Made by a program: the position numbers and the translations under genes. Below the pieces are notes generated by a model. That model worked only from the letters and a program-made list of their open reading frames with translations, was not told where the DNA came from and searched no databases. Source: Thermocrinis sp. (GTDB lineage: Bacteria > Aquificota > Aquificia > Aquificales > Aquificaceae). From it: 64,000 nucleotides of DNA. Location: positions 62,001 through 126,000 of the forward strand of contig JAJHRQ010000001.1 in NCBI GenBank assembly GCA_020833645.1, in the 5' to 3' direction. The stretch's first letter is position 1, and the number at the start of each line of letters is the position of its first letter. Positions 1 to 64,000 of this stretch are shown one piece after another.

Positions 1-2
1 CC

Positions 3-2585
3 CTAAGGGTGCTTGAGGATGCGGTTAAAAGATTTCCACAAAATCCCAAGTGGTGGGAGCTATACGGACAGGTGCTAATTTGGAACAATATGGGAGACAA
101 AGCGGGGGAAGCTTTTTACGAAGGTTACAAAAACACAAAAAACAAAGAACTTGCCAAAAAAGCCTTTGAAATCTCCCTCGCCTTTAATAGGATAGATATT
201 GCCAAGGAACTTATGGAAGTAGTTTCCGTTCCTCCCAATGTAAAGGTCTATATCTACGACCAATTGGGAGATGTGGAAGGGCTTTTAAAGCTTTTATACA
301 CTCTAAAAACCAAAGACATGCTTTTAATGAGGGCACAAATACTCAATGCGTTGGGAAGAAAAAGAGAGGCAGAAGAAACTATTGATGAATATATAAAACT
401 ATATGGAAAGGATGAAAAAAGTGTGCTACTTCTGGCAAACATCTATTATTCGGGCAGGAGGTTTGAACAAGCCTTAAAGGTTTTAAAGGACTTTTTGCCA
501 AGTGTCAAAGAGGATAATGTGGAATTTTACAGAACCCTAAGCGACCTTGCCTGGATGCTACAAGATTACGACGCCACAGCTTTAGCTTCCGAACAGTTAA
601 TTAGCCTTTCCAAGGGTGAGGTGGCGGATTACATCAGACTATCTGAAATATACTTTAGAAGAGGTTCAAAAAGGGCGGTTTCCCTTGCGCTGGAGGGCTA
701 CAAAAAGTTTGAGGATCTAATACTTTTGAAAACCGCTTTTTACTATTCTTACGCTTTGGGATTATACGATCAAACCGTTGCCATCTTTAAAGACCACAGA
801 GACAAGCTACAGGATGACGTAAACACTGTGCTTTCCTATCTGCTTGCTCTACAACAGCTTGGTAAAAAGGAAGAAGCCCTTGAAGAGTTAGAAAAAATTT
901 TGGCAAAGGCTAAAACTCCTGAGCTTGTCTCCTTCTACATCTACTCCCTGGTGGAAGCCCAACGGGTGGAAAAGCTAAAAAGTGCCCTAAAGGAGTATGA
1001 AGCATACGCAAGGAATCCTTCAGTAGCCCAAGCTTATGCAGTAGCGTACATATTCTTACAGCAGGGTCAAACCGCCCTAAGCTATTACAAACTATCCGGT
1101 TCCAAGGATCCATTACTCTATGCAGACATTATTAACGTGATGGGTCTGGAGGAGGAAGCCAAAGCTATAAAGCTAAAAGCGTACAGAGAGCTAACGAGCA
1201 GTGAATTACCTCTGGATGACCTTGAGAAAGTGAGGTTATACCTCTCTTTGGCTATGGAGTTTGAAAATCCAGAGGTCTTTGAGAAAAAACTCCAAAGGGC
1301 GAAGAGAGTTCTCTCTGATGCAGTTTGGAAAGATATATATTTTGCCTATCTCTTTTCAAAAGAGCAAAGGGAGAAGGCAATTATACAGCAAAGGTTATAC
1401 AAATATCCACTAAAGCCTTGGATGTGGCTAAATTTAGCCCTCTGGCAGGACGATAGGTATCTGGCACTGCAACTCTTAGAAAGTAAGTTAGAAGCCCTTC
1501 CCATAAGGGATAGGGTGGAAGCCCTAAAACGAGTAGGTCAGCCAAGGAGAGCCTTAGAGCTTGCCTTCAAGGGCCTGGAGGAAAACCCATATGACTACCA
1601 GCTTTATAAACAGTTCAGAGACTTGGCGGTACAAGAATCAAACAAAGCAAGCTTGGAAGTATCCCATCAAAAGAGAGACGCTTACGGACAGTTTGTTGAA
1701 AGACTAGAGGTAGAAACTAAATTGGGAGACACCAATTACTCCGTTGGGTTTAGGTCTTCCACCTTTCAACCCACATATAAAGATGATCAAGTCATAAGAC
1801 AAAAGGTAGGGGGTTATCAAGCAGAGATCTACCTACGCAGGCGGTTTGATAGGGGATACCTTGGCTTTGGAATAGGACAGTTGGAAAGGCTCAGGTCGGT
1901 GGCGAATTTCCGTCTCTTTGGAGAGTCCTACCTATTTAGCGGATTATCGGCGGGTTTTGAGGTAGGATACAGACAGCCCAGCACAGAAAGCCTTTACCTT
2001 GAGCTTGGCGGTTTAAAAAACTACGCTAAGCTTAGCCTAACATTTACTCCTTACAGCAGGTTTAGCTTTTACTCCAGCTTAGAGTTAAGTGAGTTTTACT
2101 CACAGGATATAAAAAGGTTGGGAACGGGCTTTTACACGTACAATCAAGCTCAATATAAGCTAAGGTTTGGCTATCCTGATTACACACTAAGAGTGTTCTA
2201 TAGCTATGGCAATTACAGGGAAAAAGCGGGTAGCAAGGGAGTTATAGAGCAACTTTCTCCTTTTACCGCTTTTAGGGTGCTACCGGAGAACTACTATACC
2301 ATTGGTCTAGGATTTTCCTTTGGCTTTGAACACAAATACTCATACACACGCTTTTGGAGACCTTTCTTTGATGCAAGTTTAGCATACAATTCCCTTGGCA
2401 GTTTGGGTATATCCACAGAAATAGGTTTGGGTGGTGCGGTTTTTGGAAGAGACAATTTCTCTGTGGGACTATCCTTCAGTAAGAATACGGGTGGGACAAA
2501 GGAAACTGTAATAGGTCCCTATCTTATCTACAGATACTACTTTATTCACACTCCAAAGCTAAGAAAAGTAGAGGAGAGTAGATAA
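3..2585 (+). CDS. pelB: PelB-like TPR/outer-membrane porin, 5' end cut by window
   Basis: The reading frame is open to the left window edge, so the gene starts upstream; the GTG at 9 is not a convincing start. About the first 540 residues are helical TPR-like repeats (alternating short helices with Ala/Leu/Tyr spacing). The last ~300 residues change to alternating Tyr/Phe/Gly/Arg strands typical of an outer-membrane beta barrel. This is the architecture of PelB, which exports Pel polysaccharide across the outer membrane and uses its TPRs to bind PelA in the periplasm. It is followed by pelC-D-E-F-G-A on the same strand, which fixes the identity. No signal peptide is visible because the N-terminus lies outside. 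P. aeruginosa PelB is about 1190 residues; here the inner-membrane/N-terminal TPR part may be the separate gene at 11270. Confidence 0.8.
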   Translation, partial: LRVLEDAVKRFPQNPKWWELYGQVLIWNNMGDKAGEAFYEGYKNTKNKELAKKAFEISLAFNRIDIAKELMEVVSVPPNVKVYIYDQLGDVEGLLKLLYTLKTKDMLLMRAQILNALGRKREAEETIDEYIKLYGKDEKSVLLLANIYYSGRRFEQALKVLKDFLPSVKEDNVEFYRTLSDLAWMLQDYDATALASEQLISLSKGEVADYIRLSEIYFRRGSKRAVSLALEGYKKFEDLILLKTAFYYSYALGLYDQTVAIFKDHRDKLQDDVNTVLSYLLALQQLGKKEEALEELEKILAKAKTPELVSFYIYSLVEAQRVEKLKSALKEYEAYARNPSVAQAYAVAYIFLQQGQTALSYYKLSGSKDPLLYADIINVMGLEEEAKAIKLKAYRELTSSELPLDDLEKVRLYLSLAMEFENPEVFEKKLQRAKRVLSDAVWKDIYFAYLFSKEQREKAIIQQRLYKYPLKPWMWLNLALWQDDRYLALQLLESKLEALPIRDRVEALKRVGQPRRALELAFKGLEENPYDYQLYKQFRDLAVQESNKASLEVSHQKRDAYGQFVERLEVETKLGDTNYSVGFRSSTFQPTYKDDQVIRQKVGGYQAEIYLRRRFDRGYLGFGIGQLERLRSVANFRLFGESYLFSGLSAGFEVGYRQPSTESLYLELGGLKNYAKLSLTFTPYSRFSFYSSLELSEFYSQDIKRLGTGFYTYNQAQYKLRFGYPDYTLRVFYSYGNYREKAGSKGVIEQLSPFTAFRVLPENYYTIGLGFSFGFEHKYSYTRFWRPFFDASLAYNSLGSLGISTEIGLGGAVFGRDNFSVGLSFSKNTGGTKETVIGPYLIYRYYFIHTPKLRKVEESR

Positions 2586-2623
2586 TGACCCTTAAGATAA
2601 TATTTAGTGGCAGAGTTATGTGT

Positions 2624-2629
2624 TATAAT
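2624..2629 (+). promoter_or_regulatory. -10 box of an internal pel promoter
   Basis: A perfect TATAAT preceded by TGTGT lies in the 180-bp gap between pelB and pelC. No good -35 is visible 17 bp upstream. A transcript from here would carry a leader of about 130 nt before pelC, so pelC onward could be expressed independently of pelB. Confidence 0.5.
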
Positions 2630-2654
2630 TTATTTATTAAAGGAAGTGGATGGC

Positions 2655-2765
2655 ATGAAAAAAAGCTTTTATTTGTTTATGCGCGCCTTTAACCGTTATA
2701 GTCTAACGCAGACATTTCGCCACCGCAAAGAAAAGCTTTATTATTTAAACTGTAGAAGGAGGTGA
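2655..2765 (+). CDS. Possible 36-residue leader/small ORF ahead of pelC
   Basis: An ATG at 2655, preceded by AAAGGAAGTGG, opens a 36-codon frame rich in Lys, Arg, Tyr and Phe (starts MKKSFYLFMRAF). Its TGA at 2763 lies inside the AGGAGGTGA ribosome site of pelC, so translating it would end on the pelC Shine-Dalgarno and could couple the two. There is no recognisable domain and no clear membrane segment. It may be chance, a regulatory leader peptide or a small Pel accessory; the coding evidence is only position and ribosome site. Confidence 0.25.
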   Translation: MKKSFYLFMRAFNRYSLTQTFRHRKEKLYYLNCRRR

Positions 2766-2767
2766 AA

Positions 2768-3253
2768 ATGAGAAGGGTATATTTTGCAGTCTTGGTTCTC
2801 TTCCTGATTGTAGGCTGTGCACGGGTTGTAAATCAAACGCCTACTCTCCCTATGAAGGGAGAGCCCTATGCGGTACTACCCTTTGAAAACTACACAGAGA
2901 CACCCTACGCAGGCTACAGAGTGGCATCCATCCTAGAGGGAGTGCTTGCAAGCAAGGGCTACAACCTGATCCCAAGGGTTTGGTCCATAAAGGAAAGGGA
3001 ACTTGCAGGAGAGGAGATTGAAAAGTTAAAGGAAAGTGCAGTAAGGAACGGGGCAAGATACATAGTGTATGGTTCCGTCAATGAGTTCAGATACAAAACA
3101 GGCTTGGACGGCGAACCGGCGGTAAGTATAACCGTCTTTGTCTATGACGCAAAAGAAAACAGATTTGTTAAAAATGTTGCGGTATCTGGTAGTGGTTGGG
3201 TGCATGAATCATTGGGAACACTCGCCCAAAAGCTTTTAAACCGGGCTTTCTGA
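2768..3253 (+). CDS. pelC: Pel lipoprotein PelC
   Basis: This is a small outer-membrane lipoprotein of about 161 residues. It has a short signal peptide ending in a lipobox (LIVGC), with the lipidated Cys near residue 16, followed by a mixed alpha/beta domain starting with AVLPFENYT. That motif is typical of the PelC/CsgG-like fold, in which PelC rings guide Pel into the PelB pore. I start it at the ATG at 2768 because AGGAGGTG sits 4 nt upstream; the GTG at 2762 would lie inside that site. The stop overlaps the pelD start (TGATG), so translation is probably coupled. The length is close to the usual 170 residues. Confidence 0.8.
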   Translation: MRRVYFAVLVLFLIVGCARVVNQTPTLPMKGEPYAVLPFENYTETPYAGYRVASILEGVLASKGYNLIPRVWSIKERELAGEEIEKLKESAVRNGARYIVYGSVNEFRYKTGLDGEPAVSITVFVYDAKENRFVKNVAVSGSGWVHESLGTLAQKLLNRAF

Positions 3254-4812
3254 TGCGTGCTTTTAGGCTTGGTGAAAGAATAACGATTGAAAAGGTTATA
3301 TTCGCAGAAATTTTCCTATTAACCACTCTTTTGTTAGCTGTGGGTTGGTATTTTAACCGAGAGGACCCATTCTTTATAAAAAGTGAATACGACTTAATAA
3401 ACCTTTTAGTGGTTGCTCTTTCCCTTTACTATGGGTATTTTGGGGCTATTGTGCTAATATCTTTTCTCTCCGCGGGATACTTTTTCTTTTACCAACCGTT
3501 TCCTCTAAATACCTTCTTGCAGAATCTCCTTTTTGCCCTTTTGTCTTCTGAATTCAGACACATATGGGACAAAAAAATAAAGCTTGCACTTGCAGATAAA
3601 GATAAAACTTACACAGAGCAGATGAAAGAGTTCCATCAAAGACAGCTCTTTAGCCTAAAGTTTGATTACTATACGAGTGTTATATTTGTAGAGATTTTTT
3701 TATTAACTGCTTTGTTTTTAGCTGTGGGTTGGTATTTTAACCGAGAGGACCCATTCTTTATAAAAAGTGAATACGACTTAATAAACCTTTTAGTGGTTGC
3801 TCTTTCCCTTTACTATGGGTATTTTGGGGCTATTGTGCTAATATCTTTTCTCTCCGCGGGATACTTTTTCTTTTACCAACCGTTTCCTCTAAATACCTTC
3901 TTGCAGAATCTCCTTTTTGCCCTTTTGTCTTCTGAATTCAGACACATATGGGACAAAAAAATAAAGCTTGCACTTGCAGATAAAACCTATGCAGAGCAGA
4001 TGATAGAGCTTTATCGGAGAGAGCTCTTTAGCCTAAAGTTTGAATACGACCTGCTGGAAAGACAGTTTGTGCTTTCTCCTTACAGCTTAAGGAATATTTT
4101 GGAATGGTTTAACGTTCCCTCTTCAAAGGCTTTCATGGAGCTGATATCAGACTTCTTCGGCGTTATATCCGCAGAGCTTTACAAGTACGAAGATGGAAAG
4201 CTTATTTCTTTGGAAAAGTGGGGTGGCGGTGTGAAGGTAGATAAAGAAGACCCTTTGATTCAGGAAGCCTTGGAGCTGAAAAAATCCTTTTACATCCCAC
4301 CCAAAGACATACTGAGAAATCTTATGAGCGAAGAGGTTAACTTTATAGCCCTTGTGGTGGCAGAGTCTTACGCGGGCAAGTTTTTACTCGCAATAAAGGA
4401 TATGGATTTCCTATACATAAACGAGGAAGTGCTATCCTACATAACGGTTCTTCTGGAACATTATGGAGACAGCATAGCCTTTGAAACTTCAGGTTTTTCA
4501 TGCACAAAGTTTTGCGATAGGGAGTTTGAACTACAAGCTTACAGGATGCAATTGCTAAAAGAACGCCTCGGAATAGACTCCTTTGTGGTTGTTTTTGAAT
4601 ATCCTCCCGAAAGAAGGGAAGAAGTGGTTAAACTAAAGAGCATGGTTAAAGGTTTAGACAGGGTTTGTATAAACGAAGACAAAGTTTTTGTCCTTTTACC
4701 CATAACGCCAAAGGAAGGAGTTGAAAGATTTTTAGAAAGGATAACAAAACACATGGACTTTTTGGAAGTAGAAGAGATAAAACCCATAGGGGAGTTTTGC
4801 AATGGTCAGTGA
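3253..4812 (+). CDS. pelD: PelD, inner-membrane c-di-GMP-receptor-like protein with duplicated membrane domain
   Basis: PelD normally has four N-terminal transmembrane helices, a GAF domain and a degenerate GGDEF domain that binds c-di-GMP to switch on Pel synthesis. Here the membrane block occurs twice (about residues 15-116 and 143-244), giving roughly eight helices, followed by a GAF-like region (about 270-410) and a GGDEF-like tail (about 420-515). The tail has no GGDEF motif, as expected for PelD. The position of the RxxD c-di-GMP site appears to read KGLD (466-469), with Lys in place of Arg, so ligand binding may be altered. The protein is 519 residues against about 455 in P. aeruginosa; without the duplication it would be 391. 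The start overlaps the pelC stop and the stop overlaps the pelE start. Confidence 0.8.
   Translation: MRAFRLGERITIEKVIFAEIFLLTTLLLAVGWYFNREDPFFIKSEYDLINLLVVALSLYYGYFGAIVLISFLSAGYFFFYQPFPLNTFLQNLLFALLSSEFRHIWDKKIKLALADKDKTYTEQMKEFHQRQLFSLKFDYYTSVIFVEIFLLTALFLAVGWYFNREDPFFIKSEYDLINLLVVALSLYYGYFGAIVLISFLSAGYFFFYQPFPLNTFLQNLLFALLSSEFRHIWDKKIKLALADKTYAEQMIELYRRELFSLKFEYDLLERQFVLSPYSLRNILEWFNVPSSKAFMELISDFFGVISAELYKYEDGKLISLEKWGGGVKVDKEDPLIQEALELKKSFYIPPKDILRNLMSEEVNFIALVVAESYAGKFLLAIKDMDFLYINEEVLSYITVLLEHYGDSIAFETSGFSCTKFCDREFELQAYRMQLLKERLGIDSFVVVFEYPPERREEVVKLKSMVKGLDRVCINEDKVFVLLPITPKEGVERFLERITKHMDFLEVEEIKPIGEFCNGQ
3334..3600 (+). repeat. Left copy of 267-bp perfect direct repeat inside pelD
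   Basis: This stretch recurs base for base at 3718-3984, an offset of 384 bp (128 codons), so the frame is kept. The flanks of the two copies are also related but clearly diverged (the helix just before reads FLLTTLLLAVGW in one copy and FLLTALFLAVGW in the other, with many synonymous changes). Identity therefore stops sharply at the core edges. Confidence 0.95.
3718..3984 (+). repeat. Right copy of 267-bp perfect direct repeat inside pelD
   Basis: It is identical to 3334-3600, including third codon positions. It encodes the second membrane block of PelD, from LAVGWYFNRED to LALADK. After the repeat the two copies again diverge (DKTYTEQMKEFHQ versus KTYAEQMIELYRR), showing an older duplication whose centre has been homogenised. 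Confidence 0.95.
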
Positions 4813-5770
4813 TTATATAAAATTACTACTCGCTATATTGTTAGAAACGACAGGATTGTATACGTTAATGCAATATCCAACCGTGTTCGGATTTATAATC
4901 TATCTTTTTTCTCACTCTATTGCGTCCTACTTGCTTGCCATAACAGTGGCAGGGATTTTAAAAATCTTTTATAAATACCCTTACATACATGCTTTAATAC
5001 TTAACTTTTCCATATTTTTCTTTCTCGGACCTTTTGCAATTTTGTTTGGTGTGATAAGCGTTTTGATCTATACAAAAATTTCAAAAGTGCCCGCTCCTGT
5101 AAAAGAGGTTGATTACGAAATACTCTTCAGTGTTAGGGTTTTTTCCGAGAAAAGAAGGCTCGGAGAAGGAAGCTTAAGATTTTCAAAAGTAAAGAGCTTA
5201 GAAGAAGTGGTATATTTCACCAAGTTCTACCATCCTCTGACGGTAAGATTTTTTAAACAACTTCTATTTTCTGATAACGACGAACTAAGATTGCTTGCCA
5301 ACAGTTATCTAAAAAACGCTGAAAAATACCTTCAGGAGCTAATATACGAATTAGAGAGAGTTCTGGAAAGTCAAGAGCTAGGGAGAGATGTTAAATTTTT
5401 TGTGTGCAGAGCACTGGCATTTCTAAATTGGGATGTTTATTACTTAGGTTTTATGGAAGAACAAATAGCAAAAAAGTATTTGGATAATGCTAAAGAGTAC
5501 GTCATAAAAGCTTTAGAAATCAAAGAAGATCCCAGTCTTTATCTACTGATGGGAAGAACGGAGCTGAGTTCAAGAGAGTATCAAAGGGCGTATGAACATT
5601 TCAAGAGGGCTTTGAATTTGGGTATGGAACCCGTCAAGGTTTTACCTTACCTGTTGGAAGCTCTTTACAAACTCCGTGATTTTAAAGAGTTAAAACAAGT
5701 TTCAGAAAAATACATAGGAACCTATTCAGTTAATCCCAAAAGAATGGCTCTGATCTCCGCATGGGTATAA
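4802..5770 (+). CDS. pelE: PelE, inner-membrane TPR protein
   Basis: It has 322 residues. Two or three hydrophobic helices occupy about residues 1-90, followed by a soluble helical part with TPR-like repeats (about 160-310, for example YLLMGRTELSSREYQRAYEHFKRAL). PelE forms a complex with PelD and PelG in the inner membrane and is needed for Pel polymerisation. The ATG at 4802 lies within the last codons of pelD and the 3' end overlaps the pelF start by 10 bases, so pelD-E-F look translationally coupled. Assignment rests mainly on position plus the membrane/TPR layout; sequence alone is weakly conserved. Confidence 0.75.
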   Translation: MVSDYIKLLLAILLETTGLYTLMQYPTVFGFIIYLFSHSIASYLLAITVAGILKIFYKYPYIHALILNFSIFFFLGPFAILFGVISVLIYTKISKVPAPVKEVDYEILFSVRVFSEKRRLGEGSLRFSKVKSLEEVVYFTKFYHPLTVRFFKQLLFSDNDELRLLANSYLKNAEKYLQELIYELERVLESQELGRDVKFFVCRALAFLNWDVYYLGFMEEQIAKKYLDNAKEYVIKALEIKEDPSLYLLMGRTELSSREYQRAYEHFKRALNLGMEPVKVLPYLLEALYKLRDFKELKQVSEKYIGTYSVNPKRMALISAWV

Positions 5771-7266
5771 AGCTCGTAGATAAACAAACCAATATAGATG
5801 TGCTCTTTATAGCGGAGGGAACCTATCCCTTTATGAAGGGAGGAGTATCCACTTGGATCCATCAAATAATCACCGGGATGAGGGACCTAAACTTTGGAGT
5901 GCTCTTTCTTGGTTCAAGACCCGAAGATTACAAAGGTGTTGGCTACGAGCTTCCGGACAACCTGGTTTATCTTGAGGCTGTGTATTTGTTTTCGGAGGAG
6001 GAAAATGTTCAAACAAAAAAAGCCAAAAGGGAAAGTGAAGGGGTAAAACTTCTAAGGATATTTCTTGACGACAAAGCCTTTGAAGAGCATTGGCAGGAGG
6101 TTGTTAGCTTTTCTTACTTTAATGAAGTTTCTTACGAGGACTTTTTGTATAGCAAAAGCTCTTGGGAGCTCATAGAGGAACTCTACGAAGAGTTGGAAAT
6201 TGATGTTCCCTTTGTGGATTACTTTTGGACCATGAGAAACCTTTTTGCACCTCTGTTTGTGGTGGCAAGGCTTGGAATGAGCCTGGACAAAAAAGAAATA
6301 GGCTTAATCCACAGTCCATCAACGGGTTATGCGGGCTTTTTGGGAAGTTTAATGAGCAGAGAATACAAAATACCCTTTGTCCTTACGGAACACGGGATCT
6401 ACACAAAAGAAAGAAAGATAGACATTCTAAGCGCAAAGTGGATAGGAGTTCAATACAGGTACCTATCCAAGAAATACGACATAGATACCCTCAAAAAGCT
6501 TTGGATAAAGATGTTCGTAAACCTTGGGAAAATTTCATACTACACCGCTGTAGAGGTCCTTTCTCTATTTGAAGATGCAAGAAAACAGCAGATAGGCTGG
6601 GGCTGTCCGCCTGAAAAGACAAGGGTTATACCAAACGGCGTGGATGTGGATAGACTTTCAAAGCTTTTAGAAAAAAGACCAAAGGAAATTCCGAAGGTGG
6701 TTTCTCTGATAGGAAGGGTTGTGGCCATAAAGGATATAATAACCTTTATAAAGGCTATGAGTTTGCTGTGCCAACAGCTACCCGAGGCGGAGGGTTGGGT
6801 GGTGGGTCCCGAGGACGAGGAGCCCGAGTACGTCCAAGAGTGCAAAGAGCTTGCAGAAATACTTGGAGTTGAAAATAGGGTAAAATTCTTAGGCTTTCAG
6901 AAAATAGATGATATTTTGCTCAAAACGGGGGTATTTACACTGACCTCCATAAGCGAGGGCATGCCCATGACGGTTTTGGAAGCTATGGCAAGCGGTGTGC
7001 CCTGTGTCACTACTGATGTTGGTTCCTGCAGGCAACTTATCTATGGAGGGCTGAGTCAAGAAGATGCAGAAATAGGTAAGGCGGGAGAGGTGGTTCCTGT
7101 GGGTGATGCAACAGGGCTTGCAAAGGCATACTACGAACTTTTGACTAACGAAGAAATTTGGAAAAACTGTCAAAGGGCTGGGCTTGAGAGGGTCCAAAGG
7201 TTTTACCGCTTTGACAAATTTATAGAGAACTACAGAAGTGTGTATAGAAAATATTTAGGAAAATAG
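5761..7266 (+). CDS. pelF: PelF, Pel glycosyltransferase (GT4 family)
   Basis: PelF is the cytosolic GT-B glycosyltransferase that polymerises Pel from UDP-sugars. The 501-residue protein is close to the usual ~507. Visible family features are the N-terminal AEGTYPFMKGGVSTWIHQ (residues 19-36, the PelF signature), the LTEHGIYTKER segment near 210, and the donor-site motif EGMPMTVLEAMASGVPCV near residues 398-415 with its conserved Glu. It lies between pelE and pelG, with a 2-base gap to pelG. This is the most secure member of the operon by sequence. Confidence 0.92.
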   Translation: MGIKLVDKQTNIDVLFIAEGTYPFMKGGVSTWIHQIITGMRDLNFGVLFLGSRPEDYKGVGYELPDNLVYLEAVYLFSEEENVQTKKAKRESEGVKLLRIFLDDKAFEEHWQEVVSFSYFNEVSYEDFLYSKSSWELIEELYEELEIDVPFVDYFWTMRNLFAPLFVVARLGMSLDKKEIGLIHSPSTGYAGFLGSLMSREYKIPFVLTEHGIYTKERKIDILSAKWIGVQYRYLSKKYDIDTLKKLWIKMFVNLGKISYYTAVEVLSLFEDARKQQIGWGCPPEKTRVIPNGVDVDRLSKLLEKRPKEIPKVVSLIGRVVAIKDIITFIKAMSLLCQQLPEAEGWVVGPEDEEPEYVQECKELAEILGVENRVKFLGFQKIDDILLKTGVFTLTSISEGMPMTVLEAMASGVPCVTTDVGSCRQLIYGGLSQEDAEIGKAGEVVPVGDATGLAKAYYELLTNEEIWKNCQRAGLERVQRFYRFDKFIENYRSVYRKYLGK

Positions 7267-7268
7267 CC

Positions 7269-8642
7269 ATGGCGGGTATTTCTTTAGAGTTAAGAAGGCT
7301 TTACAGAGAGGGAAAGCTGGGAAGAGTCCTTTTGGCGGTGGGCTACTCTGCGGTTTTGGGAACAGGCAATTGGCTCTTTGCCATACTCAGCATCTTTGTA
7401 TCTGCTTATATAGCAGAAAAACTTTGGGGAGTGAGCGAAACTTTAATCAAATACCAGATCTACGTCACCTACAGCGTTTCCTTGAGCCTGATTCTCTCGG
7501 GCTTTTTCCAGCTTTCCTTTACAAGGTATATATCCGACAGACTCTTTGAAAAGGAGTTTGAAAGGGTTCTTCCAAACACCAACGGTGTGGCAATACTGAC
7601 CGCAAGCTACAGCTTCTTGATAGCCCTTTTGCTGTCTTTTTTCTTCTTTGAGGGATATCCGTACTATTACCATGTGCTATTCAGCTTTACCGTTGCTACC
7701 CTTTCCGTTCTTTGGGTAGTGAACGCCTTACTTACTGGATTGAAGAGCTACAAGCACATATTCGTATCTTTTGCTATCTCGTACTCAATAGCAGGGCTTG
7801 GGGTAATTTTTCTATCAAACCTTGGATTAATCTGGCTTATGCTTAGCTTTTATTTTAGTCAGACCTTACTGCTATCTTTAATACTTTTCAGAGTTGCAAG
7901 GGACTATAGGTCTTCAAAACTTCTGGAGTTTGATTTTTTGAGAAAGGACAGGCTTTACAAAAGCTTGATGCTGATTGGGTTTTTCTTTAACTTAGGTATT
8001 TGGATAGACAAGTATGTGTTTTGGTACAGCCCAATAACGGGGAGCCATGTGCTGGGGAACATGAAGGCGTCTGTCATTTACGATGTGCCCTTTACCCTGG
8101 CTCTCATTTCAATAGTGCCCGGTTTTGCGGTGGCTTTTCTGAAGATTGAGCTGGAGTTTTTTGATAACTACGACGCGTACTACAAGGCGGTAAGAACTTG
8201 GGGAAGGTTGGATGACCTTTACAGGCTCGCAAACAAGATGATAGAAAGTGCCCGCTCAGCCCTTTTTGAAACTTTGAGGTTTCAAGCCCTTACCGCCATA
8301 CTGCTCATCTTCATTCACGAGTACATATTTAGGTTTCTCAAACTGCCCACCGCCTACATTCCACTGTTTGAGATCTTTCTCGTTGCCAAAGTATTCCTGA
8401 TGGGATACATAGTTATTTATGCCCTTCTTTCTTACTTTGACCTAAGGAGGGAGCTGGTTAAAACGACTTTTACTTTTGCCTTGCTAAACTTTGTCTTTAC
8501 ACTCCTAACTCAATTTCTGGGAGCATACTTTTACGGTTATGGCTATATGTTTGCTTTAATATTTTCTATGATATTGGGTATGGAATACCTAAGGAGGTTC
8601 TTGAATGATGTTCATTATAGGACTTTTGTTCTTCGTGAGTAG
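7269..8642 (+). CDS. pelG: PelG, multipass inner-membrane Pel transporter
   Basis: The 457-residue protein is almost entirely hydrophobic, with about 12 predicted membrane spans, matching the MOP/Wzx-like PelG (456 residues in P. aeruginosa). PelG is thought to move the growing Pel chain across the inner membrane in complex with PelD and PelE. The N-terminal AGISLELRRLYREGKLGR amphipathic stretch precedes the first span at about residue 22, as in the family. The 3' end overlaps the start of pelA by 38 bases in another frame. Confidence 0.88.
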   Translation: MAGISLELRRLYREGKLGRVLLAVGYSAVLGTGNWLFAILSIFVSAYIAEKLWGVSETLIKYQIYVTYSVSLSLILSGFFQLSFTRYISDRLFEKEFERVLPNTNGVAILTASYSFLIALLLSFFFFEGYPYYYHVLFSFTVATLSVLWVVNALLTGLKSYKHIFVSFAISYSIAGLGVIFLSNLGLIWLMLSFYFSQTLLLSLILFRVARDYRSSKLLEFDFLRKDRLYKSLMLIGFFFNLGIWIDKYVFWYSPITGSHVLGNMKASVIYDVPFTLALISIVPGFAVAFLKIELEFFDNYDAYYKAVRTWGRLDDLYRLANKMIESARSALFETLRFQALTAILLIFIHEYIFRFLKLPTAYIPLFEIFLVAKVFLMGYIVIYALLSYFDLRRELVKTTFTFALLNFVFTLLTQFLGAYFYGYGYMFALIFSMILGMEYLRRFLNDVHYRTFVLRE

Positions 8643-11301
8643 TTTGTTGGCGCAGGAACTAAAATGTGTGCTACTTTACTATCATCACAAACCTTTGCCC
8701 GATGATGTGCTCTATGCCTACGATTGGGTGGTGCTGGATGCGGACAACCCTTATATGGAGGTTTTGAAGGAAAAGGGCTTTTATCAAAAAAAGAGGGCAA
8801 AACTCATAGGTTATATGAGCGTAGGAGAGATAGAAACCTACAGGGATTACTACAAAGACCTTAAAAAGTATTCCATTGGGACAAATCCCATGTGGAAGTC
8901 TTTGGTGGCTGATGTGAGGAATAAAGAATATAGACGGTTCCTTTTGGAAGTGGTGGCAAAAAGGATTGCGGACAGAGGTTTTGATGGGTTTCTTTTGGAC
9001 ACCTTAGATTCATACCAGCTTTCCGCCAAAAAAGAAGAGTGGAAAGACTTTCAAGACGCCCTTGTGGATTTTGTAAAGGAGCTAAGGAAAAGGTATCCCG
9101 ACAAGCTGATAGTTTTAAACAGAGGCTTTGAGTTTATAGATAGGGTAAAAGATGACGTAAATGGCGTTTTGGTAGAAAGCCTTTTTAGTGGGCTTGATGC
9201 AAAAAAAAGATACAGGGCAATTTCTGAGGAGGAAAGAAAGTGGCTATTGGACCGGCTAAACAGGATAAAGTCCTATGGCATTCCTGTCATAGTGGTGGAT
9301 TACGCAGACCCAAGGGACAAAAAGAAGGCAAAGGAGCTCGTTAGAAAGATCGCAGAGCTTGGGTTTGTTCCATACGTGGCAGACAAGGAGCTTTCAAGGG
9401 TTGGATATTCTCTCTGTTCTTTAATTCCAAGAAAGGTTGCCATCCTCTATAGTTCAAAAGAAAATCCGGTAGCCCAGTATGAACCCACCCACAGGCTCAC
9501 ATCTATGGTGCTTGAATACCTGGGCTTTGTGCCAGAGATGTTTGACATAGAAGAGGGGTTGCCCGAAATTTACCCAGAGCTTGGCTATGCGGGCGTAATG
9601 GTGGGTTTTTTAAGAAAGATTGACGAAAAATTAATCGATTGGTTGATAAAGGCAAAGGAAGAGGGTTTAAAGCTATTCTTTTTGAATTCATTGCCCTACG
9701 ATGAAAAATTTTATAGAGTTTTTGGCATAAGGGCGGAAAGGAACAGAGAGAGGTCTATAAATCCTTTTAGGCTGATAAGACCGAAGGAAAACAGGGGCTT
9801 TGAGGCACCAATAAAGGTATCCTACACGGATACTCTGTTAATTGCAGAAAAGGGAACACCCATGGTTGAGGTGGAAAACTCCCTCGGACAAAAACACCAT
9901 CCTTTTGCCCTCTTTGATTGGGGAGGATACGCAGTTAATGAGTCCCTTTTGAACGAACGAGAATTGTGGAGCTTTGACCCTTTTGAGGTGTTTAAAAAGG
10001 TCTTTGGGACCACCCTTTTGATTCCTGACCTTACCACCCAAAACGGTGGAAGAATACTTACCACCCATATAGATGGAGATGCCTTCTTTGGAAACGCAGA
10101 CTTTGACCCTTCCAAAACCACGGGAGAGGTAATAAGGGACGAAATAATAAAAAGATATCCCATTCCGCATACTGTTTCCATAATAGTGGGAGAGGTTTCC
10201 AAGGATGGACTGTATCCGGATAAGTCAGAGAGGTTAATAAACATAGCAAAGAGCATATTCTCACTTGAGTGGGTTGAACCCGCAAGCCACAGCTTTTCCC
10301 ATCCCTTTGACTGGCAACCCAAATACAGAAAAAGGGAGCTACCTTACGGCTACAACCTCCCAATAAAAGGCTATAACCTCAACTGGGACAGTGAAATAAA
10401 GGGTTCAATAGAATGGATCAACAGAGAGGTTTTGAATGACCTTGGAAAAAAAGTTAGAGTTTTCCTCTGGACGGGCGAATGCAACCCAAACAGAGAACAG
10501 CTAAGGCAAACCTACCAGCTTGGCATTTTTAACGTTAATGGGGGTTTGACCACCATAACCCAGCAGGAGCCCTTTCTGAAGAACATAGGTCCCTCCGGTG
10601 TCAATTACGGACCCTACTTTCAGGTCTATGCTCCCGTGCAGAACGAAAACATATACACAAACCTTTGGACGAGTCCCTTCTGGGGCTATTTAAACGTTAT
10701 ACAGACCTTTGAGCTTACAGAAAACCCAAGAAGGCTAAAGCCCATCTCTATTTATTATCACTTTTATTCAGGGCAAAAGATGGCTTCTTTGAACGCTTTG
10801 AAAAAGGTTTACGATTGGGCTCTATCAAGGGAAGTAAGTCCCACGTTTTTGTCCGAGTATAGTAGGTGGGTTTTGGACTTCAGACAGACTGCAGTAATGA
10901 GATGGGAAGAAGGCTTTAGGGTAAAAAACGCGGGCGGATTGAGGACCCTGAGGTATCCAAAGGAATGGGGCTATCCGGACACAGAAAAGAGCAAGGGAGT
11001 GGTGGGCTACAGGGAAGGAAAAGATGGCTACAACTATCTCTTCTTGGATGGTTCGGGGGACTACTATCTGGTCTTTTCCTCCCAAAAGCCAAAGCTTGCA
11101 CTTTTATACTCAAACGGCTACGTGGAAAGCTTTGAAAGAAAGGGAAAAGAGTATAGCCTCAGGCTAAGCTCCTACTTACCTTTGGAGGTTCGTTTGGAAA
11201 CCTCTTGCAAAGTGTTCATAAACGGAAAAGCCTACGACCCTGGGGTGGTTGAGTTTAAAGGAGGAAAACATGCAGACATCAAAGCGGTATGCACTGATTA
11301 A
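8605..11301 (+). CDS. pelA: PelA, periplasmic Pel hydrolase/deacetylase
   Basis: PelA partly deacetylates and trims Pel in the periplasm. A signal peptide covers residues 1-17 (MMFIIGLLFFVSSLLAQ). The N-terminal TIM-barrel glycoside-hydrolase domain (about 20-270) contains DGFLLDTLDSY near 127 and VLVESLFSG near 188-196, whose Glu is the likely catalytic acid. The middle part (about 280-470) is a reductase-like/flavodoxin-type fold. The polysaccharide deacetylase domain begins at TTHIDGDAFF (about 484-493, metal/catalytic Asp) and continues with the SHSFSH motif (about 560). The C-terminal ~180 residues are beta-rich. The 898 residues compare with about 948 in P. aeruginosa. It starts inside pelG; I use the first of two consecutive ATGs. 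Confidence 0.9.
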   Translation: MMFIIGLLFFVSSLLAQELKCVLLYYHHKPLPDDVLYAYDWVVLDADNPYMEVLKEKGFYQKKRAKLIGYMSVGEIETYRDYYKDLKKYSIGTNPMWKSLVADVRNKEYRRFLLEVVAKRIADRGFDGFLLDTLDSYQLSAKKEEWKDFQDALVDFVKELRKRYPDKLIVLNRGFEFIDRVKDDVNGVLVESLFSGLDAKKRYRAISEEERKWLLDRLNRIKSYGIPVIVVDYADPRDKKKAKELVRKIAELGFVPYVADKELSRVGYSLCSLIPRKVAILYSSKENPVAQYEPTHRLTSMVLEYLGFVPEMFDIEEGLPEIYPELGYAGVMVGFLRKIDEKLIDWLIKAKEEGLKLFFLNSLPYDEKFYRVFGIRAERNRERSINPFRLIRPKENRGFEAPIKVSYTDTLLIAEKGTPMVEVENSLGQKHHPFALFDWGGYAVNESLLNERELWSFDPFEVFKKVFGTTLLIPDLTTQNGGRILTTHIDGDAFFGNADFDPSKTTGEVIRDEIIKRYPIPHTVSIIVGEVSKDGLYPDKSERLINIAKSIFSLEWVEPASHSFSHPFDWQPKYRKRELPYGYNLPIKGYNLNWDSEIKGSIEWINREVLNDLGKKVRVFLWTGECNPNREQLRQTYQLGIFNVNGGLTTITQQEPFLKNIGPSGVNYGPYFQVYAPVQNENIYTNLWTSPFWGYLNVIQTFELTENPRRLKPISIYYHFYSGQKMASLNALKKVYDWALSREVSPTFLSEYSRWVLDFRQTAVMRWEEGFRVKNAGGLRTLRYPKEWGYPDTEKSKGVVGYREGKDGYNYLFLDGSGDYYLVFSSQKPKLALLYSNGYVESFERKGKEYSLRLSSYLPLEVRLETSCKVFINGKAYDPGVVEFKGGKHADIKAVCTD

Positions 11302-12307
11302 AGCCTTTTCAATAAGGGATTATGTGGGAATAATTCTGACCGCACTGCTGGCGGCGATCCCGCTTTTTCCAAAAGGCAAGTTAGAAGGATATCTGCCAGA
11401 GTCTGCGGAGATAAACACAGACCTAGCTCTTGCTTACTACAGAGCCCTTTTAAGGACGAACCCTTCGGTGGATATATACGACGCCCTAGTCAAGTCCTAC
11501 ATTAGGGTAGGTAGGACTAAAGACGCCATAGAAATAGTTTCAGAAATGGAGAGGAAACATCCCAATGACCCGGAGATATTGTTTTTAAAGTATCAACTGC
11601 TAAAGGCAGAGTATTTCTCCGCCAAAGATGAAGAACAAAAGAAGAGTATAAAAAACGAGATAGAAAAGCTCTTGAGTCTTTACATAAAACTAAAAACGGA
11701 CACAGCCTCCTTGGAAAAAGCCCTCAAGGAAGCGGAGAGTATGAACATTCCTGAGATTGCATACAGAACTTCCACTGTATTGGCGGAAAGAACGGGAAAC
11801 CTTTTTTGGGTTGAAAAGGCCTTTTACTATTCAATAGCCTTCAAAAACTATGCCATGGCTTCAAGGTTTGCGGATTTGTTGGTAGAAAAGAAGGGTAAAG
11901 CTTTTGTAAAAGACGCCATTAACCTTGCACTGCTTTCGGGAAATCTACAAAAGGCTTTTGACTATGCAAGAAGCTACTATCGGGAACTTCCACCAGCGGA
12001 AAGGCACAGTTTGATAAAAAGGCTCATAGAAGTAGGGCTTACCACAGAAAACTATCTTTCCTTTAGGGAGTACATGAAGAAAAACTTTCCTTTGACACCC
12101 GAGGAAAGGCTATACTTGGAAAAGGAGGTTATGAAGCGCGCCCTTTGGGCAAAGGATTATGAAACTTTGAAAAGGCTGATCCTTGAAAACCTATACCTGA
12201 GTCAAAGCCTTGAATACAGGAACTTCCTTTTGGAGCTTGCTTTGGGAACGGGAGACCCTTACTTTGCTCGGGATGTAGCCAAAAGGCTTTACTCTGGTAA
12301 TAATTAG
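11270..12307 (+). CDS. Membrane-anchored TPR protein, possible N-terminal half of split PelB
   Basis: It has 345 residues, with a cytosolic N-terminus, one membrane span (about residues 16-34, YVGIILTALLAAIPLFP) and then TPR-like helices to the end. I choose the ATG at 11270 because AAGGAGG precedes it by 5 nt; it lies inside the end of pelA in another frame. PelB of P. aeruginosa has this topology at its N-terminus (one span plus TPRs) fused to the porin. The first gene of this operon supplies TPRs plus porin but its start is not visible. This gene may therefore be the inner-membrane part of a split PelB, or a separate accessory scaffold. It ends the pel operon. Confidence 0.5.
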   Translation: MQTSKRYALIKAFSIRDYVGIILTALLAAIPLFPKGKLEGYLPESAEINTDLALAYYRALLRTNPSVDIYDALVKSYIRVGRTKDAIEIVSEMERKHPNDPEILFLKYQLLKAEYFSAKDEEQKKSIKNEIEKLLSLYIKLKTDTASLEKALKEAESMNIPEIAYRTSTVLAERTGNLFWVEKAFYYSIAFKNYAMASRFADLLVEKKGKAFVKDAINLALLSGNLQKAFDYARSYYRELPPAERHSLIKRLIEVGLTTENYLSFREYMKKNFPLTPEERLYLEKEVMKRALWAKDYETLKRLILENLYLSQSLEYRNFLLELALGTGDPYFARDVAKRLYSGNN

Positions 12308-12321
12308 TTCAATTGCTATTT

Positions 12322-12327
12322 TATAAT
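12322..12327 (+). promoter_or_regulatory. -10 box of leuS-alpha, probable leaderless transcript
   Basis: A perfect TATAAT ends 8 nt before the ATG at 12336 and there is no Shine-Dalgarno between them. Transcription would begin at or 1-2 nt before the start codon. Confidence 0.55.
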
Positions 12328-12335
12328 TTTAGCCT

Positions 12336-14144
12336 ATGGAAAAAAGCTACAATCCAAGGGATATAGAGCAGAAGTGGCAAAGGCGCTGGGAGGAGCTTGG
12401 AGTTTTTAAGGTGGAGGAAGGAGAGAACAAGGTCTATGTGCTTGAGATGTTTCCATACCCGTCGGGGCGCATTCACATGGGTCATGTTAGAAACTACACC
12501 ATTGGGGATGCCCTGGCGCGCTTTTTGAGGATGAAGGGAAAAAGGGTTTTGCATCCCATGGGATGGGACGCCTTTGGTTTGCCTGCGGAAAACGCCGCGC
12601 TAAAACACGGAGTGCATCCCGCCCAATGGACCAAGGAAAATATAAATTACATGAGAGAGCAACTCAAAAGTATGGGCTTTTCCTACGATTGGGACAGGGA
12701 GATTGCTACCTGCGAACCAGAGTATTACAAATGGAACCAGTGGATCTTTTTAAAGCTTTATGAAAAGGGCTTGGTTTATAGAAAGGATGCGGAGGTTAAT
12801 TGGTGCCCTAACGATGAGACGGTCCTTGCAAACGAGCAGGTTATAGAGGGCAAGTGTTGGCGTTGTGGAACGCCCGTGATAAGGAAAAACGTGCCCTCTT
12901 GGTACATAAAGATCACCGATTATGCGGAGAGGCTTTTGGAAGACCTAAAGCTCTTGGAGGGAAAGTGGCCCGAAAGGGTGATCCTTCAGCAAAGAAACTG
13001 GATAGGTAGGTCCGAAGGTGCGGTAATAAAGTTCTATGTGGACGAAGTGCCTATAGAGGTCTTTACCACGAGACCGGACACGGTTTTTGGTGCCACCTTT
13101 TTGGTGCTAGCACCCGAGCATCCACTAACTTTACCCCTTGCCAAGAGGGGGGGTAAGCTGAAAGAGGTGGAAGGGTTTGTCAACAAAATGAAGCACATGT
13201 CCTCAAGGGAGAGAGGGACCCAAGAGGAAAAGGAGGGCGTATTTCTTGGAGTGTATGCGAAAAACCCTGCCAACGGTGAGCTGATCCCCGTATGGACCGC
13301 CAACTATGTGCTCTATGAGTATGGCACTGGGGCGATCATGTGCGTGCCCGCCCACGACCAAAGGGACTATGAGTTTGCCCAAAAGTACAACCTTCCCATA
13401 AAGGTGGTAGTCAAACCCAAAGACTCAGAATTGCCAGAGGGCAAAGCCTACAAAGATCCTGGCATTCTCATAAACTCCGGACCCTTTGACGGAATGGACT
13501 CTGAGAGGGCAAAAATAGAAATAACCCAATGGCTAAAGGAGAAGGGTCTGGCAGACTTCAAAATCACATACAGGCTGAGAGATTGGAACATATCCCGCCA
13601 AAGATACTGGGGTACACCCATTCCTATAATTTACTGTCCAAGCTGTGGCACTGTACCAGTTCCAGAGGATCAACTCCCTGTTTTACTGCCAGAAAAGGTG
13701 GAGATCACCGGACACGGAAATCCTTTAGAGAAGGTGGAGGATTGGGTAAATACCACCTGTCCCCAATGCGGAGGTCCAGCCAAAAGGGAAACGGACACCA
13801 TGGACACCTTCTTTGATTCTTCTTGGTATTTCCTTCGCTACTGCGACCCGAAGAACGACAAACTGCCCTTTGACCCCAAGAAGGTGGAAAGCTGGATGCC
13901 AGTGGATTACTACATAGGTGGCATAGAGCATGCGGTCTTGCACCTCCTGTATGCCCGGTTCTTCCAGAAGTTTCTCTTTGACCTGGGGCTTGTGAAGGAT
14001 CCGGAGCCCTTTGAAAGGCTAATTACCCAAGGTATGGTGCTAAAAAGGTGGGTAAGCATTGAGAAGTTCTTGGAGTATTTGGGACTGAGTTTGGAGGATC
14101 CCGTGGAGCTTTTGAAAGCTAAAATCTCTGAGCTTACTTCTTGA
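12336..14144 (+). CDS. leuS: Leucyl-tRNA synthetase, alpha subunit (split LeuRS)
   Basis: It charges tRNA-Leu. The Rossmann HIGH motif is seen as HMGH (about residues 47-50), a zinc knuckle as CWRCG (near 172), the CP1 editing domain with the Thr-rich [12 protein letters not shown] (about 240), and the second zinc-type CPSCG/CPQCGG cysteines (about 433-480). The protein ends after ITQGMVL at residue 602, before any KMSKS loop or anticodon-binding domain. Those lie in a separate beta gene in Aquifex, and that gene is not in this window. So this is not a truncation by damage: the split is the known Aquificaceae arrangement (alpha 634, beta 289 residues in A. aeolicus). The stop codon overlaps the Fur-box-like site of the next gene. 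Confidence 0.93.
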
Positions 14145-14161
14145 TAATTATCATTGTTATC
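14143..14161 (+). promoter_or_regulatory. Fur-box-like operator with overlapping promoter
   Basis: GATAATTATCATTGTTATC matches 15 of 19 positions of the classical Fur box (GATAATGATAATCATTATC). It overlaps a candidate -35 TTGTTA (14154-14159), followed 16 nt later by TAAAAT (14176-14181). Such a site would let iron availability control the iron-sulfur cluster that follows. Inference from motif only. Confidence 0.4.
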
Positions 14162-14211
14162 TTTTGTTTTTTCCCTAAAATAAAATCCATCAAACCTAGG
14201 AGGTGTAAGCC

Positions 14212-14673
14212 ATGTTTGAATACAGCGAAAAAGTATTAGATCACTTTTTGAACCCAAGGAATGTGGGTGTTTTGGAAGATGCCAACGGCATTGGGCAGTG
14301 TGGAAACCCCGCCTGCGGAGACGCTATGCTATTTACCATAAAGGTAAACCCCGAGACGGACGTTATAGAGGATGTGAGGTTTAAAACCTTCGGCTGTGGC
14401 TCTGCCATAGCGGTTTCTTCTATGCTTACAGAGATGGTCAAAGGCAAGACCATAGACTATGCCCTCAACCTAACCTACAAGGACATCTTTGAAGAGCTGG
14501 GCGGACTTCCTCCTCAAAAGATCCATTGCACCAACTTGGGCTTGGAAACCCTGCATGTGGCCATCAAGGATTACCTCATAAAGCAGGGTAGGCTTGAAGA
14601 GGCGGAAAAGATTCCCGACTGCTACGAAGAGCAAGAAGAAGAAAAGACCGAGTTTGAGTTCCTATCCCTGTGA
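14212..14673 (+). CDS. IscU/NifU-type Fe-S cluster scaffold
   Basis: The protein assembles [2Fe-2S] clusters from cysteine-desulfurase sulfur and passes them on. The three scaffold cysteines are visible: GNPACGDAM (about 40), FKTFGCGSAIA (about 63) and KIHCTNLGLE (about 106), each in the classic IscU context. It has 153 residues against about 128 for E. coli IscU; the extra is an acidic Cys-containing tail (CYEEQEEEK) like the Aquifex protein. A strong AGGAGGTG (14198-14205) sits 6 nt before the ATG. The next gene starts at the GTG that overlaps the stop, so it heads a sulfur/Fe-S operon. Confidence 0.88.
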   Translation: MFEYSEKVLDHFLNPRNVGVLEDANGIGQCGNPACGDAMLFTIKVNPETDVIEDVRFKTFGCGSAIAVSSMLTEMVKGKTIDYALNLTYKDIFEELGGLPPQKIHCTNLGLETLHVAIKDYLIKQGRLEEAEKIPDCYEEQEEEKTEFEFLSL

Positions 14674-15716
14674 GCCAAATAAAAGCTTTGGCACTGCTTT
14701 CGGGTGGATTAGATAGCACGCTGGCAATAAAGTTAGTGCAGGAGCAGGGCATTTTTGTCCGTGCCCTGCACTTTTACACAGGCTTTTGTATAACTGAACA
14801 AAAGAGAAGGTTGGGAATAAAAAAAGAGGACGGTTTCCAGTATATGAACCCAGCCCTAAAGGCTGCGGCGCAGTTGGGTGTTCCCGTAGAGATTGTGGAT
14901 ATCTCCGAAGAATACTTTAATGTAGTGCTGAACCCAAAGTACGGCTACGGTAAAAGCGTAAATCCGTGCATAGACTGCCGGATAATGATGCTGAGAAAGG
15001 CAAAGGAAATAATGTACAGGGAGGGCTATCACTTTGTGATCACCGGGGAGGTGGTGGGTCAAAGACCCATGAGCCAGAGGCTACCCATACTAAAGCTTAT
15101 AGAAAAAGAGGCGGGCTTGGAAGGCTATGTCCTTAGACCTTTATCCGCTAAGTTACTTCCACCAACGGTGCCGGAAAAGATGGGTTGGATAGACCGGGAG
15201 AAGCTACTGGACATAAGTGGAAGGGGCAGGAAGGTGCAGATAAGCCTTGCAAAAAAGTATGGCCTAGACTACGAACAGCCCGCTGGAGGATGTTGCTACC
15301 TAACAGACCCCAACTATGCCTTAAAGTTTAAAGAGGCTTTAGCAAGGGAAGGCTCCATAACAAGAGAAGACCTTGTCCTTTTATCTGTAGGAAGGCACCT
15401 AAGACTTCCCTCCGGCGTCAAGCTTGTAGTAGCAAGGAACGAGGGAGAGGTTAGTTTTCTGAGTGGTTTCAAAAACCGTTATGGCTATGCCCAGAGAAAG
15501 GACCAACAGGGCACCCTTGTTATAATTAAAGGAGTTCCAAAGGAGGAAGAGTACTCCCTAATAGCGGGCGTGGTCTGCAGGTACTCAAAGAGGGAACCTG
15601 CAGAGGTGATAATAAAGGTAAAAGACGAGGAGAGGGTGATACTAGGGGAGCCTTTGGAGGATGAGATCTTAGAAAGCTTTAAAATACTCAAAGGAGCGTC
15701 CCATGGAGTTGGATAA
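14670..15716 (+). CDS. PP-loop ATPase, MnmA/ThiI-like tRNA thiolase candidate
   Basis: An N-terminal PP-loop LSGGLDST (residues 9-16) marks an adenylating enzyme of the MnmA/ThiI/TtuA superfamily, which activates tRNA uridine for sulfur insertion. Likely catalytic cysteines are in the CIDC pair (about residues 98-101) and in the GGCCYL segment (about 207-212). The C-terminal ~100 residues resemble the NFACT-R/DUF814 domain often attached to this subfamily. It lies between an IscU-like scaffold and a TusA-like protein, overlapping both by 4 and 14 bases, which supports a role as sulfur acceptor enzyme. The substrate nucleoside cannot be told from sequence. The GTG start overlaps the previous stop. 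Confidence 0.7.
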   Translation: MSQIKALALLSGGLDSTLAIKLVQEQGIFVRALHFYTGFCITEQKRRLGIKKEDGFQYMNPALKAAAQLGVPVEIVDISEEYFNVVLNPKYGYGKSVNPCIDCRIMMLRKAKEIMYREGYHFVITGEVVGQRPMSQRLPILKLIEKEAGLEGYVLRPLSAKLLPPTVPEKMGWIDREKLLDISGRGRKVQISLAKKYGLDYEQPAGGCCYLTDPNYALKFKEALAREGSITREDLVLLSVGRHLRLPSGVKLVVARNEGEVSFLSGFKNRYGYAQRKDQQGTLVIIKGVPKEEEYSLIAGVVCRYSKREPAEVIIKVKDEERVILGEPLEDEILESFKILKGASHGVG

Positions 15717-15954
15717 GATAAAGCCCGATGTGGTTCATGATGTAGTGGGAACCTTTTGCCCTGTGCCCGTGGCAGAAACCTCTAAAATGATCAAACAGAT
15801 GCAAATAGGGCAGATTTTAGAGTTGATAGCGGATGACCCGGGCGTGGTGGAGGACATTCCCGCCTGGTGCAAGGCTACAGGGCAAGAGTTCTTGGGCATG
15901 TACGAAGAAGACGGCGAGTTTCATCTCTTTATCAGAAAAGTAAAAGAACTATGA
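15703..15954 (+). CDS. TusA-like sulfur carrier
   Basis: It has 83 residues with the single CPxP motif (FCPVPV, residues 19-24) of the TusA/SirA/YeeD family, whose Cys carries a persulfide to tRNA-thiolating or sulfur-oxidation enzymes. The second Cys (WCKATGQEF) is common in the family. It starts inside the PP-loop gene and ends ATGA with the next gene. In sulfur-oxidising Aquificaceae TusA proteins can serve dissimilatory sulfur transfer; the neighbours here favour tRNA or Fe-S sulfur trafficking. Confidence 0.8.
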   Translation: MELDKIKPDVVHDVVGTFCPVPVAETSKMIKQMQIGQILELIADDPGVVEDIPAWCKATGQEFLGMYEEDGEFHLFIRKVKEL

Positions 15955-16208
15955 GGGAGAGGATCACCTTAGACATAAACCTCAAAGAGCTTTTGGAGAG
16001 ATACCCGGAGACTAAGGAAATACTGTGGGATTATGGACTTGGTAAGTTGGAAGAGGAAGACCTTCTTGACGTAGTGGCAGACAAGCTAACCCTAAAGGGC
16101 TTTTTTAGGTTGATGGAGTTGGATGAGGAAGATCAGGGAAAGCTCTGGATGAAAATCCAAAATTTAATTAGAGAGCTGGAGGACCCATCATGGAAAGAGA
16201 AAAGCTAA
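15951..16208 (+). CDS. Small DUF1858-like protein
   Basis: It has 85 residues and opens ITLDINLKELLERYPETKEI, which resembles the DUF1858 domain pattern (a short helical domain usually followed by a CxxC). The usual cysteines are absent here (DYGLGKLEEEDL instead), so if it belongs to the family it has lost the redox/metal pair. It uses the ATG in the ATGA overlap with the TusA gene. Function unknown; the tight coupling to TusA-like and NifU-like genes suggests a helper in sulfur transfer. Confidence 0.55.
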   Translation: MRERITLDINLKELLERYPETKEILWDYGLGKLEEEDLLDVVADKLTLKGFFRLMELDEEDQGKLWMKIQNLIRELEDPSWKEKS

Positions 16209-16441
16209 AAGAAGTTGAACTGATCCTTGAAAAAATCAGACCAGCCCTTAAGGAACATCACGGAAACCTAAAGGTTGTGGACATCAAAGGGGGTGAGGTG
16301 TATTTACAGTTTGAGGGTGGATGCACCGACTGTCCCATAGTGGACGTTAGCGTAAAGGAAGTGGTGGGCATTGCCCTCAAGGGCAATCTAGACTGGGTAA
16401 AGAAGGTGGAAATCTCCGTTCCCAAGCACAATCTTTTATGA
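16190..16441 (+). CDS. NifU C-terminal domain (Nfu-type) Fe-S carrier
   Basis: It has 83 residues and matches the Nfu domain: LEKIRPALKEHHGNLKVVDIKGGEVYLQFEGGC with the metal-binding CTDC (about residues 45-48). Nfu proteins bind a [4Fe-4S] cluster between two subunits and hand it to target enzymes. The ORF begins within the preceding gene (19-base overlap) and ends overlapping aroE by 4 bases. Together with the IscU-like gene upstream it gives a split NifU: N-domain and C-domain as separate proteins in one operon. Confidence 0.82.
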   Translation: MEREKLKEVELILEKIRPALKEHHGNLKVVDIKGGEVYLQFEGGCTDCPIVDVSVKEVVGIALKGNLDWVKKVEISVPKHNLL

Positions 16442-17256
16442 AAATCTCCGGAAAGACCGCCCTCTACGGCGTCGTCGGATATCCTATAAGCCACTCCCTT
16501 TCTCCTGTCTTTCAAAACAGAATCTTTGAGCATTTGGGCTTAAAGGCGGTGTATGTTCCCTTTGAGGTAAAACCCGAGAGCCTAAAAACTGCCCTTGAAG
16601 GGCTAAAGGCACTGGGAATAAAAGGTGTGAATGTTACTATCCCACACAAAGAGAAGGTCCTTGAGCTCGTTGATTACGCAGACGAGCATGCCAAAAATAT
16701 TGGGGCGGTAAATACGGTCAAGTTTGGAGAGAGAACAGAAGGCTACAACACTGACTGGGTTGGCTTTTTAAAAAGCCTTAAAGAGATTCTCCCAGAGCTA
16801 AAGGGTAAAAAGGTTTTAGTTTTGGGAGCTGGTGGTTCTGCCCGGGCGGTGCTCTATGCCCTAAAGCAAGAGGGAGCGCAGGTCTTTCTGTGGAACAGAA
16901 CAAAGGAAAAGGCTAAACTGCTTTCCCAGAGCTTTGGGGTGGATGTGGTGGAATCACCAGAGGAGGTTGTGCCAAACGTAGACCTAATAGTGAACACCAC
17001 CTCGGTGGGCTTGACGGAAGACTACATGCTCTTTGATTATTCCCTCATAAGAGAGGGACAAGTGGTCTTTGAACTGCTCTACAACAGGCAAACCCTTCTA
17101 AAGGAGTGGGCGGAAAAAAGGGGAGCTATATACTCAGATGGTCTGAAGATGCTCGTATATCAGGGATTGGAGAGCTTTAGGTTATGGACTGGCTGTGAGC
17201 CAAGCCCGAAGGTTGCCCTTCAAGCCCTTTCTGAGCATCTAAAACTAACTCTTTGA
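16438..17256 (+). CDS. aroE: Shikimate dehydrogenase
   Basis: The enzyme reduces 3-dehydroshikimate to shikimate with NADPH in the aromatic pathway. Visible are the substrate-binding GYPISHSLSP (about residues 15-24), the catalytic Lys in NVTIPHKEKV (about 62-71), the NTDWVG motif (about 103), the glycine-rich GAGGSARAV (about 127-135) and the NRT segment (about 153) that reads the NADP phosphate. It has 272 residues, the normal length. Start ATG overlaps the previous stop. Its 3' end overlaps the convergent hemH by 80 bases. Confidence 0.93.
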   Translation: MKISGKTALYGVVGYPISHSLSPVFQNRIFEHLGLKAVYVPFEVKPESLKTALEGLKALGIKGVNVTIPHKEKVLELVDYADEHAKNIGAVNTVKFGERTEGYNTDWVGFLKSLKEILPELKGKKVLVLGAGGSARAVLYALKQEGAQVFLWNRTKEKAKLLSQSFGVDVVESPEEVVPNVDLIVNTTSVGLTEDYMLFDYSLIREGQVVFELLYNRQTLLKEWAEKRGAIYSDGLKMLVYQGLESFRLWTGCEPSPKVALQALSEHLKLTL

Positions 17257-18163
17257 GAAGGGCTATGTAGGTGGGATGGTCCTGCAAAGTGGGAATCCTC
17301 ACATACTCCTCCACCCCTAACTCTTTGGCAAGACTGCCATACTGATGGTCAAGTTCGTAAAGGGTTTCCGAGTGCTCGCAGGTAAAGGAAACGGGCACCA
17401 CAACGATCCTTTTATGGCCAGCTTTTATTACCTCCTCTAAAAGCCTTTGTGTCTCTGGCTCCAACCACTTAACAGGTCCAATCTTACTCTGATAACCCAA
17501 GGCGTACTTAACTCCGGGAAAATGTTCCATTATTAGCCTTACCGTCTCCTCCGTTTGATCCTTGTAGGGGTCTCCCCTCTCTATGACTTTTACCGGCAGG
17601 CTGTGGGCACTGAAGAGGAAAAAGTATTTTTCGGGTTCTTTTACCCTCTCTTTGATCCTCTCCACCATTGCCCTTATGTAAAGGGGGTGGTTGTGATAAG
17701 AGTGGATTTTTACGACGGGAAGGTTCAAGCCAAGCCTTTTATAGACCCTTTCGAATTCATTAAAGGAAGAGCCGGTGGTGGTCTTGCTGTATTGGGGATA
17801 CATAGGAAGGAGCACGAAGGCCTTTACTCCTTCTTCTATAGATTCCTTTACTGCAGTTTCTATAAAGGGCTTCCAATATCTCATGGCGGGCTTTACGATG
17901 AAGTTTTCGGGCAGAATTTTTTGCAGGGCTTTTGCTTGGGCTTCTGTCTGTTCCCTCTGTGGAGATTTGCCTCCCATTAGCTCGTAGTAGTGCCTCGTCT
18001 TTTTGGCCCTGAAGAAGGATATAAAGAAGGCTACAGGTTTTTGGATGAGTCTTGGTATTTCTACGATGTCGTGGTCCGAGAATAGATTGTATAAGAAAGG
18101 TCTGATGGCCTCCAAGGAGTCTGGTCCTCCCATGTTTAAAAGCAGAACCGCAATTTTTCCCAT
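17177..18163 (-). CDS. hemH: Ferrochelatase
   Basis: It inserts Fe2+ into protoporphyrin, the last step of heme synthesis, needed here for the cytochromes. Family motifs are LLLNMGGPDS (residues 6-15), PMYPQYSKTTTGSS (about 122-135), the catalytic His in FSAHSLPVK (about 184-192) and the C-terminal PVSFTCEHSETLYE (about 262-275). It has 328 residues; the last ~20, encoded antisense to the end of aroE, extend beyond the conserved fold (…GLAHSQSIT). The stop falls inside aroE, so the two mRNAs are complementary over 80 nt. It follows hisA by 4 bases and is probably cotranscribed with it. Confidence 0.92.
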   Translation of the reverse strand: MGKIAVLLLNMGGPDSLEAIRPFLYNLFSDHDIVEIPRLIQKPVAFFISFFRAKKTRHYYELMGGKSPQREQTEAQAKALQKILPENFIVKPAMRYWKPFIETAVKESIEEGVKAFVLLPMYPQYSKTTTGSSFNEFERVYKRLGLNLPVVKIHSYHNHPLYIRAMVERIKERVKEPEKYFFLFSAHSLPVKVIERGDPYKDQTEETVRLIMEHFPGVKYALGYQSKIGPVKWLEPETQRLLEEVIKAGHKRIVVVPVSFTCEHSETLYELDHQYGSLAKELGVEEYVRIPTLQDHPTYIALLKELVLDAQKGLEGQPSGLAHSQSIT

Positions 18164-18167
18164 AGCT

Positions 18168-18872
18168 TTATTTTAGTTCCCTCAGGTCTATTTTACCCTC
18201 GTAGATTGCCTTTCCAACCACTACTCCTTCCACCAAACCGTAAAGTTTTTTCAGATCCTCAAGGCTTGCCACCCCACCGCTGGCGAGGAGTGGTTTTTTT
18301 GAAACCCTTTTGAACTCCTCGTAGGGCTTTGGGTCCACACCCTCCAGGGTGCCATCCCTTTCCACCACCGTATAAAGATAGCCCCATATGGGCTTTGGAT
18401 CCCACACCTTAGCCAAATCCTGAGGTGTATATGGACTCTCCTCCTTCCATCCACCTACGGAAACCTTTCCTCCCTTGCTATCTACCGAGAGTATCAACCT
18501 GCCGGGAAAGGCTGTTAGCATCTCTTCAAAAAGCTGAGGGTTCTTGAGGGCTACAGTGCCAACCACAAAAAGGTTTATACCTTCTTCGTCAAGGATTTTC
18601 AGGGTTTCCATAGACCTTATGCCACCGCCCACCTGAATGGTTCCAGAAAAAACTTTTCTGATGTTTCTTATTGCCTGTAGGTTCCTTGGCACACCTCCAA
18701 AGGCACCGTCCAAATCCACCACATGGAGCCGAGAAAAACCGAGCCCTTCAAAGAACCTTGCCATCTCTTCTGGCTTTTCCGAATAGACCTTTGTATGGTC
18801 CTCCTGCCCTCTGTATAGCCTTACCAAGCGCCCTTCCTTTAGGTCAATGGCTGGGATCAGAAAGTCCTTCAA
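18168..18872 (-). CDS. hisA: Phosphoribosylformimino-AICAR-P isomerase
   Basis: HisA carries out the Amadori isomerisation in histidine synthesis. It is a TIM barrel with IPAIDLKEGRLVRLYRG at the start, holding catalytic Asp near residue 10. The later phosphate-binding loops are VGGGIRS (about 78-84) and LASGGVASLEDL (about 196). The second catalytic Asp is in the SVDSKGG segment (about 130). The length of 234 residues is close to the usual ~240. The start codon is TTG at 18872, with CGAGGTG 6 nt upstream. Confidence 0.92.
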   Translation of the reverse strand: MKDFLIPAIDLKEGRLVRLYRGQEDHTKVYSEKPEEMARFFEGLGFSRLHVVDLDGAFGGVPRNLQAIRNIRKVFSGTIQVGGGIRSMETLKILDEEGINLFVVGTVALKNPQLFEEMLTAFPGRLILSVDSKGGKVSVGGWKEESPYTPQDLAKVWDPKPIWGYLYTVVERDGTLEGVDPKPYEEFKRVSKKPLLASGGVASLEDLKKLYGLVEGVVVGKAIYEGKIDLRELK

Positions 18873-19003
18873 GTCAGCACCTCGGGTCTGCCTATGTAAA
18901 AGCCCTGTTTGTTTATTTTGTATAAGTCAAGCAGTATTAAACATTCACGTGCCACGTAGATAAATTATAAGACGGGTTATAATTACTTCACAGGAGGTGA
19001 AGG
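18873..19003. promoter_or_regulatory. Divergent promoter region between hisA and the radical SAM gene
   Basis: Toward the radical SAM gene there is a clear TATAAT at 18978-18983 and an AGGAGGTGA at 18992-19000, 3 nt before the ATG. A perfect interrupted palindrome, ACGTG-C-CACGT, lies at 18947-18957 and could be an operator. On the minus strand TTGACT (complement of 18925-18930) may be the -35 of hisA, but no matching -10 is convincing. Confidence 0.4.
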
Positions 19004-20119
19004 ATGCACAGGAGTCTTTTGGAGAGCCTTACCGTTCGAAAGGAGAGCCCAGAATACCTTCAGATAAGCATGGCTGCCGCCATGACCTTAGGGCTTGTGC
19101 CCGGGCAGTTTTACAGAAACACTAAGCTCAGTTGCATAAACACCCTTTTGACCTATCCTTCCGGATGTCATGCTACCTGTGCCTACTGTGGGCTTCAAAA
19201 GGCAAGGGAAGTGGAGTATTCAAAGAAGAACTTCATAAGGGTTGAGTGGCCTACAGTTGCCTTGGATGAGATCATAGACAGGGCAGAAAAAGTAGTGCAT
19301 GTGGAGAGGCTCTGTATAGCCCAGATCACCCACCCGAGGGCTATAAGGGACACCAAAGAGGTCTTAGAAAGGGTTTTAAGGAGGCTGGGAGATAGGATAT
19401 TTGTCTCTTTACTCATAAATGCCACGGGAACTACCTATCAGGATATACTGGATTATAAAAAGTTGGGTGCAGACACCGTTACCGTTGCCATAGACTGTGC
19501 GACGCCAGAGATCTTTGAAAGGTTGAGGGGCAAACCCATGAACAGCCCTCACAAGTGGGAAACCTTCTGGAAGGTCTTGGAGTGGGCTTGTGAGGTTATG
19601 GGTGATGGCTACGTGGGATGTCATCTGATTGTGGGCTTGGGAGAAACAGAACAGGAGATGATAGAAACCATACAAAAGGTCAGGGATTTGGGAGCAAGGA
19701 CGCACCTTTTCTCCTTCTGGCTAGAGGAAGGTTCTATGATGGAAAAAGAAAAGCCCTGTCCTGCACCTCAATACAGAAGGGTTCAGTTTGCAAGGTATTT
19801 AATAGACAACAGAATAGCCCGATACGAGGATATGAAGTTCAACGAGAAGGGTCAGGTTATAGACTTTGGCATTGACAAAGACACCTTTGAAGAGCTCTTT
19901 TGGAGCGGAAGACCCTTCATGACCTCCGGCTGCAGAGGAAAGACCACAGAGGTTGCCTGCAACAGGCCCTTCGGAGACAGCTCCCCCACAGATATAAAGA
20001 GCTATCCCTTCAAGCCAGAAAAGAGGGATTTGGAGCGTATCAGGAAACAGCTCTTTGACTATGAGATGACCACCAACTATCCGGACATACTTAATCCTAG
20101 CGTCTTTAGGTACCAATGA
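19004..20119 (+). CDS. Radical SAM protein, BioB-like; candidate LipS-type lipoate synthase
   Basis: The radical SAM CxxxCxxC is GCHATCAYCG at about residues 54-63, followed by a BioB-like barrel. The C-terminal part holds a second Cys set (TSGCRGKTTEVACNRPFGDS, about 307-326) followed by YPFKPEKRDLE. That tail resembles the LipS2 family, which with LipS1 inserts sulfur into octanoyl groups in archaea and sulfur oxidisers. Canonical BioB has CPEDCxYCPQ and is shorter at this end, so biotin synthase is unlikely. It has 371 residues and a strong ribosome site, and is followed at a 4-base overlap by the FUN14 gene. No LipS1 partner is in the window, so the substrate remains an inference. Confidence 0.6.
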   Translation: MHRSLLESLTVRKESPEYLQISMAAAMTLGLVPGQFYRNTKLSCINTLLTYPSGCHATCAYCGLQKAREVEYSKKNFIRVEWPTVALDEIIDRAEKVVHVERLCIAQITHPRAIRDTKEVLERVLRRLGDRIFVSLLINATGTTYQDILDYKKLGADTVTVAIDCATPEIFERLRGKPMNSPHKWETFWKVLEWACEVMGDGYVGCHLIVGLGETEQEMIETIQKVRDLGARTHLFSFWLEEGSMMEKEKPCPAPQYRRVQFARYLIDNRIARYEDMKFNEKGQVIDFGIDKDTFEELFWSGRPFMTSGCRGKTTEVACNRPFGDSSPTDIKSYPFKPEKRDLERIRKQLFDYEMTTNYPDILNPSVFRYQ

Positions 20120-20409
20120 ACTGGGAAAACTTGCTTACAGACTTGGGTTATGCGGGCTTTGCGGGCTTTGTGGTGGGCTTCGCGGTAAAAAAACTCATAA
20201 ACCTATTTCTCATGTTCGTCGGGCTCTACCTTCTTTCCCTTCTTTGGCTTCAGAGCAAGGGAATTATTGACATAAACTGGGAGCAGTTTTGGGTGCTCTT
20301 TAAATCCCTCTTTCACGGTGTTGATGCCTTTGTAAAAGGTGCCCTAAAGACCGTTGCCTTTTCGTCAGCCTTTGCGGGTGGGTTTTTCTTGGGCTTTAAG
20401 GCAGGCTGA
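20116..20409 (+). CDS. FUN14-family small membrane protein
   Basis: It has 97 residues with three hydrophobic segments (about 10-45, 66-80, 82-97) and the glycine pattern GYAGFAGFVVGFAVKKLINL of the FUN14 family. It also ends in the family-typical AGGFFLGFKAG. Bacterial FUN14 proteins have no settled function; the eukaryotic FUNDC1 is a mitochondrial outer-membrane receptor. The start overlaps the previous stop (ATGA). Confidence 0.75.
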   Translation: MNWENLLTDLGYAGFAGFVVGFAVKKLINLFLMFVGLYLLSLLWLQSKGIIDINWEQFWVLFKSLFHGVDAFVKGALKTVAFSSAFAGGFFLGFKAG

Positions 20410-20412
20410 AGG

Positions 20413-20982
20413 TTGGAAAGTATAGTCCTTTGCATCACAGGTGCCAGCGGAAGCATATACGGGCTCAGGCTTTTGGAGGTTCTGTACGAAAAGGGCTTTC
20501 AAATAGACCTCATAGTATCCAGTGCGGGTGCTTTGGTGCTAAAGGAGGAGCTTGAGCTCTCCGTTAGGGACCTCCAAGAGAAGTTTCCCAAGGTAAGGCT
20601 CGTTTCTGAAAGGGCTGTGGGAGACAGAATAGCCAGCGGTTCTAGGCTCATCAAATATAAAGGTGTGGTGGTGGCACCCTGCTCTATGAGCACCCTTTCC
20701 TCCGTTGCCAATGGCATAAATCAAAACCTTATCCACCGGGTCTGCGAAACCGCCCTCAAGGAGAGGGTGCCCCTTGTTCTGCTCATAAGGGAGGCTCCCT
20801 ACTCGGTCATCCACATAGAGAACATGCTACGGGTAGCAAGGGCGGGTGGCATAATCATCCCCGCAAGCCCCGCTTTTTATCACAAACCCAAAAGCGTGCA
20901 GGAAATGGTGGATTTTGTAGTGGGTAAGGTATTGGATGCCCTAAGGATAGAGCATGAGCTTTTCAAGAGGTGGAAAAGCTAA
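20413..20982 (+). CDS. ubiX: Flavin prenyltransferase
   Basis: UbiX joins dimethylallyl phosphate to FMN to make prenylated FMN, the cofactor of UbiD-type decarboxylases. Family motifs are ITGASGSIYGLRLLEVL at the N-terminus (FMN site), VVAPCSMSTLSSVANGI (about 92-108) and the C-terminal PAFYHKPKSVQEMVDF (about 153-168). It has 189 residues, the usual length. The start is TTG, 4 bases after the FUN14 stop and without a strong ribosome site, so it probably depends on coupled translation. A UbiD partner (for quinone synthesis) is not in this window. Confidence 0.9.
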   Translation: MESIVLCITGASGSIYGLRLLEVLYEKGFQIDLIVSSAGALVLKEELELSVRDLQEKFPKVRLVSERAVGDRIASGSRLIKYKGVVVAPCSMSTLSSVANGINQNLIHRVCETALKERVPLVLLIREAPYSVIHIENMLRVARAGGIIIPASPAFYHKPKSVQEMVDFVVGKVLDALRIEHELFKRWKS

Positions 20983-21003
20983 AATAAGGGCGGGAGGGCT
21001 CCT

Positions 21004-21903
21004 ATGGCGGAGATATTTTTTGTAGGACTTGGGAGGATGGGAAAAGGTTTGGGAAAGCGGTTAGCCCAAAGAGGGCATAAGGTGGGAGGCTACGACCCAA
21101 AGGAAGAAAACCGCAAGATTGCAAGCCAGCACTTTTTGACCTTTGACAGCCTTTCCAAGGTAAAGGACTTCTTTGAGGGCAGGAGGGTAGTTTGGATTAT
21201 GGTTCCCCACTCTGCGGTGGATGATGTTTTAAGACAGCTTGAAGATTTTTTGGAAGGGGGAGACATAGTCATAGATGGCGGGAACTCCCACTACAAAGAA
21301 TCCCAAAGGAGGTATGAGAGCCTTAAGGCTAAGGGAATACACTTTTTGGACGTGGGAGTGAGCGGTGGCGTTTATGGAGAAGAGCTTGGATACTGCCTGA
21401 TGGTGGGAGGAGACAAGCCAGCCTTTGACTTTGTGGAACCAATACTGAAAGAACTTTCCTACCAAGGAGAGGGTTATGCCTATTTGGGCATATCTGGTGC
21501 GGGACACTTTGCAAAGATGGTACATAACGGCATAGAGTATGCTATGATGCAAGCCATAGGTGAGGGCTTTGAACTGTTGAAGGAAAGCCCTTTTGACTAC
21601 GACCTAAAGGAGGTGGCACGCATCTACAACACGGGCAGTGTGATAAGGTCTTGGCTTATGGAGTTAACCCAAAGGTCCTTTGAGGAATTTGGCACGCTGG
21701 AGGACATAAAGCCCTATGTGGAGGACATGGGCGAAGGAAGATGGACCACCTTATCAGCGGTGGAGTTGGAAGTGCCGGTGCCTGTTATAGCCCTTTCCCT
21801 TTTTATGCGTTTTAGGTCAAGGCAAGAAAACTCCTTCAGAGACAGGCTCTTGGCGGTGCTTAGGTATCAGTTTGGAAGGCATGATATAAAGAAGAATGAG
21901 TAA
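21004..21903 (+). CDS. gnd: 6-phosphogluconate dehydrogenase (short, GndA-type)
   Basis: It oxidatively decarboxylates 6-phosphogluconate to ribulose 5-phosphate. Seen are the nucleotide-binding GLGRMGKGLGKRL (about 7-19), DGGNSHYKESQRR (about 96-108), DVGVSGGVYGEELGYCLMVGG (substrate site, about 116-136) and the catalytic Lys in FAKMVHNGIEYAMMQ (about 168-182). At 299 residues it is the short form rather than the ~470-residue one. The second Rossmann strand ends GYDPKEE, with Asp where NADP enzymes have Asn-Arg-Thr, which suggests NAD use. It overlaps zwf by 8 bases. Confidence 0.92.
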   Translation: MAEIFFVGLGRMGKGLGKRLAQRGHKVGGYDPKEENRKIASQHFLTFDSLSKVKDFFEGRRVVWIMVPHSAVDDVLRQLEDFLEGGDIVIDGGNSHYKESQRRYESLKAKGIHFLDVGVSGGVYGEELGYCLMVGGDKPAFDFVEPILKELSYQGEGYAYLGISGAGHFAKMVHNGIEYAMMQAIGEGFELLKESPFDYDLKEVARIYNTGSVIRSWLMELTQRSFEEFGTLEDIKPYVEDMGEGRWTTLSAVELEVPVPVIALSLFMRFRSRQENSFRDRLLAVLRYQFGRHDIKKNE

Positions 21904-23221
21904 GCTCAAAGCCCTTTTTATATTTGGTGGCACGGGAGATTTGGCAAGAAAAAAGCTCTTTCCTGCCTTAGCAAAGATCGTAAAGCGTAGGGATGACCTA
22001 AAGGTGGTCTATTCCATAGCCCGTTCCAAGAGGGAGGACTGGGAGAGCGTTGCCTGTAATTTGGACGCGGGCTTTACCAAACTCTGCCATTTTATACCCC
22101 TTGACGCGGTCAATTGGGAAGATTACAAAAAACTCGGTGAAGAACTACAAAAGCTAAAAGGCTATGAGCTGATCTTTTACCTTTTCCTCTCTCCCTTTCT
22201 TTACGAGGATACCATACTCAACCTTGGAAGGCTCCTCAGGAACTTTTCAAACCCAAGAAAGGTGGTGGTGGAAAAGCCCTTTGGCTTTGACCTGCAATCT
22301 GCCAGAAGGCTAAACAGCCTTCTCTACAGGTTTTTTGTGGAGGAGGAAATATACCGAATAGACCACTTCTTGGGAAAGGACACGGTGCAAAACATATTTT
22401 CCTTGAGGTTTTCCAACATAATCTTTGAGGGCGTATGGAACAGAAACTTTATAAACCACGTGCAGATCGTGGCTTTGGAAGATGTGGATGCAGACAATCG
22501 CATAGAATTTTACGACAAGGTGGGAGCCATAAGGGACATGCTCCAAAATCATCTTTTGCAGATACTTGCCTTTACCACCATGGAACCACCCTGTGCCATG
22601 GCTCTCCAATTCATAAGGGATGAAAAAGTCAAGCTGTTGAGAAGTTTAAGCTTTTCTGAGTTTATAAAAGGACAGTATGAAGGATACTCAAAGGAGGACT
22701 CAAAGACCAAAACCTTAGTGGTAGCAAAGGGATACATTGAAAACTTAAGATGGCAGGGCGTTCCCTTTTACTTTATGACTGGAAAAGCCCTCGGCAGAAA
22801 GCTAACCCAAATAACTATAGTCTTTAGGGAGATACCCAAGAGCTTTGTCTCCCTCCTGGACTGTATGCCCAAGCAGAACAGAATAGTTTTTCAGGTGGCA
22901 CCCAGAAACTTCCTCAGCATATCCTTTGAGCTGAGACCACCCACTGGTCGCTTTATAGCCTGCCCCGTGGAAACCACCATGAAGTATGACTTGGAAGAAT
23001 CCCTAGGACAGCCCCTACCGGAGGCTTACGAGACCCTCTTGGAAGACATCCTTGACTCAGACCAGAGTCTTTTCATAAGGGCGGACGAGATAGAAACAAT
23101 GTGGGAAAAGGTGGAACCTATGATTTCTTCCGAAGAAAACCCACAAATCTATCCCCGTGGCAAACTGCCAGACTTTGCCATAGAGTTTATACAGAGGGAT
23201 GGGAGAAGTTGGTTCCTCTGA
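21896..23221 (+). CDS. zwf: Glucose-6-phosphate dehydrogenase
   Basis: It is the first enzyme of the oxidative pentose phosphate route. FIFGGTGDLARKKLFPAL (about 8-25) is the dinucleotide site, and VVEKPFGFD (about 123) and the active-site RIDHFLGKDTVQN (about 154-166, catalytic His) are clear. The 441 residues are slightly shorter than the ~490 of most bacterial enzymes, with a compact C-terminal domain. It sits between gnd and pgl in a single operon, with the stop overlapping the pgl start (ATGA). Confidence 0.93.
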   Translation: MSKLKALFIFGGTGDLARKKLFPALAKIVKRRDDLKVVYSIARSKREDWESVACNLDAGFTKLCHFIPLDAVNWEDYKKLGEELQKLKGYELIFYLFLSPFLYEDTILNLGRLLRNFSNPRKVVVEKPFGFDLQSARRLNSLLYRFFVEEEIYRIDHFLGKDTVQNIFSLRFSNIIFEGVWNRNFINHVQIVALEDVDADNRIEFYDKVGAIRDMLQNHLLQILAFTTMEPPCAMALQFIRDEKVKLLRSLSFSEFIKGQYEGYSKEDSKTKTLVVAKGYIENLRWQGVPFYFMTGKALGRKLTQITIVFREIPKSFVSLLDCMPKQNRIVFQVAPRNFLSISFELRPPTGRFIACPVETTMKYDLEESLGQPLPEAYETLLEDILDSDQSLFIRADEIETMWEKVEPMISSEENPQIYPRGKLPDFAIEFIQRDGRSWFL

Positions 23222-23820
23222 TGGAGAAAAAGCTTTTAAGGTTATTTGTTAGACTGATAAAAATCTTTTTGAAGAATAAGGAAGATGTGCATATTGCCCT
23301 TGCGGGCGGAAAAACACCCATGCCCTTTTACAGGATGCTCTCCCTTGAATGCCTTCCTTGGGAAAGGCTTTACTTTTATTTAACTGACGAAAGGTTTGTG
23401 CCCCTAAATTCTCCCCAAAGCAACTATAAAAACATTCGGGAAAACCTCGGAGCTAAGGCAAAGATAATCTATGTGAATACAGAACTGCCCTTGAGGGACG
23501 CCTGCGTAGATTACTCCCAAAAGCTTCCCCAGAGCTTGGATATGTGCCTGCTTGGAGTGGGAGAGGACGGACACACCGCATCCCTCTTTCCCAACTCCCC
23601 CTGCCTTACCATAACTCCAAGGGTTTGCACCTCCATTGCTCCAGATGGCACCCAAAGAGTTTCCTTGAGCTACCAATACCTAAACTCCTCCTGCGTGGTG
23701 GTCTTTGCCCTAAAGAGCGAAGAAAAAAGAAAGGTTTATGAAAAACTCCTCAAGGGCGAAGACATTCCCGCAAGCAAGGTAAAGGGAAAAAGGAAAACCT
23801 TTATAATATATTCAACTTGA
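23221..23820 (+). CDS. pgl: 6-phosphogluconolactonase
   Basis: It hydrolyses 6-phosphogluconolactone, completing the gnd-zwf-pgl set. Motifs are HIALAGGKTPMPFYRML (phosphate loop, about 24-40), YLTDERFVPLNSPQSN (about 57-72) and LLGVGEDGHTASLFPN (about 107-122, catalytic His). I start it at ATG 23221, which overlaps the zwf stop. The same frame is open 120 bases further upstream inside zwf, but that part has no family similarity. It has 199 residues, a little short but complete. Confidence 0.9.
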   Translation: MEKKLLRLFVRLIKIFLKNKEDVHIALAGGKTPMPFYRMLSLECLPWERLYFYLTDERFVPLNSPQSNYKNIRENLGAKAKIIYVNTELPLRDACVDYSQKLPQSLDMCLLGVGEDGHTASLFPNSPCLTITPRVCTSIAPDGTQRVSLSYQYLNSSCVVVFALKSEEKRKVYEKLLKGEDIPASKVKGKRKTFIIYST

Positions 23821-24926
23821 GAAGAGTTCTTTCCTTTGCCCTCTATGATATAGGAGAAACCATCCTTGGTGCAATTGTCTTTTCTACCTTTTATCCACTG
23901 TACATTACCAAGCATATAGACCCCAAGCTTTACTCTACCCTCTATGGCTTTGCCTTTTTTCTCTCCTTTCTTATGGCGGTCCCCCTTGCAAAGCTTGCAG
24001 ACAGCAGGGCATACCGCAAGCGGTTTTTTGTTCTCTTTACCCTCTTGACCACAGTCCTTGGCATCCTTCTTAGCTTTACCCTCCACATGCCCGCTTTGAA
24101 CCTTTTTCTCTATCTTTTGATGGCGGTCTTTCACCAGCAGGCTATGGTCTTTTACAATTCACTGCTTGGTGGTTTTGAAAGCAAGGGAACTGCCTCTGGC
24201 GTGGGCGTTGCCTTTGGATACCTTGGCTCTGCCCTTAGCCTTCTCTTTCTGGCAGAATTTTTAGAGGTGCCGGAGGTCTTTTACCAAACCGCCCTAATTT
24301 TTCTCTTCCTCTCCTTGCCAGCCATCTTTCTTCTTCCAAACCCACCCCAAAAAACCACCATAAGCCTACGAAAAGAGCTAAAGGACAGGAGGTTTTTGCT
24401 TTTGGTCCTTGCCATTCTTAGCCTGACGGAAGTGGCAAACATGTTAATTGCTATGATGGGCATATACCTAAAGCATGCCTATGGTCTGGAGGAGCGGGAA
24501 ATATACAGAGTGATCGGGCTTTCTGCCTTGGGTGGTGTCTTTGGCGGACTGCTCTTTGGAAAACTAACGGACAGACTAAAGGCAAGGCGGTTATTTCCCC
24601 TGGGTTTCATCCTTTGGTCTTTGTTTTTGATTGTTTTATATTCAACACCAAGGGAACTGCTACTCTTTGTAGGCTTTTTAGGTGGACTTTCCCTTTCTCA
24701 CCTTTGGACTACCTCAAGGGTTCTACTTTTGGAGCTTTTTCCTTTGGAAACTGTCTCCCTTCGTATGTCCTTTCTTTCTCTGAGCGAGCGTATAGCATCC
24801 ACCACCGGGCTTTGGGTCTGGAGCCTTTTTATGCTCCTGACGGGCAACGACTACAAGCTCTCCGCCCTCTTGATGGTTGTCTTTCCTGTGGTTGGGATAT
24901 TCTTTTATTTGTTCTCAAGGAGATAG
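23817..24926 (+). CDS. MFS transporter, UMF1/Atg22-like
   Basis: It has 369 residues with about 12 hydrophobic spans. The N-terminal LYDIGETILGAIVFSTFYPLY and the segment ASGVGVAFGYLGSALSLL (about 121-138) match the UMF1/Atg22-like branch of the major facilitator superfamily. The loop RLKARRL after span 7 is MFS-like. The substrate is unknown; members elsewhere are linked to amino-acid or sugar efflux. The TTG start overlaps the pgl stop, tying it to the pentose phosphate operon. Its last 22 bases overlap the convergent gene at 24905. Confidence 0.75.
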   Translation: MRRVLSFALYDIGETILGAIVFSTFYPLYITKHIDPKLYSTLYGFAFFLSFLMAVPLAKLADSRAYRKRFFVLFTLLTTVLGILLSFTLHMPALNLFLYLLMAVFHQQAMVFYNSLLGGFESKGTASGVGVAFGYLGSALSLLFLAEFLEVPEVFYQTALIFLFLSLPAIFLLPNPPQKTTISLRKELKDRRFLLLVLAILSLTEVANMLIAMMGIYLKHAYGLEEREIYRVIGLSALGGVFGGLLFGKLTDRLKARRLFPLGFILWSLFLIVLYSTPRELLLFVGFLGGLSLSHLWTTSRVLLLELFPLETVSLRMSFLSLSERIASTTGLWVWSLFMLLTGNDYKLSALLMVVFPVVGIFFYLFSRR

Positions 24927-25225
24927 CATTCCCACCTTGGCGGGTTGAGACTGACACTACAGCCAAGGGAAGAAAGGTCATAGATCTTAAAGTGCTTGGG
25001 CTGATCGGGCGTATGCACAAAAATAAAGGTAGTAGTTTGCGGAATGTATTTGTTGCTCTCTTTCCAGCCCTTTATTAGCAAAAAGACCTCCCTCAGTTTT
25101 TCCCTCGCCTGCTCTAAATCTAACTCCGTCTGTGTGGAGTTCTCCACAAACACCCACCTTCCCCCTGGCATCCCTGCCAAAAGCTCCAAAGCCCGGTCTT
25201 CGGATGGAATACCATAAAAACGCAT
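24905..25225 (-). CDS. Conserved-looking hypothetical protein
   Basis: It has 106 residues and I do not recognise a family. The protein is soluble, with a helical N-terminal part (SEDRALELLAGM), an acidic helix (DLEQAREKLREVFLLIKGW, about 36-54) and a beta-rich C-terminal part. The frame is closed by a stop inside the 3' end of the MFS gene. Codon use resembles its neighbours and the start region has an AT-rich upstream sequence (ATG at 25225), which supports a real gene. Confidence 0.5.
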   Translation of the reverse strand: MRFYGIPSEDRALELLAGMPGGRWVFVENSTQTELDLEQAREKLREVFLLIKGWKESNKYIPQTTTFIFVHTPDQPKHFKIYDLSSLGCSVSLNPPRWECYLLENK

Positions 25226-25279
25226 GCTTTTATTTTAAACCCTCTTTTGGTAGCCAACCACAATAAGCAAATCTCTTAA

Positions 25280-25501
25280 TCAACTGTATTCTACTCCCAG
25301 AGCTTCTGCAAATAGTTGCACAATAAACAGGCCTACAGCAACAGGTATAGCAATTAAGGTCCATGCCGAAAATAAAATGGAAAGGAAATTGTTGCCAAAA
25401 AGGTTAAATGGAAAGAACGAAGCGCCAAAAAAGGTCACCAAAATAGCAATCAAAAACCCCATCACGTAAACACTCAAAAATGCCCTTTTAGTCCAACCCA
25501 T
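25280..25501 (-). CDS. Small two-span membrane protein
   Basis: It has 73 residues with two strong hydrophobic helices (about 8-30 and 40-62), separated by an Asn/Phe-rich loop (FPFNLFGNNF). No family recognised. The start lies inside the end of the upstream small membrane gene (28-base overlap), so the two are probably made together. Confidence 0.5.
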   Translation of the reverse strand: MGWTKRAFLSVYVMGFLIAILVTFFGASFFPFNLFGNNFLSILFSAWTLIAIPVAVGLFIVQLFAEALGVEYS

Positions 25502-25713
25502 TTTGTTTTTTCAAAATAGTTATTAAAAACGTCTGAAAACAACACTAAAGACAAAAGATAAGCAAGTATATAAACTGCCCCTAGCGATTTAAAATTGTCT
25601 ATGTATTGTGCCATGGTATACTCATTATCCTTAGAAATGTAGATATAAAAGACGCAGGCTATTACATAGCCAACCACCCAACCAGCTGTATAAATTACCT
25701 CTCCCCTGTTCAT
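25474..25713 (-). CDS. Small two-span membrane protein
   Basis: It has 79 residues with hydrophobic helices at about 8-27 and 45-62, linked by a polar loop (SKDNEYTMAQYIDNFKS). No family recognised. The upstream region (25714-25740) on its strand carries an AT-rich stretch but no clear promoter. With the overlapping gene at 25280 it forms a two-gene unit of unknown role. Confidence 0.5.
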   Translation of the reverse strand: MNRGEVIYTAGWVVGYVIACVFYIYISKDNEYTMAQYIDNFKSLGAVYILAYLLSLVLFSDVFNNYFEKTKWVGLKGHF

Positions 25714-25828
25714 ACCTTTTATTTTACCACTCTTGCAAAACTCTGTTAGTTTCTTACCAGCTCTTTAAAACCCCTGATTTTCAAGAACCCTCTTGCTGTC
25801 CCCTATTCATCTCCTTTACTCTCAAAGC

Positions 25829-25855
25829 TTCAACTTCTTAACTACAGAAGTTGAA
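25829..25855. repeat. Perfect 10-bp hairpin in the 225-bp gap before HARP
   Basis: TTCAACTTCT and AGAAGTTGAA form a perfect 10-bp stem around a 7-nt loop (25839-25845). There is no T-run after it on either strand, so it is not a standard terminator. The rest of 25714-25938 holds the HARP promoter and otherwise nothing recognisable. Confidence 0.6.
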
Positions 25856-25921
25856 CCCTGCTAAAAAACCTATAAAACAGCCCATGCCTTATCCTGCCAA
25901 ATACCTTCATAGGGTTTTAGG

Positions 25922-25927
25922 TATAAT
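25922..25927 (+). promoter_or_regulatory. -10 box of HARP, probable leaderless transcript
   Basis: A perfect TATAAT ends 11 nt before the ATG at 25939. No Shine-Dalgarno lies between, and the mRNA should start about 4-5 nt before the ATG. Confidence 0.55.
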
Positions 25928-25938
25928 TTTAATCAGAC

Positions 25939-26520
25939 ATGGAAATTTTCGTGCTTGATACAAGCGTATTTACAAACCCGGATGTGTATTCTCAGTTTGA
26001 AAGAGATCAGCTGGGTGCCATAGAGAACTTTCTCTCTTTGGCTTATCACTCAAAGGCTCAGTTTTATATGCCCCTTTCGGTTTATGAAGAGTTCAACAAG
26101 ATGGTCTCTCTTGGAGAGCTAAAGCCCAAGTTTGAATTGGTGGTGCGAATACGTTCCCCAAGGAGATATAACCTTATGATCCCGGCGGAGTTTTTGTATG
26201 AATTCATAGAGGAGGTCAGATACAGAATAAACAAGGGCTTGAGGGTGGCAGAAGAGCACACAAGAGAGGCAGGAAGGCTAACAGAAACCGAAACGGGTAG
26301 AGTAATAACCAAACTCAGGGAAAAATACAGAGAAGCCCTGAGGGTTGGCATAATAGACAGCAAGGAGGATGCGGATGTTTTACTGCTCGCTTACGAACTG
26401 GACGCCATCCTGGTAACGGGAGATGAAGGGCTGCATCGGTGGGCAGATAGGGTGGGCATAAAGCTTATAGATCCAAAGAGTTTTAGATACATATTGGAAA
26501 GCTTGGCAGGGATTAGGTGA
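25939..26520 (+). CDS. HARP: RNA-free, protein-only RNase P (PIN domain)
   Basis: HARP (homolog of Aquifex RNase P) cuts the 5' leaders from pre-tRNAs without an RNA subunit and replaces rnpA/rnpB in Aquificaceae. The PIN nuclease fold starts [11 protein letters not shown], with the metal-binding Asp at residue 7. Further acidic residues D140, D144, D146 and D162 lie in [20 protein letters not shown] and VTGDEGL, matching the catalytic set described for Aq_880 after a 2-residue offset. The region [35 protein letters not shown] is the family-specific helical insertion. The 193 residues compare with about 191 in Aquifex. It is often listed as an RNA ligase partner protein. Confidence 0.88.
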
Positions 26521-26587
26521 TAACCATCATATTGCATTCTATGAAAGTGATATTATCTTATAACTAAAACCTTTAAGGAGGTAAGTC

Positions 26588-26932
26588 ATGCAAAACGTAA
26601 CCTACAACTTTTTTGCCACCGAAAGGGCTGTTCAGGAGGTAACACGCATAGCAAAGGAAAACAACATAGAGGAGCCCATCCTCAGGATAAGGGTCGTTCC
26701 CGGCGGATGCTCTGGCTTTCAGTATGCCATGGGCTTTGACGACACCATAGAAGAAACAGACTTCGTCTTTGAATACCCCGGGCTTAAGATAGCCATAGAC
26801 CAATTCTCCATGCCCTATGTAAATAACGCAGAGCTGGACTATGTTATGGACTTTATGGGCGGTGGATTCACCATCAGGAACCCCAACGTCACTGGCACCT
26901 GCGGTTGCGGAAACAGCTTCTCCTGCGGATAA
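26588..26932 (+). CDS. IscA/ErpA-type Fe-S carrier
   Basis: A-type carriers bind Fe or a [2Fe-2S]/[4Fe-4S] cluster and deliver it to enzymes. The three ligand cysteines are visible: VPGGCSGFQYAMGF (about 39) and TGTCGCGNSFSC (about 104-113). It has 114 residues, the usual length. AAGGAGG ends 6 nt before the ATG. The upstream region includes GATATTATC, which shares a half with the Fur-like site ahead of the IscU-like gene. Confidence 0.88.
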   Translation: MQNVTYNFFATERAVQEVTRIAKENNIEEPILRIRVVPGGCSGFQYAMGFDDTIEETDFVFEYPGLKIAIDQFSMPYVNNAELDYVMDFMGGGFTIRNPNVTGTCGCGNSFSCG

Positions 26933-26934
26933 AA

Positions 26935-27324
26935 CTATCTTTCCCCCCTTTGGGGGGCTTCCTGAATAATAACTTCAATCCTTTCCGGCTCCACTTTATC
27001 CACAAGCATTAAGAATTTATAAGGGTTCCTCACTTCTACCTTTAACAAATACCTTCCGGTTTTCAAACCCCTAACATCCACAAAGGGCTGTAGGTTTTCC
27101 AAGGCAGTCTCTGAAACGAGTCTTTCCACAAAGCTAACCTTCATCCTGACCTTTTTTCTTGATAGCTTGTAGGCATAGTTGTTTTGGGCGTTTTTCAGCT
27201 CTACCTCTTTTTCCATAGATAGGCTTGCCCTCGTTCCAAAATTTACCGCAGACCACAGTAAAAAGCCCACAATGAGGGATACGACTTTGTATTGAATATC
27301 TTCAAAGAGTAGTTTCCTCAGCAT
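26935..27324 (-). CDS. YbbR-domain protein
   Basis: It has 129 residues. An N-terminal membrane anchor (about 12-30, YKVVSLIVGFLLWSAVNFG) is followed by one YbbR-like beta domain, with the pattern VELKNAQNNYAYKLS … VDVRGLKTGRYLLKVEV. YbbR/CdaR proteins with several such domains regulate the diadenylate cyclase CdaA in Gram-positives; this one has a single domain and no cdaA neighbour. It overlaps aroA by 7 bases. Confidence 0.65.
   Translation of the reverse strand: MLRKLLFEDIQYKVVSLIVGFLLWSAVNFGTRASLSMEKEVELKNAQNNYAYKLSRKKVRMKVSFVERLVSETALENLQPFVDVRGLKTGRYLLKVEVRNPYKFLMLVDKVEPERIEVIIQEAPQRGER
26943..26957. terminator. C6/G6 hairpin between convergent iscA and ybbR
   Basis: CCCCCC-TTT-GGGGGG lies 11 bases after the iscA stop and inside the last codons of the minus-strand ybbR gene. 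The tract that follows is not T-rich on the plus strand (CTTCCTGAA) and only weakly so on the minus strand, so it is a possible, not a classical, bidirectional terminator. Confidence 0.4.
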
Positions 27325-28610
27325 GTCAGCCTTTCTAAGTCTTGGAAGAAGTTAGGGTATGAGACCGCCACACACTCTGGATCGTCTATTTGGGTTTCTC
27401 CCTCTGCGGTAAGCCCAGCGATGGTGAAGCTCATGGCTATTCTGTGGTCTCCGTAGGTTTTTATGAGGGCACCTCGTAAGGGAGTTCCTCCCTCAATAGA
27501 AAAGCCATCTTCGTACTCCTCTACCTTGGCACCCATCCTTCTTAGGTTCTCCACGATTGCCTTTATACGGTCGCTCTCTTTTACCCTAAGCTCTCCCGCT
27601 CCCCTGACGGTAGAAACACCCTGTGCGTGGGCCATAACTATTGCAAGTATAGGGATTTCGTCAATAAGGCTTGGGACCTCTTCAGGATGAACATCCACCG
27701 CCCTTAGCCCTCCCGAGTATTTGACATACACATCTGCAACGGGCTCGCCGGATATTTCCCTCAGGTTTTCATACTGCACATGGGCACCCATCTGTCTTAG
27801 CTTTCTAAAAAAGCCATCCCTTGTAGGATTTACAAGGACATCTTTAAGCAGAATCTCGCTACCTTCCAAGAGGACCGCACCCGCAGTGAAAAAGGCGGCG
27901 GAGGATGGGTCCGCAGGACAAAGGATCTCCGTAGCCTTCAAGGTCTGCCCTCCCTCCAGCTTTACAACCCTGCCATCCTTTCCATCGTAGGAGATGAGCT
28001 TTACACCCATTGCAGAAAGTAGCCTTTCAGTGTGGTCCCGAGAGAGGTAGGGCTCATACACCTCTGTAATACCCTCTGCCCTTAACCCAGCTAGAAGTAC
28101 GCAGGATTTTACCTGGGCAGATGCCTTTTTGTTAAAGAGGGATATGCCCTTTAGTGCTCCACCCCTTATGGCAATGGGTAGCTTGTCTCCCCCTTCTCTG
28201 CCATCCAAGTGGGCACCCATCCTTCTTAGAGGTTCCACCACCCTGAGCATAGGTCTTCTTCTTAGGCTTTGGTCTCCCGTGAGGACCGCAAAAAACCTCT
28301 GAGTAGCCAAGACGCCGAGCATGAGCCGGGCTGTGGTGCCCGAGTTCTTTGCGTCAAGAACCCTTTGAGGTTCCAAAAGCTCAAAGTTTGAACCCTTTAT
28401 CCTTAAAGTGCCATTTTTGTACCGGACTTTAACACCCAAAGCTCTTATTATGTTAAGGGTTGCCAAGGTGTCTTTGGACAAAAGCCACTCTTGAACGTAG
28501 CTTTCTCCCTCCGCCAAAGCTGGCAGTATAACCGCCCTGTGGGAGATGGATTTGTCAGAGGGAACCCTTAGCTCACCCTTTAGGCACCGACCTTTCCTTA
28601 CGCTTTTCAC
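27318..28610 (-). CDS. aroA: EPSP synthase (3-phosphoshikimate 1-carboxyvinyltransferase)
   Basis: It makes 5-enolpyruvylshikimate 3-phosphate in the aromatic pathway, complementing aroE in this window. Motifs are LRVPSDKSISHRAVIL (about 15-30), NSGTTARLMLGVLA (about 88-101), RDHTERLLSAMG (about 190) and AGELRVKESDRI (about 330-341) near the catalytic Asp/Glu. It has 430 residues, the usual length. A short 46-bp gap separates it from the histidine kinase gene upstream. Confidence 0.95.
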   Translation of the reverse strand: MKSVRKGRCLKGELRVPSDKSISHRAVILPALAEGESYVQEWLLSKDTLATLNIIRALGVKVRYKNGTLRIKGSNFELLEPQRVLDAKNSGTTARLMLGVLATQRFFAVLTGDQSLRRRPMLRVVEPLRRMGAHLDGREGGDKLPIAIRGGALKGISLFNKKASAQVKSCVLLAGLRAEGITEVYEPYLSRDHTERLLSAMGVKLISYDGKDGRVVKLEGGQTLKATEILCPADPSSAAFFTAGAVLLEGSEILLKDVLVNPTRDGFFRKLRQMGAHVQYENLREISGEPVADVYVKYSGGLRAVDVHPEEVPSLIDEIPILAIVMAHAQGVSTVRGAGELRVKESDRIKAIVENLRRMGAKVEEYEDGFSIEGGTPLRGALIKTYGDHRIAMSFTIAGLTAEGETQIDDPECVAVSYPNFFQDLERLTC

Positions 28611-28656
28611 TTAAAAGATTATCTTACATCCTCTGTTATAGGTCAAGAGGAAAGAC

Positions 28657-29640
28657 TTAAATTACTCTAAACTCCCTAAAGCAGAGGTGGGCACTGTAGT
28701 GCTTTTTTATGCGGATAAATAACTCACTGTCCATCCTTTGGGCATGCCTTTGCAAAAGCCTTAGCCCTAAGCCCATGCCTCTCTTAGCATTTTCCACAAA
28801 GTCATTTCTTACGCTGAAGAGCACTCGGTCCTTGCCCACGGAGATCCTCAAATGTATAAAGCTCTTTGAATACTTTATGGCGTTGCTAAGGAGGTTATAA
28901 AGCACGTCCTCCAGAATTCGTTCGTCCGTATGCAAGTAAAGATCTTTTCCTTTCCTAAAGATAAATTTTTTTTCCTTTACCTCATCCTCAAAAAAGCTAA
29001 GCACATTCTCCAGAACACTCCAGAAATCCACCCAAACCTTGACAGGCTTTAGTTCTTCCTCCGATAGCCTGAGGATCAAGCTAACGTCCTTCTCAAGCCT
29101 CTTTATACTCCTTTGCATCCTACCTAAGGCTTGAGGAGAGTTGGTTTTTTGCAAAAGGTTAAGGTTTGTCTTTTGAACCGCCAGAAAGTTCCCAAGCTTG
29201 TGGCTTATGGACTTTATTAAAAACCTACCAAACTCCCTGCCCTCTTCTACATTTCTCCAAAGTTTTTCCAAAGCCAACTGATAGACCAAAATCAAAGAAA
29301 AGATCAGCAAAAACTGAAAAAAGAATAATCTCTTTAGGCTCGGCTTTATGCTCTCCTTTAAATACTCTTCCCTCACAGCCACATAGACATTTTTAGAAGG
29401 GTCGGAAGGGTCCCTAAAGGAAAAGGAAAAGCCCGTTGGAATTTCCTCGGAGACAAGGAAGTATTCATCTCCCCTATGGTTTTTGCTTATGGTGTAAAGA
29501 AGATAATGGGAGTATGCCCTAAAGTAGATGCCTTCCTCTACTGTTCTTTTTAGTTCAAAGAACACAAGAATGTTCAACGCTATAAAGCCGACGGTGATCA
29601 GGGAAAGGAAAATTAGCATAAGCTTTAGCCTTTCACCCAA
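28657..29640 (-). CDS. Sensor histidine kinase, two-span
   Basis: It has 327 residues. Two membrane helices (about 7-29 and 103-123) flank an ~70-residue periplasmic sensor segment. The H-box is KSISHKLGNFLAVQKTNL (His near 147), the N-box DVLYNLLSNAIKYS (about 245-258), and the G-box is the compact GMGLGLRLL (about 288). It overlaps the response regulator gene by 8 bases and is its likely partner. The sensed signal cannot be read from sequence; phosphate is possible given the Pho-box-like site at 38992, but that is a guess. Confidence 0.85.
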   Translation of the reverse strand: MGERLKLMLIFLSLITVGFIALNILVFFELKRTVEEGIYFRAYSHYLLYTISKNHRGDEYFLVSEEIPTGFSFSFRDPSDPSKNVYVAVREEYLKESIKPSLKRLFFFQFLLIFSLILVYQLALEKLWRNVEEGREFGRFLIKSISHKLGNFLAVQKTNLNLLQKTNSPQALGRMQRSIKRLEKDVSLILRLSEEELKPVKVWVDFWSVLENVLSFFEDEVKEKKFIFRKGKDLYLHTDERILEDVLYNLLSNAIKYSKSFIHLRISVGKDRVLFSVRNDFVENAKRGMGLGLRLLQRHAQRMDSELFIRIKKHYSAHLCFREFRVI

Positions 29641-30277
29641 CGCGGTATCCCCTTCCTTTCATGGTCTTTATAAATCCTTCCGGTAGCAACTTTCTAAGGT
29701 TCTTTACGTGTGCCCTCACTACATCTTCCCCCACCGGTTCGTCACCCCACACATAGTTAAGGATTTCTTCTTGGGAGACAAAGCGCCCCCTGTTTTCCAC
29801 CAAAAACTTCAAAACAAGCCAGTCCTTTTTGCTCAAAGAAATGGGCTTTCCCTTCACCTTTACCATCTCTTTGCTAAAGCAGACCTCCACTTCGTCAATA
29901 ACCACCACATCCTGCGGGTTTTTCCTTCTGTATAGGGCTTTTAGCCTCAAGATCAGCTCCTCCATCTCAAAGGGCTTTGTTAGATAGTCATCTGCCCCAA
30001 GCTCAAAACAGGTGCGTTTGTCTTCAAGCCTTTGCTTGGCGGTAAGAACAAGGATGGGAGTTTCTTTGTCCTTTTCTCTGATAGCCTTTATAAGCTCCTC
30101 ACCCCCTATGTGTGGCATCATCAGGTCAAGGACGATCACGTCGTAGCGAGATACCTCCAAGAGGTCCATAACCTCCCTTGGGTCATACACCCAATCTGTA
30201 ATAAATCCCTCCGACTGCAAGTACTCTGTTAGGCTCTCCCCCAAAAGCCGGTCATCTTCCACCAAAAGCACCTTCAT
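29633..30277 (-). CDS. OmpR/PhoB-family response regulator
   Basis: It has 214 residues. The receiver domain has the acidic pair (EDDRLLGE, residues 7-8), the phospho-acceptor Asp in VIVLDLMMP (about 52) and Lys in LTKPFEME (about 100). The winged-helix C-terminal domain is of the OmpR/PhoB type (SKKDWLVLKFLVENRGRFVSQEEILNYVW). Such regulators usually bind direct repeats spaced 11 bp, as at 38992-39009. It overlaps radA by 4 bases. Confidence 0.9.
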   Translation of the reverse strand: MKVLLVEDDRLLGESLTEYLQSEGFITDWVYDPREVMDLLEVSRYDVIVLDLMMPHIGGEELIKAIREKDKETPILVLTAKQRLEDKRTCFELGADDYLTKPFEMEELILRLKALYRRKNPQDVVVIDEVEVCFSKEMVKVKGKPISLSKKDWLVLKFLVENRGRFVSQEEILNYVWGDEPVGEDVVRAHVKNLRKLLPEGFIKTMKGRGYRVG

Positions 30278-31605
30278 AGCAAAAGCTCAAGGGCTTCTTT
30301 TATGTGGGAAACTGCGTATATTTCCATATCATCCATCTCAAGGATGTTGCCCTTTGGAACCATTGCCCTTTTAAAGCCAAAGCGTTTGCCCTCTTTTAGT
30401 CTCATCTCCGGAAAATGCACCGCCCTGACCTCTCCACCCAAGCCCAGCTCTCCAAAGACCACCACATCCCCCAGCTCTTTTCCTTTCACGGAGGATGCTA
30501 TGGCTAAGGCTACCGCCAGGTCCCCCGCAGGCTCCACGATCTGCATACCTCCCACCACGTTCACAAAGACATCTTTATCCCTTGTGAATATTTTAGCCTC
30601 CTTCTCAAGGACCGCAAGGATGAGGGCAAGGCGGTTTATATCATAGCCCTGGGTCCTTCTCTGAGGTGTTGTGTACAGGGCGTCTATGACTAAGGCTTGC
30701 ACCTCCAAAAGCACCGGCTTGTTGCCCTCCGTGTGAGGAAATACCACACTGCCCGGGCTTGCCCTTCTCTCTTGCAAAAATAGGGCTGAGGGCTCGGGCA
30801 CCTCCTCCAATCCCCTTTCCGTCATCTTAAAAACTACCATCTCCCCACTTGCACCAAAGCGATTCTTAACCACCTTTAAAACTCGGTAAAAGCTGAACCT
30901 TTCTCCTTCAAAATAAAGGACTGTATCCACCAGATGTTCCAGAACCTTCGGACCTGCAATGCTTCCCTCCTTGGTGATCTGTCCTACTATGAACACTGGG
31001 ATGTCCCTTCTTTTGCAAAACTCTGCCAGCTTGTATGCACACTCCCTAACCTGTGCCACTGAACCGGGTGCAGATTCCAACTGGGAAGAATGAATGGTCT
31101 GTATAGAATCCACCACCAAAAGGCTTGGCTTTAGCTCTTGGATGGTTTCCAAAATATACTCAAGCTCAGTCTCGGGCAAAAGGTAGAGGTTTTCCCCTTC
31201 CACTTTTAGCCTTTTTGCCCTCGTTCCTATCTGACTGCCCGACTCTTCCCCAGATACATACAGCACCTTTCCGTAAGCCTTTGAGTATTTTTCCGCCAAC
31301 TGCAAAAGCAGGGTAGATTTTCCTATACCTGGCTCCCCTGCAATCAGCAAAACCTGCCCCTTTACAAGCCCTCCACCCAATGCTAAGTCCATCTGTTCAA
31401 AGCCAGTAGATAGCCTTTTTAGGTCCTCCTCCACCCACATGGGTAAGGGCTTGTAGGTCATGGCAGGACCAAGGGTCTTGGTGGCAACCCTTTCCCTCTC
31501 TTCCACCATACTGTTCCAAGCACCGCAGGAAGGACACCTTCCAAACCACTTGGTGGAGGAGTATCCACACTCCTGACAAACGAAGACTGTCTTTTCCTTC
31601 TTCAT
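30274..31605 (-). CDS. radA: DNA repair protein RadA
   Basis: RadA helps process recombination intermediates by branch migration. The N-terminal zinc finger is CQECGYSSTKWFGRCPSCG (about 10-28), Walker A GEPGIGKST (about 90-98), the KNRFGASGE motif (about 251-259) and a C-terminal Lon-protease-like domain (GGMQIVEPAGDLAVALAIAS region). It has 443 residues, the normal length. It overlaps moaA by 4 bases and the response regulator by 4 bases. Confidence 0.95.
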   Translation of the reverse strand: MKKEKTVFVCQECGYSSTKWFGRCPSCGAWNSMVEERERVATKTLGPAMTYKPLPMWVEEDLKRLSTGFEQMDLALGGGLVKGQVLLIAGEPGIGKSTLLLQLAEKYSKAYGKVLYVSGEESGSQIGTRAKRLKVEGENLYLLPETELEYILETIQELKPSLLVVDSIQTIHSSQLESAPGSVAQVRECAYKLAEFCKRRDIPVFIVGQITKEGSIAGPKVLEHLVDTVLYFEGERFSFYRVLKVVKNRFGASGEMVVFKMTERGLEEVPEPSALFLQERRASPGSVVFPHTEGNKPVLLEVQALVIDALYTTPQRRTQGYDINRLALILAVLEKEAKIFTRDKDVFVNVVGGMQIVEPAGDLAVALAIASSVKGKELGDVVVFGELGLGGEVRAVHFPEMRLKEGKRFGFKRAMVPKGNILEMDDMEIYAVSHIKEALELLL

Positions 31606-32594
31606 CCCCCTAACTTAAACATCTCCACTTTTTTGGGCTTTATGCCCTTTTCCAAAAGCTCAAGCCTTTCCTCTGAATACCTGTCCTTTCTTTTTTCCCA
31701 AAGGGCCACTATAAAATCCCTTATTTTCTCGTCCCTTGCGCCACCCCTTAGAAGGCTCTTTAGGTCATAGCCGTCGCTTGCAAAGAGGCACGTGAAAAGC
31801 TTGCCATCTGCGGTTAGCCTCAAACGATTGCACTCCCCACAGAAGGGCTGGGTTACAGACGCTATTATCCCAAACTTGTAGCCATCCTCCAGCATAAGCC
31901 TCTCTGCAGTTTCTCCCTTCCTTTGCCTTCCGATGGGTTTTACTCTGTACCTTTGGGAGATGGCGTTGATAATATCCTTGGCGGAAAAGACCCGTTCAAG
32001 GGACCATCCGTTTAAAGTTCCCACATCCATAAACTCTATAAACCTAACTTCCACCCCCAAGGGTCTGAAAAACTCTATAAAGTCTAAAATTTCATCGTCG
32101 TTTATATCCCTCACCACGCATACGTTTACCTTGACCGAAAGCCCAAGCTCCAAGCTTCTGTGTATGCCCTCTAAAATCTGACCCACTTTAACATCCCTTC
32201 CCACAAGCTTAGAAAGGGTCTGATCCCTCAAAGAAGGAAGGCTCACAGTTACTCTCTTTAACCCTGCCAAAGCTAAATCTTGGACCTTGTCTCCTAACAA
32301 AAAGCCGTTGGTGGTAAGGGCTATGTCTTCTACCTCTTGGCTTATGAGGGCTAATAATTTTTCTAAATGCCTTCTAAGAAGTGGCTCTCCGCCGGTAAGC
32401 CTTACCTTTTTAACCCCAAGCCCTTTGACTATACGCACCACCCTTGCGATCTCCTCAAAGCTCAGAATCTCTTCCCTTTTGAAGAACTCATAATGTTCCC
32501 CCTCTGGCATACAAAACTGACATCTAAAGTTGCACCGGTCTGTTACCGATACTCGCAGGTCCTTTAGCTCTCTTCCAAGCTGGTCTATGGGCAT
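31602..32594 (-). CDS. moaA: GTP 3',8-cyclase, molybdenum cofactor synthesis
   Basis: This radical SAM enzyme converts GTP in the first step of molybdopterin synthesis. The N-terminal cluster is CNFRCQFCMPEG (about 21-32), and the GTP-side cluster CGECNRLRLTADGKLFTCLF (about 256-275). It ends EMFKLGG rather than the usual GG-containing tail in a longer context, but two terminal Gly residues are present (LGG), as required for MoaA activity in known enzymes. It has 330 residues. It lies 10 bases after mqnD. Confidence 0.93.
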   Translation of the reverse strand: MPIDQLGRELKDLRVSVTDRCNFRCQFCMPEGEHYEFFKREEILSFEEIARVVRIVKGLGVKKVRLTGGEPLLRRHLEKLLALISQEVEDIALTTNGFLLGDKVQDLALAGLKRVTVSLPSLRDQTLSKLVGRDVKVGQILEGIHRSLELGLSVKVNVCVVRDINDDEILDFIEFFRPLGVEVRFIEFMDVGTLNGWSLERVFSAKDIINAISQRYRVKPIGRQRKGETAERLMLEDGYKFGIIASVTQPFCGECNRLRLTADGKLFTCLFASDGYDLKSLLRGGARDEKIRDFIVALWEKRKDRYSEERLELLEKGIKPKKVEMFKLGG

Positions 32595-32604
32595 TCTTTA
32601 AAAT

Positions 32605-33441
32605 TTAAACCTCGTCGGAAAATATCACCTCCGGTGGAGGGACCTCTATAATCCCCCTTTGGTAGCCAAGGCTCAAAAGTAGCCTCACCGCCCTCCTGCC
32701 ATCCTCTCCGTAATCTATTGTCCTCTCATTCACATACATGCTTACAAATTTTTTTGTTTTTTCTGTGTCTTCCTTTATGTCCCTTGCGTACTCCCTTGCG
32801 TATTTTAGGGCTTCCTCCGGGTGGGACAAGGCGTACTCTACGCTCTTTCTCATAAGCCTTTCTATCTTTTGGATGACCTCCTTTCCCAAGTCCTTCCTAA
32901 CCACATTGCCACCCAAGGGCAAAGGCAAACCAAAGCTTTCCTTCCACCACTCACCCAAATCAACCACCTTGCTTAGTCCCTTATCTTTATAGCTCAGTTG
33001 TCCTTCGTGGATCACCAAGCCCGCCTTTACCTCCCCCGAAAGCACTGCGTCAAGCACTTTGTCAAAGGGTATAACCACCGGCTCAAAGTCCGGTTCATAA
33101 AGCTTTAAAACCAAGTAGGCAGTGGTCAATTTCCCCGGCACTGCGACCCTTTCCCCCTTCAAGCTCTTTAACTCCTCCTTTGCCACAACCAAGGGACCGT
33201 AGCCATCCCCCACACTACCACCGCTCGGAAGCACTAAGTATTTGTCCGCTATGTATGGGTATGCATGAAAAGAAACCGCAGAAACTTCGTAGGTCCCCTC
33301 CAGGGCACGTTGATTGAGGGTCTCAATATCCGCCAAAACGTGCTCTATCTCTAAACCTTCCGTGTCTATGACCCCCGCAGTGAGAGGATAGAACATAAAA
33401 GCATCGTCTGAATCTGGGCTATGGGCAATCCTAATACGCAC
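32605..33441 (-). CDS. mqnD: 1,4-dihydroxy-6-naphthoate synthase
   Basis: MqnD converts cyclic dehypoxanthine futalosine to 1,4-dihydroxy-6-naphthoate in the futalosine route to menaquinone. The protein opens IAHSPDSDDAFMFYPLTAG and contains EVSAVSFHAYPYI and GYGPLVVAKE, typical of the family and its periplasmic-binding-protein fold. It has 278 residues, the normal size. Aquificaceae use this route for menaquinone/methionaquinone. With moaA, radA and the two-component genes it forms one minus-strand operon. Confidence 0.9.
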   Translation of the reverse strand: MRIRIAHSPDSDDAFMFYPLTAGVIDTEGLEIEHVLADIETLNQRALEGTYEVSAVSFHAYPYIADKYLVLPSGGSVGDGYGPLVVAKEELKSLKGERVAVPGKLTTAYLVLKLYEPDFEPVVIPFDKVLDAVLSGEVKAGLVIHEGQLSYKDKGLSKVVDLGEWWKESFGLPLPLGGNVVRKDLGKEVIQKIERLMRKSVEYALSHPEEALKYAREYARDIKEDTEKTKKFVSMYVNERTIDYGEDGRRAVRLLLSLGYQRGIIEVPPPEVIFSDEV

Positions 33442-33492
33442 AGGAAAAATTATAATCCCTTGCCTTCCTTTTGTGCTATAGCAAAAATCAGT

Positions 33493-35064
33493 TTACAGCA
33501 AAGTTATCCGCTTTCCTCTTTCATAAACTGCCCTAACTGCCCTCTCTTTTTCCGCATCCTTCCTGTACTTATCCACGAAGAACATCTCTCCCACAGCCCT
33601 ATCCTTTGTAAGCGTAAGGACCGAGTAGCCCCATATTTTATGCTCTAGATACTTAGTCCAAGGGTTTTGGTTCTTTTCCGCTTGGGCAAACTCCACGTGG
33701 TTTGACACGCCGTAATCTTTCCACCAGGTGGTCTCTGCGGCACTGATGGAGGAAATGGCTGGCGCCATAAACTCCATCGCAAGAACCTTTTGATAGTCTC
33801 CTTCAAACTTGTCTGGGACCTCTGCCACCAGCCCCGCATGCCTGTCCCCCGTTATGATAACCAGATTGTCTATAGCCTTTGACTCTAAAAACCTGAGGAT
33901 CTCTTCCCTCTCTCCTGCGTAGCCATCCCAAGCATCCAAAGAACCAAAGAGTCCGTTGACCCTACCCTGAACGAACTGAACCTCGTTTGCCCAAACTTTC
34001 CAGTGGTAGCCTCTTTCTTCCAGCTTTCTGAAAAACCAAGCCTTTTGTTCCTTTCCCAGCATGGAGGTTTTTCTCTGTTCGGGACAGCCTGGGTCCGCAT
34101 ACCTCCTATTACAAGGTTGAGGTGTCCTGTAGGACCTCTCGTCGGTGCATATCAAGTGAAGGAGGTCTCCTACCTTGAAGTCCCTGTATATGGTTATCCA
34201 CTTCAATGGATCCCTTGAGTTTAGGTCTAACTTTACCTTGGCGGGTGTGTAGGTAAGCCATGCCTGTATGGCTATCCTCCTTAGTGCCAAGCTCTGGGCT
34301 TTTTTCCTGTAAAAGGGGTGTCCGGGCAACAGGTAGTAGCCTCCCTCGTAGTCGTAGGAGTAATCGTTGGCGTACTCGTGGTCATCCCAGATGTATATAA
34401 AAGGATGCATAGCACGGGCAAGCTGGTAGTCCTTGTCAGAAAGATAGGTTCTGTAAAGGTAAAGGTAGTCCTCTAAGGTGAGGGCTATTTTCCCACCGGA
34501 GGGAAGGTTCAGGTCCCTTCCGGGCACCCTTGGCGGTCCGTAGATTTTCTCGTAAATTTGGTCTCCCAGATGCACCACAAAACCTACGTCCTCTTGGGAA
34601 ATGTGCCTAAAGGCGGAGAAGTAGCCGTCCGCATAGTTTTGGCAGACAACAAAGGCAAACCTAAACTCCTCCGGGCTTCCAGCGGGCAGTGTTTTGAACC
34701 TTCCCGTCAAAGATGGAACATCTGCGTACACAAAGCGGTAATAGTAAGTGCCCCCTGGCTTTAATCCATCTATGGTAAGCTTTACCGTGTAGTCCCTTGA
34801 GGGGTTTATTCTGTCTGCAGGGACACGAACTTGGACCACCTCTGAAAAATCAGGCTTTGTGGATATCTCAAGCACCAGGTCCCTTTTCATGCTTTCGTGG
34901 ACCCTCGGCTCAATCCTCGTCCATAACACCACACTGTCCTGGGTAGGGTCTCCGCTTGCAACGCCCTGGGGAAAGACTTCGGGTGTGTCGCTGGCAAAGG
35001 CTTCTAAGTTCCTGGCAATTAAGTACAGCAGGGGTACGCTTACGAACTCTCTTCTTGTAAGCAT
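33493..35064 (-). CDS. phoD: PhoD-type alkaline phosphatase/phosphodiesterase
   Basis: It is an exported Ca/Fe-dependent phosphatase that releases phosphate from organic esters. A Tat-type signal is visible (TRREFVSVPLLYLIA, residues 3-17). Metal-site motifs are FVVHLGDQIYE (about 180-190), WDDHEYANDYSYDYEGG (about 245-261) and VIITGDRHAGLVAEV (about 408-422). It has 523 residues, the usual length. It is the last gene of the receptor-exbB-exbD-tonB unit, 4 bases after tonB, which suggests a joint phosphorus-acquisition function. Confidence 0.92.
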   Translation of the reverse strand: MLTRREFVSVPLLYLIARNLEAFASDTPEVFPQGVASGDPTQDSVVLWTRIEPRVHESMKRDLVLEISTKPDFSEVVQVRVPADRINPSRDYTVKLTIDGLKPGGTYYYRFVYADVPSLTGRFKTLPAGSPEEFRFAFVVCQNYADGYFSAFRHISQEDVGFVVHLGDQIYEKIYGPPRVPGRDLNLPSGGKIALTLEDYLYLYRTYLSDKDYQLARAMHPFIYIWDDHEYANDYSYDYEGGYYLLPGHPFYRKKAQSLALRRIAIQAWLTYTPAKVKLDLNSRDPLKWITIYRDFKVGDLLHLICTDERSYRTPQPCNRRYADPGCPEQRKTSMLGKEQKAWFFRKLEERGYHWKVWANEVQFVQGRVNGLFGSLDAWDGYAGEREEILRFLESKAIDNLVIITGDRHAGLVAEVPDKFEGDYQKVLAMEFMAPAISSISAAETTWWKDYGVSNHVEFAQAEKNQNPWTKYLEHKIWGYSVLTLTKDRAVGEMFFVDKYRKDAEKERAVRAVYERGKRITLL

Positions 35065-35068
35065 GTCT

Positions 35069-35905
35069 TTACCTCCTTAGCTGATACTCTACTTCCACCC
35101 TCAGGTTGACGGGCTTTCCAGTTGGAGGAGGAGGAAACTTTAGACTCCTTATGAGCCTGAGGGTTTCGTTGTCTATGGAGGGACTTCCGCTGGAGCTTAC
35201 AAGCCTTACATTGACGGGATTTCCAGATTCATCTATGGTAAAGCTAACCACCACTGTGCCCTCCTCTCCCCTCCTCTTTGCCTCTTCTGGGTAGCGTTTT
35301 TCGGACTCTATTATAACCTTCACCAGGGCAAAGTATCCGCTCAGTTGGTCTGCAGGAGGGGACGAGGTGGACTTTTTTTCTTGAACCTGCGGTTGGCTCT
35401 CCACCCTTTCGCGAGGAGCTACCTCCTGTCTTTGAGCCTCTCCACTGTGAGGAGCTTCCACCTGCCTGTTAGCCTCTCCACCAGTTATCCCCTTCTCCTC
35501 CCTTGGAGTTTCTCTTGTGCCTACCTCCTGAGTGGTCAAAGGTTTAACCTCCTGCGCCACTGGGCTCTCTTGGACTGGGGTCTCTCTCTTTGGCTCTTCT
35601 TTTAACTTTTGCTCCTGCGCTTTTGGTGGCTGTTGTGGAGATTTCTCTTGGGTTTTTCTTTCCATCTTTTCCCTCTTTGGTTCCCGCTGTGTTTGTCTTT
35701 CAACCCTTTGTTGTTGAGGTGGGCTTTGGGGCTTTTGCTCCAGAATGGGGAGGCTTATCACCTCCACCACCTGCTGAGGAGTTTCTGGCAAAGAGTAAAG
35801 GGTGAGCCTTGAGAAGAGGAACGCTACCGCCACAGCTGAAAAGGAAGAAAAAACAAAAGAACTAAAAAGGGTAAACAACCTCTCTCTTTTTAGCTCCGCG
35901 TTCAT
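35069..35905 (-). CDS. tonB: TonB energy transducer
   Basis: It carries proton-motive energy from ExbB-ExbD to the outer-membrane receptor. One N-terminal membrane helix (about 12-35) is followed by a long Pro/Gln/Glu/Lys-rich periplasmic linker (about 50-185) and the C-terminal TonB fold (GTVVVSFTIDESGNP … LKFPPPPTGKP, about 212-270). It has 278 residues. It overlaps exbD by 4 bases and lies 4 bases before phoD. Confidence 0.92.
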   Translation of the reverse strand: MNAELKRERLFTLFSSFVFSSFSAVAVAFLFSRLTLYSLPETPQQVVEVISLPILEQKPQSPPQQQRVERQTQREPKREKMERKTQEKSPQQPPKAQEQKLKEEPKRETPVQESPVAQEVKPLTTQEVGTRETPREEKGITGGEANRQVEAPHSGEAQRQEVAPRERVESQPQVQEKKSTSSPPADQLSGYFALVKVIIESEKRYPEEAKRRGEEGTVVVSFTIDESGNPVNVRLVSSSGSPSIDNETLRLIRSLKFPPPPTGKPVNLRVEVEYQLRR

Positions 35906-36324
35906 TTTCTCTCACCCGCTATGGCAATCTTGGAGATTCCCTCCTCCTTTAATACATCTATTACATTCATAAGGTGCTGAGCCTTTGAATCTCTATCTGC
36001 CACTATAACCACCACCAGTTGATCCTTTTGGGTTATACCCTTTAGGTGGGACTTTAGGGCTTGAAGTCCCTTCCCTACCTTCTCAGTTTCTACGTCCCCG
36101 TCTTTGCTTATGTAAACCTTAAGGGGCTCTTTCACTTGGGCGGTTTCAAGGGTGGAAGAGACGGGAAGATTTAGGTTTTGAAAGAGCATGGGAAAGACGT
36201 TCAAAGTGTAGAGAATAAAGAAGGTGAGCAAAAAGAGCATTATGTCTATCATTGGGATTATTTGTATCTCTTCCCTTTCTTGCTCGGGTTCCTCAAGCAT
36301 TGACAGAAGCCTTTGTCTCTTCAT
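35902..36324 (-). CDS. exbD: ExbD-type proton channel subunit
   Basis: It has 140 residues. One membrane helix carries the proton-path Asp (IIPMIDIMLFLLTFFIL, Asp near residue 27), followed by the periplasmic domain of the ExbD/TolR family (LKVYISKDGDVE … LVVVIVADRDSKAQHLMNVIDVL). The start overlaps the exbB end by 32 bases. Confidence 0.9.
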   Translation of the reverse strand: MKRQRLLSMLEEPEQEREEIQIIPMIDIMLFLLTFFILYTLNVFPMLFQNLNLPVSSTLETAQVKEPLKVYISKDGDVETEKVGKGLQALKSHLKGITQKDQLVVVIVADRDSKAQHLMNVIDVLKEEGISKIAIAGERK

Positions 36325-36742
36325 ACTCCTCCTCCAAAAGCTTGATCTTTAGCTCTTCCTTTATCTGGTGGTGCTTTGAGATGAAGAACTTATACCACAG
36401 ATAAAACCAAAGGGACATGGCTATACCCACCGCAGTAGCCACCAACGCCAAGCCTATGGCACCGCTTATCTCACCCGCACCCGCCACTCCCTTCCTTCCC
36501 AATTCCACAAAAGCTATTATTAAGCCTATTACCGTTCCCAAAAGTCCCAGGAGAGGGGAGGTGGTGGCAGAAAAGTCCAAAAACCAAAGACCCTTTTTAA
36601 AGTCTAAGAGCCAACGCATCAAATCCACAGGTTCTGTGTTTGGCTTTTTTCTCAGGCTCAACAGCTTTAAAAACACTATGTAGTTTCCATAGAAAAAGAC
36701 AAGGAACATCAGTATAAAGACCGCTATCTTAACCGTTTGCAT
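36293..36742 (-). CDS. exbB: ExbB-type proton channel subunit (compact)
   Basis: It has 149 residues with three membrane helices. The conserved MotA/TolQ/ExbB core is present (TTSPLLGLLGTVIGLIIAF, about 59-77, and GEISGAIGLALVATAVGIAM, about 89-108). It is shorter than E. coli ExbB (244) and lacks the N-terminal periplasmic extension, like other minimal ExbBs. It lies 2 bases from the receptor gene. Confidence 0.88.
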   Translation of the reverse strand: MQTVKIAVFILMFLVFFYGNYIVFLKLLSLRKKPNTEPVDLMRWLLDFKKGLWFLDFSATTSPLLGLLGTVIGLIIAFVELGRKGVAGAGEISGAIGLALVATAVGIAMSLWFYLWYKFFISKHHQIKEELKIKLLEEEYEETKASVNA

Positions 36743-36744
36743 AC

Positions 36745-38955
36745 TTAAAACCTCCCGCTAAGTCCCACAGAGATGGTGAAGGGTGCTCCAGCATAGTAGG
36801 TTCCGGAAGTGGTTCCGGTAGATATCCTTCCCACATACTTCTTATCCGTTAAATTCACCACATCCACGAGTAAGTCTATGCCCTTGTATATCCTCCTCTG
36901 CACGTTAAGATTTACCAGAGTGTATGAAGATACCTTTTCCGTGTTGATAAGGTTTCCGTACCTTGAGCCAATGTACTGCACGCTTGGGCTTATTCTAAAG
37001 CCCATTAGTTCAAACCTACCGCCAAGCTTTACCATATATTTGGGAGTGTCGGGCACTGTTTTATCCTTTATGTTATACTTTTTATTTCCATCGTAAAAGC
37101 TCTCATCCTTAAACTTGGCTTCGTTGTAGGAGAAGGATGTATATATGCTTACCCTCCTTACGGGCACAAAACCCAGTTCCAGCTCCGCACCGTAAGCATC
37201 CACCTTTCCTGCGTTCCTAAGGTATATGAGGTTCGGGTCTGTGGGGTCAGCAATACGTATAAGCCTGTTTTTGTATTTCACATAGTACACAGAAGGTGCT
37301 ATGTAGAACTTATCAAAGTCAAACCTTACGCCCAAGTCGTAGTTGTCCGCCTCTTCTGGCTTTAGCTGGTCCGCCACAAACTGTGCAGAGACGCCTGCGG
37401 GTATATCGCCTAAAAAGTTCTGGGGCACCCTATAGTTCTTTGCATAGGCAAAATAACCGTAGGCAAAGTTTGTAAATTGATAGCCAACCCCGAAGCTGGG
37501 AAGTGTCTTTCTGTAGGTCTTTTCGTAGGAGAGTCTTGGATCCAGAGTTAACCTTGGGTCGTCATAAACGCCATCTTCTGGGTAATAAGGGAGTCCTGTA
37601 GTTCGGTAACTTTTAAAGTCTCTCTTTACGCTTGCAAATCTTACTCCGAGGTTGATGTCCATTTTATCCAAAAGCCCCTTGGACTCAAAGAATAAATAAG
37701 GTGTGTTTGTGGTGGTCTTTGTGCGTTGGATGAAGTCGTATCTAAAGTTAGCTACATTATTCAAGGTGAAGGTGCCGTCCGGATTTACTTCGACTCTGCG
37801 GGATGGTCGCCACTCCTTTAGGTCCGCATACTCATACCAGTATCCCAGAAATAGTCTTGAGTCCTTTGGCAGTTCAAACTTCAATTCTGCTATGGCACCC
37901 GGTCTGTCCGTGTAGTTGAAGAATTCTCTGAAGAATAAGTTCCCACCGCTTATTATGGCACTCGTTCCCGAACCTCTACCTATCCACATGTAGGGCTTTA
38001 GGCTCAGCTTTACACTGTTTGTTATGTTCAGCTCTATGTTAGCCCTGAGCTGTTGGTTGGTGTAGGGGTTTTTCCAAAACTCGAAGTAATTTACGTTTTC
38101 ATTTAGGTTACGTCCTGTATTTGGAAAGAGCAGTCTATCATTATAGTCTCTCCTTCTGAATATTCTATCGTCGCTCAGTTCACTAAATTTAAACCCTCTG
38201 TATTTGTAGTTTAGCTGGACGTTCTTGTCGTAGTAAAACTCCCAAAAGAGCCTGCCTACTTTGTGGGATATGCCTACTGTGTAGTGGTCTCTGTATTCGG
38301 GGTTTTTGCCCGGACCCTTCCATTTGTCCGCTTCGGTGTGAGAGTAAGATACAAACAGTTTGGGAAGGTTTCTGTTTCCTAAAAGGTATCCCGTATCAAG
38401 TCTTATAAAGTACCTCTTGAAGTCAAAGGAACCGTACTTTCCGCTGAGAGTGATCCCAAACTTGTTGGCGGGCGGTCTTGTTCTGATCCTTATGGCACCT
38501 CCTATTTCCACGTAGAAGGGGTTCCTTTTGCTCACCGCACCTCTTTCCACCGTGATGCTCTCTAAATTTTCCACGTCTGCGTACTCATGAGGATAAAGCC
38601 TGAAGTTTCCAGAGTCGTTCAGGGGCATGTCATCAATGGTTACTCCGATTTGAGTATCGTCAAAGCCTCTCAGTCTTATGCTTCCGCCACCAAGACCGTA
38701 AGCATCATCCGTTTGGATGTTCAAGGAGGGCGTGAGTTCTATGGCTTTGAAGATATTTACACTTCCCGCACCAGACCTGACTTTTAGCTCCTCCTCCTTT
38801 ACAGTGGTCTCCGTCTTTGGAGTTCTTCTTTTTACTTCCACCGGCAGGATAGCTTCCTTTCCACCCTCTTCTTCTACTCTAACTTTTATTAGTGTCTCCT
38901 GAGAAAAAGCCAAGCTACCAAACAGTGCAGAAAGTAGAATAGCAGTTCTTCTCAT
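36745..38955 (-). CDS. TonB-dependent outer-membrane receptor
   Basis: It has 736 residues with a signal peptide at about 1-18 (MRRTAILLSALFGSLAFS). The plug domain contains SGAGSVNIFKAIELTPS, GGGSIRLRGFDDTQIGVTID and the VENLESITVERGA segment. A 22-strand barrel follows, ending in the terminal aromatic VGLSGRF. The TonB box is probably the KVEEEGGKEAILPVEV-type segment after the signal. It heads the operon with exbB-exbD-tonB-phoD, so the ligand may be an organic phosphate or a metal complex; sequence alone does not say. A Pho-box-like repeat sits 37-54 bases before its ATG. Confidence 0.9.
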   Translation of the reverse strand: MRRTAILLSALFGSLAFSQETLIKVRVEEEGGKEAILPVEVKRRTPKTETTVKEEELKVRSGAGSVNIFKAIELTPSLNIQTDDAYGLGGGSIRLRGFDDTQIGVTIDDMPLNDSGNFRLYPHEYADVENLESITVERGAVSKRNPFYVEIGGAIRIRTRPPANKFGITLSGKYGSFDFKRYFIRLDTGYLLGNRNLPKLFVSYSHTEADKWKGPGKNPEYRDHYTVGISHKVGRLFWEFYYDKNVQLNYKYRGFKFSELSDDRIFRRRDYNDRLLFPNTGRNLNENVNYFEFWKNPYTNQQLRANIELNITNSVKLSLKPYMWIGRGSGTSAIISGGNLFFREFFNYTDRPGAIAELKFELPKDSRLFLGYWYEYADLKEWRPSRRVEVNPDGTFTLNNVANFRYDFIQRTKTTTNTPYLFFESKGLLDKMDINLGVRFASVKRDFKSYRTTGLPYYPEDGVYDDPRLTLDPRLSYEKTYRKTLPSFGVGYQFTNFAYGYFAYAKNYRVPQNFLGDIPAGVSAQFVADQLKPEEADNYDLGVRFDFDKFYIAPSVYYVKYKNRLIRIADPTDPNLIYLRNAGKVDAYGAELELGFVPVRRVSIYTSFSYNEAKFKDESFYDGNKKYNIKDKTVPDTPKYMVKLGGRFELMGFRISPSVQYIGSRYGNLINTEKVSSYTLVNLNVQRRIYKGIDLLVDVVNLTDKKYVGRISTGTTSGTYYAGAPFTISVGLSGRF

Positions 38956-38991
38956 GCTAAACCTCCGTGGGAATGCAGTTTAGCAGAAAAT

Positions 38992-39009
38992 TGTTAAGTT
39001 TTTGTTAAG
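38992..39009 (-). promoter_or_regulatory. Pho-box-like direct repeat at the receptor promoter
   Basis: On the minus strand CTTAACAAAAACTTAACA holds two TTAACA units whose starts are 11 bp apart, the geometry used by PhoB/PhoP-type regulators. About 10 bp downstream is a candidate -10 (TAAACT, complement of 38977-38982, preceded by TGC). The repeat thus sits where a -35 would be, as in activator-dependent Pho promoters. The rest of 38956-39184 contains the bioA promoter and nothing else I recognise. Confidence 0.45.
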
Positions 39010-39169
39010 CTGACTGTCCGCTGACGTCCTCAAAAATTTCTCAGGGAAAGGCTTAAATATCTTCCATGATACCCTATGGTTCGTTGGTTTTGTCCTTACT
39101 GTTGGAATGAGGTAGATGAGAGGAACGAAGTTTGTCCTCATTAATGTTCTTAGAAGGGCACCTTTAATG

Positions 39170-39175
39170 TAAAAT
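39170..39175 (+). promoter_or_regulatory. -10 box of bioA, probable leaderless transcript
   Basis: TAAAAT with an upstream TG (TGTAAAAT) ends 9 nt before the bioA ATG at 39185, with no ribosome site in between. Confidence 0.45.
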
Positions 39176-39184
39176 TCTTTTCTT

Positions 39185-40528
39185 ATGGATTGGCGCACTT
39201 TGGAGCAGTGGGATAAGGAATACTTCTGGCATCCTTTCACCCAGATGAAGGTCTATAGGGAAGAAGAAAACCTGATCTTTGAGAGGGGAGAGGGTGTTTA
39301 TCTTTACGATGTAAAGGGCAGAAAGTTTATAGATGCCATATCTTCCCTTTGGTGCAATGTGCATGGACACAATCATCCAAAGCTAAACCAAGCCCTAATA
39401 GACCAGCTTAAAAAGGTTGCCCACACCACCACGCTGGGCAGTTCCAACGTGCCCGCTATTCTGTTAGCCAAAAGGTTGGTGGAGATATCTCCCAAATGCC
39501 TAACCAAGGTTTTTTACTCCGAAGACGGTGCAGAGGCGGTAGAAATTGCCATAAAGCTTGCCTACCAGTATTGGAGAAACAAGGGAGAAAAGAGAAAGAT
39601 CTTTATCACCCTCTCTGAGGCTTATCACGGAGACACCCTCGGTGCGGTCAGCTTGGGCGGAATTGACCTCTTCCATGGCACCTACAAAGACATACTCTTT
39701 GAAACCATAAAACTTCCTTCTCCTTATATCTTTTGCAAAAAGAACTACGGAGGGCTCTCCGAAGAATGCAAGAATGCCCTCTTGGAAATCTTGGAAGGAA
39801 TTCTAAAAAGCAGGGACGATATAGTGGCGGTTAGCTTGGAGGCGGGCATTCAGGGTGCAGCGGGTATGTTGCCCTTTCCGAAGGGCTTCCTTAAGGGCGT
39901 TAGGGAACTGACTAAAAAGTATGGGGTTTTAATGATCGTGGATGAGGTTGCCACGGGCTTTGGAAGGACGGGTACTATGTTTTACTGCGAGCAAGAGGAT
40001 GTGTGCCCAGACTTTATGTGCTTGGGGAAGGGCTTAACGGGGGGCTATCTTCCTTTGGCGGCAACCTTGACCACGGAGGAGGTCTTCAATGCATTCCTTG
40101 GTGAGTTTGGAGAGATGAAACACTTTTACCATGGGCACACCTACACGGGCAACAATCTAGCCTGTGCGGTAGCCCTGGCAAACCTTGAGGTCTTTGAAGA
40201 AGAAAAAACCTTAGAAAAGCTTCAGCCAAAGATTGAATACCTGAGCCAAAGGCTAAAGGAGTTTTGGGAGTTGGACTTTGTGGGAGATGTCAGACAGCTT
40301 GGCTTTATGGCAGGCATAGAGCTGGTAAAGGACAAGGAAAAGGGAATACCCTTTCCCTACGGAGAAAGGACGGGCTTTAAGGTAGCTTACAAGTGCAGGG
40401 AAAAAGGCGTATTCCTCAGACCATTAGGGGATGTGATGGTTTTGATGATGCCTTTGGTAGTGGAAAAGGAACACATAGACCAAGTGTTGGATGCCTTAAA
40501 ATGGGCAATTGAGAGCTTAAAAACATGA
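39185..40528 (+). CDS. bioA: DAPA aminotransferase, biotin synthesis
   Basis: This PLP enzyme makes 7,8-diaminopelargonate from KAPA and S-adenosylmethionine. It begins WDKEYFWHPFTQMKVY, a typical BioA start. Later come SLWCNVHGHNHPKLN, the PLP-binding VDEVATGFGRTG (about 252-263) and the Schiff-base Lys in CLGKGLTGGYLPL (about 281). It has 447 residues, the normal length. It overlaps pyrC by 4 bases. No other biotin genes are in the window. Confidence 0.92.
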   Translation: MDWRTLEQWDKEYFWHPFTQMKVYREEENLIFERGEGVYLYDVKGRKFIDAISSLWCNVHGHNHPKLNQALIDQLKKVAHTTTLGSSNVPAILLAKRLVEISPKCLTKVFYSEDGAEAVEIAIKLAYQYWRNKGEKRKIFITLSEAYHGDTLGAVSLGGIDLFHGTYKDILFETIKLPSPYIFCKKNYGGLSEECKNALLEILEGILKSRDDIVAVSLEAGIQGAAGMLPFPKGFLKGVRELTKKYGVLMIVDEVATGFGRTGTMFYCEQEDVCPDFMCLGKGLTGGYLPLAATLTTEEVFNAFLGEFGEMKHFYHGHTYTGNNLACAVALANLEVFEEEKTLEKLQPKIEYLSQRLKEFWELDFVGDVRQLGFMAGIELVKDKEKGIPFPYGERTGFKVAYKCREKGVFLRPLGDVMVLMMPLVVEKEHIDQVLDALKWAIESLKT

Positions 40529-41796
40529 AACCACTCCTTATAAAAGGAAGCCGGCTAATAGACCCAAGCCAAGATCTGGACACAGTGGGAGATCTATTAA
40601 TAGAAGACGGAAAAATAAAAGCGGTGGGCAACAACTTAAACTTTCCTTATGCGGAAATAATAGATGGGAGGGGTCTGATCCTTTGTCCATCCTTTGTGGA
40701 TGTGCACGTGCATTTTAGGGAGCCGGGACAAACTTACAAAGAGGACATAGAAAGCGGTAGCAAGTGTGCGGTAGCGGGGGGATTTACCACGGTGGTGTGT
40801 ATGCCCAACACACAGCCAGCCATAGATAGCCCGGAGGTTGCCCAGTATGTGATCCAAAGGGCGAAGGAGGTGGGATTGTGCGAAGTTTTGCCCGCCGGCG
40901 CTTTAACCAAGGGAAGGCAAGGAAAGGAACTGACAGACTTTTTTGCCTTAAAGAACGCAGGCTGTGTGGCACTTACCGATGACGGCTCTACTTTGATGGA
41001 CTCAAGGCTTATGGAGAAAGCCCTGAGGTTGGCAAGACAGCTTGGGCTTTTGGTGATGAACCACTGCGAGGACGATGGCTTGGCAAGAGGGCACATAAAT
41101 GAAGGGTATGTTAGCTCTTTGCTCGGCATTGCCCACAGAAGTCCAAGCGCAGAGGATGTTTTGGTGGCAAGGGATTGTATCCTCTCCTATCATACCAAAG
41201 GAAGAATACACATCCAACACCTATCTTCCAAGCTCTCTGTGGAGATAATAAGGTTCTTTAAGGAAAAATCCGCACCTATATCCTGCGAAGTGAACCCTTA
41301 TCATCTTCTCTTTGAGGAGGATGAACTTTTAAAAAGCGGTGCCAACGCCAAGGTTAATCCGCCTTTAAGAAGGGAGGAGGACATACAGGCCCTTTTGGAG
41401 GGCATAAAGGACCGCACTATAGATTGCATAGCCACAGACCATGCCCCACACGCCAAAAAGGAAAAGGGTCTGTTGGAAAGCGCCATGTCCGGCATGATAG
41501 GTCTGCAGACTGCACTACCTATGGCTTTAGAGTTGGTAAGAAGGGGGATCATAAACCTAAAAAGAATGGTGGAACTGCTCTCCATAAACCCTGCCAAGCT
41601 GTTGGGATTGGAAAGAGGCATAAGGATAGGTGCCCCAGCAAACTTGGTGCTTTTTAACCCAGACCAAGAATGGGTCCTCAACGAGGAAACGAACCTCTCC
41701 AAATCCCAAAACACACCCCTCTGGGGAAAAACCCTCAAAGGCCGGGTAGTTATAACCATTAAGGATGGTAAAATAGTCTATAAAAGCGGTGCGTAA
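40525..41796 (+). CDS. pyrC: Dihydroorotase (class I)
   Basis: It cyclises carbamoyl-aspartate to dihydroorotate in pyrimidine synthesis. The zinc motif is DVHVHFREPGQTYKED (about 58-73), with later ligands in MNHCEDDGL (about 178) and HIQHLSS (about 231), and the catalytic Asp in ATDHAPHAKKEKG (about 304-316). It has 423 residues, the class I length. In Aquifex this class of enzyme works in complex with aspartate transcarbamoylase. It overlaps the PBP1A gene by 8 bases. Confidence 0.92.
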   Translation: MKPLLIKGSRLIDPSQDLDTVGDLLIEDGKIKAVGNNLNFPYAEIIDGRGLILCPSFVDVHVHFREPGQTYKEDIESGSKCAVAGGFTTVVCMPNTQPAIDSPEVAQYVIQRAKEVGLCEVLPAGALTKGRQGKELTDFFALKNAGCVALTDDGSTLMDSRLMEKALRLARQLGLLVMNHCEDDGLARGHINEGYVSSLLGIAHRSPSAEDVLVARDCILSYHTKGRIHIQHLSSKLSVEIIRFFKEKSAPISCEVNPYHLLFEEDELLKSGANAKVNPPLRREEDIQALLEGIKDRTIDCIATDHAPHAKKEKGLLESAMSGMIGLQTALPMALELVRRGIINLKRMVELLSINPAKLLGLERGIRIGAPANLVLFNPDQEWVLNEETNLSKSQNTPLWGKTLKGRVVITIKDGKIVYKSGA

Positions 41797-44017
41797 AATT
41801 GGATTAATTCTGGCTATCTTTTTTGGTGTTCCACTTCTTGTGCTTTTCGTCATCCTGGTAGCCTTATACAACAGCTTACCTTCACCTAAGGCATTAAAAG
41901 ACTGGAAACCCCCAGAGGCAACGGTCATATACGACTACAAAGGAAGACCCTTTGGAGACATAGCCCTCCAGAGAAGGTACTACGTTACTCTTGATAAAAT
42001 ACCCGCCCACACAAGGTACGCTTTTATAGCCGCAGAAGACAAAAACTTTTACAAACACTTTGGCGTAGACCCCATAGCCATTCTAAGGGCACTTATCGTA
42101 AACATCTCCAGAAAAGACATCAAACAGGGCGGTTCCACCATTACCCAACAGTTGGCAAGAAACCTCTTCTTAACACCCGAAAGAAGCCTAACAAGGAAGA
42201 TAAAGGAAGCCCTCTTGGCGATAAAAATAGAGAGGGAGTTTTCAAAGGACAAAATCTTGGAACTTTACCTTAATTACATATACCTTGGACAGGGAGCCTA
42301 CGGGGTGGAAGCAGCATCCCGCATATACTTTGGCAAATCGGTAAAGGACTTAACGGTGGATGAGTCCGCAGTATTGGCGAGCCTGCCAAAGGCACCCACC
42401 AAGTATAACCCCTTTAGAAATCCAGAGAGGATCTTAGAAAGGCGCAACTATGTGCTCTTAAGAATGTTAGAAGACGGCTACATAACCCAAGAGGAGTATG
42501 AAACCTACTCAAAGAAACCACTAAGACTAAGGCTTGAAAACAAATATTACGGCATGGATTACTTCTTGGATTATGTAAAGGATTACGTAGTGGAAAAATA
42601 CGGCGAAGCCATTTTAGCAGGGGGCTACGCCATATACACCACCATAGACAAGGACCTTCAAGAGCACGCAAGACAAGTATTAGAAAAAGGAATATACCGG
42701 GTGGCAAAGGCAAACGGCATACCAGCCCTTCCGGCGGATTACTCTACCGCAGAAAAGCTCTACAAAGAGCAAAAGGTGGATATAAAACCAGGCAAAGTGC
42801 TCATAGGAAAGATAAAAGACGTGCAGGGTGGTGAGTATGTGGTGGAAATAGGAGACAAAGAGTTTAAGGCAGAGAAGGGGGAGCTTCCCTTTGAAAAGGG
42901 AGACTATGTTTTTGTTAGGTTTTATCAGGTAAAAAAGGAGCTAAGGTGGGAGGTTCTGCCGGACCTTCAGGGTGCTTTGGTAGCTTTGGATGCAAAGACA
43001 GGTGCCATAAGGGCAATGGTTGGGGGATATTCTTACATGAGGAGCCCTTACAATAGGGCGGTGTATGCCAAAAGGCAACCGGGCTCTGCTATAAAACCGA
43101 TCATATATCTCTCTGCCCTTATGAAGGGCTACACACAGGCCAGTTTAATAGACGCCACACCCAGAAGTTTTTACGACCCATCCACGGGCAAAGATTGGAC
43201 ACCAAGGAACTACGAGGGAGCTGAGTATGGATACGTGTCCTTGAGAACTGCTTTAGCCAAAAGTATAAACACCGCCACTGTAAATCTGTTGGCAGACATA
43301 GGCTTTGATTTGCCAATTCAGGTGGGAAAAAGTTTGGGATTGGAGCTAAAACCTTACTACTCCATGGCTCTTGGTAGCATAGAAACAACACCTTTACAGC
43401 TAACCTCTGCCTACCAAGCCTTTGCAAACCTTGGTGTTTGGTGTAAGCCTTACTTTATAGTCAAGATAGTCTCTTCGGACGGGCGGGTTTTGGAGGAGAA
43501 CAGCCCCCAATGTGAACAGGTTTTGCCACCACAAGAAACAAGGGTGCTCGTTGATATGCTTAGGGCTGTGGTTTTGAATGGAACCGCAGTGTCCGCATCT
43601 TCCATAGACAGGTTTGTAGCAGGAAAAACGGGCACAACCAACGAATACATGGATGCGTGGTTTGTAGGTTTTACTCCTCAAATAGTCGCTGGTGTTTGGG
43701 TGGGCTTTGACATAAAGAGAAGCATGGGCAAAGGTATGGCTGGTGCCCGGGTAGCCTTGCCTATTTGGATTGATTTTATGTCTGTGGCCGCATACATGTT
43801 TCCAAAGGAGGACTTTCCAGTACCGGAGGGTGTTATCTTTGTAAATTGTCCCACCCCAATGGCTTTTGTCGCCGGTACAGAGGAAATATGTTTTCAAAAG
43901 CCGGAACAACAAGAACAGGAAAAACCCAAGGACGAGCTTGAAGGCATAGTGGAACCAGAGTTTTTACCAGAACAACGAAGAACACCAGAACAACCAAAGG
44001 TGAAGGAGGTGCCCTAA
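41789..44017 (+). CDS. Class A penicillin-binding protein (PBP1A)
   Basis: This bifunctional peptidoglycan glycosyltransferase/transpeptidase has an N-terminal anchor at about residues 5-28. The glycosyltransferase motif is AAEDKNFYKHFGVDP (about 80-94) with GGSTITQQLARN (about 112-123). The transpeptidase motifs are SAIK (about 432), SIN (about 491) and KTGT (about 612). The tail after about 690 is Pro/Glu/Gln-rich and probably disordered. It has 742 residues. GTG start overlapping pyrC; its stop shares a base with the next ATG. Confidence 0.93.
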   Translation: MRKIGLILAIFFGVPLLVLFVILVALYNSLPSPKALKDWKPPEATVIYDYKGRPFGDIALQRRYYVTLDKIPAHTRYAFIAAEDKNFYKHFGVDPIAILRALIVNISRKDIKQGGSTITQQLARNLFLTPERSLTRKIKEALLAIKIEREFSKDKILELYLNYIYLGQGAYGVEAASRIYFGKSVKDLTVDESAVLASLPKAPTKYNPFRNPERILERRNYVLLRMLEDGYITQEEYETYSKKPLRLRLENKYYGMDYFLDYVKDYVVEKYGEAILAGGYAIYTTIDKDLQEHARQVLEKGIYRVAKANGIPALPADYSTAEKLYKEQKVDIKPGKVLIGKIKDVQGGEYVVEIGDKEFKAEKGELPFEKGDYVFVRFYQVKKELRWEVLPDLQGALVALDAKTGAIRAMVGGYSYMRSPYNRAVYAKRQPGSAIKPIIYLSALMKGYTQASLIDATPRSFYDPSTGKDWTPRNYEGAEYGYVSLRTALAKSINTATVNLLADIGFDLPIQVGKSLGLELKPYYSMALGSIETTPLQLTSAYQAFANLGVWCKPYFIVKIVSSDGRVLEENSPQCEQVLPPQETRVLVDMLRAVVLNGTAVSASSIDRFVAGKTGTTNEYMDAWFVGFTPQIVAGVWVGFDIKRSMGKGMAGARVALPIWIDFMSVAAYMFPKEDFPVPEGVIFVNCPTPMAFVAGTEEICFQKPEQQEQEKPKDELEGIVEPEFLPEQRRTPEQPKVKEVP

Positions 44018-44538
44018 TGGCTATTATAAAACCTTACAAGGGCATATTTCCAAAAATTCATCCATCTGTTTATATGTCCGAGAATGTGGTGGTAGTGGGA
44101 GATGTGGAAATAGGTGAAGACTCAAGCCTGTGGTTCGGTACTGTAGTTAGAGGAGATGTCAATTACATTCGTATAGGGAAGGGAACAAACATCCAAGATA
44201 ACTCGGTGATCCATGTTACTCACGATACCCATCCCACCATCATAGGAGACTACACAACGGTGGGACATAGGGTTATATTGCATGGATGTAAAGTGGGAAG
44301 CTATGTGTTGATAGGCATGGGGGCTATAGTTATGGACGGTGTGGAAATAGGGGATTACGTGCTTGTGGGCGCTGGTGCCCTACTAACCCCTAACAAAAAA
44401 TTCCCTTCCGGCGTCTTAGTGGCTGGCTTTCCCGCTAAAGTGGTAAGAGACCTAAAACCCGAAGAGATAGAATACATAAAACAGTCTGCCCAAAACTACA
44501 TAGCATACAAAAATAGCTACTTAAATGGGTCTGAGTGA
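44017..44538 (+). CDS. Gamma-carbonic-anhydrase-like hexapeptide protein
   Basis: It has 173 residues of left-handed beta-helix repeats (VVVVGDVEIGEDSSLWFGTVVRGD). Metal-ligand histidines lie in VIHVTHDTHPT (about 67-77) and VGHRVILHGC (about 84-93). This is the YrdA/CaiE branch of gamma-CAs, some of which hydrate CO2. The role here is unproven, though useful for an autotroph. It overlaps the Toprim gene by 14 bases. Confidence 0.85.
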   Translation: MAIIKPYKGIFPKIHPSVYMSENVVVVGDVEIGEDSSLWFGTVVRGDVNYIRIGKGTNIQDNSVIHVTHDTHPTIIGDYTTVGHRVILHGCKVGSYVLIGMGAIVMDGVEIGDYVLVGAGALLTPNKKFPSGVLVAGFPAKVVRDLKPEEIEYIKQSAQNYIAYKNSYLNGSE

Positions 44539-44887
44539 GCTTTTAGATAAGCTCAGAGAGCTTTCAAAGACAGCAGTGGTAGTGGTGGAGGGTAAAAGGG
44601 ACAAAGAAGCCCTAAAAAAGCTTGGAATAGAAAACGTGATCACCATTGCGGGCAAAAGGCTAACAGACTTGGCAGACATACTTGAGGGCACCCCGCAGGT
44701 CATCCCCCTTTTTGACCTGGATGAACACGGAGAGAGAATCCATAAAAAGGTAGTGGCAATTTTGTCCTCTCAGGGTTATATTTTGATAGATGAGTTTAGG
44801 GAAAAGCTCAAAGAGTACGGAGTGATACACGTGGAGGATTTGTATGGGAAAGTTAGAGGTGCTAAAAAACCTGCTGGTTCAGGATAG
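44525..44887 (+). CDS. Stand-alone Toprim-domain protein
   Basis: It has 120 residues and consists of essentially one Toprim domain. The catalytic Glu is in VVVEGKRDKEALKKLG (about 20) and the DxD pair in LFDLDEHGERIHKK (about 70-72). Its size and form resemble RNase M5-like or small primase-like Toprim proteins, which cut or nick nucleic acids, but no M5-specific C-terminal part is present. It is translationally tied to the gamma-CA gene and the unknown helical gene that follows (44-base overlap). Confidence 0.75.
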   Translation: MGLSELLDKLRELSKTAVVVVEGKRDKEALKKLGIENVITIAGKRLTDLADILEGTPQVIPLFDLDEHGERIHKKVVAILSSQGYILIDEFREKLKEYGVIHVEDLYGKVRGAKKPAGSG

Positions 44888-45341
44888 GATGATTAAGTTT
44901 AACTTGGACCTTTTGGAGGGGCTTCTCAGAGAAATAAGGGCAGACATAGAGGAGATAAAGATCCTTGTGGAATCCTGCCTTGAGGGAGAAGAAAAGGAAA
45001 GCCTATTAAGAACTTTGGCGGACTTTGAGGCTAACTTTAAAAATCTGATAGTCCAAGCTTTAGACTATATATACGACCTTTACGAGATTTTCAACTTTGA
45101 CATCACCTTTCTCTCAAACATACCCGAGGAGCTGGGCAGAGAAATAGAGAGATTGGACGCAGTAAACAGTATAAACAAAAACTTAGAGACCCTTGCCAAA
45201 GCATTAGAAGATATAGTAAGCCTGGCAGATCGGGATGAGAAAATAAAAGTTATACTCACGCCCCTTCTGGTTTACAGAGAGGTTTTGGAACATGGTATGG
45301 CCTTTAATCAAAAGTTGGCAGGGGGAGCTTACGTATTCTGA
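44844..45341 (+). CDS. Unknown helical protein
   Basis: It has 165 residues, predicted all-helical with heptad-like Leu/Ile spacing (LVQDRMIKFNLDLLEGLLREIRADIEEIKILVE). No family recognised. GGAGG sits 7 nt before the ATG, inside the Toprim gene, which supports translation. Its last 13 bases overlap the convergent rnc gene. The context (after a Toprim nuclease-like gene) may suggest a partner, but that is inference. Confidence 0.6.
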   Translation: MGKLEVLKNLLVQDRMIKFNLDLLEGLLREIRADIEEIKILVESCLEGEEKESLLRTLADFEANFKNLIVQALDYIYDLYEIFNFDITFLSNIPEELGREIERLDAVNSINKNLETLAKALEDIVSLADRDEKIKVILTPLLVYREVLEHGMAFNQKLAGGAYVF

Positions 45342-46015
45342 AGCATTTCATAGACCTTTTTAGCAGCCTCTTGCTGGGCTTCTTTTTTGCTCCTTCCCCT
45401 TCCTATTGCCCTGTATTCCCTTATCTGACACTCCACCTCAAAGATTTTCTCATGCTCTTTACCGCTCACACTTACCAACCTGTAGATGGGTCTGTCTTTC
45501 CATCTGCCTTGGGTTAGTTCCTGTAGTAATGTTTTGTAATCCTTTTTGTATGCGTCCTTTTCCACGACTTCCTTTATTCTTTCTCCATACCTTTCAAGGA
45601 ATAGCTTTTTTAAGATATTCATATCTCCGCCCGAATCCATGTATATGGCACCCAAGAGAGCCTCAAAGAGGTCCGATAGTACCGAACTGCTAACAGTTCT
45701 TCTCTTGCCCGATATTCTGACGTACTTATCCAGTTCAAGCTCTTCTGCCATAGAAGCCAAAAACTCTTCGCTAACCAAATAAGCCTTAATGCTTGCCAAA
45801 ACTCCCTCTTTGTAATGGGGGTAGTTTTCCACCAAAAAGCTAACCACCAAAAAATTTACTATGGAGTCTCCTAAAAATTCCAAAAGCTCGTAGTTTTCTC
45901 TGCTGTTTTGGTAAGACCTATGAGTGAGGGCTGTTTGCAGATAATGTGGGTTTTTAAAGTGATAACCTATTTTATCTTCAAGTTCCTTATAGTTTTCTGA
46001 AGACAAGGCATGCAT
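45329..46015 (-). CDS. rnc: Ribonuclease III
   Basis: It cleaves double-stranded RNA, including rRNA precursors. The signature is [15 protein letters not shown] (about 36-50) with the acidic metal site; [14 protein letters not shown] (about 103-116) gives the second acidic pair. The dsRNA-binding domain starts [19 protein letters not shown] (about 150-168). I start it at 46015 because GGAGG lies 5 nt upstream; the ATG at 46027 would overlap that site. 228 residues. It overlaps fabF by 29 bases. Confidence 0.93.
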
Positions 46016-47228
46016 TGGTGCCTCCAAAGCCGAAGGAGTTAGAGATTGCCACCACCACCTCTTTTTTGACTGCCACGTTGGGAGTGTAATCTAGGTCGCA
46101 CTCTGGGTCTGGATGTTCTAAGTTTATGGTGGGTGGAATAATTCCCTCTTGAATGGTCTTTACGGTTGCCACCGCCTCCAGGGCACCCGCTGCACCCAAA
46201 AGGTGCCCCACCATAGATTTGTTGGAACTGATCTTTAGCCTGTAGGCATGCTCTCCAAAGAGCCTTTTTATTGCCAGTGTTTCAGATTTATCGTTTAATG
46301 GGGTAGATGTTCCGTGGGCGTTTATGTAATCTACCTCCGTGGGTGGAATGCCTGCATCCTCCAAAGCCAACTTCATGCACATGTATGCCCCCTCACCATC
46401 CGCACAGGGAGCGGTTATGTGATAGGCGTCGTCGGTAGCACCGTAGCCCACAAGCTCTGCGTATATCTTTGCCCCTCTGGCCTTTGCCCTTTCGTACTCC
46501 TCTAAAACGAGCACCGCCGCACCCTCTCCCATAACAAAGCCATCCCTTTCCAAGTCAAAGGGTCTTGATGCCTTCTGGGGCTCATGATTCCTGGTGGATA
46601 GTGCCCTCATGGATGCAAAGCCAGCCACTCCCAAGGGTGTGATGGCGCTTTCGCACCCACCCACTATGGCTACATCTATATCTCCCCTTTGAATAAGCCT
46701 AAAGGCATCCCCTATGGAATGGTTGCCCGTAGCACAGGCAGAGACTACGCAGTAGTTGGGACCCTTAAACCCAAAGCGAATGGCTATAAGCCCACTTGCC
46801 ATGTTGGATATGCCATAGGGAATAAAGAAAGGAGACACTCTTCTGGGACCCTTTTCCATAAGGACCTTTTGCTGTTCTTCAATGTCCCTGAGACCACCTA
46901 TACCCGTGCCAATTATCACACCCACCCTGTAAGGGTCAAACTTGTCCTCCAAAAGCCCGCTGTCCTTTATAGCTTCCTCCGCCGATGCCACCGCAAACTT
47001 TATGAAGTCGGAGACCTTTTGGGCTTCCTTTTTGTCAAAGTACAGCTCTGGGTTAAAGTCCTTTACCTCCGCCGCTATATGAACGCTTAGACCTATTTCT
47101 ACTGGATCAAACCTTTTTATTATATCTACTCCGCTTACGCCAGCTACTAAATTCTTCCAGAATTTTTCAACTCCAGTGCCTATAGGGCTTACTACCCCAA
47201 GGCCCGTAACAACAACCCTCCTTTTCAA
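45987..47228 (-). CDS. fabF: 3-oxoacyl-ACP synthase II
   Basis: This condensing enzyme of fatty-acid elongation has the catalytic Cys in [13 protein letters not shown] (about 164) and His residues in [12 protein letters not shown] (about 304) and [16 protein letters not shown] (about 341), the KAS II triad. It has 413 residues, the usual length. It lies downstream of acpP with a 4-base overlap and is followed by rnc, the widespread acpP-fabF-rnc order. Confidence 0.95.
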
Positions 47229-47461
47229 GTCTGCACTCTCTCTTTTAGATAGTTGATGACATCCCCCACCGTTCTTATCTTTTCTGCGTCCTCGTCGGGT
47301 ATTTCTATACCAAACTCCTCCTCAAAAGCCATTACAAGCTCCACCACATCCAAAGAGTCCGCCCCAAGGTCCTGCACAAAATTTGCATCATCTCTAAGTT
47401 TTTCAATCTCCACACCAAGCTGGTCTGCGATTATTTCCTTAACTCTAGTTTCTAGGTCCAT
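47225..47461 (-). CDS. acpP: Acyl carrier protein
   Basis: It has 78 residues and is strongly acidic, with the phosphopantetheine Ser in [13 protein letters not shown] (about residue 37). I start it at the ATG at 47461, 7 nt after AGGAGG; the TTG at 47467 is inside the leader. It carries growing acyl chains for FabF and its partners. Confidence 0.95.
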
Positions 47462-47493
47462 AATCAAACCTCCTTACTTATGGTGTTTGTATT

Positions 47494-47522
47494 ATTATCT
47501 TACATCTTTTTAAAAAAGTCAA
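47494..47522 (-). promoter_or_regulatory. acpP promoter, near-consensus
   Basis: On the minus strand TTGACT (complement of 47517-47522), a 17-bp spacer and GATAAT (complement of 47494-47499) form a well-spaced sigma-70 promoter with a leader of about 26 nt before the acpP ATG. Its -35 lies inside the 17-bp inverted repeat described at 47513. Confidence 0.6.
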
Positions 47523-47720
47523 GCGGTTTAAAAAGCTTGTGTTAAACTTTTCCAAGCAAGCTAAGGCTTGGCGGGAAGTTATTATTATCCTGACTTTTAC
47601 AGGCGGGGAGTGATATAATCCCGACAAGCTTTAGCTTGCTAAGGGGTTAGTGTGTCTTTTTTAAAGTTTTTTTGAAATTGAGTATCATTTGCAAGCGGTT
47701 TTAAAACCACTTGACTTTTT
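47513..47720. repeat. Nested inverted repeats upstream of the IS110-like transposase
   Basis: Outer pair: AAAAAGTCAAGCGGTTT (47513-47529) is the inverse of 47704-47720 with one mismatch. Inner pair: 47555-47575 and 47620-47640 (core AGCAAGCTAA/TTAGCTTGCT) match inversely at 19 of 21 positions. Between the inner arms lie CTGACT and, 18 bp on, TATAAT (47614-47619), a plus-strand promoter candidate. The right outer arm also forms a palindrome (AAGCGGTTTTAAAACCACTT, 47693-47712, one mismatched pair) and supplies TTGACT-17-TAAAAA toward the transposase. In IS110 elements the non-coding end encodes the bridge RNA, so this is the place to look for one. Confidence 0.7.
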
Positions 47721-47766
47721 GGGTGAAATGTGGTAAAAAAAAGGGAAAGGCGAGGAGGGATAAGCA

Positions 47767-49224
47767 ATGCGGGAGAAAGTCTTAGGCTGTGATGTTAGCA
47801 AAGATTATATCATACTTCACGATGGCAGTCAAGCATACAAGCTTAGCCTTGAGAACTTCCAAAGCATCTAAAAGCTGGTCAATAATAGCATTGTGGTTAT
47901 GGAGCAAACGGGTGCATACGGGCTTAGGTGGGGGCAAGTCTTAGAAGACTTGGGAGCAAAGGTCTATATAGCCGATGGCAAAGACTTTAAGAACTTCAAG
48001 CTCTACCAAGCGGTAAAGAAAAAAGATGATTACACGGATGCATACTATCTTAGGCTTTTCTTCTTTGAAAGACCTAAAAGAGTTTGGCGGTTTAACGAGG
48101 AATTGGCTCATCTTAGGGCTTTGATTAGGCAACATATGAGAAATGAAAAGGACATAACCAAGCATGCAAACAGATTAAGCCAATACTTGGCGGTTATCTT
48201 TCCCACTAAAAACTATTGTGATTTGGACAGAAAGAAGTTTTTAAAGGTTTTGGATGAGATAGAACAAGAGCTAAAGCAAACTCCACATGCTTTAAGTGGC
48301 TTGGCTTTGATGGAACTAAACAAGCTTAAGCTTGTGTTAGATTGGCATAGCAAACTTGAAGCTGAGATAACAAGCATAGCAAGGAACCATAAAGATTATG
48401 AAATTCTCAAGTCTTTTCATGGTTTGAACGATATTCTGATTGCTACCTTGATAGCTTACTACTGGGACATAGAACGGTTTAAGGATGTGGATAGTTTCAT
48501 TGGCTACATGGTTATGGGTGCAAATCCTGAAGTTTCAGGAACTTCACTTAACAGAATGAAAACGGATAAGGCAAGGTCAGAAGTTAAGGGCAAGTTTTTT
48601 ATGCTTTTCCTTCAGTCCCACAAAGATAACAGTCCATACAAGCCATTAATTGACTTGCTTAGGTCAAGGCTTGGCGGTGGGAATAACCAAAAGAAAAGGT
48701 ATATCAAGTTTTTAACGGACTTGCTGGAGCTTGTTTATTATGCTTTGAAGTATAGACTAAGCTTTAGCCAAGCGGTGGCTTGGAAAGTTAAGGAGTTAGA
48801 GAGGGAAAAGGCAAGGCTAAGAAGCCAGTTAGAGAGAGCAAGGGAGCAAGGGAACCAAGAGAAGGCAAGTCTTTTAGGCTGGGAGTATGAAAACATCACA
48901 TTGAATAAACAAGCTTGGGACTTGGTTTTAAGCAAGGTGGGAAGGTGTGAAGATATTCCCGACAAGTCCCCAGAAGGAGCCAAGTCCGATGGCTTGGCTT
49001 TGGATGGGGGCTTGGCGGGGCATCTACCTTATTCTTCTACTTGCTTAGAACCAAGTCAAAGCTTGGAACAAAACCAAAGCCAAGAACTGAGCAAAGAGAT
49101 AAGCCAAAGCTTGGAACCAAGCCAAACATTAAGCCAAGAACCAAGCCAAGAGATAGGGCAAGGCTTGGAGTATGCTTTAGCTGGTGGCGGTAAGAGAAAG
49201 AAAAGAAGGCGGTTAGAGAGTTAG
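47767..49224 (+). pseudogene. IS110-family transposase broken by an in-frame stop at codon 35
   Basis: The intended start is ATG 47767, with AGGAGG at 47753-47758. The frame reads GCDVSKD (first catalytic Asp, residue 9), meets TAA at 47869-47871 and then continues in the same frame to 49224. The rest holds the second acidic residue in VMEQTGAYG (E46), KKDDYTDAYY (D88/D91), completing the RuvC-like DEDD set, and the Transposase_20 region GLNDILIATLIAYYW … GANPEVSG. The piece that could start at GTG 47893 lacks the first Asp and is probably inactive. Unusually, about 75 extra residues at the C-terminus are low complexity, dominated by EPSQ/SLEQ/SQEL repeats. Codon words CAAGC and GCTTGG are shared with the flanking repeats. 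Confidence 0.85.
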
Positions 49225-49603
49225 CAAAGCAAGGGCGCGGTAGTTTATCCGAGCATTGGTTAGGTGTTTGGTTTTGTGCTATGCGGTGGTGCAAAGTGTG
49301 GGTGCTAAGCAAACAAGCTAAGCAAGGGCTTGGTCTATCTTAGCAAGCATGGGCGGGGCTTTGCTAAAACCTTTCAAAAAGTGAGGGGGTGTATTTGATT
49401 TACGGACAGGTCTTAAGTGCTTGTCTTTCAATGCTCGGAAAAAACGAAGGGCATTCTTTAACTTAGAAAGAACCTTATCAAGTGCTTGAGTTTCAGGGGT
49501 TTGATTAGCATCAAGCAGGTGCTTGTATCTCAACGGTTTTAAGCATGCTCAAGGGTGCGGGGCGGGGCTTGGTTATAACACAGTTTTTAGCAATTGTCAA
49601 TAA

Positions 49604-49646
49604 ACCGAAAAGGAAACGAAAAGCAACCGAAAAGAAAACCGAAAAG
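49604..49646 (+). repeat. Iteron-like ACCGAAAAG units, 11-12-bp period
   Basis: Units start at 49604, 49615 (one change), 49626 and 49638, all reading A(C)CGAAAAG. They are followed by a 50-bp stretch of almost only A and T (49647-49697) and then two head-to-tail TTTTTCGG units (49695-49710) in the opposite orientation. Direct short repeats beside an AT-rich tract resemble plasmid iteron origins, but no replication gene is present. Confidence 0.7.
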
Positions 49647-49764
49647 CTTTCAAATGCTACTCTATCAATGATTTGATTGATTTTTTATTTTTTGTTTTTC
49701 GGTTTTTCGGTGATAGAGAAATGTATAGAAATGCTGGGCTTCCTGCCTGCAAAAATCGTGCCAA

Positions 49765-49798
49765 GGGGGTGGGGGTGGGTCGGGTAGGCGGGTTTGGG
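49765..49798 (+). other. G-quadruplex-capable motif
   Basis: Six G-runs of three or more (49765, 49771, 49777, 49782, 49790, 49796) occur within 34 bases, separated by loops of 1-5 bases. This meets the usual G4 rule on the plus strand. Confidence 0.6.
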
Positions 49799-49805
49799 TG
49801 GTAAA

Positions 49806-49888
49806 ACCGAAAAACCGAAAAGAATTTTAGCAAGTGCTTGATTTTCAACGGTTTGACGCTTTTCGGTAGTTTTTCGGTGCCTTTTCGG
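49806..49888. repeat. Second inverted cluster of ACCGAAAA / CTTTTCGG units
   Basis: ACCGAAAAACCGAAAAG at 49806-49822 faces CTTTTCGG (49859), TTTTTCGG (49870) and CTTTTCGG (49881), the last three with an exact 11-bp period. ACCGAAAAACCG here is the exact inverse of 49700-49711. The two clusters could fold as large hairpins, with one of the GTGCTTGATTTTC repeats in the loop. Confidence 0.65.
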
Positions 49889-50077
49889 TGCTAAGAAAAT
49901 CCTTGATTTTCAACGCTTTGCCAACATCAAGCAAGTGCCTGATTTTCAACGGTTTTATGCATCTTTGCAGTGCTGGGGGTGGGGTGTTAAGCAAGGGATA
50001 AGGTGGCTTGGTTTGGTGTTTGGTTTGGTGCTAAGCAAGGGTGCAAAAGGTTTGGTTTAGTGTAGGGTGCTTGGTGT

Positions 50078-50567
50078 GGGTGCTAAGCAAGGATGCAAAG
50101 CAAGGGTGCAAAGCAAACAAGTAAGGATAGGCAACCAAGCAAGGTTAAGGTGGTGCGGGTGTATATATAACAAGCAAATGCTTGGTTTGGTGGTGGGGGG
50201 CAGGTTTTGAGATTAAGTATCAATTTCAGTTAGTGTTAAGTTTGGTGCTTGGTTTGGTGCTAAACGGATAAGCAAAGCAAGGGTGCTAAGCAAACAAGCA
50301 AGGGCTTGGTGCTGGGTGTAGGGTGCTAAGCAAAGGTGCCAAACAAGGATAAGGTGCGGGTTCCCAGTAGATAAAGCATTTCTGTAGGAACAAGAATACA
50401 GGTCGGGCGGGCGGGCTGTGGGCAGTTCAGGATGCGGTGCGGGTGCGGTGGCGGTGCGGGTGCTAAGCAAGGTGGATAAGCAAAGGCTTGGTGCTTGGTT
50501 AGGTGCGGTGTGGGTGCAATGGTAGGGTGCAAGGTTTAGGTGCTGTGCGGTGGTGGGTGCTAAGCTA
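50078..50567 (+). repeat. GGGTGCTAAGCAA repeat family
   Basis: The exact 13-mer occurs at 50078, 50281, 50321 and 50458 here and also at 49300. Near copies are at 49982, 50026 and 50555. The 19-mer GGGTGCTAAGCAAACAAGC is identical at 49300 and 50281. Units are linked by AAGCAAGG and GCTTGGT words. Spacing is irregular. Confidence 0.75.
50405..50422 (+). other. G-quadruplex-capable motif
   Basis: GGGCGGGCGGGCTGTGGG has four G3 runs with loops of 1, 1 and 4 bases. It lies in the G/T-skewed part of the island. Confidence 0.55.
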
Positions 50568-50724
50568 ACAAGCAAAGCAAGGGAGCTAAGCAGACAAACC
50601 AAGCAAGGCAAGGGTTTGGTGCGGGTGTTAATATAATGCGTAAAAAGCAAGAAGTAAGGAGTAAAGATAACAAACTAAAACTGGATATAACTTATATCAC
50701 AAACCCAAAAGCCCAAAGGTGTGT

Positions 50725-50730
50725 TATAAT
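50725..50730 (+). promoter_or_regulatory. -10 box of the tRNA-Leu/murJ transcript
   Basis: A perfect TATAAT preceded by TGTGT ends 10 bases before the tRNA, so the pre-tRNA leader is only about 3-4 nt. No clear -35. Confidence 0.6.
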
Positions 50731-50740
50731 AAATAGTAAA

Positions 50741-50827
50741 GCCGGAGTGGCGGAATTGGCAGACGCGCTGTCTTGAGGGGGCAGTGCCCGAAAGGGCGTG
50801 CGGGTTCGAGTCCCGCCTCCGGCACCA
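50741..50827 (+). tRNA. tRNA-Leu (anticodon GAG)
   Basis: It has an 87-nt class II tRNA cloverleaf. The acceptor GCCGGAG pairs with CTCCGGC. The D-arm region is GGCGGAATTGGCAGACGC, the anticodon stem CTGTC/GGCAG has loop TTGAGGG (anticodon GAG), the long variable arm is TGCCCGAAAGGGCG, and the T-arm GCGGG-TTCGAGT-CCCGC. The discriminator is A and CCA is encoded (50825-50827). It would read CUC/CUU codons. murJ starts 7 nt after the CCA. Confidence 0.97.
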
Positions 50828-50834
50828 ACAGACA

Positions 50835-52313
50835 ATGAAGCTCATAAAACACAGCCTTTCCTTTTCCTTAGCAACCCTTCTGAGCAGGATTTTAGGTTAT
50901 GTTAGAGATACCCTCATAGCATACCACTTTGGCGTCTCCCAGATAACGGATGCCTTTTTTGTTGCCTTTAGACTACCCAACACCTTCAGAAGGCTCTTTG
51001 GGGAAGGTGGGTTCAACGCCGCCTTTGTGCCAATATACGCTAAGCAGGTAAAGGAGGGCAAGGAAAAGGAGTTTTTGAAATCTGCTTTGGGCTACTATTT
51101 ACTCATAAACCTATCGGTAGTTCTTTTGGGAGTGTTGTTTGCTGAATATCTCATAAGTATTATCGCACCAGGCTTGAGGGCTAAGCCTTACTTTGATCTG
51201 GCAGTTTTTATGGGTAGATGGGTGTTTATATACCTTCTGTTTGTGGGTCTATCTGCCTTTTTTATGGCCCTTTTGAACACCCGCGGTGTGTTTTTTGTGC
51301 CTGCCTTTGCTCAGGCAATTTTTAACACAGGCTTTTCTTTGGTTATTGCCCTTTTTGCCCAGAGTTTTGGCTATTACGCACTGATAGGTGGTGTTCTGGT
51401 GGGAGGATTTTTACAGTTTGCCTTTCATCTACCCTTCTTAAGGGGCGTTCCCTTAGGTTTTAACCTTAGGCTTCATCCTGAGGTTAAGATTTTGTTCAAA
51501 AGGCTGATACCAGCCCTTATGGGCTTTGGCGTTGCCCAGCTCTCTTTTTTTATAGACACCTTTCTGGCTTCCTTTCTGGCTTTGGGCGCTATATCTTACC
51601 TTTATTATGCCAACAGGATATTCCAGCTACCTTTGGGCGCCATATCGGTGGGAGTGGCAAACTCTTTGCTTTCTGCCCTCTCTTTGGGTGAAAACAGAAG
51701 CAAAAACATAACCTTGGCTATGCGTTTTCTGTTTTTGCTATCCTTTCCTGCAGTGGTAGGTCTTCTTGTCTTCTCAGAGCCAATTGTAAGGCTTTTATAC
51801 GGTAGAGGAAACTTCTCTGGAACTGATGTTTTGATGGTCTCTTATGTGCTAAAGGCTTACAGCTTGGGGCTTGTCTTATTTTCCCTCCAAAAAGCCCTCA
51901 GCAGTGTATTTTTTGCCAAAGGGGACACCCTCACACCCATGAAAGCTAGCCTGTTGGCTATTTTGTCTGAGGGCACGAGTGCCTTTATTTATGCCTTTGT
52001 GTTAAAGCTTGGTGCAGTGGGTTTGGCTTTGGGCACCGCCACCTCCTCCGTCTTCTCCTTTGGATACCTCCTGAGAAAAACTTACCAATTGATAGATTGG
52101 CAGACTTTAATGGAAAGTTCGGTAAAGGTAGCCCTTGCCAGCCTTCTGATGGGACTGTTTGGTCTATTTTTGAAAGACAAAATACACCTGCTTTTAGCTA
52201 TACCTATGTGTATTATTCTTTACTTTAGCCTTTTGGTTCTTTTTAGGGAGGAACTATTGGTTGCCTTCCTGAGCCTTGGCAAGGGCTTTGTTAAGAAGTT
52301 TTTGAACCCTTGA
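50835..52313 (+). CDS. murJ: Lipid II flippase MurJ
   Basis: MurJ moves lipid II across the inner membrane for peptidoglycan synthesis. It has 492 residues with about 14 membrane spans. The N-terminal SLATLLSRILGYVRDTLIAYHFG and FRLPNTFRRLFGEGGFNAAFVPIY are hallmark MurJ segments with the charged cavity residues. I start it at ATG 50835, the first Met after the tRNA; the frame continues upstream only through the tRNA. No Shine-Dalgarno is present in the 7 bases after the CCA, so translation probably starts near the mRNA end created by tRNA 3' processing. Its last 60 bases overlap the convergent rpsT. Confidence 0.9.
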   Translation: MKLIKHSLSFSLATLLSRILGYVRDTLIAYHFGVSQITDAFFVAFRLPNTFRRLFGEGGFNAAFVPIYAKQVKEGKEKEFLKSALGYYLLINLSVVLLGVLFAEYLISIIAPGLRAKPYFDLAVFMGRWVFIYLLFVGLSAFFMALLNTRGVFFVPAFAQAIFNTGFSLVIALFAQSFGYYALIGGVLVGGFLQFAFHLPFLRGVPLGFNLRLHPEVKILFKRLIPALMGFGVAQLSFFIDTFLASFLALGAISYLYYANRIFQLPLGAISVGVANSLLSALSLGENRSKNITLAMRFLFLLSFPAVVGLLVFSEPIVRLLYGRGNFSGTDVLMVSYVLKAYSLGLVLFSLQKALSSVFFAKGDTLTPMKASLLAILSEGTSAFIYAFVLKLGAVGLALGTATSSVFSFGYLLRKTYQLIDWQTLMESSVKVALASLLMGLFGLFLKDKIHLLLAIPMCIILYFSLLVLFREELLVAFLSLGKGFVKKFLNP

Positions 52314-52541
52314 ACACCTTCTGCTTGCCTCGTTTTTGTGGATCACGCCCTTTGAGGCGGTATGCTGTATGATAGATATTACCTTTGGTAGAAACTCCTT
52401 TGCCTCCTCCAGCCTACCTTCCTCTATAAGCTTTTTAAAGTTCCTTATGTAGGTCTTCATACGCGAAAGGTGATACCTGTTTCTCAACCTTCTCTTGGCG
52501 TCCCTTCTCATACGCTTTTTAGCCTGCCTAGTGTTCGGCAT
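52254..52541 (-). CDS. rpsT: Ribosomal protein S20
   Basis: It has 95 residues, very basic and helical. It opens MPNTRQAKKRMRRDAKRRLRN and contains the conserved HKNEASRRCSRVQKLLNKAL segment near the C-terminus. S20 binds 16S rRNA during 30S assembly. It overlaps the end of murJ by 60 bases on the other strand. TGGAGG is 7 nt before the ATG, and ATTATA (52583-52588) gives a TATAAT on its strand. Confidence 0.95.
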   Translation of the reverse strand: MPNTRQAKKRMRRDAKRRLRNRYHLSRMKTYIRNFKKLIEEGRLEEAKEFLPKVISIIQHTASKGVIHKNEASRRCSRVQKLLNKALAKAQEGNQ

Positions 52542-52592
52542 ACAAAACCTCCAGCAAGGATTTTAATCTAATTTTCATAAAAATTATACCAC

Positions 52593-52636
52593 AATAATCC
52601 TTTATAATAAAATTAATAAAATAATCCTTTGTAATA
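52593..52636 (+). promoter_or_regulatory. Direct-repeat promoter region of the cytochrome c gene
   Basis: AATAATCCTTTATAATA (52593-52609) and AATAATCCTTTGTAATA (52620-52636) are 16 of 17 identical and 27 bp apart. Each contains a -10-like hexamer (TATAAT, 52603-52608; TGTAAT, 52630-52635). They could be tandem start sites or paired operator sites for the cytochrome gene. Confidence 0.5.
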
Positions 52637-52655
52637 CACTTTAAGGAGGTGCGCC

Positions 52656-53171
52656 ATGAAGAAGACGCTGCTTTTGGGACTTTTCAGCTTGGGCTTTTTG
52701 GCGGTGTCCTGCCAGCAAAAGCCTGCAGAACAGCCTGCAGGGGAACAAAAGCCCGCTGAACAGCAACAACAGCCAGCCCAGCAACAACAGCAGCAGCAAC
52801 AACAACCTGCTGGCGAGCAACAGCAGCAACAGCAACAACAACCCGCCCAGCAACCTGCAGGGGAGCAAAAACCCGCCGAGCAACCAAAGTCTGAGGCAAA
52901 GCCAGCCCAGACTACTGCAGCGGCAGATGCGGAAGCTTTAGCTAAGGCTAAGGGCTGTTATGCCTGCCACGAGGTAAACGCCAAGAAGGTGGGACCAGCA
53001 TATAAGGATGTGGCAAACAAGTATGCAGGCAAAGCTGACGCAGTGGATTACCTGACAGGAAAGATCAAGAAAGGTGGCGTTGGTGTATGGGGTAATGTGC
53101 CCATGCCTCCTCAAAATGTAACCGACGAAGAAGCCAAGAAGCTTGCGGAGTGGGTTCTCTCTTTTAAGTAA
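52656..53171 (+). CDS. Lipid-anchored monoheme cytochrome c with Gln/Pro-rich tether
   Basis: The signal peptide ends at a lipobox (LAVSC, Cys19), so the protein is a lipoprotein. Residues about 20-90 are almost only Gln, Pro, Ala, Glu and Lys (runs of 8-10 Gln, repeated PAGEQKPAEQ), forming a flexible arm. The C-terminal ~80 residues are a cytochrome c-552-type domain: heme site CYACH (about 102-106) and the axial Met in GNVPMPPQNV (about 149). It resembles Hydrogenobacter c-552 and would shuttle electrons from quinol oxidation to the terminal oxidase while tethered to the membrane. AGGAGGTG precedes the ATG. Confidence 0.88.
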   Translation: MKKTLLLGLFSLGFLAVSCQQKPAEQPAGEQKPAEQQQQPAQQQQQQQQQPAGEQQQQQQQQPAQQPAGEQKPAEQPKSEAKPAQTTAAADAEALAKAKGCYACHEVNAKKVGPAYKDVANKYAGKADAVDYLTGKIKKGGVGVWGNVPMPPQNVTDEEAKKLAEWVLSFK

Positions 53172-53179
53172 TTTTTAAA

Positions 53180-53198
53180 AAGGGGGCAATGCCCCCTT
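53180..53198. terminator. Bidirectional terminator between cytochrome c and sqr
   Basis: AAGGGGGC-AAT-GCCCCCTT forms an 8-bp stem with a 3-nt loop. On the minus strand it is followed by TTTTTAAAAA, a good intrinsic terminator for sqr; on the plus strand the tail is CCTTT, weaker. Confidence 0.8.
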
Positions 53199-53201
53199 CC
53201 T

Positions 53202-54494
53202 TTAACACGCGCTACCAGGCGCTCCTGAACAATCTGAACAGAGAACAACTCCCTTGGCGCCAAAGAACAGCTTGAGACCTTCCTCTTCAAAGAAGGGGGC
53301 AATGTTTCCGCTCTTTATCTTCCACATGAAATACTTTTCAAAGGCAGATTTTATGTAGTGTGCCCACATGCCTTTGCCAGACCTTACCTCAGCCCTTGGG
53401 GGTATAACTGGGTTTGCATAGAAGAAGGCAGCATCCTTTCCCATGTCTGCAATGCATATGGCAGAGAGCTCTGGTGCATATCTATCTGTAGAGTTCCTTA
53501 TGTCATTGATTATGTTCTTTGCCACCGCCATAGCCATCTGTTCTATCATCATACCCGTCTTGGGTGCACCAGTAGGTATAGGTGTTTGCTCCACAGGGGG
53601 TATGGCAGTTACGACGCCCACACCGTAGATGTTTTTGTAAGTGGGGTTTTGAAAACACCTGTTGACGATCACCATCTTGTTGGCAGGGTTTGCCACCTTG
53701 TCTCCAGCGGACGCGACCACCTCGGGACCCATGAACCTTGGCATCAGCATGGATAGCTTACAAGGCACCTCATAGGTGTTGCCGTTTAGGTCCTCGTAAA
53801 TTACCTTGTCCGCTTCTACCTTGGTGATCTTTACGTTAGCAATCCATTTTATGCTTCTCTCCGCAAAAAGGTCTTCCATCATTCTTCTTGAAGGTCCCAC
53901 ACCACCAAGCCCCATATGACCCACATAGGGCTCTGAAGTGATAAAGGTTATGGGTACCTTGTGTCTTATTCCTCTCCTTTTAAGCTCATAATGTAGCATA
54001 AAGGCAAATTCGTAAGCTGGTCCGAAACAGCTGACGCCTGGTATTGCACCAATCACAACAGGTCCTGGGTTCTTATAAAATTCCTCAAGCTTTTTCTGAA
54101 GTTCCAGGGCGTGCTCTGCGGTGCATACAGAGGTGGAGTTTTGCTCTTGCCCCTCTGCACCAAAGACCAGCTTTGGACCAGTGGCAATTACCAAGTAATC
54201 GTACTCAATCTCTTTACCGGATGTGGTCCAGAGTTTGTTGGCATCTGGGTCTATTCTCTCTCCGTTCTCCGGCACATACTCAATACCGTGCTTCGGCAGT
54301 AAGCTTCCCAAGGGAATAGTTAGGTCTTCAAGCTTCCTCCAGCCCAACGCTAAATGCGGCCAAGAGGGCGTAAAACCAAAGTAGGGCCTGCCTGAGACTA
54401 CCGTGATCCTCAGGCTTTTGTCCATCTTCCTTAGGTTGTAGGCGGTTGCTAAACCACCTATACCACCACCTAGTATAACTACATGCTTGCTCAT
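53202..54494 (-). CDS. sqr: Sulfide:quinone oxidoreductase (type I)
   Basis: It oxidises sulfide to sulfur at the membrane and passes electrons to quinone. The FAD site is VVILGGGIGGLATAYNL (residues 5-21) with the second dinucleotide motif VIATGPKLVFG (about 102-112). The redox cysteines are Cys124 (SVCTAEH), Cys156 (GVSCFGPAYEF) and Cys347 (AICIADMG), and the length of 430 residues equals that of A. aeolicus SQR. Extra cysteines end the protein (CSDCSGAPGSAC). GGAGGTG precedes the ATG. It converges on the cytochrome c gene across a terminator. Confidence 0.96.
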   Translation of the reverse strand: MSKHVVILGGGIGGLATAYNLRKMDKSLRITVVSGRPYFGFTPSWPHLALGWRKLEDLTIPLGSLLPKHGIEYVPENGERIDPDANKLWTTSGKEIEYDYLVIATGPKLVFGAEGQEQNSTSVCTAEHALELQKKLEEFYKNPGPVVIGAIPGVSCFGPAYEFAFMLHYELKRRGIRHKVPITFITSEPYVGHMGLGGVGPSRRMMEDLFAERSIKWIANVKITKVEADKVIYEDLNGNTYEVPCKLSMLMPRFMGPEVVASAGDKVANPANKMVIVNRCFQNPTYKNIYGVGVVTAIPPVEQTPIPTGAPKTGMMIEQMAMAVAKNIINDIRNSTDRYAPELSAICIADMGKDAAFFYANPVIPPRAEVRSGKGMWAHYIKSAFEKYFMWKIKSGNIAPFFEEEGLKLFFGAKGVVLCSDCSGAPGSAC

Positions 54495-54564
54495 GGCACA
54501 CCTCCAAAAATTAGATTAGCTTATAAAATTAATATAAGCATATTTTAAAGAACAGGCAGTCTGT

Positions 54565-54570
54565 TATAAT
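54565..54570 (+). promoter_or_regulatory. -10 box of the rhomboid gene, probable leaderless transcript
   Basis: TATAAT ends 11 nt before ATG 54582 without a ribosome site. Just upstream AACAG-GCAGT-CTGTT (54550-54564) is a perfect 5-bp dyad in the sqr/rhomboid divergent region and may be an operator. Confidence 0.5.
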
Positions 54571-54581
54571 CTTTGGTTGGC

Positions 54582-55238
54582 ATGATCCCCTTAAAGGATA
54601 TAAACCCAAGCAGAAGCTTTCCAATTGCCAATTTAGCCATCATCCTTGCTTGCTCTGTGGTATGGCTGTATGAAGTAAATTTGGGGGAGTACGAGTTTAA
54701 CGACTTTATCTATAACTTTGGTTTGGTGCCGGCGGAGGTCTTCTCCAAACCTTACCAGTTGTTTACCCACATGTTTTTACACGGAAGCTGGCTTCATATC
54801 ATTGGCAATATGTGGTTTTTGTGGGTTTTTGGAGATAATGTGGAGGATCGTTTGGGAAAGTTTAAGTATCTGCTGTTTTATGTGCTGTGTGGTCTTGGTG
54901 CTGCATTTATTCAATCCCTTGTTAGTTTTTTAACGGGTGCTGTGCATGTGCCTATGGTGGGTGCTAGCGGGGCTATAAGCGGGGTACTGGGGGCATACCT
55001 TTATCTTTTCCCACATGCCCGTATTCTTGCCCTTGTGCCCATTTTCTTTTTCCTAACCTTTACGGAATTACCGGCAGTGTTTTTTATAGGCATGTGGGTG
55101 TTTATTCAGATTATAAACGGGCTGATTACACTGCCCTTTGCAGGTATGGGCGGAGTGGCTTGGTTTGCCCACATAGGTGGATTTTTTGTAGGCTACAAAC
55201 TCGTTAGAGTGTTTTACAGGAGGAGATTGTATTGGTGA
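54582..55238 (+). CDS. Rhomboid-family intramembrane protease
   Basis: It has 218 residues with about seven hydrophobic segments. The catalytic Ser is in VGASGAISGVLGAYL (about 126) and His in WFAHIGGFFVGY (about 199). The HGSWLHIIGNMWFLWVFGDNVED segment (about 65-87) is the conserved rhomboid loop. I start at ATG 54582 because the frame's TTG at 54573 would be within 3 nt of the -10 box. The substrate is unknown. Confidence 0.88.
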   Translation: MIPLKDINPSRSFPIANLAIILACSVVWLYEVNLGEYEFNDFIYNFGLVPAEVFSKPYQLFTHMFLHGSWLHIIGNMWFLWVFGDNVEDRLGKFKYLLFYVLCGLGAAFIQSLVSFLTGAVHVPMVGASGAISGVLGAYLYLFPHARILALVPIFFFLTFTELPAVFFIGMWVFIQIINGLITLPFAGMGGVAWFAHIGGFFVGYKLVRVFYRRRLYW

Positions 55239-56239
55239 GGCATGGGCTTTTGTTAAGCGGTTTGATATTCTTAGGATCACTGTTAGTTTTGCTGTTCGTT
55301 AGAAGGCTGTTTTTTGGCTTCATTAAAAAATCTTCCCAAAACTATGCGGTAATGCTTCTTCGGGTGCTCCGCCTACCTTCTCTGTTTTGGGCAATTGTTA
55401 TTAGCCTTTACCTTACGGTAGAGCTCAGCCCTAGACAACTTTTGGGGTACTCCTCGGTAGTAGAAAAGGTTTTAATATCCCTATTGATCCTTTCCATAAC
55501 TTCTTTCTTTTCTAATCTGCTTCCTGAACTTTTACAGGTTTATATCTCAAAGGCAAACTTAAAATTCCCCAGGACTGGGATTGCGTTTGTGATAATAAAA
55601 TTGTTCGTCTATATTTTGGGTATTATAACCATCCTATCTTATCTTGGCATTCAGGTAGCCCATTTTATAACTACCTTAGGCATTGCTGGACTTGCGGTAT
55701 CCCTTGCCCTTCAGGGCACGCTTTCCAACATCCTTTCCGGGCTTAACCTAATTGCCAGCAGACAGATTGAAGTGGGAGATCTTGTTAGGTTAGAAAACGG
55801 TGAAGAAGGTTATGTGGAGGACATAACATGGATGAACACAATCATTAGGAGGCGAGACAACAACCTTGTGTTGGTGCCAAACTCCCGGCTTGTTAACTCC
55901 ATAGTAATAAACTACGGAAAACCAATACCCTCAATGAACATTACAGTTTCCATTGTGATCTCATATTCTTCGGACCTTGAAAAAGCAGAAAAGCTCGCCT
56001 CAGAGGTTGCAAGGGAGGTGCAAAAAACTGTTGAGGGTGCGGACCCAAGCTTTGAGCCCCTTGTGCGCTACAGTGCCTTTACAGAGCTTGGGATTACCTT
56101 AAACACCACGCTCAGAGTTCTTAACCCAGATAGTCAATTTCTTATTCGCCACGAGTTTATAAAAAGGCTCAAAAAGACCTACGAGAGGGAGGGAATAGCC
56201 TTCATTCAACCTTCAGCACAACCTTTCCGAAATGCTTAG
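55232..56239 (+). CDS. Small-conductance mechanosensitive channel (MscS family)
   Basis: The channel opens under membrane tension to release solutes. It has 335 residues with three to four N-terminal spans. The pore helix is GIAGLAVSLALQGTLSNILSGL (about 150-171), followed by the conserved RQIEVGDLVRLENGEEGYVEDI beta domain. TTG start at 55232 (GTG at 55235 is an alternative), 8 nt after AGGAGG; it overlaps the rhomboid stop. Its 3' end overlaps the convergent dehydrogenase gene by 38 bases. Confidence 0.9.
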   Translation: MVRHGLLLSGLIFLGSLLVLLFVRRLFFGFIKKSSQNYAVMLLRVLRLPSLFWAIVISLYLTVELSPRQLLGYSSVVEKVLISLLILSITSFFSNLLPELLQVYISKANLKFPRTGIAFVIIKLFVYILGIITILSYLGIQVAHFITTLGIAGLAVSLALQGTLSNILSGLNLIASRQIEVGDLVRLENGEEGYVEDITWMNTIIRRRDNNLVLVPNSRLVNSIVINYGKPIPSMNITVSIVISYSSDLEKAEKLASEVAREVQKTVEGADPSFEPLVRYSAFTELGITLNTTLRVLNPDSQFLIRHEFIKRLKKTYEREGIAFIQPSAQPFRNA

Positions 56240-57233
56240 AGCTTTCCAAGTATCTGTGGGCTTCCTGGGCATCCTTGAGGTCAAAAACTTTATCCACCAC
56301 TGGCTTTAAAAGCCTCTTCTCAAAGAGTTCGGTGATCTCAAAGAGGTCTGCCCTTGGTCCCATGTAAACACCCAAAAGTTCAATTTCCCTAACAAAAACA
56401 TACCTTATATCTATCTCCGCCTTTGAGCCCGTGGTAGTGCCAAAGAAAACAAGCCTTCCACCCTTTTTAAGACATTCCACGCTTCTCCAAAAGGTCGCCT
56501 CCCCCACATGGTCCATAACAATATCCACTCCCTCTTTAAACATTTCTCTAACCTTCTTTACCACATCCTCCTCATAGTGGTTTATGACCACATCCGCCCC
56601 AAGGTCTTTGCACATCTTCGCCTTCCTTTCGTCCCCCGCAGTGGCTATCACAAAAGCACCAAAAAGCTTGGCTATTTGAATACCTGCAACACCTACACCC
56701 GAGGAGCCAGCCCATATTAAAACCCTACTGTGGGGCTTTATACCTCCCTTTCTAACCAGGGCATTCCAAACGGTTAAAAAGGTAAGGGGATAGCTGGCGG
56801 ACTCTTCAAAGCTCAAGCTTTTTGGCTTTGGCAGAACATTCCTTGCGGGCACCTTTACAAACTCCGCATAACCACCTTTGCTTCTTAGCCCAAGTATATC
56901 GTAATCTTTACAGAGGTTGTCCCTTCCAGACTGACACTCATAACACACACCACAGGATAGACCGGGAGCAACTATCACCTCCTCTCCCACCTTTACATTC
57001 TTCACCAAGGAACCAACCCTTTCCACCACACCGCTAACATCTGAACCAAGTATGTGAGGAAGTTCTGGCTTGACCGCCAAAGCACCCATTCTGACCCATA
57101 TATCCAGATGATTAAGGGCAACCGCCTTTACCCTAACAAGGACTTCATCCTCCCTTATATCCGGGATGGGAAAATCCTCTACATACTTTAAGTTCTTTTC
57201 GTCTCCAAAGTTCTCTAAAATAACCGCTTTCAT
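56202..57233 (-). CDS. Zinc-containing alcohol dehydrogenase-like (MDR) protein
   Basis: It has 343 residues. The catalytic-domain segments are ALNHLDIWVRMG and PHILGSDVSGVV, with the structural zinc cysteines CGVCYECQSGRDNLC (about 93-107). The NAD(P) site is IWAGSSGVGVAGIQIAKLFGA (about 167-187). The order of motifs fits the quinone reductase/alcohol dehydrogenase MDR superfamily; the substrate is not clear. Its ATG overlaps the end of the broken GGDEF gene. Confidence 0.8.
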   Translation of the reverse strand: MKAVILENFGDEKNLKYVEDFPIPDIREDEVLVRVKAVALNHLDIWVRMGALAVKPELPHILGSDVSGVVERVGSLVKNVKVGEEVIVAPGLSCGVCYECQSGRDNLCKDYDILGLRSKGGYAEFVKVPARNVLPKPKSLSFEESASYPLTFLTVWNALVRKGGIKPHSRVLIWAGSSGVGVAGIQIAKLFGAFVIATAGDERKAKMCKDLGADVVINHYEEDVVKKVREMFKEGVDIVMDHVGEATFWRSVECLKKGGRLVFFGTTTGSKAEIDIRYVFVREIELLGVYMGPRADLFEITELFEKRLLKPVVDKVFDLKDAQEAHRYLESSKHFGKVVLKVE

Positions 57234-58095
57234 AGAAGGATATTATAGGGCTTTTTTCTTTTTATCCTATACATAAGTCTGTCTGCTTCTTTAACCATAT
57301 CCAACCAGCTTTGAAAGTTTTCTCCACATTGTACAACACCCGCGCTTATAGATACCTTAAACCTCTTGCCTTCTGCAAGTATTTCCGAGGATGTCAACTT
57401 TTCAGGTTCATAATCGTATAAATAACAATAAAGGAGGCTAACCATCTATAGACGGTTTCATACTTAGCATTCCAAGGAAACCTCATTCCTCTTCCCAAAA
57501 GTCTCATGTAGCCATTCCATTGCAAGCCCTTTGACCGCACTCACATACCAAGGTCCCTTGTCAGTGGTGCATCCCTTTGCCTTAATAGCAATTGTATATA
57601 TTGCCTGAAGAGCTTTCCCTAATAACCCTTGTGAAGTAGGAACTCCCTTACTGCTCTTAGAGAAAGTCCCTTAAAGTAGAGGAGCACAGCTTCTGCTTTT
57701 AGGCTTACGGGAAACCTATGTCGCTTAAAAGCTTTGCTTAGTATTTCTTCTATTACTTGTATCGCCTTCATATCTCTAAGCGTATCAGCCCAGTCTATTA
57801 ATGCCAAAAGTTGACATCTTCGTATTTCCATTTTCCCTAGTTGGAACTTTATACTTTCAACAACCTTTTTTGCATTTTCCAAACCCTTGTTTGGCATTAC
57901 AACCACAAACTCATCTCCACCCCAACGACCCACTATATCCTTTGCACGCATGCTTGTTCTTAAAACCTTTGCTACTTTCGCTAACACAGGGTTTTCCACA
58001 TGGTACCCATAGTTGTAGTTTACCTTTCTTCTGTTACAAAGCCTCATTAAAACCCTGTCTTCGAGCTTTTGCTCGCTTACAAAAGGATTACTAGC
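57230..58095 (-). pseudogene. Diguanylate cyclase (GGDEF) pseudogene split by an IS relic
   Basis: Reading on the minus strand, an open frame from 58095 gives LEDRVLMRLCNRRKVNYNYGY and then RAKDIVGRWGGDEFVVVMP, with an intact GGDEF and an upstream RxxD inhibitory site. At KMEI it is cut by the insertion at 57387-57821 and resumes LAEGKRFKVSISAGVV to the stop at 57230. Deleting the insertion plus one 8-bp duplication restores one continuous frame. The N-terminal half also lacks about 30 codons between NRR and the VNYNYG segment (normally holding D.D.FK), and no start or sensor domain is visible. It is therefore doubly damaged. If c-di-GMP controls PelD here, another cyclase must supply it. Confidence 0.88.
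57387..57821 (-). mobile_element. 435-bp IS relic (IS6-like) with inverted repeats and 8-bp target duplication
   Basis: The ends read GAAGATGTCAACTTTT and GAGGATGTCAACTTTT (15 of 16 identical, inverted). The flanks are the direct repeat GGAAATAC (minus strand; 57379-57386 and 57822-57829). Inside, on the minus strand, are pieces of a DDE transposase: an N-terminal part (MKAIQVIEEIL … FKRHRFPVSLKAEAVLLYF) ending in a stop at 57619, and a mid-part with TDKGPWYVSAVKGLAMEW and ETFGKRNEV. The end with the catalytic Glu is missing. The 8-bp duplication and the N-terminal pattern fit IS6-type elements. It cannot move by itself. Confidence 0.85.
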
Positions 58096-58228
58096 TAAAA
58101 AAATATATTAAAACCTTCTTTCATAGTTTTTGGGTGTGGGCGGTATTTGGTTTTTCAGAGGCTCCCCTCTACTTAGCTTTTATTGAGGAGGACAAGTTTT
58201 TATATCAAACATTTAGAATTCCCTGTTC

Positions 58229-58234
58229 TATAAT
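58229..58234 (+). promoter_or_regulatory. -10 box of murB, probable leaderless transcript
   Basis: TATAAT ends 8 nt before the murB ATG at 58243; no ribosome site. The gap 58096-58242 holds nothing else that I recognise. Confidence 0.55.
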
Positions 58235-58242
58235 TATACGAC

Positions 58243-59136
58243 ATGAGGCTGGAAAAAGAAATTGCGCTTTCCAAATATACCACCATAGGGATCGGGGGGG
58301 TAGCAAAGTACATGGCTTTTCCAGAAAACGCAAAGCAGGTAAAGGAATGCCTCAAAGTAGCCCAATGGGAAGGTATCCCTCTCTTTGTTTTGGGTAGGGG
58401 TGCAAACACCATCTTTGGGGATTTTGAAGGCATAGTGATCAATACAAAGATGTTGAGAGATTTGAAAATAAGGGAGCAAAATGGAGGTTTGGAGATCACA
58501 GCCCAGGCAGGTGTTCCTTTAAACACTTTGGTAGAGCTCGGGGTCAAGGAAAACTTGGAGGGTATATACAGACTGGTAGGCTTTCCTGCTACCGTAGGCG
58601 GAGCAATAGCCATGAACGCAGGAGCCTTTGGCTATGAAATTTCCCAGCATTTAAAAGCGGTGAAATTTCTCTCCTATGAAGGTGAAGAAATTCTTTTAGA
58701 AAGAGAAGATCTTAACTTTTCCTACAGAAGCTCTCCTTTCCCTTCTATGGGTATAATCTTGGAAGCAGTCTTTTTCTTTCCCAAACTGAATTGTAGTGTT
58801 TACGAAGAGTATGAGAGGATAAAAAGCAAAAGGAAAGAAAGTCAGCCCATTCAAATGCCCACTGCGGGTTCTACCTTTAAAAATCCACCCACTGACAGTG
58901 CAGGACGACTTTTGGAAAAGGTAGGAATGAAGGGCTACAGGGTTGGGCAAGTTGCCTTTTCGGAAAAGCATGCAAACTTTTTAATAAACTTAGGTGGGGC
59001 TGTCTTTGAGGATGTTGTTAAAATTATCAATCACGCAAAGAGAAGGGTTTTTGAAGAGTTCGGCATTGAGCTTGAAGAGGAGGTGAGGCTAATTGAAAGT
59101 AGTAGTGCTTATGGGTGGAAGGTCAGCGGAGCGTGA
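58243..59136 (+). CDS. murB: UDP-N-acetylenolpyruvoylglucosamine reductase
   Basis: It makes UDP-MurNAc for peptidoglycan. FAD/substrate motifs are YTTIGIGGVAKYM (about 11-23), LGRGANTIFGDFEGIVI (about 49-65), GFPATVGGAIAMNAGAFG (about 112-129) and the catalytic PTAGSTFKNP (about 206-215). It has 297 residues, the short type IIb length. It overlaps ddl by 44 bases and heads the murB-ddl-fts cluster. Confidence 0.94.
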   Translation: MRLEKEIALSKYTTIGIGGVAKYMAFPENAKQVKECLKVAQWEGIPLFVLGRGANTIFGDFEGIVINTKMLRDLKIREQNGGLEITAQAGVPLNTLVELGVKENLEGIYRLVGFPATVGGAIAMNAGAFGYEISQHLKAVKFLSYEGEEILLEREDLNFSYRSSPFPSMGIILEAVFFFPKLNCSVYEEYERIKSKRKESQPIQMPTAGSTFKNPPTDSAGRLLEKVGMKGYRVGQVAFSEKHANFLINLGGAVFEDVVKIINHAKRRVFEEFGIELEEEVRLIESSSAYGWKVSGA

Positions 59137-59959
59137 AATATCTTTGAGAACTGGCGAAGCCGTCTTAAAAGCCCTAAAAGAGTTAGGTTGTGAGGCTATA
59201 GCTCTAGATTTAGATGAAAACCTCTGTGAAAGGCTAAGAGAAATAAAGCCCGACAAGGTTTTTATAGCATTACACGGTCCTTACGGAGAGGATGGAAGGG
59301 TGCAGGGGCTTTTGGACATTCTGGGCATTCCCTACGTGGGTTCTGGTGTGCTGGGTAGCGCCTTAGCTATGGACAAGGACTTTACAAAGAAAATTCTCAG
59401 GTTTCATCAAATTCCTACACCCGATTGGGTAGCAGTGAGGAGAGGAGAAGAGGTATCTTGGGACCGCTTTCCTGCGGTGGTTAAGCCCGCCGACCAAGGC
59501 TCGAGCATTGGACTGTTCGTGGTAAATGATAGAAAAGAGTTAGAAACTGCTATAGAAAAACTCTGGAGTATAACTCAAAAGGTTCTGGTGGAAGAGTTCA
59601 TAAAAGGTAGAGATATCACCGTAGCTATATTAAAAGATGAAGCGTTACCTCCCATAGAGATAAAGCCCAAAAAGGGTATATACGACTATGAAAGCAAGTA
59701 CACAAAGGGAATGAGCCAGTATGAATTCTTGGAAGACGAAACACTGGCGAGAGAATTACAAGAGTTGGCACTGCGTTCCCATAGAGCCCTGGAGCTCAAG
59801 GACATGTCCCGGATTGATTTTAGGGTGTCTGATGAAGGTAAACCCTTTGTTTTAGAAATCAACACCATACCAGGTATGACAGAGCTTAGCCTTTTCCCTA
59901 TGGCTTGCAGAAAGAAAGGTATTGACTTTAAAAGAATGATATCTACATTAATATTTTAG
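59093..59959 (+). CDS. ddl: D-alanine--D-alanine ligase
   Basis: This ATP-grasp enzyme joins two D-Ala. Motifs are LMGGRSAEREISLRTG (about 6-21), FIALHGPYGEDGRVQGLLDILGIPYVGSG (about 57-85), PADQGSSIGL (about 132-141) and LEINTIPGMTELSLFP (about 257-272). It has 288 residues. The start is TTG 59093, 7 nt after AGGAGGTG inside murB. Confidence 0.94.
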   Translation: MKVVVLMGGRSAEREISLRTGEAVLKALKELGCEAIALDLDENLCERLREIKPDKVFIALHGPYGEDGRVQGLLDILGIPYVGSGVLGSALAMDKDFTKKILRFHQIPTPDWVAVRRGEEVSWDRFPAVVKPADQGSSIGLFVVNDRKELETAIEKLWSITQKVLVEEFIKGRDITVAILKDEALPPIEIKPKKGIYDYESKYTKGMSQYEFLEDETLARELQELALRSHRALELKDMSRIDFRVSDEGKPFVLEINTIPGMTELSLFPMACRKKGIDFKRMISTLIF

Positions 59960-60104
59960 TACACCTCGGATGAGATATTCCGAGAAGCTAAGAACCTTTT
60001 GAGAAAAAAGTCTTGGCAGGGAAAGGGCATATAATACCCCCGAAATCCACCAAGGGGGTAATTTCTCATCTGACGTATATTTTAATATATGCTGATATTT
60101 TAAT
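59960..60104. other. Intergenic region ddl-ftsQ with hairpin and AT-rich repeats
   Basis: TACCCCC (60035-60041) and GGGGGTA (60054-60060) form a 7-bp stem with a 12-nt loop. A TATAAT overlaps its left edge (60030-60035). Right of it, AT-rich near-repeats of TATTTTAATATGCT run into the ftsQ start. No gene is seen. Confidence 0.4.
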
Positions 60105-60854
60105 ATGCTAATATTTAAACCTGTGGCTATGAAAAAGGAAAGGAAAAGAAGGTGGGTAGCAGTCCTTGAGATCACATTAGCTTTAGTATGGTTAATTGCT
60201 ATGGCACTTGCCGGTTTTTTCTTCCCTGGTTTTTTGACCGCCCTTCCAACGTTCAAAATAAAGGAAATTCATATATACGGCACTAACAGCATCCCTCCTT
60301 CTGCCATTTCCTCAAGCGTTTATCAGGTTTCAAAAAACAACTGGCTCTTTTTGGACTCCAAGAGGCTTTTGGCAATAGCCAACGAATTAACAAACAATTC
60401 TCTGGAGAGTGTAAAAATAGAAAGAATACCTTCTTTGGATGGTGCCCGTGTGAATGTTCACGTTCAGGAGAGGATTCCCATAGCCTATGTAGTGCATGAA
60501 AATAGTCTTATGATGATAGACAAGCACGGAGAGCTCTTTTACAACCCAGCTATGGAAAGCAAGTTACCCACCATATACACATTTTCCTTTGAGTATGTAA
60601 AGAAACATTACACCAATTTAAACAATTTAGTAGAGTCAATTAAAAACATGGGTTTTAGCATTAATGAAGTATATGTTACCGATAGGAATACCATTATTTA
60701 TGTATCGGGCGGGAGAATGGTTCTGCCCCAACTTGGCCAGATATCTCCGTTAGTTCTTGATAGGATGAAAAAAATTTATAATAAAATTGGGATGGGAAAA
60801 GTGGATGTTTTTATAACTTCTGAAAATATGGCAGTAATAAAGGAGGAAAAATAA
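60105..60854 (+). CDS. ftsQ: Cell division protein FtsQ
   Basis: FtsQ is a bitopic divisome protein linking FtsBL and other late proteins. There is a short basic N-terminus, one membrane helix (about 18-44), a POTRA-like domain beginning FKIKEIHIYGTNSIPPSAI (about 50-68) and the beta domain with VKIERIPSLDGARVNVHVQERIPIAYV. It has 249 residues from the ATG at 60105. The ATG at 60129 (MKKERKRRW) is an equally plausible start. It lies 4 bases before ftsA. Confidence 0.82.
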   Translation: MLIFKPVAMKKERKRRWVAVLEITLALVWLIAMALAGFFFPGFLTALPTFKIKEIHIYGTNSIPPSAISSSVYQVSKNNWLFLDSKRLLAIANELTNNSLESVKIERIPSLDGARVNVHVQERIPIAYVVHENSLMMIDKHGELFYNPAMESKLPTIYTFSFEYVKKHYTNLNNLVESIKNMGFSINEVYVTDRNTIIYVSGGRMVLPQLGQISPLVLDRMKKIYNKIGMGKVDVFITSENMAVIKEEK

Positions 60855-60858
60855 AGGT

Positions 60859-62106
60859 ATGAAGTTTGTAGCTTCATTAGACCTTGGAACCAGTAAAACC
60901 GTGGCCCTCCTTGCAGAGATAGACAGCTACGGAGATATGCACATTATAGGTGTAGGAGAGGTGCCAAGCAAGGGCATAGAGAAGGGACAAATAACACGGT
61001 TGGACCTGGCGGTTGCCTCTATACTAAAGGCTATGAAAGAAGCCCAAGAAATGGCTGGTGTCAAGTTAACCTCCGTAAACCTTGGAATATCCTCCCCTGT
61101 TCTAAAAAGTCAAAACGAAAGGGACACAATAAACGTATCGCCACAGCCTGTAGAGATAGATGAAAGTCAAATAGAAAGGCTTTTAGAAAGGGCTACCACA
61201 AGGGCAAAGGAAGAAGGATATGAGATAATAAGTGCCATTCCAAGAAAGTTCATATTGGATGACCAGGAGGGAGTTCTAAATCCAGTAGGGCTTTTAGGCT
61301 CAAAACTAACTGCAGAGGTGCACCTTATAAAGGTAGGCACAAGCCTTCTAAAAAACGTTGAAAAAGCTGTCCTCTCAAGTGGTTTAACCATAGCGGATAG
61401 ATATCCTTCTATTCTTGCCAGTGCTGAGGCAGTTTTATCACAGGAAGAGAAGGAAGAGGGCATATTGCTCTTAGACATAGGGGCAGGACTTACGGACTTT
61501 ATACTGTTTGTGGAAGGCTCCCCCCTGCTAACTGGCACAGTACCTATGGGTGGGAACAGCATAACCAAGGACATAGCCCACTTTATGAAAATAAACATAG
61601 AACAAGCAGAGAGGATAAAAATAGAACACGGTTTTGCCTTAGCGGACATGGTCAATGAGTCAGAAAAAATAAAGGTAAAACCAAGGGGAGAGGATAAAGA
61701 AATTATGGTGGGGAAAAGGGAAGTTTCTGAGGTTATACAGATAAGATTGGAGGAGATAGCAGACAAAGTTCTTGAACATATAAGCAATCAGGGAATAAAT
61801 TTGTCCGCAATAAACGCAGGGATTGTTTTAACTGGTGGTTCTTCAAAGCTTGCGGGCATAAAAGAATTTTTCGAAAGATACATGGACCTACCGGTTAGGA
61901 TAGGTAATCCAACGGGTGTTATAGGTTTGAGGGAAAGAGTTCAGGATCCTGCTTACGCTACTGCAGTAGGCCTGCTTAAGCTAAAACCCCAATTGGTACA
62001 TGGCTATTCTTTTAACCAGAACTCAGAAAGTTTGGGTAGGAAGGGTATAGTTAAGCTTGGCTCTCTACTAGAAAAAATAAAATCCTTCTTTAAGGAGGTG
62101 TTGTGA
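60859..62106 (+). CDS. ftsA: Cell division protein FtsA
   Basis: This actin-like protein anchors FtsZ to the membrane. ATP-site motifs are SLDLGTSKTVALLAE (about 5-19), LLLDIGAGLTDFILF (about 202-216) and GIVLTGGSSKLAG (about 320-332). The C-terminal amphipathic membrane helix is SLLEKIKSFFKEVL. 415 residues. AGGAGG lies 10 nt before the ATG. Confidence 0.94.
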   Translation: MKFVASLDLGTSKTVALLAEIDSYGDMHIIGVGEVPSKGIEKGQITRLDLAVASILKAMKEAQEMAGVKLTSVNLGISSPVLKSQNERDTINVSPQPVEIDESQIERLLERATTRAKEEGYEIISAIPRKFILDDQEGVLNPVGLLGSKLTAEVHLIKVGTSLLKNVEKAVLSSGLTIADRYPSILASAEAVLSQEEKEEGILLLDIGAGLTDFILFVEGSPLLTGTVPMGGNSITKDIAHFMKINIEQAERIKIEHGFALADMVNESEKIKVKPRGEDKEIMVGKREVSEVIQIRLEEIADKVLEHISNQGINLSAINAGIVLTGGSSKLAGIKEFFERYMDLPVRIGNPTGVIGLRERVQDPAYATAVGLLKLKPQLVHGYSFNQNSESLGRKGIVKLGSLLEKIKSFFKEVL

Positions 62107-63173
62107 TGGAAATAGTGAATCCAACAAGGATAAAGGTCTTTGGGATAGGAGGCGGTGGGTCCAATGCGGTAAATAGAATGTACTTGGATGGTATTGAGGG
62201 GGTGGAGCTTTTTGCAATCAATACGGATATACAACATCTTGCTTCCCTCTCTGTACCCAACAAAATACAGATAGGAGAGAAGGTTACTCGGGGTTTGGGT
62301 GCAGGAGCAAAACCTGAGGTAGGAGAGCAAGCAGCTTTGGAGGATATTGACAAGATAAAAGAGGTGCTAAGAAACACGGACATGCTATTTTTGGCGGTGG
62401 GCTTGGGTGGTGGAACTGGAACGGGCGCCGCGCCAGTGATTGCGGAGACAGCTAAGGAAATGGGTATTCTTACAGTGGCAGTAGTTACAAAGCCCTTTAA
62501 CTTTGAGGGACAAAGACGCATGCAAGTCGCCCTAGAGGGTCTAGAAAAGCTGAAGGAGGTAGTGGACACATACATAGTCATAAATAACCAAAAATTGGTG
62601 GAGATAGCGGAAAAGAACTTTAGCATAAAGGATGCCTTTAAAATGGTTGATGATGTGCTTTCTAAGGCAGTTAGAGGTATAACCAGCATAGTGGTAACAC
62701 CAGCTCTGATAAATGTGGATTTTGCAGATGTGCGCACTGTGATGGAGAGGGGAGGGCTAGCCCTTATAGGTATGGGTGAAGGAAGAAAAGATAATGCCAT
62801 AGAACAGGCTATTGCCAGCCCACTTTTGGAAGGAAACACAGTCGCAGGAGCAAGAAGACTGCTGGTAACCCTCTGGGTAAGCGAGGACGTGCCTTTCAAA
62901 GATGTAGAGGAGACTATAAGCAGAATAAGAGAGTCTGCTCATGATGATGCACTGATCATATTTGGTGCTGTATTAGAAAAGGATAAAGAAGACTTTATGC
63001 GCGTAGCAGTCGTGGCTACGGACTTTGAAAACGCAGTCCAGCAGACGCAATTCCGCGTTGTCAAGAAGGAACAAAAGCCCCTCCAAAAGGTAGTTCCTGA
63101 GTCTACGGTGGAACCCGTCCAACCTGATATAGAGGAGTTACCTGCTTATCTCCGTAGAAAAAAGAGAATCTAA
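62106..63173 (+). CDS. ftsZ: Cell division GTPase FtsZ
   Basis: This tubulin-like GTPase forms the Z ring. GGGGSNAVNRM (about 15-25) and the tubulin signature GLGGGTGTGAAPVIAE (about 101-116) are clear, and the conserved C-terminal tail is ELPAYLRRKKR. 355 residues. I start at ATG 62106, 7 nt after GGAGG; the in-frame GTG just before is less well spaced. The first base overlaps the ftsA stop. Confidence 0.96.
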   Translation: MEIVNPTRIKVFGIGGGGSNAVNRMYLDGIEGVELFAINTDIQHLASLSVPNKIQIGEKVTRGLGAGAKPEVGEQAALEDIDKIKEVLRNTDMLFLAVGLGGGTGTGAAPVIAETAKEMGILTVAVVTKPFNFEGQRRMQVALEGLEKLKEVVDTYIVINNQKLVEIAEKNFSIKDAFKMVDDVLSKAVRGITSIVVTPALINVDFADVRTVMERGGLALIGMGEGRKDNAIEQAIASPLLEGNTVAGARRLLVTLWVSEDVPFKDVEETISRIRESAHDDALIIFGAVLEKDKEDFMRVAVVATDFENAVQQTQFRVVKKEQKPLQKVVPESTVEPVQPDIEELPAYLRRKKRI

Positions 63174-64000
63174 GATAGCATGGTTTTTAAAAGGATCAAT
63201 GTTATATGATGAATGAGCAAAATCAAACCCAAGGTGTAGTATAGCTTGATATGTTTGTCTATCCATCGCAGTATGATTTGAAAAAGTAAGAATGCAAACA
63301 GAACAGCAAAAACTACATTCATCACTTGCAAAAGGTAAGATTCTCTCTTTTTTTCCTCAGGAACAAAGAGTTTTGATACGGTTAATTCGTAAGTCTTAAA
63401 CTTGGTAAGATAGTATTTATCGTCCTTTTTAACAACCAAAGAACCGTCCTTTAAAATCAGTTTATCACCTTTAAACTGAGCCTGTCCTGCGCTTACCGAA
63501 AAGTCATCAATTTTGAGAAAAACACCCTTTAAAAGGTCCCCTTCTCTCTTCTCAATTCTTATAGTTATTGCGCCAAAGGTGTAAAAGCTCTTCTCAGGTA
63601 TTGTTCTCACAACCTCCGTGTAATACTTATAAACAAAAAGCTTTCTCATGTAAGACACGTCCTCTTGCCTTATAAAGTAGCCTACAAGCAAAACAGAAAA
63701 TAGCAAAGGAGAAGACATCAAAAAAAGCTTGAAAAATAAAACCTTTGGGTCTATACCAAAGGAAGCCAAAACGCCCAATTTTTTAGACTCTTTTAGTTCA
63801 AAAATTAGCCAACTGGAGGAAACGAAAAAGGAGGATGGTGAGAAGTAGCTAACAAAATACAAAAACCAAAGACCCAAAAAGGTGAAGGATTCTATGAAGG
63901 GAGTTTTAAAAAGAACTTGGTCTATTTGAACAAGCTGAACGAATAAAAAGAGAAAAGACAAAATTATGCTTATTAAAAGGGATAACTTTACTACCTTCCA
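63170..64000 (-). CDS. LptF/LptG-family permease, 5' end cut by window
   Basis: The frame is open to the right edge, so the N-terminus is outside; the TTG at 63961 is not the true start. Hydrophobic helices cluster near the visible N-terminus (three spans) and the C-terminus (two to three spans) around a beta-jellyroll-like periplasmic middle (GAITIRIEKREGDLLKGVFLKIDDFSVSAGQAQFKGDKLILKDGSL). This is the YjgP/YjgQ layout of the lipopolysaccharide export ABC transporter LptBFG. SWLIFELKESKKLGVLASFGIDP matches the coupling-helix region. F or G cannot be told. Its stop overlaps the ftsZ stop by 4 bases. Confidence 0.8.
   Translation of the reverse strand, partial: WKVVKLSLLISIILSFLFLFVQLVQIDQVLFKTPFIESFTFLGLWFLYFVSYFSPSSFFVSSSWLIFELKESKKLGVLASFGIDPKVLFFKLFLMSSPLLFSVLLVGYFIRQEDVSYMRKLFVYKYYTEVVRTIPEKSFYTFGAITIRIEKREGDLLKGVFLKIDDFSVSAGQAQFKGDKLILKDGSLVVKKDDKYYLTKFKTYELTVSKLFVPEEKKRESYLLQVMNVVFAVLFAFLLFQIILRWIDKHIKLYYTLGLILLIHHITLILLKTMLS

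Follow-up and report, generated by a model that had tools for sequence, protein, structure and literature searches.

Introduction

Phosphate control of TonB-dependent transport has been described in several bacteria, and the accounts given here follow excerpts of the respective reports. In P. aeruginosa, the PUMA3 locus, comprising phdA, pdtB, exbB2D2 and tonB4, stands under PhoB and sigma-VreI (PMC4971064). In Caulobacter crescentus, PhoB induces TonB receptors, PstSCAB and phosphatases, and the receptors have been proposed to import alternative phosphate donors (PMC11208175). Sphingobium fuliginis has a four-component Ton complex with an organophosphate hydrolase (PMC7142613). As for the DNA element, the cyanobacterial SphR box is built from CTTAACCT repeats with a 3-bp linker (PMC1906773). 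Pho-controlled receptors and Ton genes are already known elsewhere. Among the titles and abstract openings covered by our literature search, however, no operon joining a TonB-dependent receptor (TBDR), ExbBD, TonB and PhoD is described, nor is a Pho box for Aquificales or Aquificaceae.

The present study concerns such an operon in Thermocrinis sp. It lies in a 64-kb stretch of DNA (the window) that belongs to a draft assembly (G000) of 1,263,198 bases in 51 contigs, 87.6% complete. The locus resembles PUMA3 in carrying an ExbB-ExbD-TonB set behind a pho box and, as predicted from its sequence, in PhoB-dependent transcription at low phosphate (PMC4971064). The receptor-like VreA of PUMA3, however, is without a barrel and passes its signal to an ECF sigma factor (PMC4971064), whereas the Thermocrinis operon encodes a full receptor and PhoD together, and its box replaces the -35 region. 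With Caulobacter it probably shares the placement of receptors in the same PhoB regulon as PstSCAB and phosphatases, although the excerpt of that report mentions no joint operon in which a dedicated ExbBD-TonB set and PhoD accompany a receptor (PMC11208175). The Sphingobium system, as the Thermocrinis operon is predicted to do, combines a Tat-exported phosphoester hydrolase with ExbB-ExbD-TonB and uses organophosphate as a phosphate source; its hydrolase, however, is a phosphotriesterase for which binding to the Ton proteins has been reported, whereas here the enzyme is a co-encoded PhoD (PMC7142613). The SphR box matches in its CTTAAC direct repeats, its 11-bp period and its position at pst and phosphatase genes, and differs at the end of the half-site (CA in Aquificaceae) and in the number of half-sites, usually two in Aquificaceae but at least three in Synechocystis (PMC1906773). 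B. subtilis PhoD (2yeq) belongs to the same family with aligned active-site residues, and Thermocrinis PhoD differs from it in being encoded with a TonB receptor system.

Results

Five genes follow one another on the - strand from 38955 to 33493. They encode a TonB-dependent outer-membrane receptor of 736 aa with a signal-like N terminus (36745-38955; PF07715 9e-12, PF00593 4.4e-36), a short-form ExbB of 149 aa (36293-36742; PF01618 6.8e-20), an ExbD of 140 aa (35902-36324; PF02472 1.5e-24), a TonB of 278 aa (35069-35905; PF03544 7.1e-22) and a PhoD phosphatase/phosphodiesterase of 523 aa (33493-35064; PF09423 3.1e-77, PF16655 3.3e-24). The Pfam domains of all five products (Plug and TonB_dep_Rec, MotA_ExbB, ExbD, TonB_C, PhoD_N and PhoD) score above the curated cut-offs, and the unit that a sequence-only reading had placed at 33493-39009 is thus present in full. 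ExbB and ExbD overlap by 32 nt and ExbD and TonB by 4 nt, while 2 and 4 nt separate the genes at the remaining two junctions. Since neighbours overlap or lie 2 to 4 nt apart, the five genes are likely to share one transcript. A ribosome-binding site, GGAGG, can be read at 38962-38966 (- strand), ahead of the ATG at 38955. Relatives of the PhoD at 95 to 97% identity occur in Thermocrinis and Hydrogenobacter MAGs of the named collections.

Upstream, between the box and what we take to be bioA, the window holds a fragment of the start of a presumably zinc-ribbon-like gene (about 39077-39145, + strand). An intact counterpart of 122 aa is present in locus L021 (2810-3178). At the same place, L021 has a pair that we assume to be nucleotidyltransferase-like and that is missing from the window.

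The PhoD_N and PhoD domains reach 85.7 and 260.5 bits against gathering cut-offs of 30 and 27, and the protein aligns to B. subtilis PhoD (2yeq) with an E value of 1e-65. Residues C141, D168, D228, H229, D407 and H409 are invariant in 12 aligned sequences and align with 2yeq; these Cys, Asp and His residues presumably include the metal ligands. Against the NCBIfam equivalog for alkaline phosphatase PhoD (NF058638), the score of 246.7 bits is below the 1000-bit cut-off. The N-terminal TRREF, which we take to be a Tat-type motif, suggests that PhoD is exported via Tat.

The sequence of the receptor gives no clue to its substrate. It scores 139.6 bits with TIGR01783 (TonB-dependent siderophore receptor), below the cut-off of 223.5, with residues 416-736 as the best stretch, and its nearest solved chains, matched over part of the length, are siderophore receptors, FhuA and YncD/PqqU. 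An AlphaFold model built from 4 sequences had a mean pLDDT of 45 and was unusable. A Pfam search of the receptor found plug and barrel only, with no N-terminal signalling domain, and no ECF sigma or anti-sigma genes were seen adjacent to the operon. None of the operon proteins reached the NCBIfam equivalog cut-offs for ExbB, ExbD or TonB. The energising system had been called private, and this is plausible because the closed congener G053, which has three TonB_C genes, carries one of them in the operon and another 3 to 4 kb from a different receptor. The Thermocrinis assembly itself has two receptors and one recognised TonB, that of the operon (TonB_C search, 87.6% complete assembly).

Ahead of the receptor gene stands TTAACAAAAACTTAACA, two half-sites with an 11-bp period that form an exact TTAACA-N5-TTAACA (39008-38992, - strand). 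The -10 candidate TAAACT (38977-38982, - strand) follows 9 bp downstream, so the box occupies the place of a -35 element. Both features had been noted in the sequence-only reading, which compared them with PhoB/PhoP activation. The copy is the only exact one within the window, and matches with up to 2 mismatches number 8 there against 9.7 in shuffles, showing no enrichment. Inside the window alone, repeat statistics prove little. The whole assembly, in contrast, contains 8 exact copies and 12 that deviate at one position, compared with 0 and 3 when the pattern is reversed; the expected number of exact copies was 0.31 from base composition and 0.17 from half-site frequency. Across the family, the 18-mer CTTAACA-N4-CTTAACA occurs 65 times, in 30 of 64 genomes, and its reverse once. 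TANNNT begins exactly 9 bp after the box at 44 of 71 distinct sites, and at a gap of 8 to 10 bp at 47 of the 71 (shuffle mean 6.65, maximum 14), near-duplicates of each other being included among these sites. The 11-bp period and the 9-bp gap fit PhoB promoters. A generic sigma-70 scan recognised no promoter at the receptor gene, as expected for an activator-dependent promoter. Judged by these patterns, the repeat ahead of the operon is a real Pho box.

The repeat is also found at the classical pho genes of the same genome, pstSCAB, phoU and phoX, where further copies had been anticipated. One exact box precedes the pst operon, which here begins with a small secreted protein followed by PstS, PstC, PstA and PstB, and another precedes phoU. 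At phoX the promoter holds four half-sites in a row, of which one reads TTAACC, and one exact box lies just behind phoX, pointing back into it. The remaining exact boxes stand at the TonB-PhoD operon, at dnaA and at two SBBP/DUF7948 secreted-protein genes or remnants; at the second receptor gene of the genome a box was looked for and none was there. When the DNA was read at all 65 family 18-mers, the first assignable downstream gene was PstS in 13 cases, PhoX in 7, DnaA in 6, a TBDR in 5, PhoU in 2 and SBBP in 1. The other 31 of the 65 sites do not lie at a gene assigned to phosphate by similarity, being other or unassigned, and this counts against the phosphate model. Among these 31 are, judging by sequence features, presumable look-alikes of a phosphonate ABC importer (in G052) and of a type I phosphodiesterase (in G054).

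Several box-bearing loci deserve separate mention. A Pho-box 17-mer at L051:4587-4603 (contig C22) stands ahead of the dnaA ORF (L051:4624-5853). This dnaA box is present in all 6 genomes of one g1 subclade (G000, G052-G056), and is exact in G052 even though the bases after it differ. In G051 and in the remaining genera that were read it is absent (at least 3 mismatches). The spacing to the downstream hexamer, TATGCT, is 19 bp instead of 9 bp. It would be unusual for phosphate to be linked to the start of replication in this subclade. Near-identical box promoters precede SBBP/DUF7948 beta-propeller secreted paralogues at L053:6016, L052:7219 and L055:3509 (contigs C29, C12 and C19); one of the three loci is a remnant and one has a one-mismatch box. 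SBBP/DUF7948 is possibly a Pho-controlled secreted protein family.

In G028 and G104 (L146:711-4611, L147:5705-8999), box-like repeats precede a small-protein cluster with a P-type ATPase (a PF00122 match in G028) that adjoins the receptor operon, and in G027 and G056 boxes stand at genes of 123 and 101 aa whose start is similar. In the Thermocrinis assembly, a gene for a secreted-looking protein of 76 aa (L046:16181-16411, contig C47), 57% identical in G027 and without a match in a Pfam search, separates pstS from its Pho box. A 78-aa ORF repeat (MQSFQSLLDARCG...) occurs in two copies (L048:7125-7361 and L047:3653-3889, contig C27), one of them as an insertion that separates the kinase gene from the phoU Pho box; it may be a mobile or repeat element.

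Among 136 Aquificota genomes, the receptor query matches 28 and the PhoD query 26. The receptor match is orthologue-like (about 40% identity or more, fragments included) in 17 of the 28, and the order TBDR-ExbB-ExbD-TonB-PhoD was read in 12 of these 17 (G000, G053, G054, G027, G028, G039, G046, G026, G099, G101, G103 and G104). Three of the 12 have defects: the receptor of G026 is broken, phoD of G099 contains a single in-frame stop, and in G103 the contig ends within phoD. Among the remaining five genomes, contig ends truncate the locus in G056 and G035, and the three from g5 differ. In G026 the receptor gene (L151:4900-7010) has several stops, and exbB, exbD, tonB and phoD stay open.

The box precedes the operon in each of the 8 Aquificaceae loci whose start can be read, a count that leaves out G026 with its broken receptor and G035 and G038 with their contig ends. 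It is exact in G000, G053, G054, G056, G028 and G046 and has one mismatch in G027. In G039 four half-sites form an array, with TTAACA at both outer positions and TTAACC at both inner ones; the array precedes a lipoprotein-like gene, which lies directly upstream of the receptor. The box is also kept at operon copies whose receptor is only 61 to 63% identical. In the second family, a search allowing up to 2 mismatches found no box ahead of the receptor in G099, G101 or G103, and one with two mismatches in G104. G099 has a Pho island, phoX-TBDR-exbB-exbD-tonB-phoD-porin-pstS-pstC-pstA, with a box-like repeat before pstS. In g5 (G033 and G031 read), box-like repeats stand upstream of three genes, encoding the receptor, another receptor and ExbB, and a phosphoesterase of family PF04185 (E 3.9e-13 and 3.1e-12) replaces PhoD as the phosphatase; its gene directly follows tonB in G033 and runs in the opposite direction in G031.

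Discussion

Phosphate regulation of the operon is well supported at the sequence level by the box, its geometry and its company at pst and pho genes. We consider low-phosphate-induced uptake of bulky phosphoesters, followed by periplasmic hydrolysis by PhoD, to be the best explanation of the locus and a likely one. Regulation, gene order and the exchange of enzymes lead us to infer import and periplasmic cleavage of such an ester. The best sign that the unit serves phosphoester hydrolysis is the replacement of PhoD by an unrelated phosphoesterase in g5. Several points weigh against this explanation: many PhoD genes in relatives occur without a receptor, so PhoD can do without one; the receptor's profile is closest to siderophore receptors; and its box is unrecognisable or poor in the second family. 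The role first proposed, organic phosphate uptake with PhoD acting on the substrate, is probably right, and its choice of substrate is reasonable.

The main rival holds that the receptor imports a ferric chelate at low phosphate and thereby loads iron-dependent PhoD and PhoX, PhoD being the beneficiary of transport and not the processor of its substrate. Iron as a PhoD cofactor and the coupling of iron and phosphate are the topic of one report seen in excerpt (PMC6713934), and the Pho-boxed P-type ATPase operon near the receptor in G028 and G104 indicates that metal transport may belong to the regulon. The receptor is also nearest to siderophore receptors; such scores, however, are generic among receptors, and this one is below the cut-off. 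Moreover, the operon has no siderophore ABC importer or binding protein, a scan of the window with a Fur-box consensus (up to 3 mismatches) gave no site, and the g5 partner enzyme comes from another family, PF04185. We regard iron supply as an unlikely purpose, though one to be taken seriously.

Returning to uptake and hydrolysis of phosphoesters, the question is which regulator reads the box. An OmpR/PhoB-type regulator (29633-30277) and a kinase (28657-29640), both identified by Pfam domains, lie about 3 to 5 kb from the 3' end of the operon; the sequence-only reading had seen them 3 to 9 kb away and had proposed the regulator as activator. That the pair is dedicated to the operon is very improbable, despite its fitting domains and its position next to the operon in the congeners G053 and G054 and in L021. 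With the PhoB model TIGR02154, the 29633 regulator scores 143 bits, whereas regulators at C27:42811 and C14:4126 score 211.6 and 205.7; even the best is under the cut-off of 296.2, which no candidate reaches. The 29633 type occurs in 41 of 64 family genomes, but in 0 of 7 from g2 and 0 of 5 from g5, although the pstS box is there in four of those g2 genomes (G001-G004). In G026, G027, G028, G039 and G046 its gene is unlinked to the operon, lying at a distance or on a separate contig, and in the window the pair sits among housekeeping genes, which we take to be aroA-like, radA-like and moaA-like. As a candidate for PhoB, the 29633 regulator was rejected on its score relative to C27 and its lack in all 7 g2 genomes, and it is probably not PhoB.

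The likely reader of the box is the C27 regulator (G000:C27:42811-43485). Its type is present in 52 of 64 family genomes and in 39 of the 42 good ones. At the threshold used, no regulator of the C27 type was matched in G002 and G003, drafts that are 91% and 82% complete and have the box at pstS. In the Thermocrinis assembly, phoU is preceded at a short distance by the gene for a PhoR-like kinase (HisKA, HATPase_c).

To read the repeat as a plain sigma-70 promoter element or as a product of chance, free of phosphate control, is hardly credible, even though TTAACA is similar to TTGACA and the pattern is not enriched within the window. Chance is ruled out by enrichment in genome and family against the matched control and by the constant 11-bp period and 9-bp gap, and the repeat is located at pst, phoU and phoX.

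Under the phosphoester explanation, low phosphate would act through a PhoB-type regulator, most likely that of C27, with the kinase encoded upstream of phoU as its partner. The regulator would bind the two TTAACA half-sites spaced by 11 bp and recruit RNA polymerase to the -10 element that lies 9 bp beyond the box. The receptor would then bind a bulky phosphate ester or diester barred from porins, and ExbB-ExbD-TonB made from the same message would power its import into the periplasm. There, Tat-exported PhoD would cleave it, and the freed phosphate would be taken in by the co-regulated PstSCAB.

A further, more tentative idea is that the operon forms a self-contained import-and-hydrolyse phosphoester module that is inherited as a whole, in which the enzyme can be swapped (PhoD or PF04185) and the phosphatase may contact the Ton complex. 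We find this conceivable but would not yet favor it. If it were true, the Ton machine itself would be under phosphate control, not iron control, in deep-branching thermophiles.

The sharply defined Pho box of Aquificaceae offers a means to read off the phosphate regulon, and the operon narrows the substrate of its receptor through the partner enzyme and the regulation. If the substrate is confirmed, an entire Ton system would be dedicated to phosphorus scavenging. Aquifex-group hot-spring bacteria thus probably scavenge phosphate from bulky organic phosphates.

What the first reader, a model, noticed from the sequence alone, without database searches (positions are those of the whole stretch)
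49225..50740. Gene-free island made of several unrelated repeat systems next to a broken IS110 element
About 1.5 kb between the transposase and tRNA-Leu contains no credible gene but four separate orders of repetition: 13-19-bp direct words (GGGTGCTAAGCAA), a duplicated three-repeat module, 11-bp-period ACCGAAAAG units, and G-runs. The CAAGC/GCTTGG words also appear in the transposase's own low-complexity C-terminal codons and in the 250 bp upstream of it. This suggests one element that has expanded its own sequence vocabulary. In a genome this compact, 1.5 kb of non-coding DNA needs an explanation (transposon end, replication or segregation locus, or selfish repeat).
Basis: partly seen in the sequence, partly recalled or inferred. 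Interest (0 to 1): 0.65.

Follow-up and report, generated by a model that had tools for sequence, protein, structure and literature searches.

The report
Transposon carrying a virus's replication-start DNA
The 1.5-kb gene-free stretch is the non-coding cargo of a single jumping gene that dropped into the chromosome of a hot-spring bacterium (Thermocrinis), and about 430 bases of it are a copy of the region where viruses of this bacterium are thought to start copying their DNA, so host-borne DNA may interact with viral replication.

Summary
In detail: 49225-50690 is gene-free and repeat-rich far beyond chance. It is not an independent island. Four sister Thermocrinis genomes have acpP joined directly to tRNA-Leu, so transposase plus island is one precise ~3.2-kb insertion of an IS110-family element, 47499-50695. 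Its left end holds the target-binding half of a bridge RNA. The guides of three near-identical copies each match their own target; the right flank predicted for one copy was then found in empty sites.

The repeat systems have different origins. The ACCGAAAAG units, the G-run and the three-repeat module form one block (~49550-49990), 76-86% identical to the intergenic region between the divergent operons of two pyroviruses, at their GC-skew minimum. Palmer et al. 2020 predict that region to be the replication origin. A second module (50348-50451) is shared with a circular plasmid and both viruses. The GGTGCTAAGCAA words are the element's own 3' DNA.

Best reading: an IS110 element that captured viral and plasmid control DNA as passenger. 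An active role as decoy or satellite origin is possible but untested. In metagenomic contig G088 a pyrovirus runs through this block into the element's right end and host ilvE.

The parts
47490..47498 (+). Left target half TATTATTAT with TTAT core (47495-47498); -10 box of acpP on the minus strand in the empty site
   Evidence: empty site in G002/G004/G005/G006 reads TATTATTATATCAC
47494..47522 (-). Outward promoter-like site TTGACT-N17-GATAAT made across the left junction, facing acpP
   Evidence: 10 of 12 consensus matches; same layout in G002 and C35 copies by eye; function inferred
47499..50695 (+). Whole IS110-family element, inserted between acpP and tRNA-Leu
   Evidence: flanks continuous in four sister genomes; right end shared with the G002 copy
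47499..47766 (+). Left end (LE), conserved in the three Thermocrinis copies
   Evidence: alignment
47555..47640 (+). Bridge-RNA target-binding loop: outer stem, left guide 47579-47588, inner hairpin, right guide 47610-47619
   Evidence: guide-target fit and fold shared by seven elements; predicted flank confirmed
47767..49224 (+). IS110 transposase/recombinase, interrupted by TAA at 47869-47871; the remaining open frame from 47893 lacks the first DEDD aspartate
   Evidence: Pfam DEDD_Tnp_IS110 and Transposase_20; translation
49225..49549 (+). Element's own 3' repeat words and a degenerate partial copy of the right part of the origin block (49415-49555)
   Evidence: similar words in the G002 copy
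49550..49990 (+). Copy of the pyrovirus intergenic (predicted origin) block: iterons 49603-49646, 49696-49711, 49804-49822, 49858-49889; G-run ~49765-49800; CTTGATTTTCAACGG repeats 49829-49971
   Evidence: 85.6% over 396 bp to G089, 76% over 589 bp to G088
49991..50347 (+). Element-type repeat words (GGTGCTAAGCAA, AAGCAAGG)
   Evidence: block-to-repeat transition also in G088
50348..50451 (-). Module shared with the L069 plasmid, L122 and pyroviruses (core GCCCACAGC...GTTCCTACAGAAATGC...GGGAAC)
   Evidence: 79% to L069, 94% to L122, shuffle test against G088
50452..50640 (+). Element-type repeat words, length-variable (174 bp in window where L122 has 86)
50641..50695 (+). Right end (RE) ending GGATATAACTTAT; conserved in G002, L122 and G088
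50741..50827 (+). tRNA-Leu(GAG), host flank

Best explanation
Shown: positions 47499-50695 are one IS110-family element inserted at an ATTATA (-10 box) target between acpP and tRNA-Leu, with a bridge-RNA-type target loop in its left end. Its unusually long right end consists of its own repeat-rich 3' DNA, a ~430-bp copy of the pyrovirus intergenic region and a ~100-bp module shared with a plasmid and the viruses. Published work predicts that viral region to be a replication origin; this has not been tested by experiment. Inferred: the block entered by recombination between a copy of the element and pyrovirus DNA inside a Thermocrinis cell, because everything between recombinase and right-end core travels when the element moves. 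The repeats then grew and shrank by slippage or unequal recombination. In the window it is most likely a passenger now, since the recombinase carries a stop codon.
For: Empty sites in four sister genomes; shared right end with the G002 copy; guide-target fit in three copies and confirmation of a predicted flank; fold shared by seven elements. Block homology to G089 and G088; viruses identified by the DUF927-PolA protein, clamp, terminase and capsid; block between divergent operons and at the GC-skew minimum, as described for Pyrovirus (PMC7689252). Block absent from the 36 relatives searched, iteron pair absent from 40, block absent from the G002 copy, so the direction virus to element is the simpler one. 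Module.
Against: Origin function is a published prediction only. The direction of transfer is inferred. The donor-binding loop was not found. The right end is longer than the left end, opposite to the trend of the IS110 group (PMC11208160). No intact recombinase was found among the Thermocrinis copies.
Confidence: 0.8

Rival explanations
1. The captured origin is kept because it acts: a chromosomal decoy that titrates pyrovirus replication proteins (like phage-encoded resistance, PER), or a satellite origin that lets the excised circle be amplified by the virus. This adds to the best explanation and does not exclude it.
For: Recombinase, ends and virus-type origin in one small unit resemble the minimal PLE (PMC8263062); a 302-bp non-coding phage origin gives PER in Streptococcus thermophilus (PMC6356513). 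The iterons are well preserved. A second element is shared with a plasmid whose replicase is related to the viral one.
Against: No expression or infection data; the element carries no initiator gene; the recombinase is broken; the G002 copy lacks the block. The block is no more conserved than the viral genomes in general (~86%).
Confidence: 0.15
2. Pyroviruses, or a branch of them, integrate through this element: the window is a shrunken provirus that keeps recombinase, origin region and right end.
For: G088 runs from pyrovirus genes through the block into the element's repeats, right end and host ilvE. Distant relatives of the recombinase in Aquificota MAGs are followed by HU-like and virus-like genes.
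Against: No recombinase on the G088 contig. No viral gene remnant in the island. Pyroviruses are described as lacking lysogeny genes and prophages (PMC7689252). G088 could be a mis-join at a block present in both molecules, or homologous recombination at the block.
Confidence: 0.12
3. One reading: the whole island is the element's own sequence, expanded from its internal words.
For: The GGTGCTAAGCAA-type words recur in the 3' ends of other copies and vary in length.
Against: The block has a viral counterpart of 396-589 bp and the module a plasmid and viral counterpart.
Confidence: 0.03
4. Assembly artefact joining unrelated repeat-rich pieces.
For: The genome is a 51-contig draft.
Against: Right part and flank recur in L122; block, repeats and right end recur in G088 at another locus; both are other metagenomes. 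The 200-kb contig is collinear with sister genomes on both sides of the element.
Confidence: 0.04

Closest known systems
IS110-family elements with bridge RNA (IS621; Durrant et al. 2024, PMC11208160; Hiraizumi et al. 2024, PMC11208158)
   Same: DEDD and Transposase_20 domains; no long terminal repeats; short core; left-end RNA with target loop whose guides match the insertion site
   Different: Right end of 340 bp (G002) to 1.47 kb (window), longer than the 268-bp left end; cargo of viral and plasmid control DNA; donor loop not identified; targets are -10 boxes
Pyrovirus intergenic predicted origin (Palmer et al. 2020, PMC7689252)
   Same: Homologous sequence, iterons and G-run; in the viruses it lies between divergent operons at the GC-skew minimum
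   Different: In the window it lies in a host chromosome inside a transposon, without viral genes
Phage-encoded resistance (PER) and PLE satellites (PMC6356513, PMC8263062)
   Same: Host-borne or mobile DNA carrying a viral or virus-dependent origin; recombinase plus origin as in the minimal PLE
   Different: No resistance or in-trans replication shown here; no initiator gene; unrelated recombinase

Membership tests
IS110 family | Recombinase with DEDD (RuvC-like) and Transposase_20 domains | tested here: met
   both above Pfam cut-offs; one stop codon interrupts the frame
IS110 family | Bridge RNA target loop with guides matching both target halves | tested here: met
   own-target matches 9-11 nt in three Thermocrinis copies, other targets 5-7 nt; predicted flank confirmed
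IS110 family | Bridge RNA donor loop matching the joined ends | tested here: inconclusive
   no convincing match found by a simple scan, which also cut the donor sequence imperfectly
IS110 family | Insertion at a short core, without long terminal inverted repeats or long target duplication | tested here: met
   junctions share only TTAT
IS110 family | IS110 group trend: left end longer than right end (a trend in PMC11208160, not a criterion) | tested here: not met
   268 bp left end against 340 bp (G002) and 1.47 kb (window) right end
Pyrovirus predicted origin region | Sequence homology to the intergenic region between divergent operons | tested here: met
Pyrovirus predicted origin region | Lies at the GC-skew switch in the viruses | tested here: met
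   cumulative minimum at 19.5 kb in G089 and 2.5 kb in G088
Pyrovirus predicted origin region | Starts DNA replication | not testable with these tools
   prediction in PMC7689252
PER decoy or phage satellite | Reduces virus yield, or is amplified upon infection | not testable with these tools
   no expression or infection data

The most novel reading that the evidence does not exclude
A bridge-RNA transposon lineage in Thermocrinis collects replication-control DNA of the viruses and plasmids in the same cells and works as a minimal satellite or decoy: the excised circle, or the chromosomal copy, is recognised by pyrovirus replicase, so the element is amplified by, or blunts, a lytic virus, and its block gives that virus a homologous entry point into the chromosome (G088 junction).
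Probability: 0.15. Interest if true: 0.88.

Novelty: new variant of a known kind. Interest (0 to 1): 0.62.

Why it matters
I know of no IS110 element described with a viral origin region in its cargo, and two searches of the held paper library found none. It links a host chromosome by sequence to pyroviruses, which were reported to have no known prophages, and supplies a defined 430-bp DNA with which their predicted origin can be tested. The three near-identical copies with three different guide pairs, each fitting its own target, are a compact natural case of bridge-RNA retargeting in a thermophile.

Tried and rejected
Degraded gene: six-frame comparison gave only non-coding homology. Known RNA family: Rfam found only the tRNA above threshold. 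Independent small transposon from the ACCGAAAAG inverted arrays: dropped once the whole block proved viral. Structured RNA at the plasmid-shared module: fold z-scores near zero and a weak consensus structure. Mu-like phage as source of the block: L122 carries such a phage next to the module, but its end repeats are different. More copies in named genomes: the single-sequence scan found none; the alignment scan found nine distant relatives. Relatives of the L069 plasmid in 64 family genomes: only L069 itself. Host copies of the module core: none convincing. Donor-binding loop of the bridge RNA: not found.

Full report
Organism. The window lies in a 1.26-Mb draft genome.

Observation. Between the transposase stop (49224) and tRNA-Leu (50741) there is no gene with a recognisable relative. 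Repetition is far above chance: 264 positions in repeated 10-mers against 35 on average and 78 at most in order-2 resamplings. GGTGCTAAGCAA occurs six times exactly and nowhere else in the held genome.

It is one insertion. In G002, G004, G005 and G006 the sequence runs straight from acpP into tRNA-Leu/murJ. The window matches them up to 47499-47504 and again from 50692. The empty site reads TATTATTATATCAC; the window has TATTATTAT|CTTACATC on the left and ACTTAT|ATCAC on the right, so the element is 47499-50695 with a TTAT core. A copy at another locus of G002 (L003) and a truncated copy on contig C35 of the window's own genome (L033) share the left end and transposase. The G002 copy has the same right end, but only about 340 bp between gene and right end.

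It is a guided-recombinase element. The protein has the DEDD_Tnp_IS110 and Transposase_20 domains and is interrupted by TAA at codon 35; the G002 and C35 copies also carry in-frame stops. The left ends of the three copies are nearly identical except in two short stretches. In each copy the first stretch equals the left flank and the second is the reverse complement of the right flank. Contiguous own-target matches are 9, 10 and 9 nt (left) and 10, 11 and 10 nt (right), against 5-7 nt for the other two copies' targets. For the truncated C35 copy the right flank is missing; its guide predicted ATTATAAACC, and the empty sites in G002 and G006 read CTAGTATTATAAACC. Four distant relatives in Aquificota MAGs match their left flanks by 8-10 nt; L148's guide fits L149's near-identical target equally well. 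All seven fold into outer stem, guide loop and inner hairpin although their outer-stem sequences differ. This is the layout of the IS110 bridge-RNA target loop (PMC11208160). The donor loop was not found.

Where it lands. The three Thermocrinis targets contain TATAAT on the strand of the left-hand gene (acpP, argF, rpmB; gene names from the translated sequence). Insertion replaces the box by GATAAT with a TTGACT 17 nt away inside the element, so an outward promoter-like site is re-created. Whether it works is inference.

What the island is made of. A scan of viral contigs for the iteron pair found two contigs with long homology to the island: G089 (85.6% over 396 bp) and G088 (76% over 589 bp). 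They are collinear viruses, about 86% identical, with terminase, capsid and sliding clamp; G088 has a 1608-aa protein with DUF927 and family-A polymerase domains. This is the signature of the proposed genus Pyrovirus (PMC7689252; 1,606 aa in its type virus). The G089 contig is a 23-kb fragment and does not reach the polymerase. In G089 the block lies between the divergent operons, and in both viruses it lies at the cumulative GC-skew minimum. Palmer et al. describe a 750-1,350-bp intergenic region there, with repeats and a skew switch, and predict it to be the replication origin. Over 403 gap-free columns the window and the two viruses are about equidistant, 85-86%. The block is absent from the 36 relatives searched, and the iteron pair from 40.

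A second shared module (50348-50451) is 79% identical to the non-coding region of L069. L069 has 55-bp terminal overlaps, so I take it as a 6,827-bp circular plasmid of another Thermocrinis. Its DUF927 protein is related to the pyrovirus polyprotein (24% over 958 aa, E 1e-57). A 65-bp core of the module also stands upstream of a promoter-like site in both viruses (local score 52 against at most 28 in 1,000 shuffles).

The remaining repeats are the element's own 3' DNA. They recur in G002 and L122 beyond what order-2 composition explains, are visible in G088, and vary in length: at the same tRNA-Leu site L122 has 86 bp where the window has 174. The plasmid's non-coding DNA shares the same words on the same strand (143 shared 8-mers against 59 expected, maximum 86 in 200 resamplings).

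How it works. Shown: guided insertion of a unit whose cargo slot, between recombinase and right end, holds viral and plasmid control DNA. Inferred: capture by recombination with pyrovirus DNA in the cell, drift in repeat number, and present-day passenger status because the recombinase is broken. Open: whether the viral origin copy does anything. Precedents for active roles are PER (PMC6356513) and PLE (PMC8263062).

The G088 contig. Here the pyrovirus runs from its operons through the block into the element's repeats, right end and ilvE. Either a virus joined the chromosome at the block, or the assembler crossed over at a block present in both molecules. No recombinase was found on the contig. 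I cannot decide between the two.

Verdict. The 'island' is ordinary in being the 3' part of an insertion element and unusual in its content: a copy of a predicted viral origin inside a bridge-RNA transposon.

Noticed in passing
47494-47522 (and L003, L033 left ends): The three Thermocrinis insertions hit the TATAAT box of the left-hand gene (acpP, argF, rpmB) and re-create a promoter-like TTGACT-N17-GATAAT across the junction; this could explain how insertions ahead of essential genes are tolerated.
   Followed up: partly
L069 (G005:C63, 6882 bp): Probably a circular 6.8-kb Thermocrinis plasmid (55-bp terminal overlap) with an 1126-aa DUF927 protein related to the pyrovirus polymerase polyprotein.
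   Followed up: partly
L146, L147, L148, L149: Relatives of the recombinase in Aquifex/Aquificota MAGs, with matching guides, are followed by HU-like genes and gene runs that look virus-like, so this recombinase lineage may serve as integrase of larger elements.
   Followed up: partly
L122:9267-9550: At the same tRNA-Leu site a Mu-like phage (TniB/MuB-type ATPase, head protein) with GTGTCCCATTTTTTTGTCAAA end repeats abuts the module, as if inserted into the island.
   Followed up: partly
window ~3250-4000: A near-exact tandem duplication of roughly 330 bp inside a gene (GGTTGGTATTTTAACCGAGAGGACC...); real or assembly error unknown.
   Followed up: no
window 49045-49170; L003 2650-2800: The recombinase C-terminus is a low-complexity EPSQ-type repeat whose copy number differs between the window and G002.
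   Followed up: no
L003 ~3060-3150: The G002 copy carries an inverted copy of its own left end near its right end, with the ATCTTACATCC left-terminal sequence repeated next to it.
   Followed up: no
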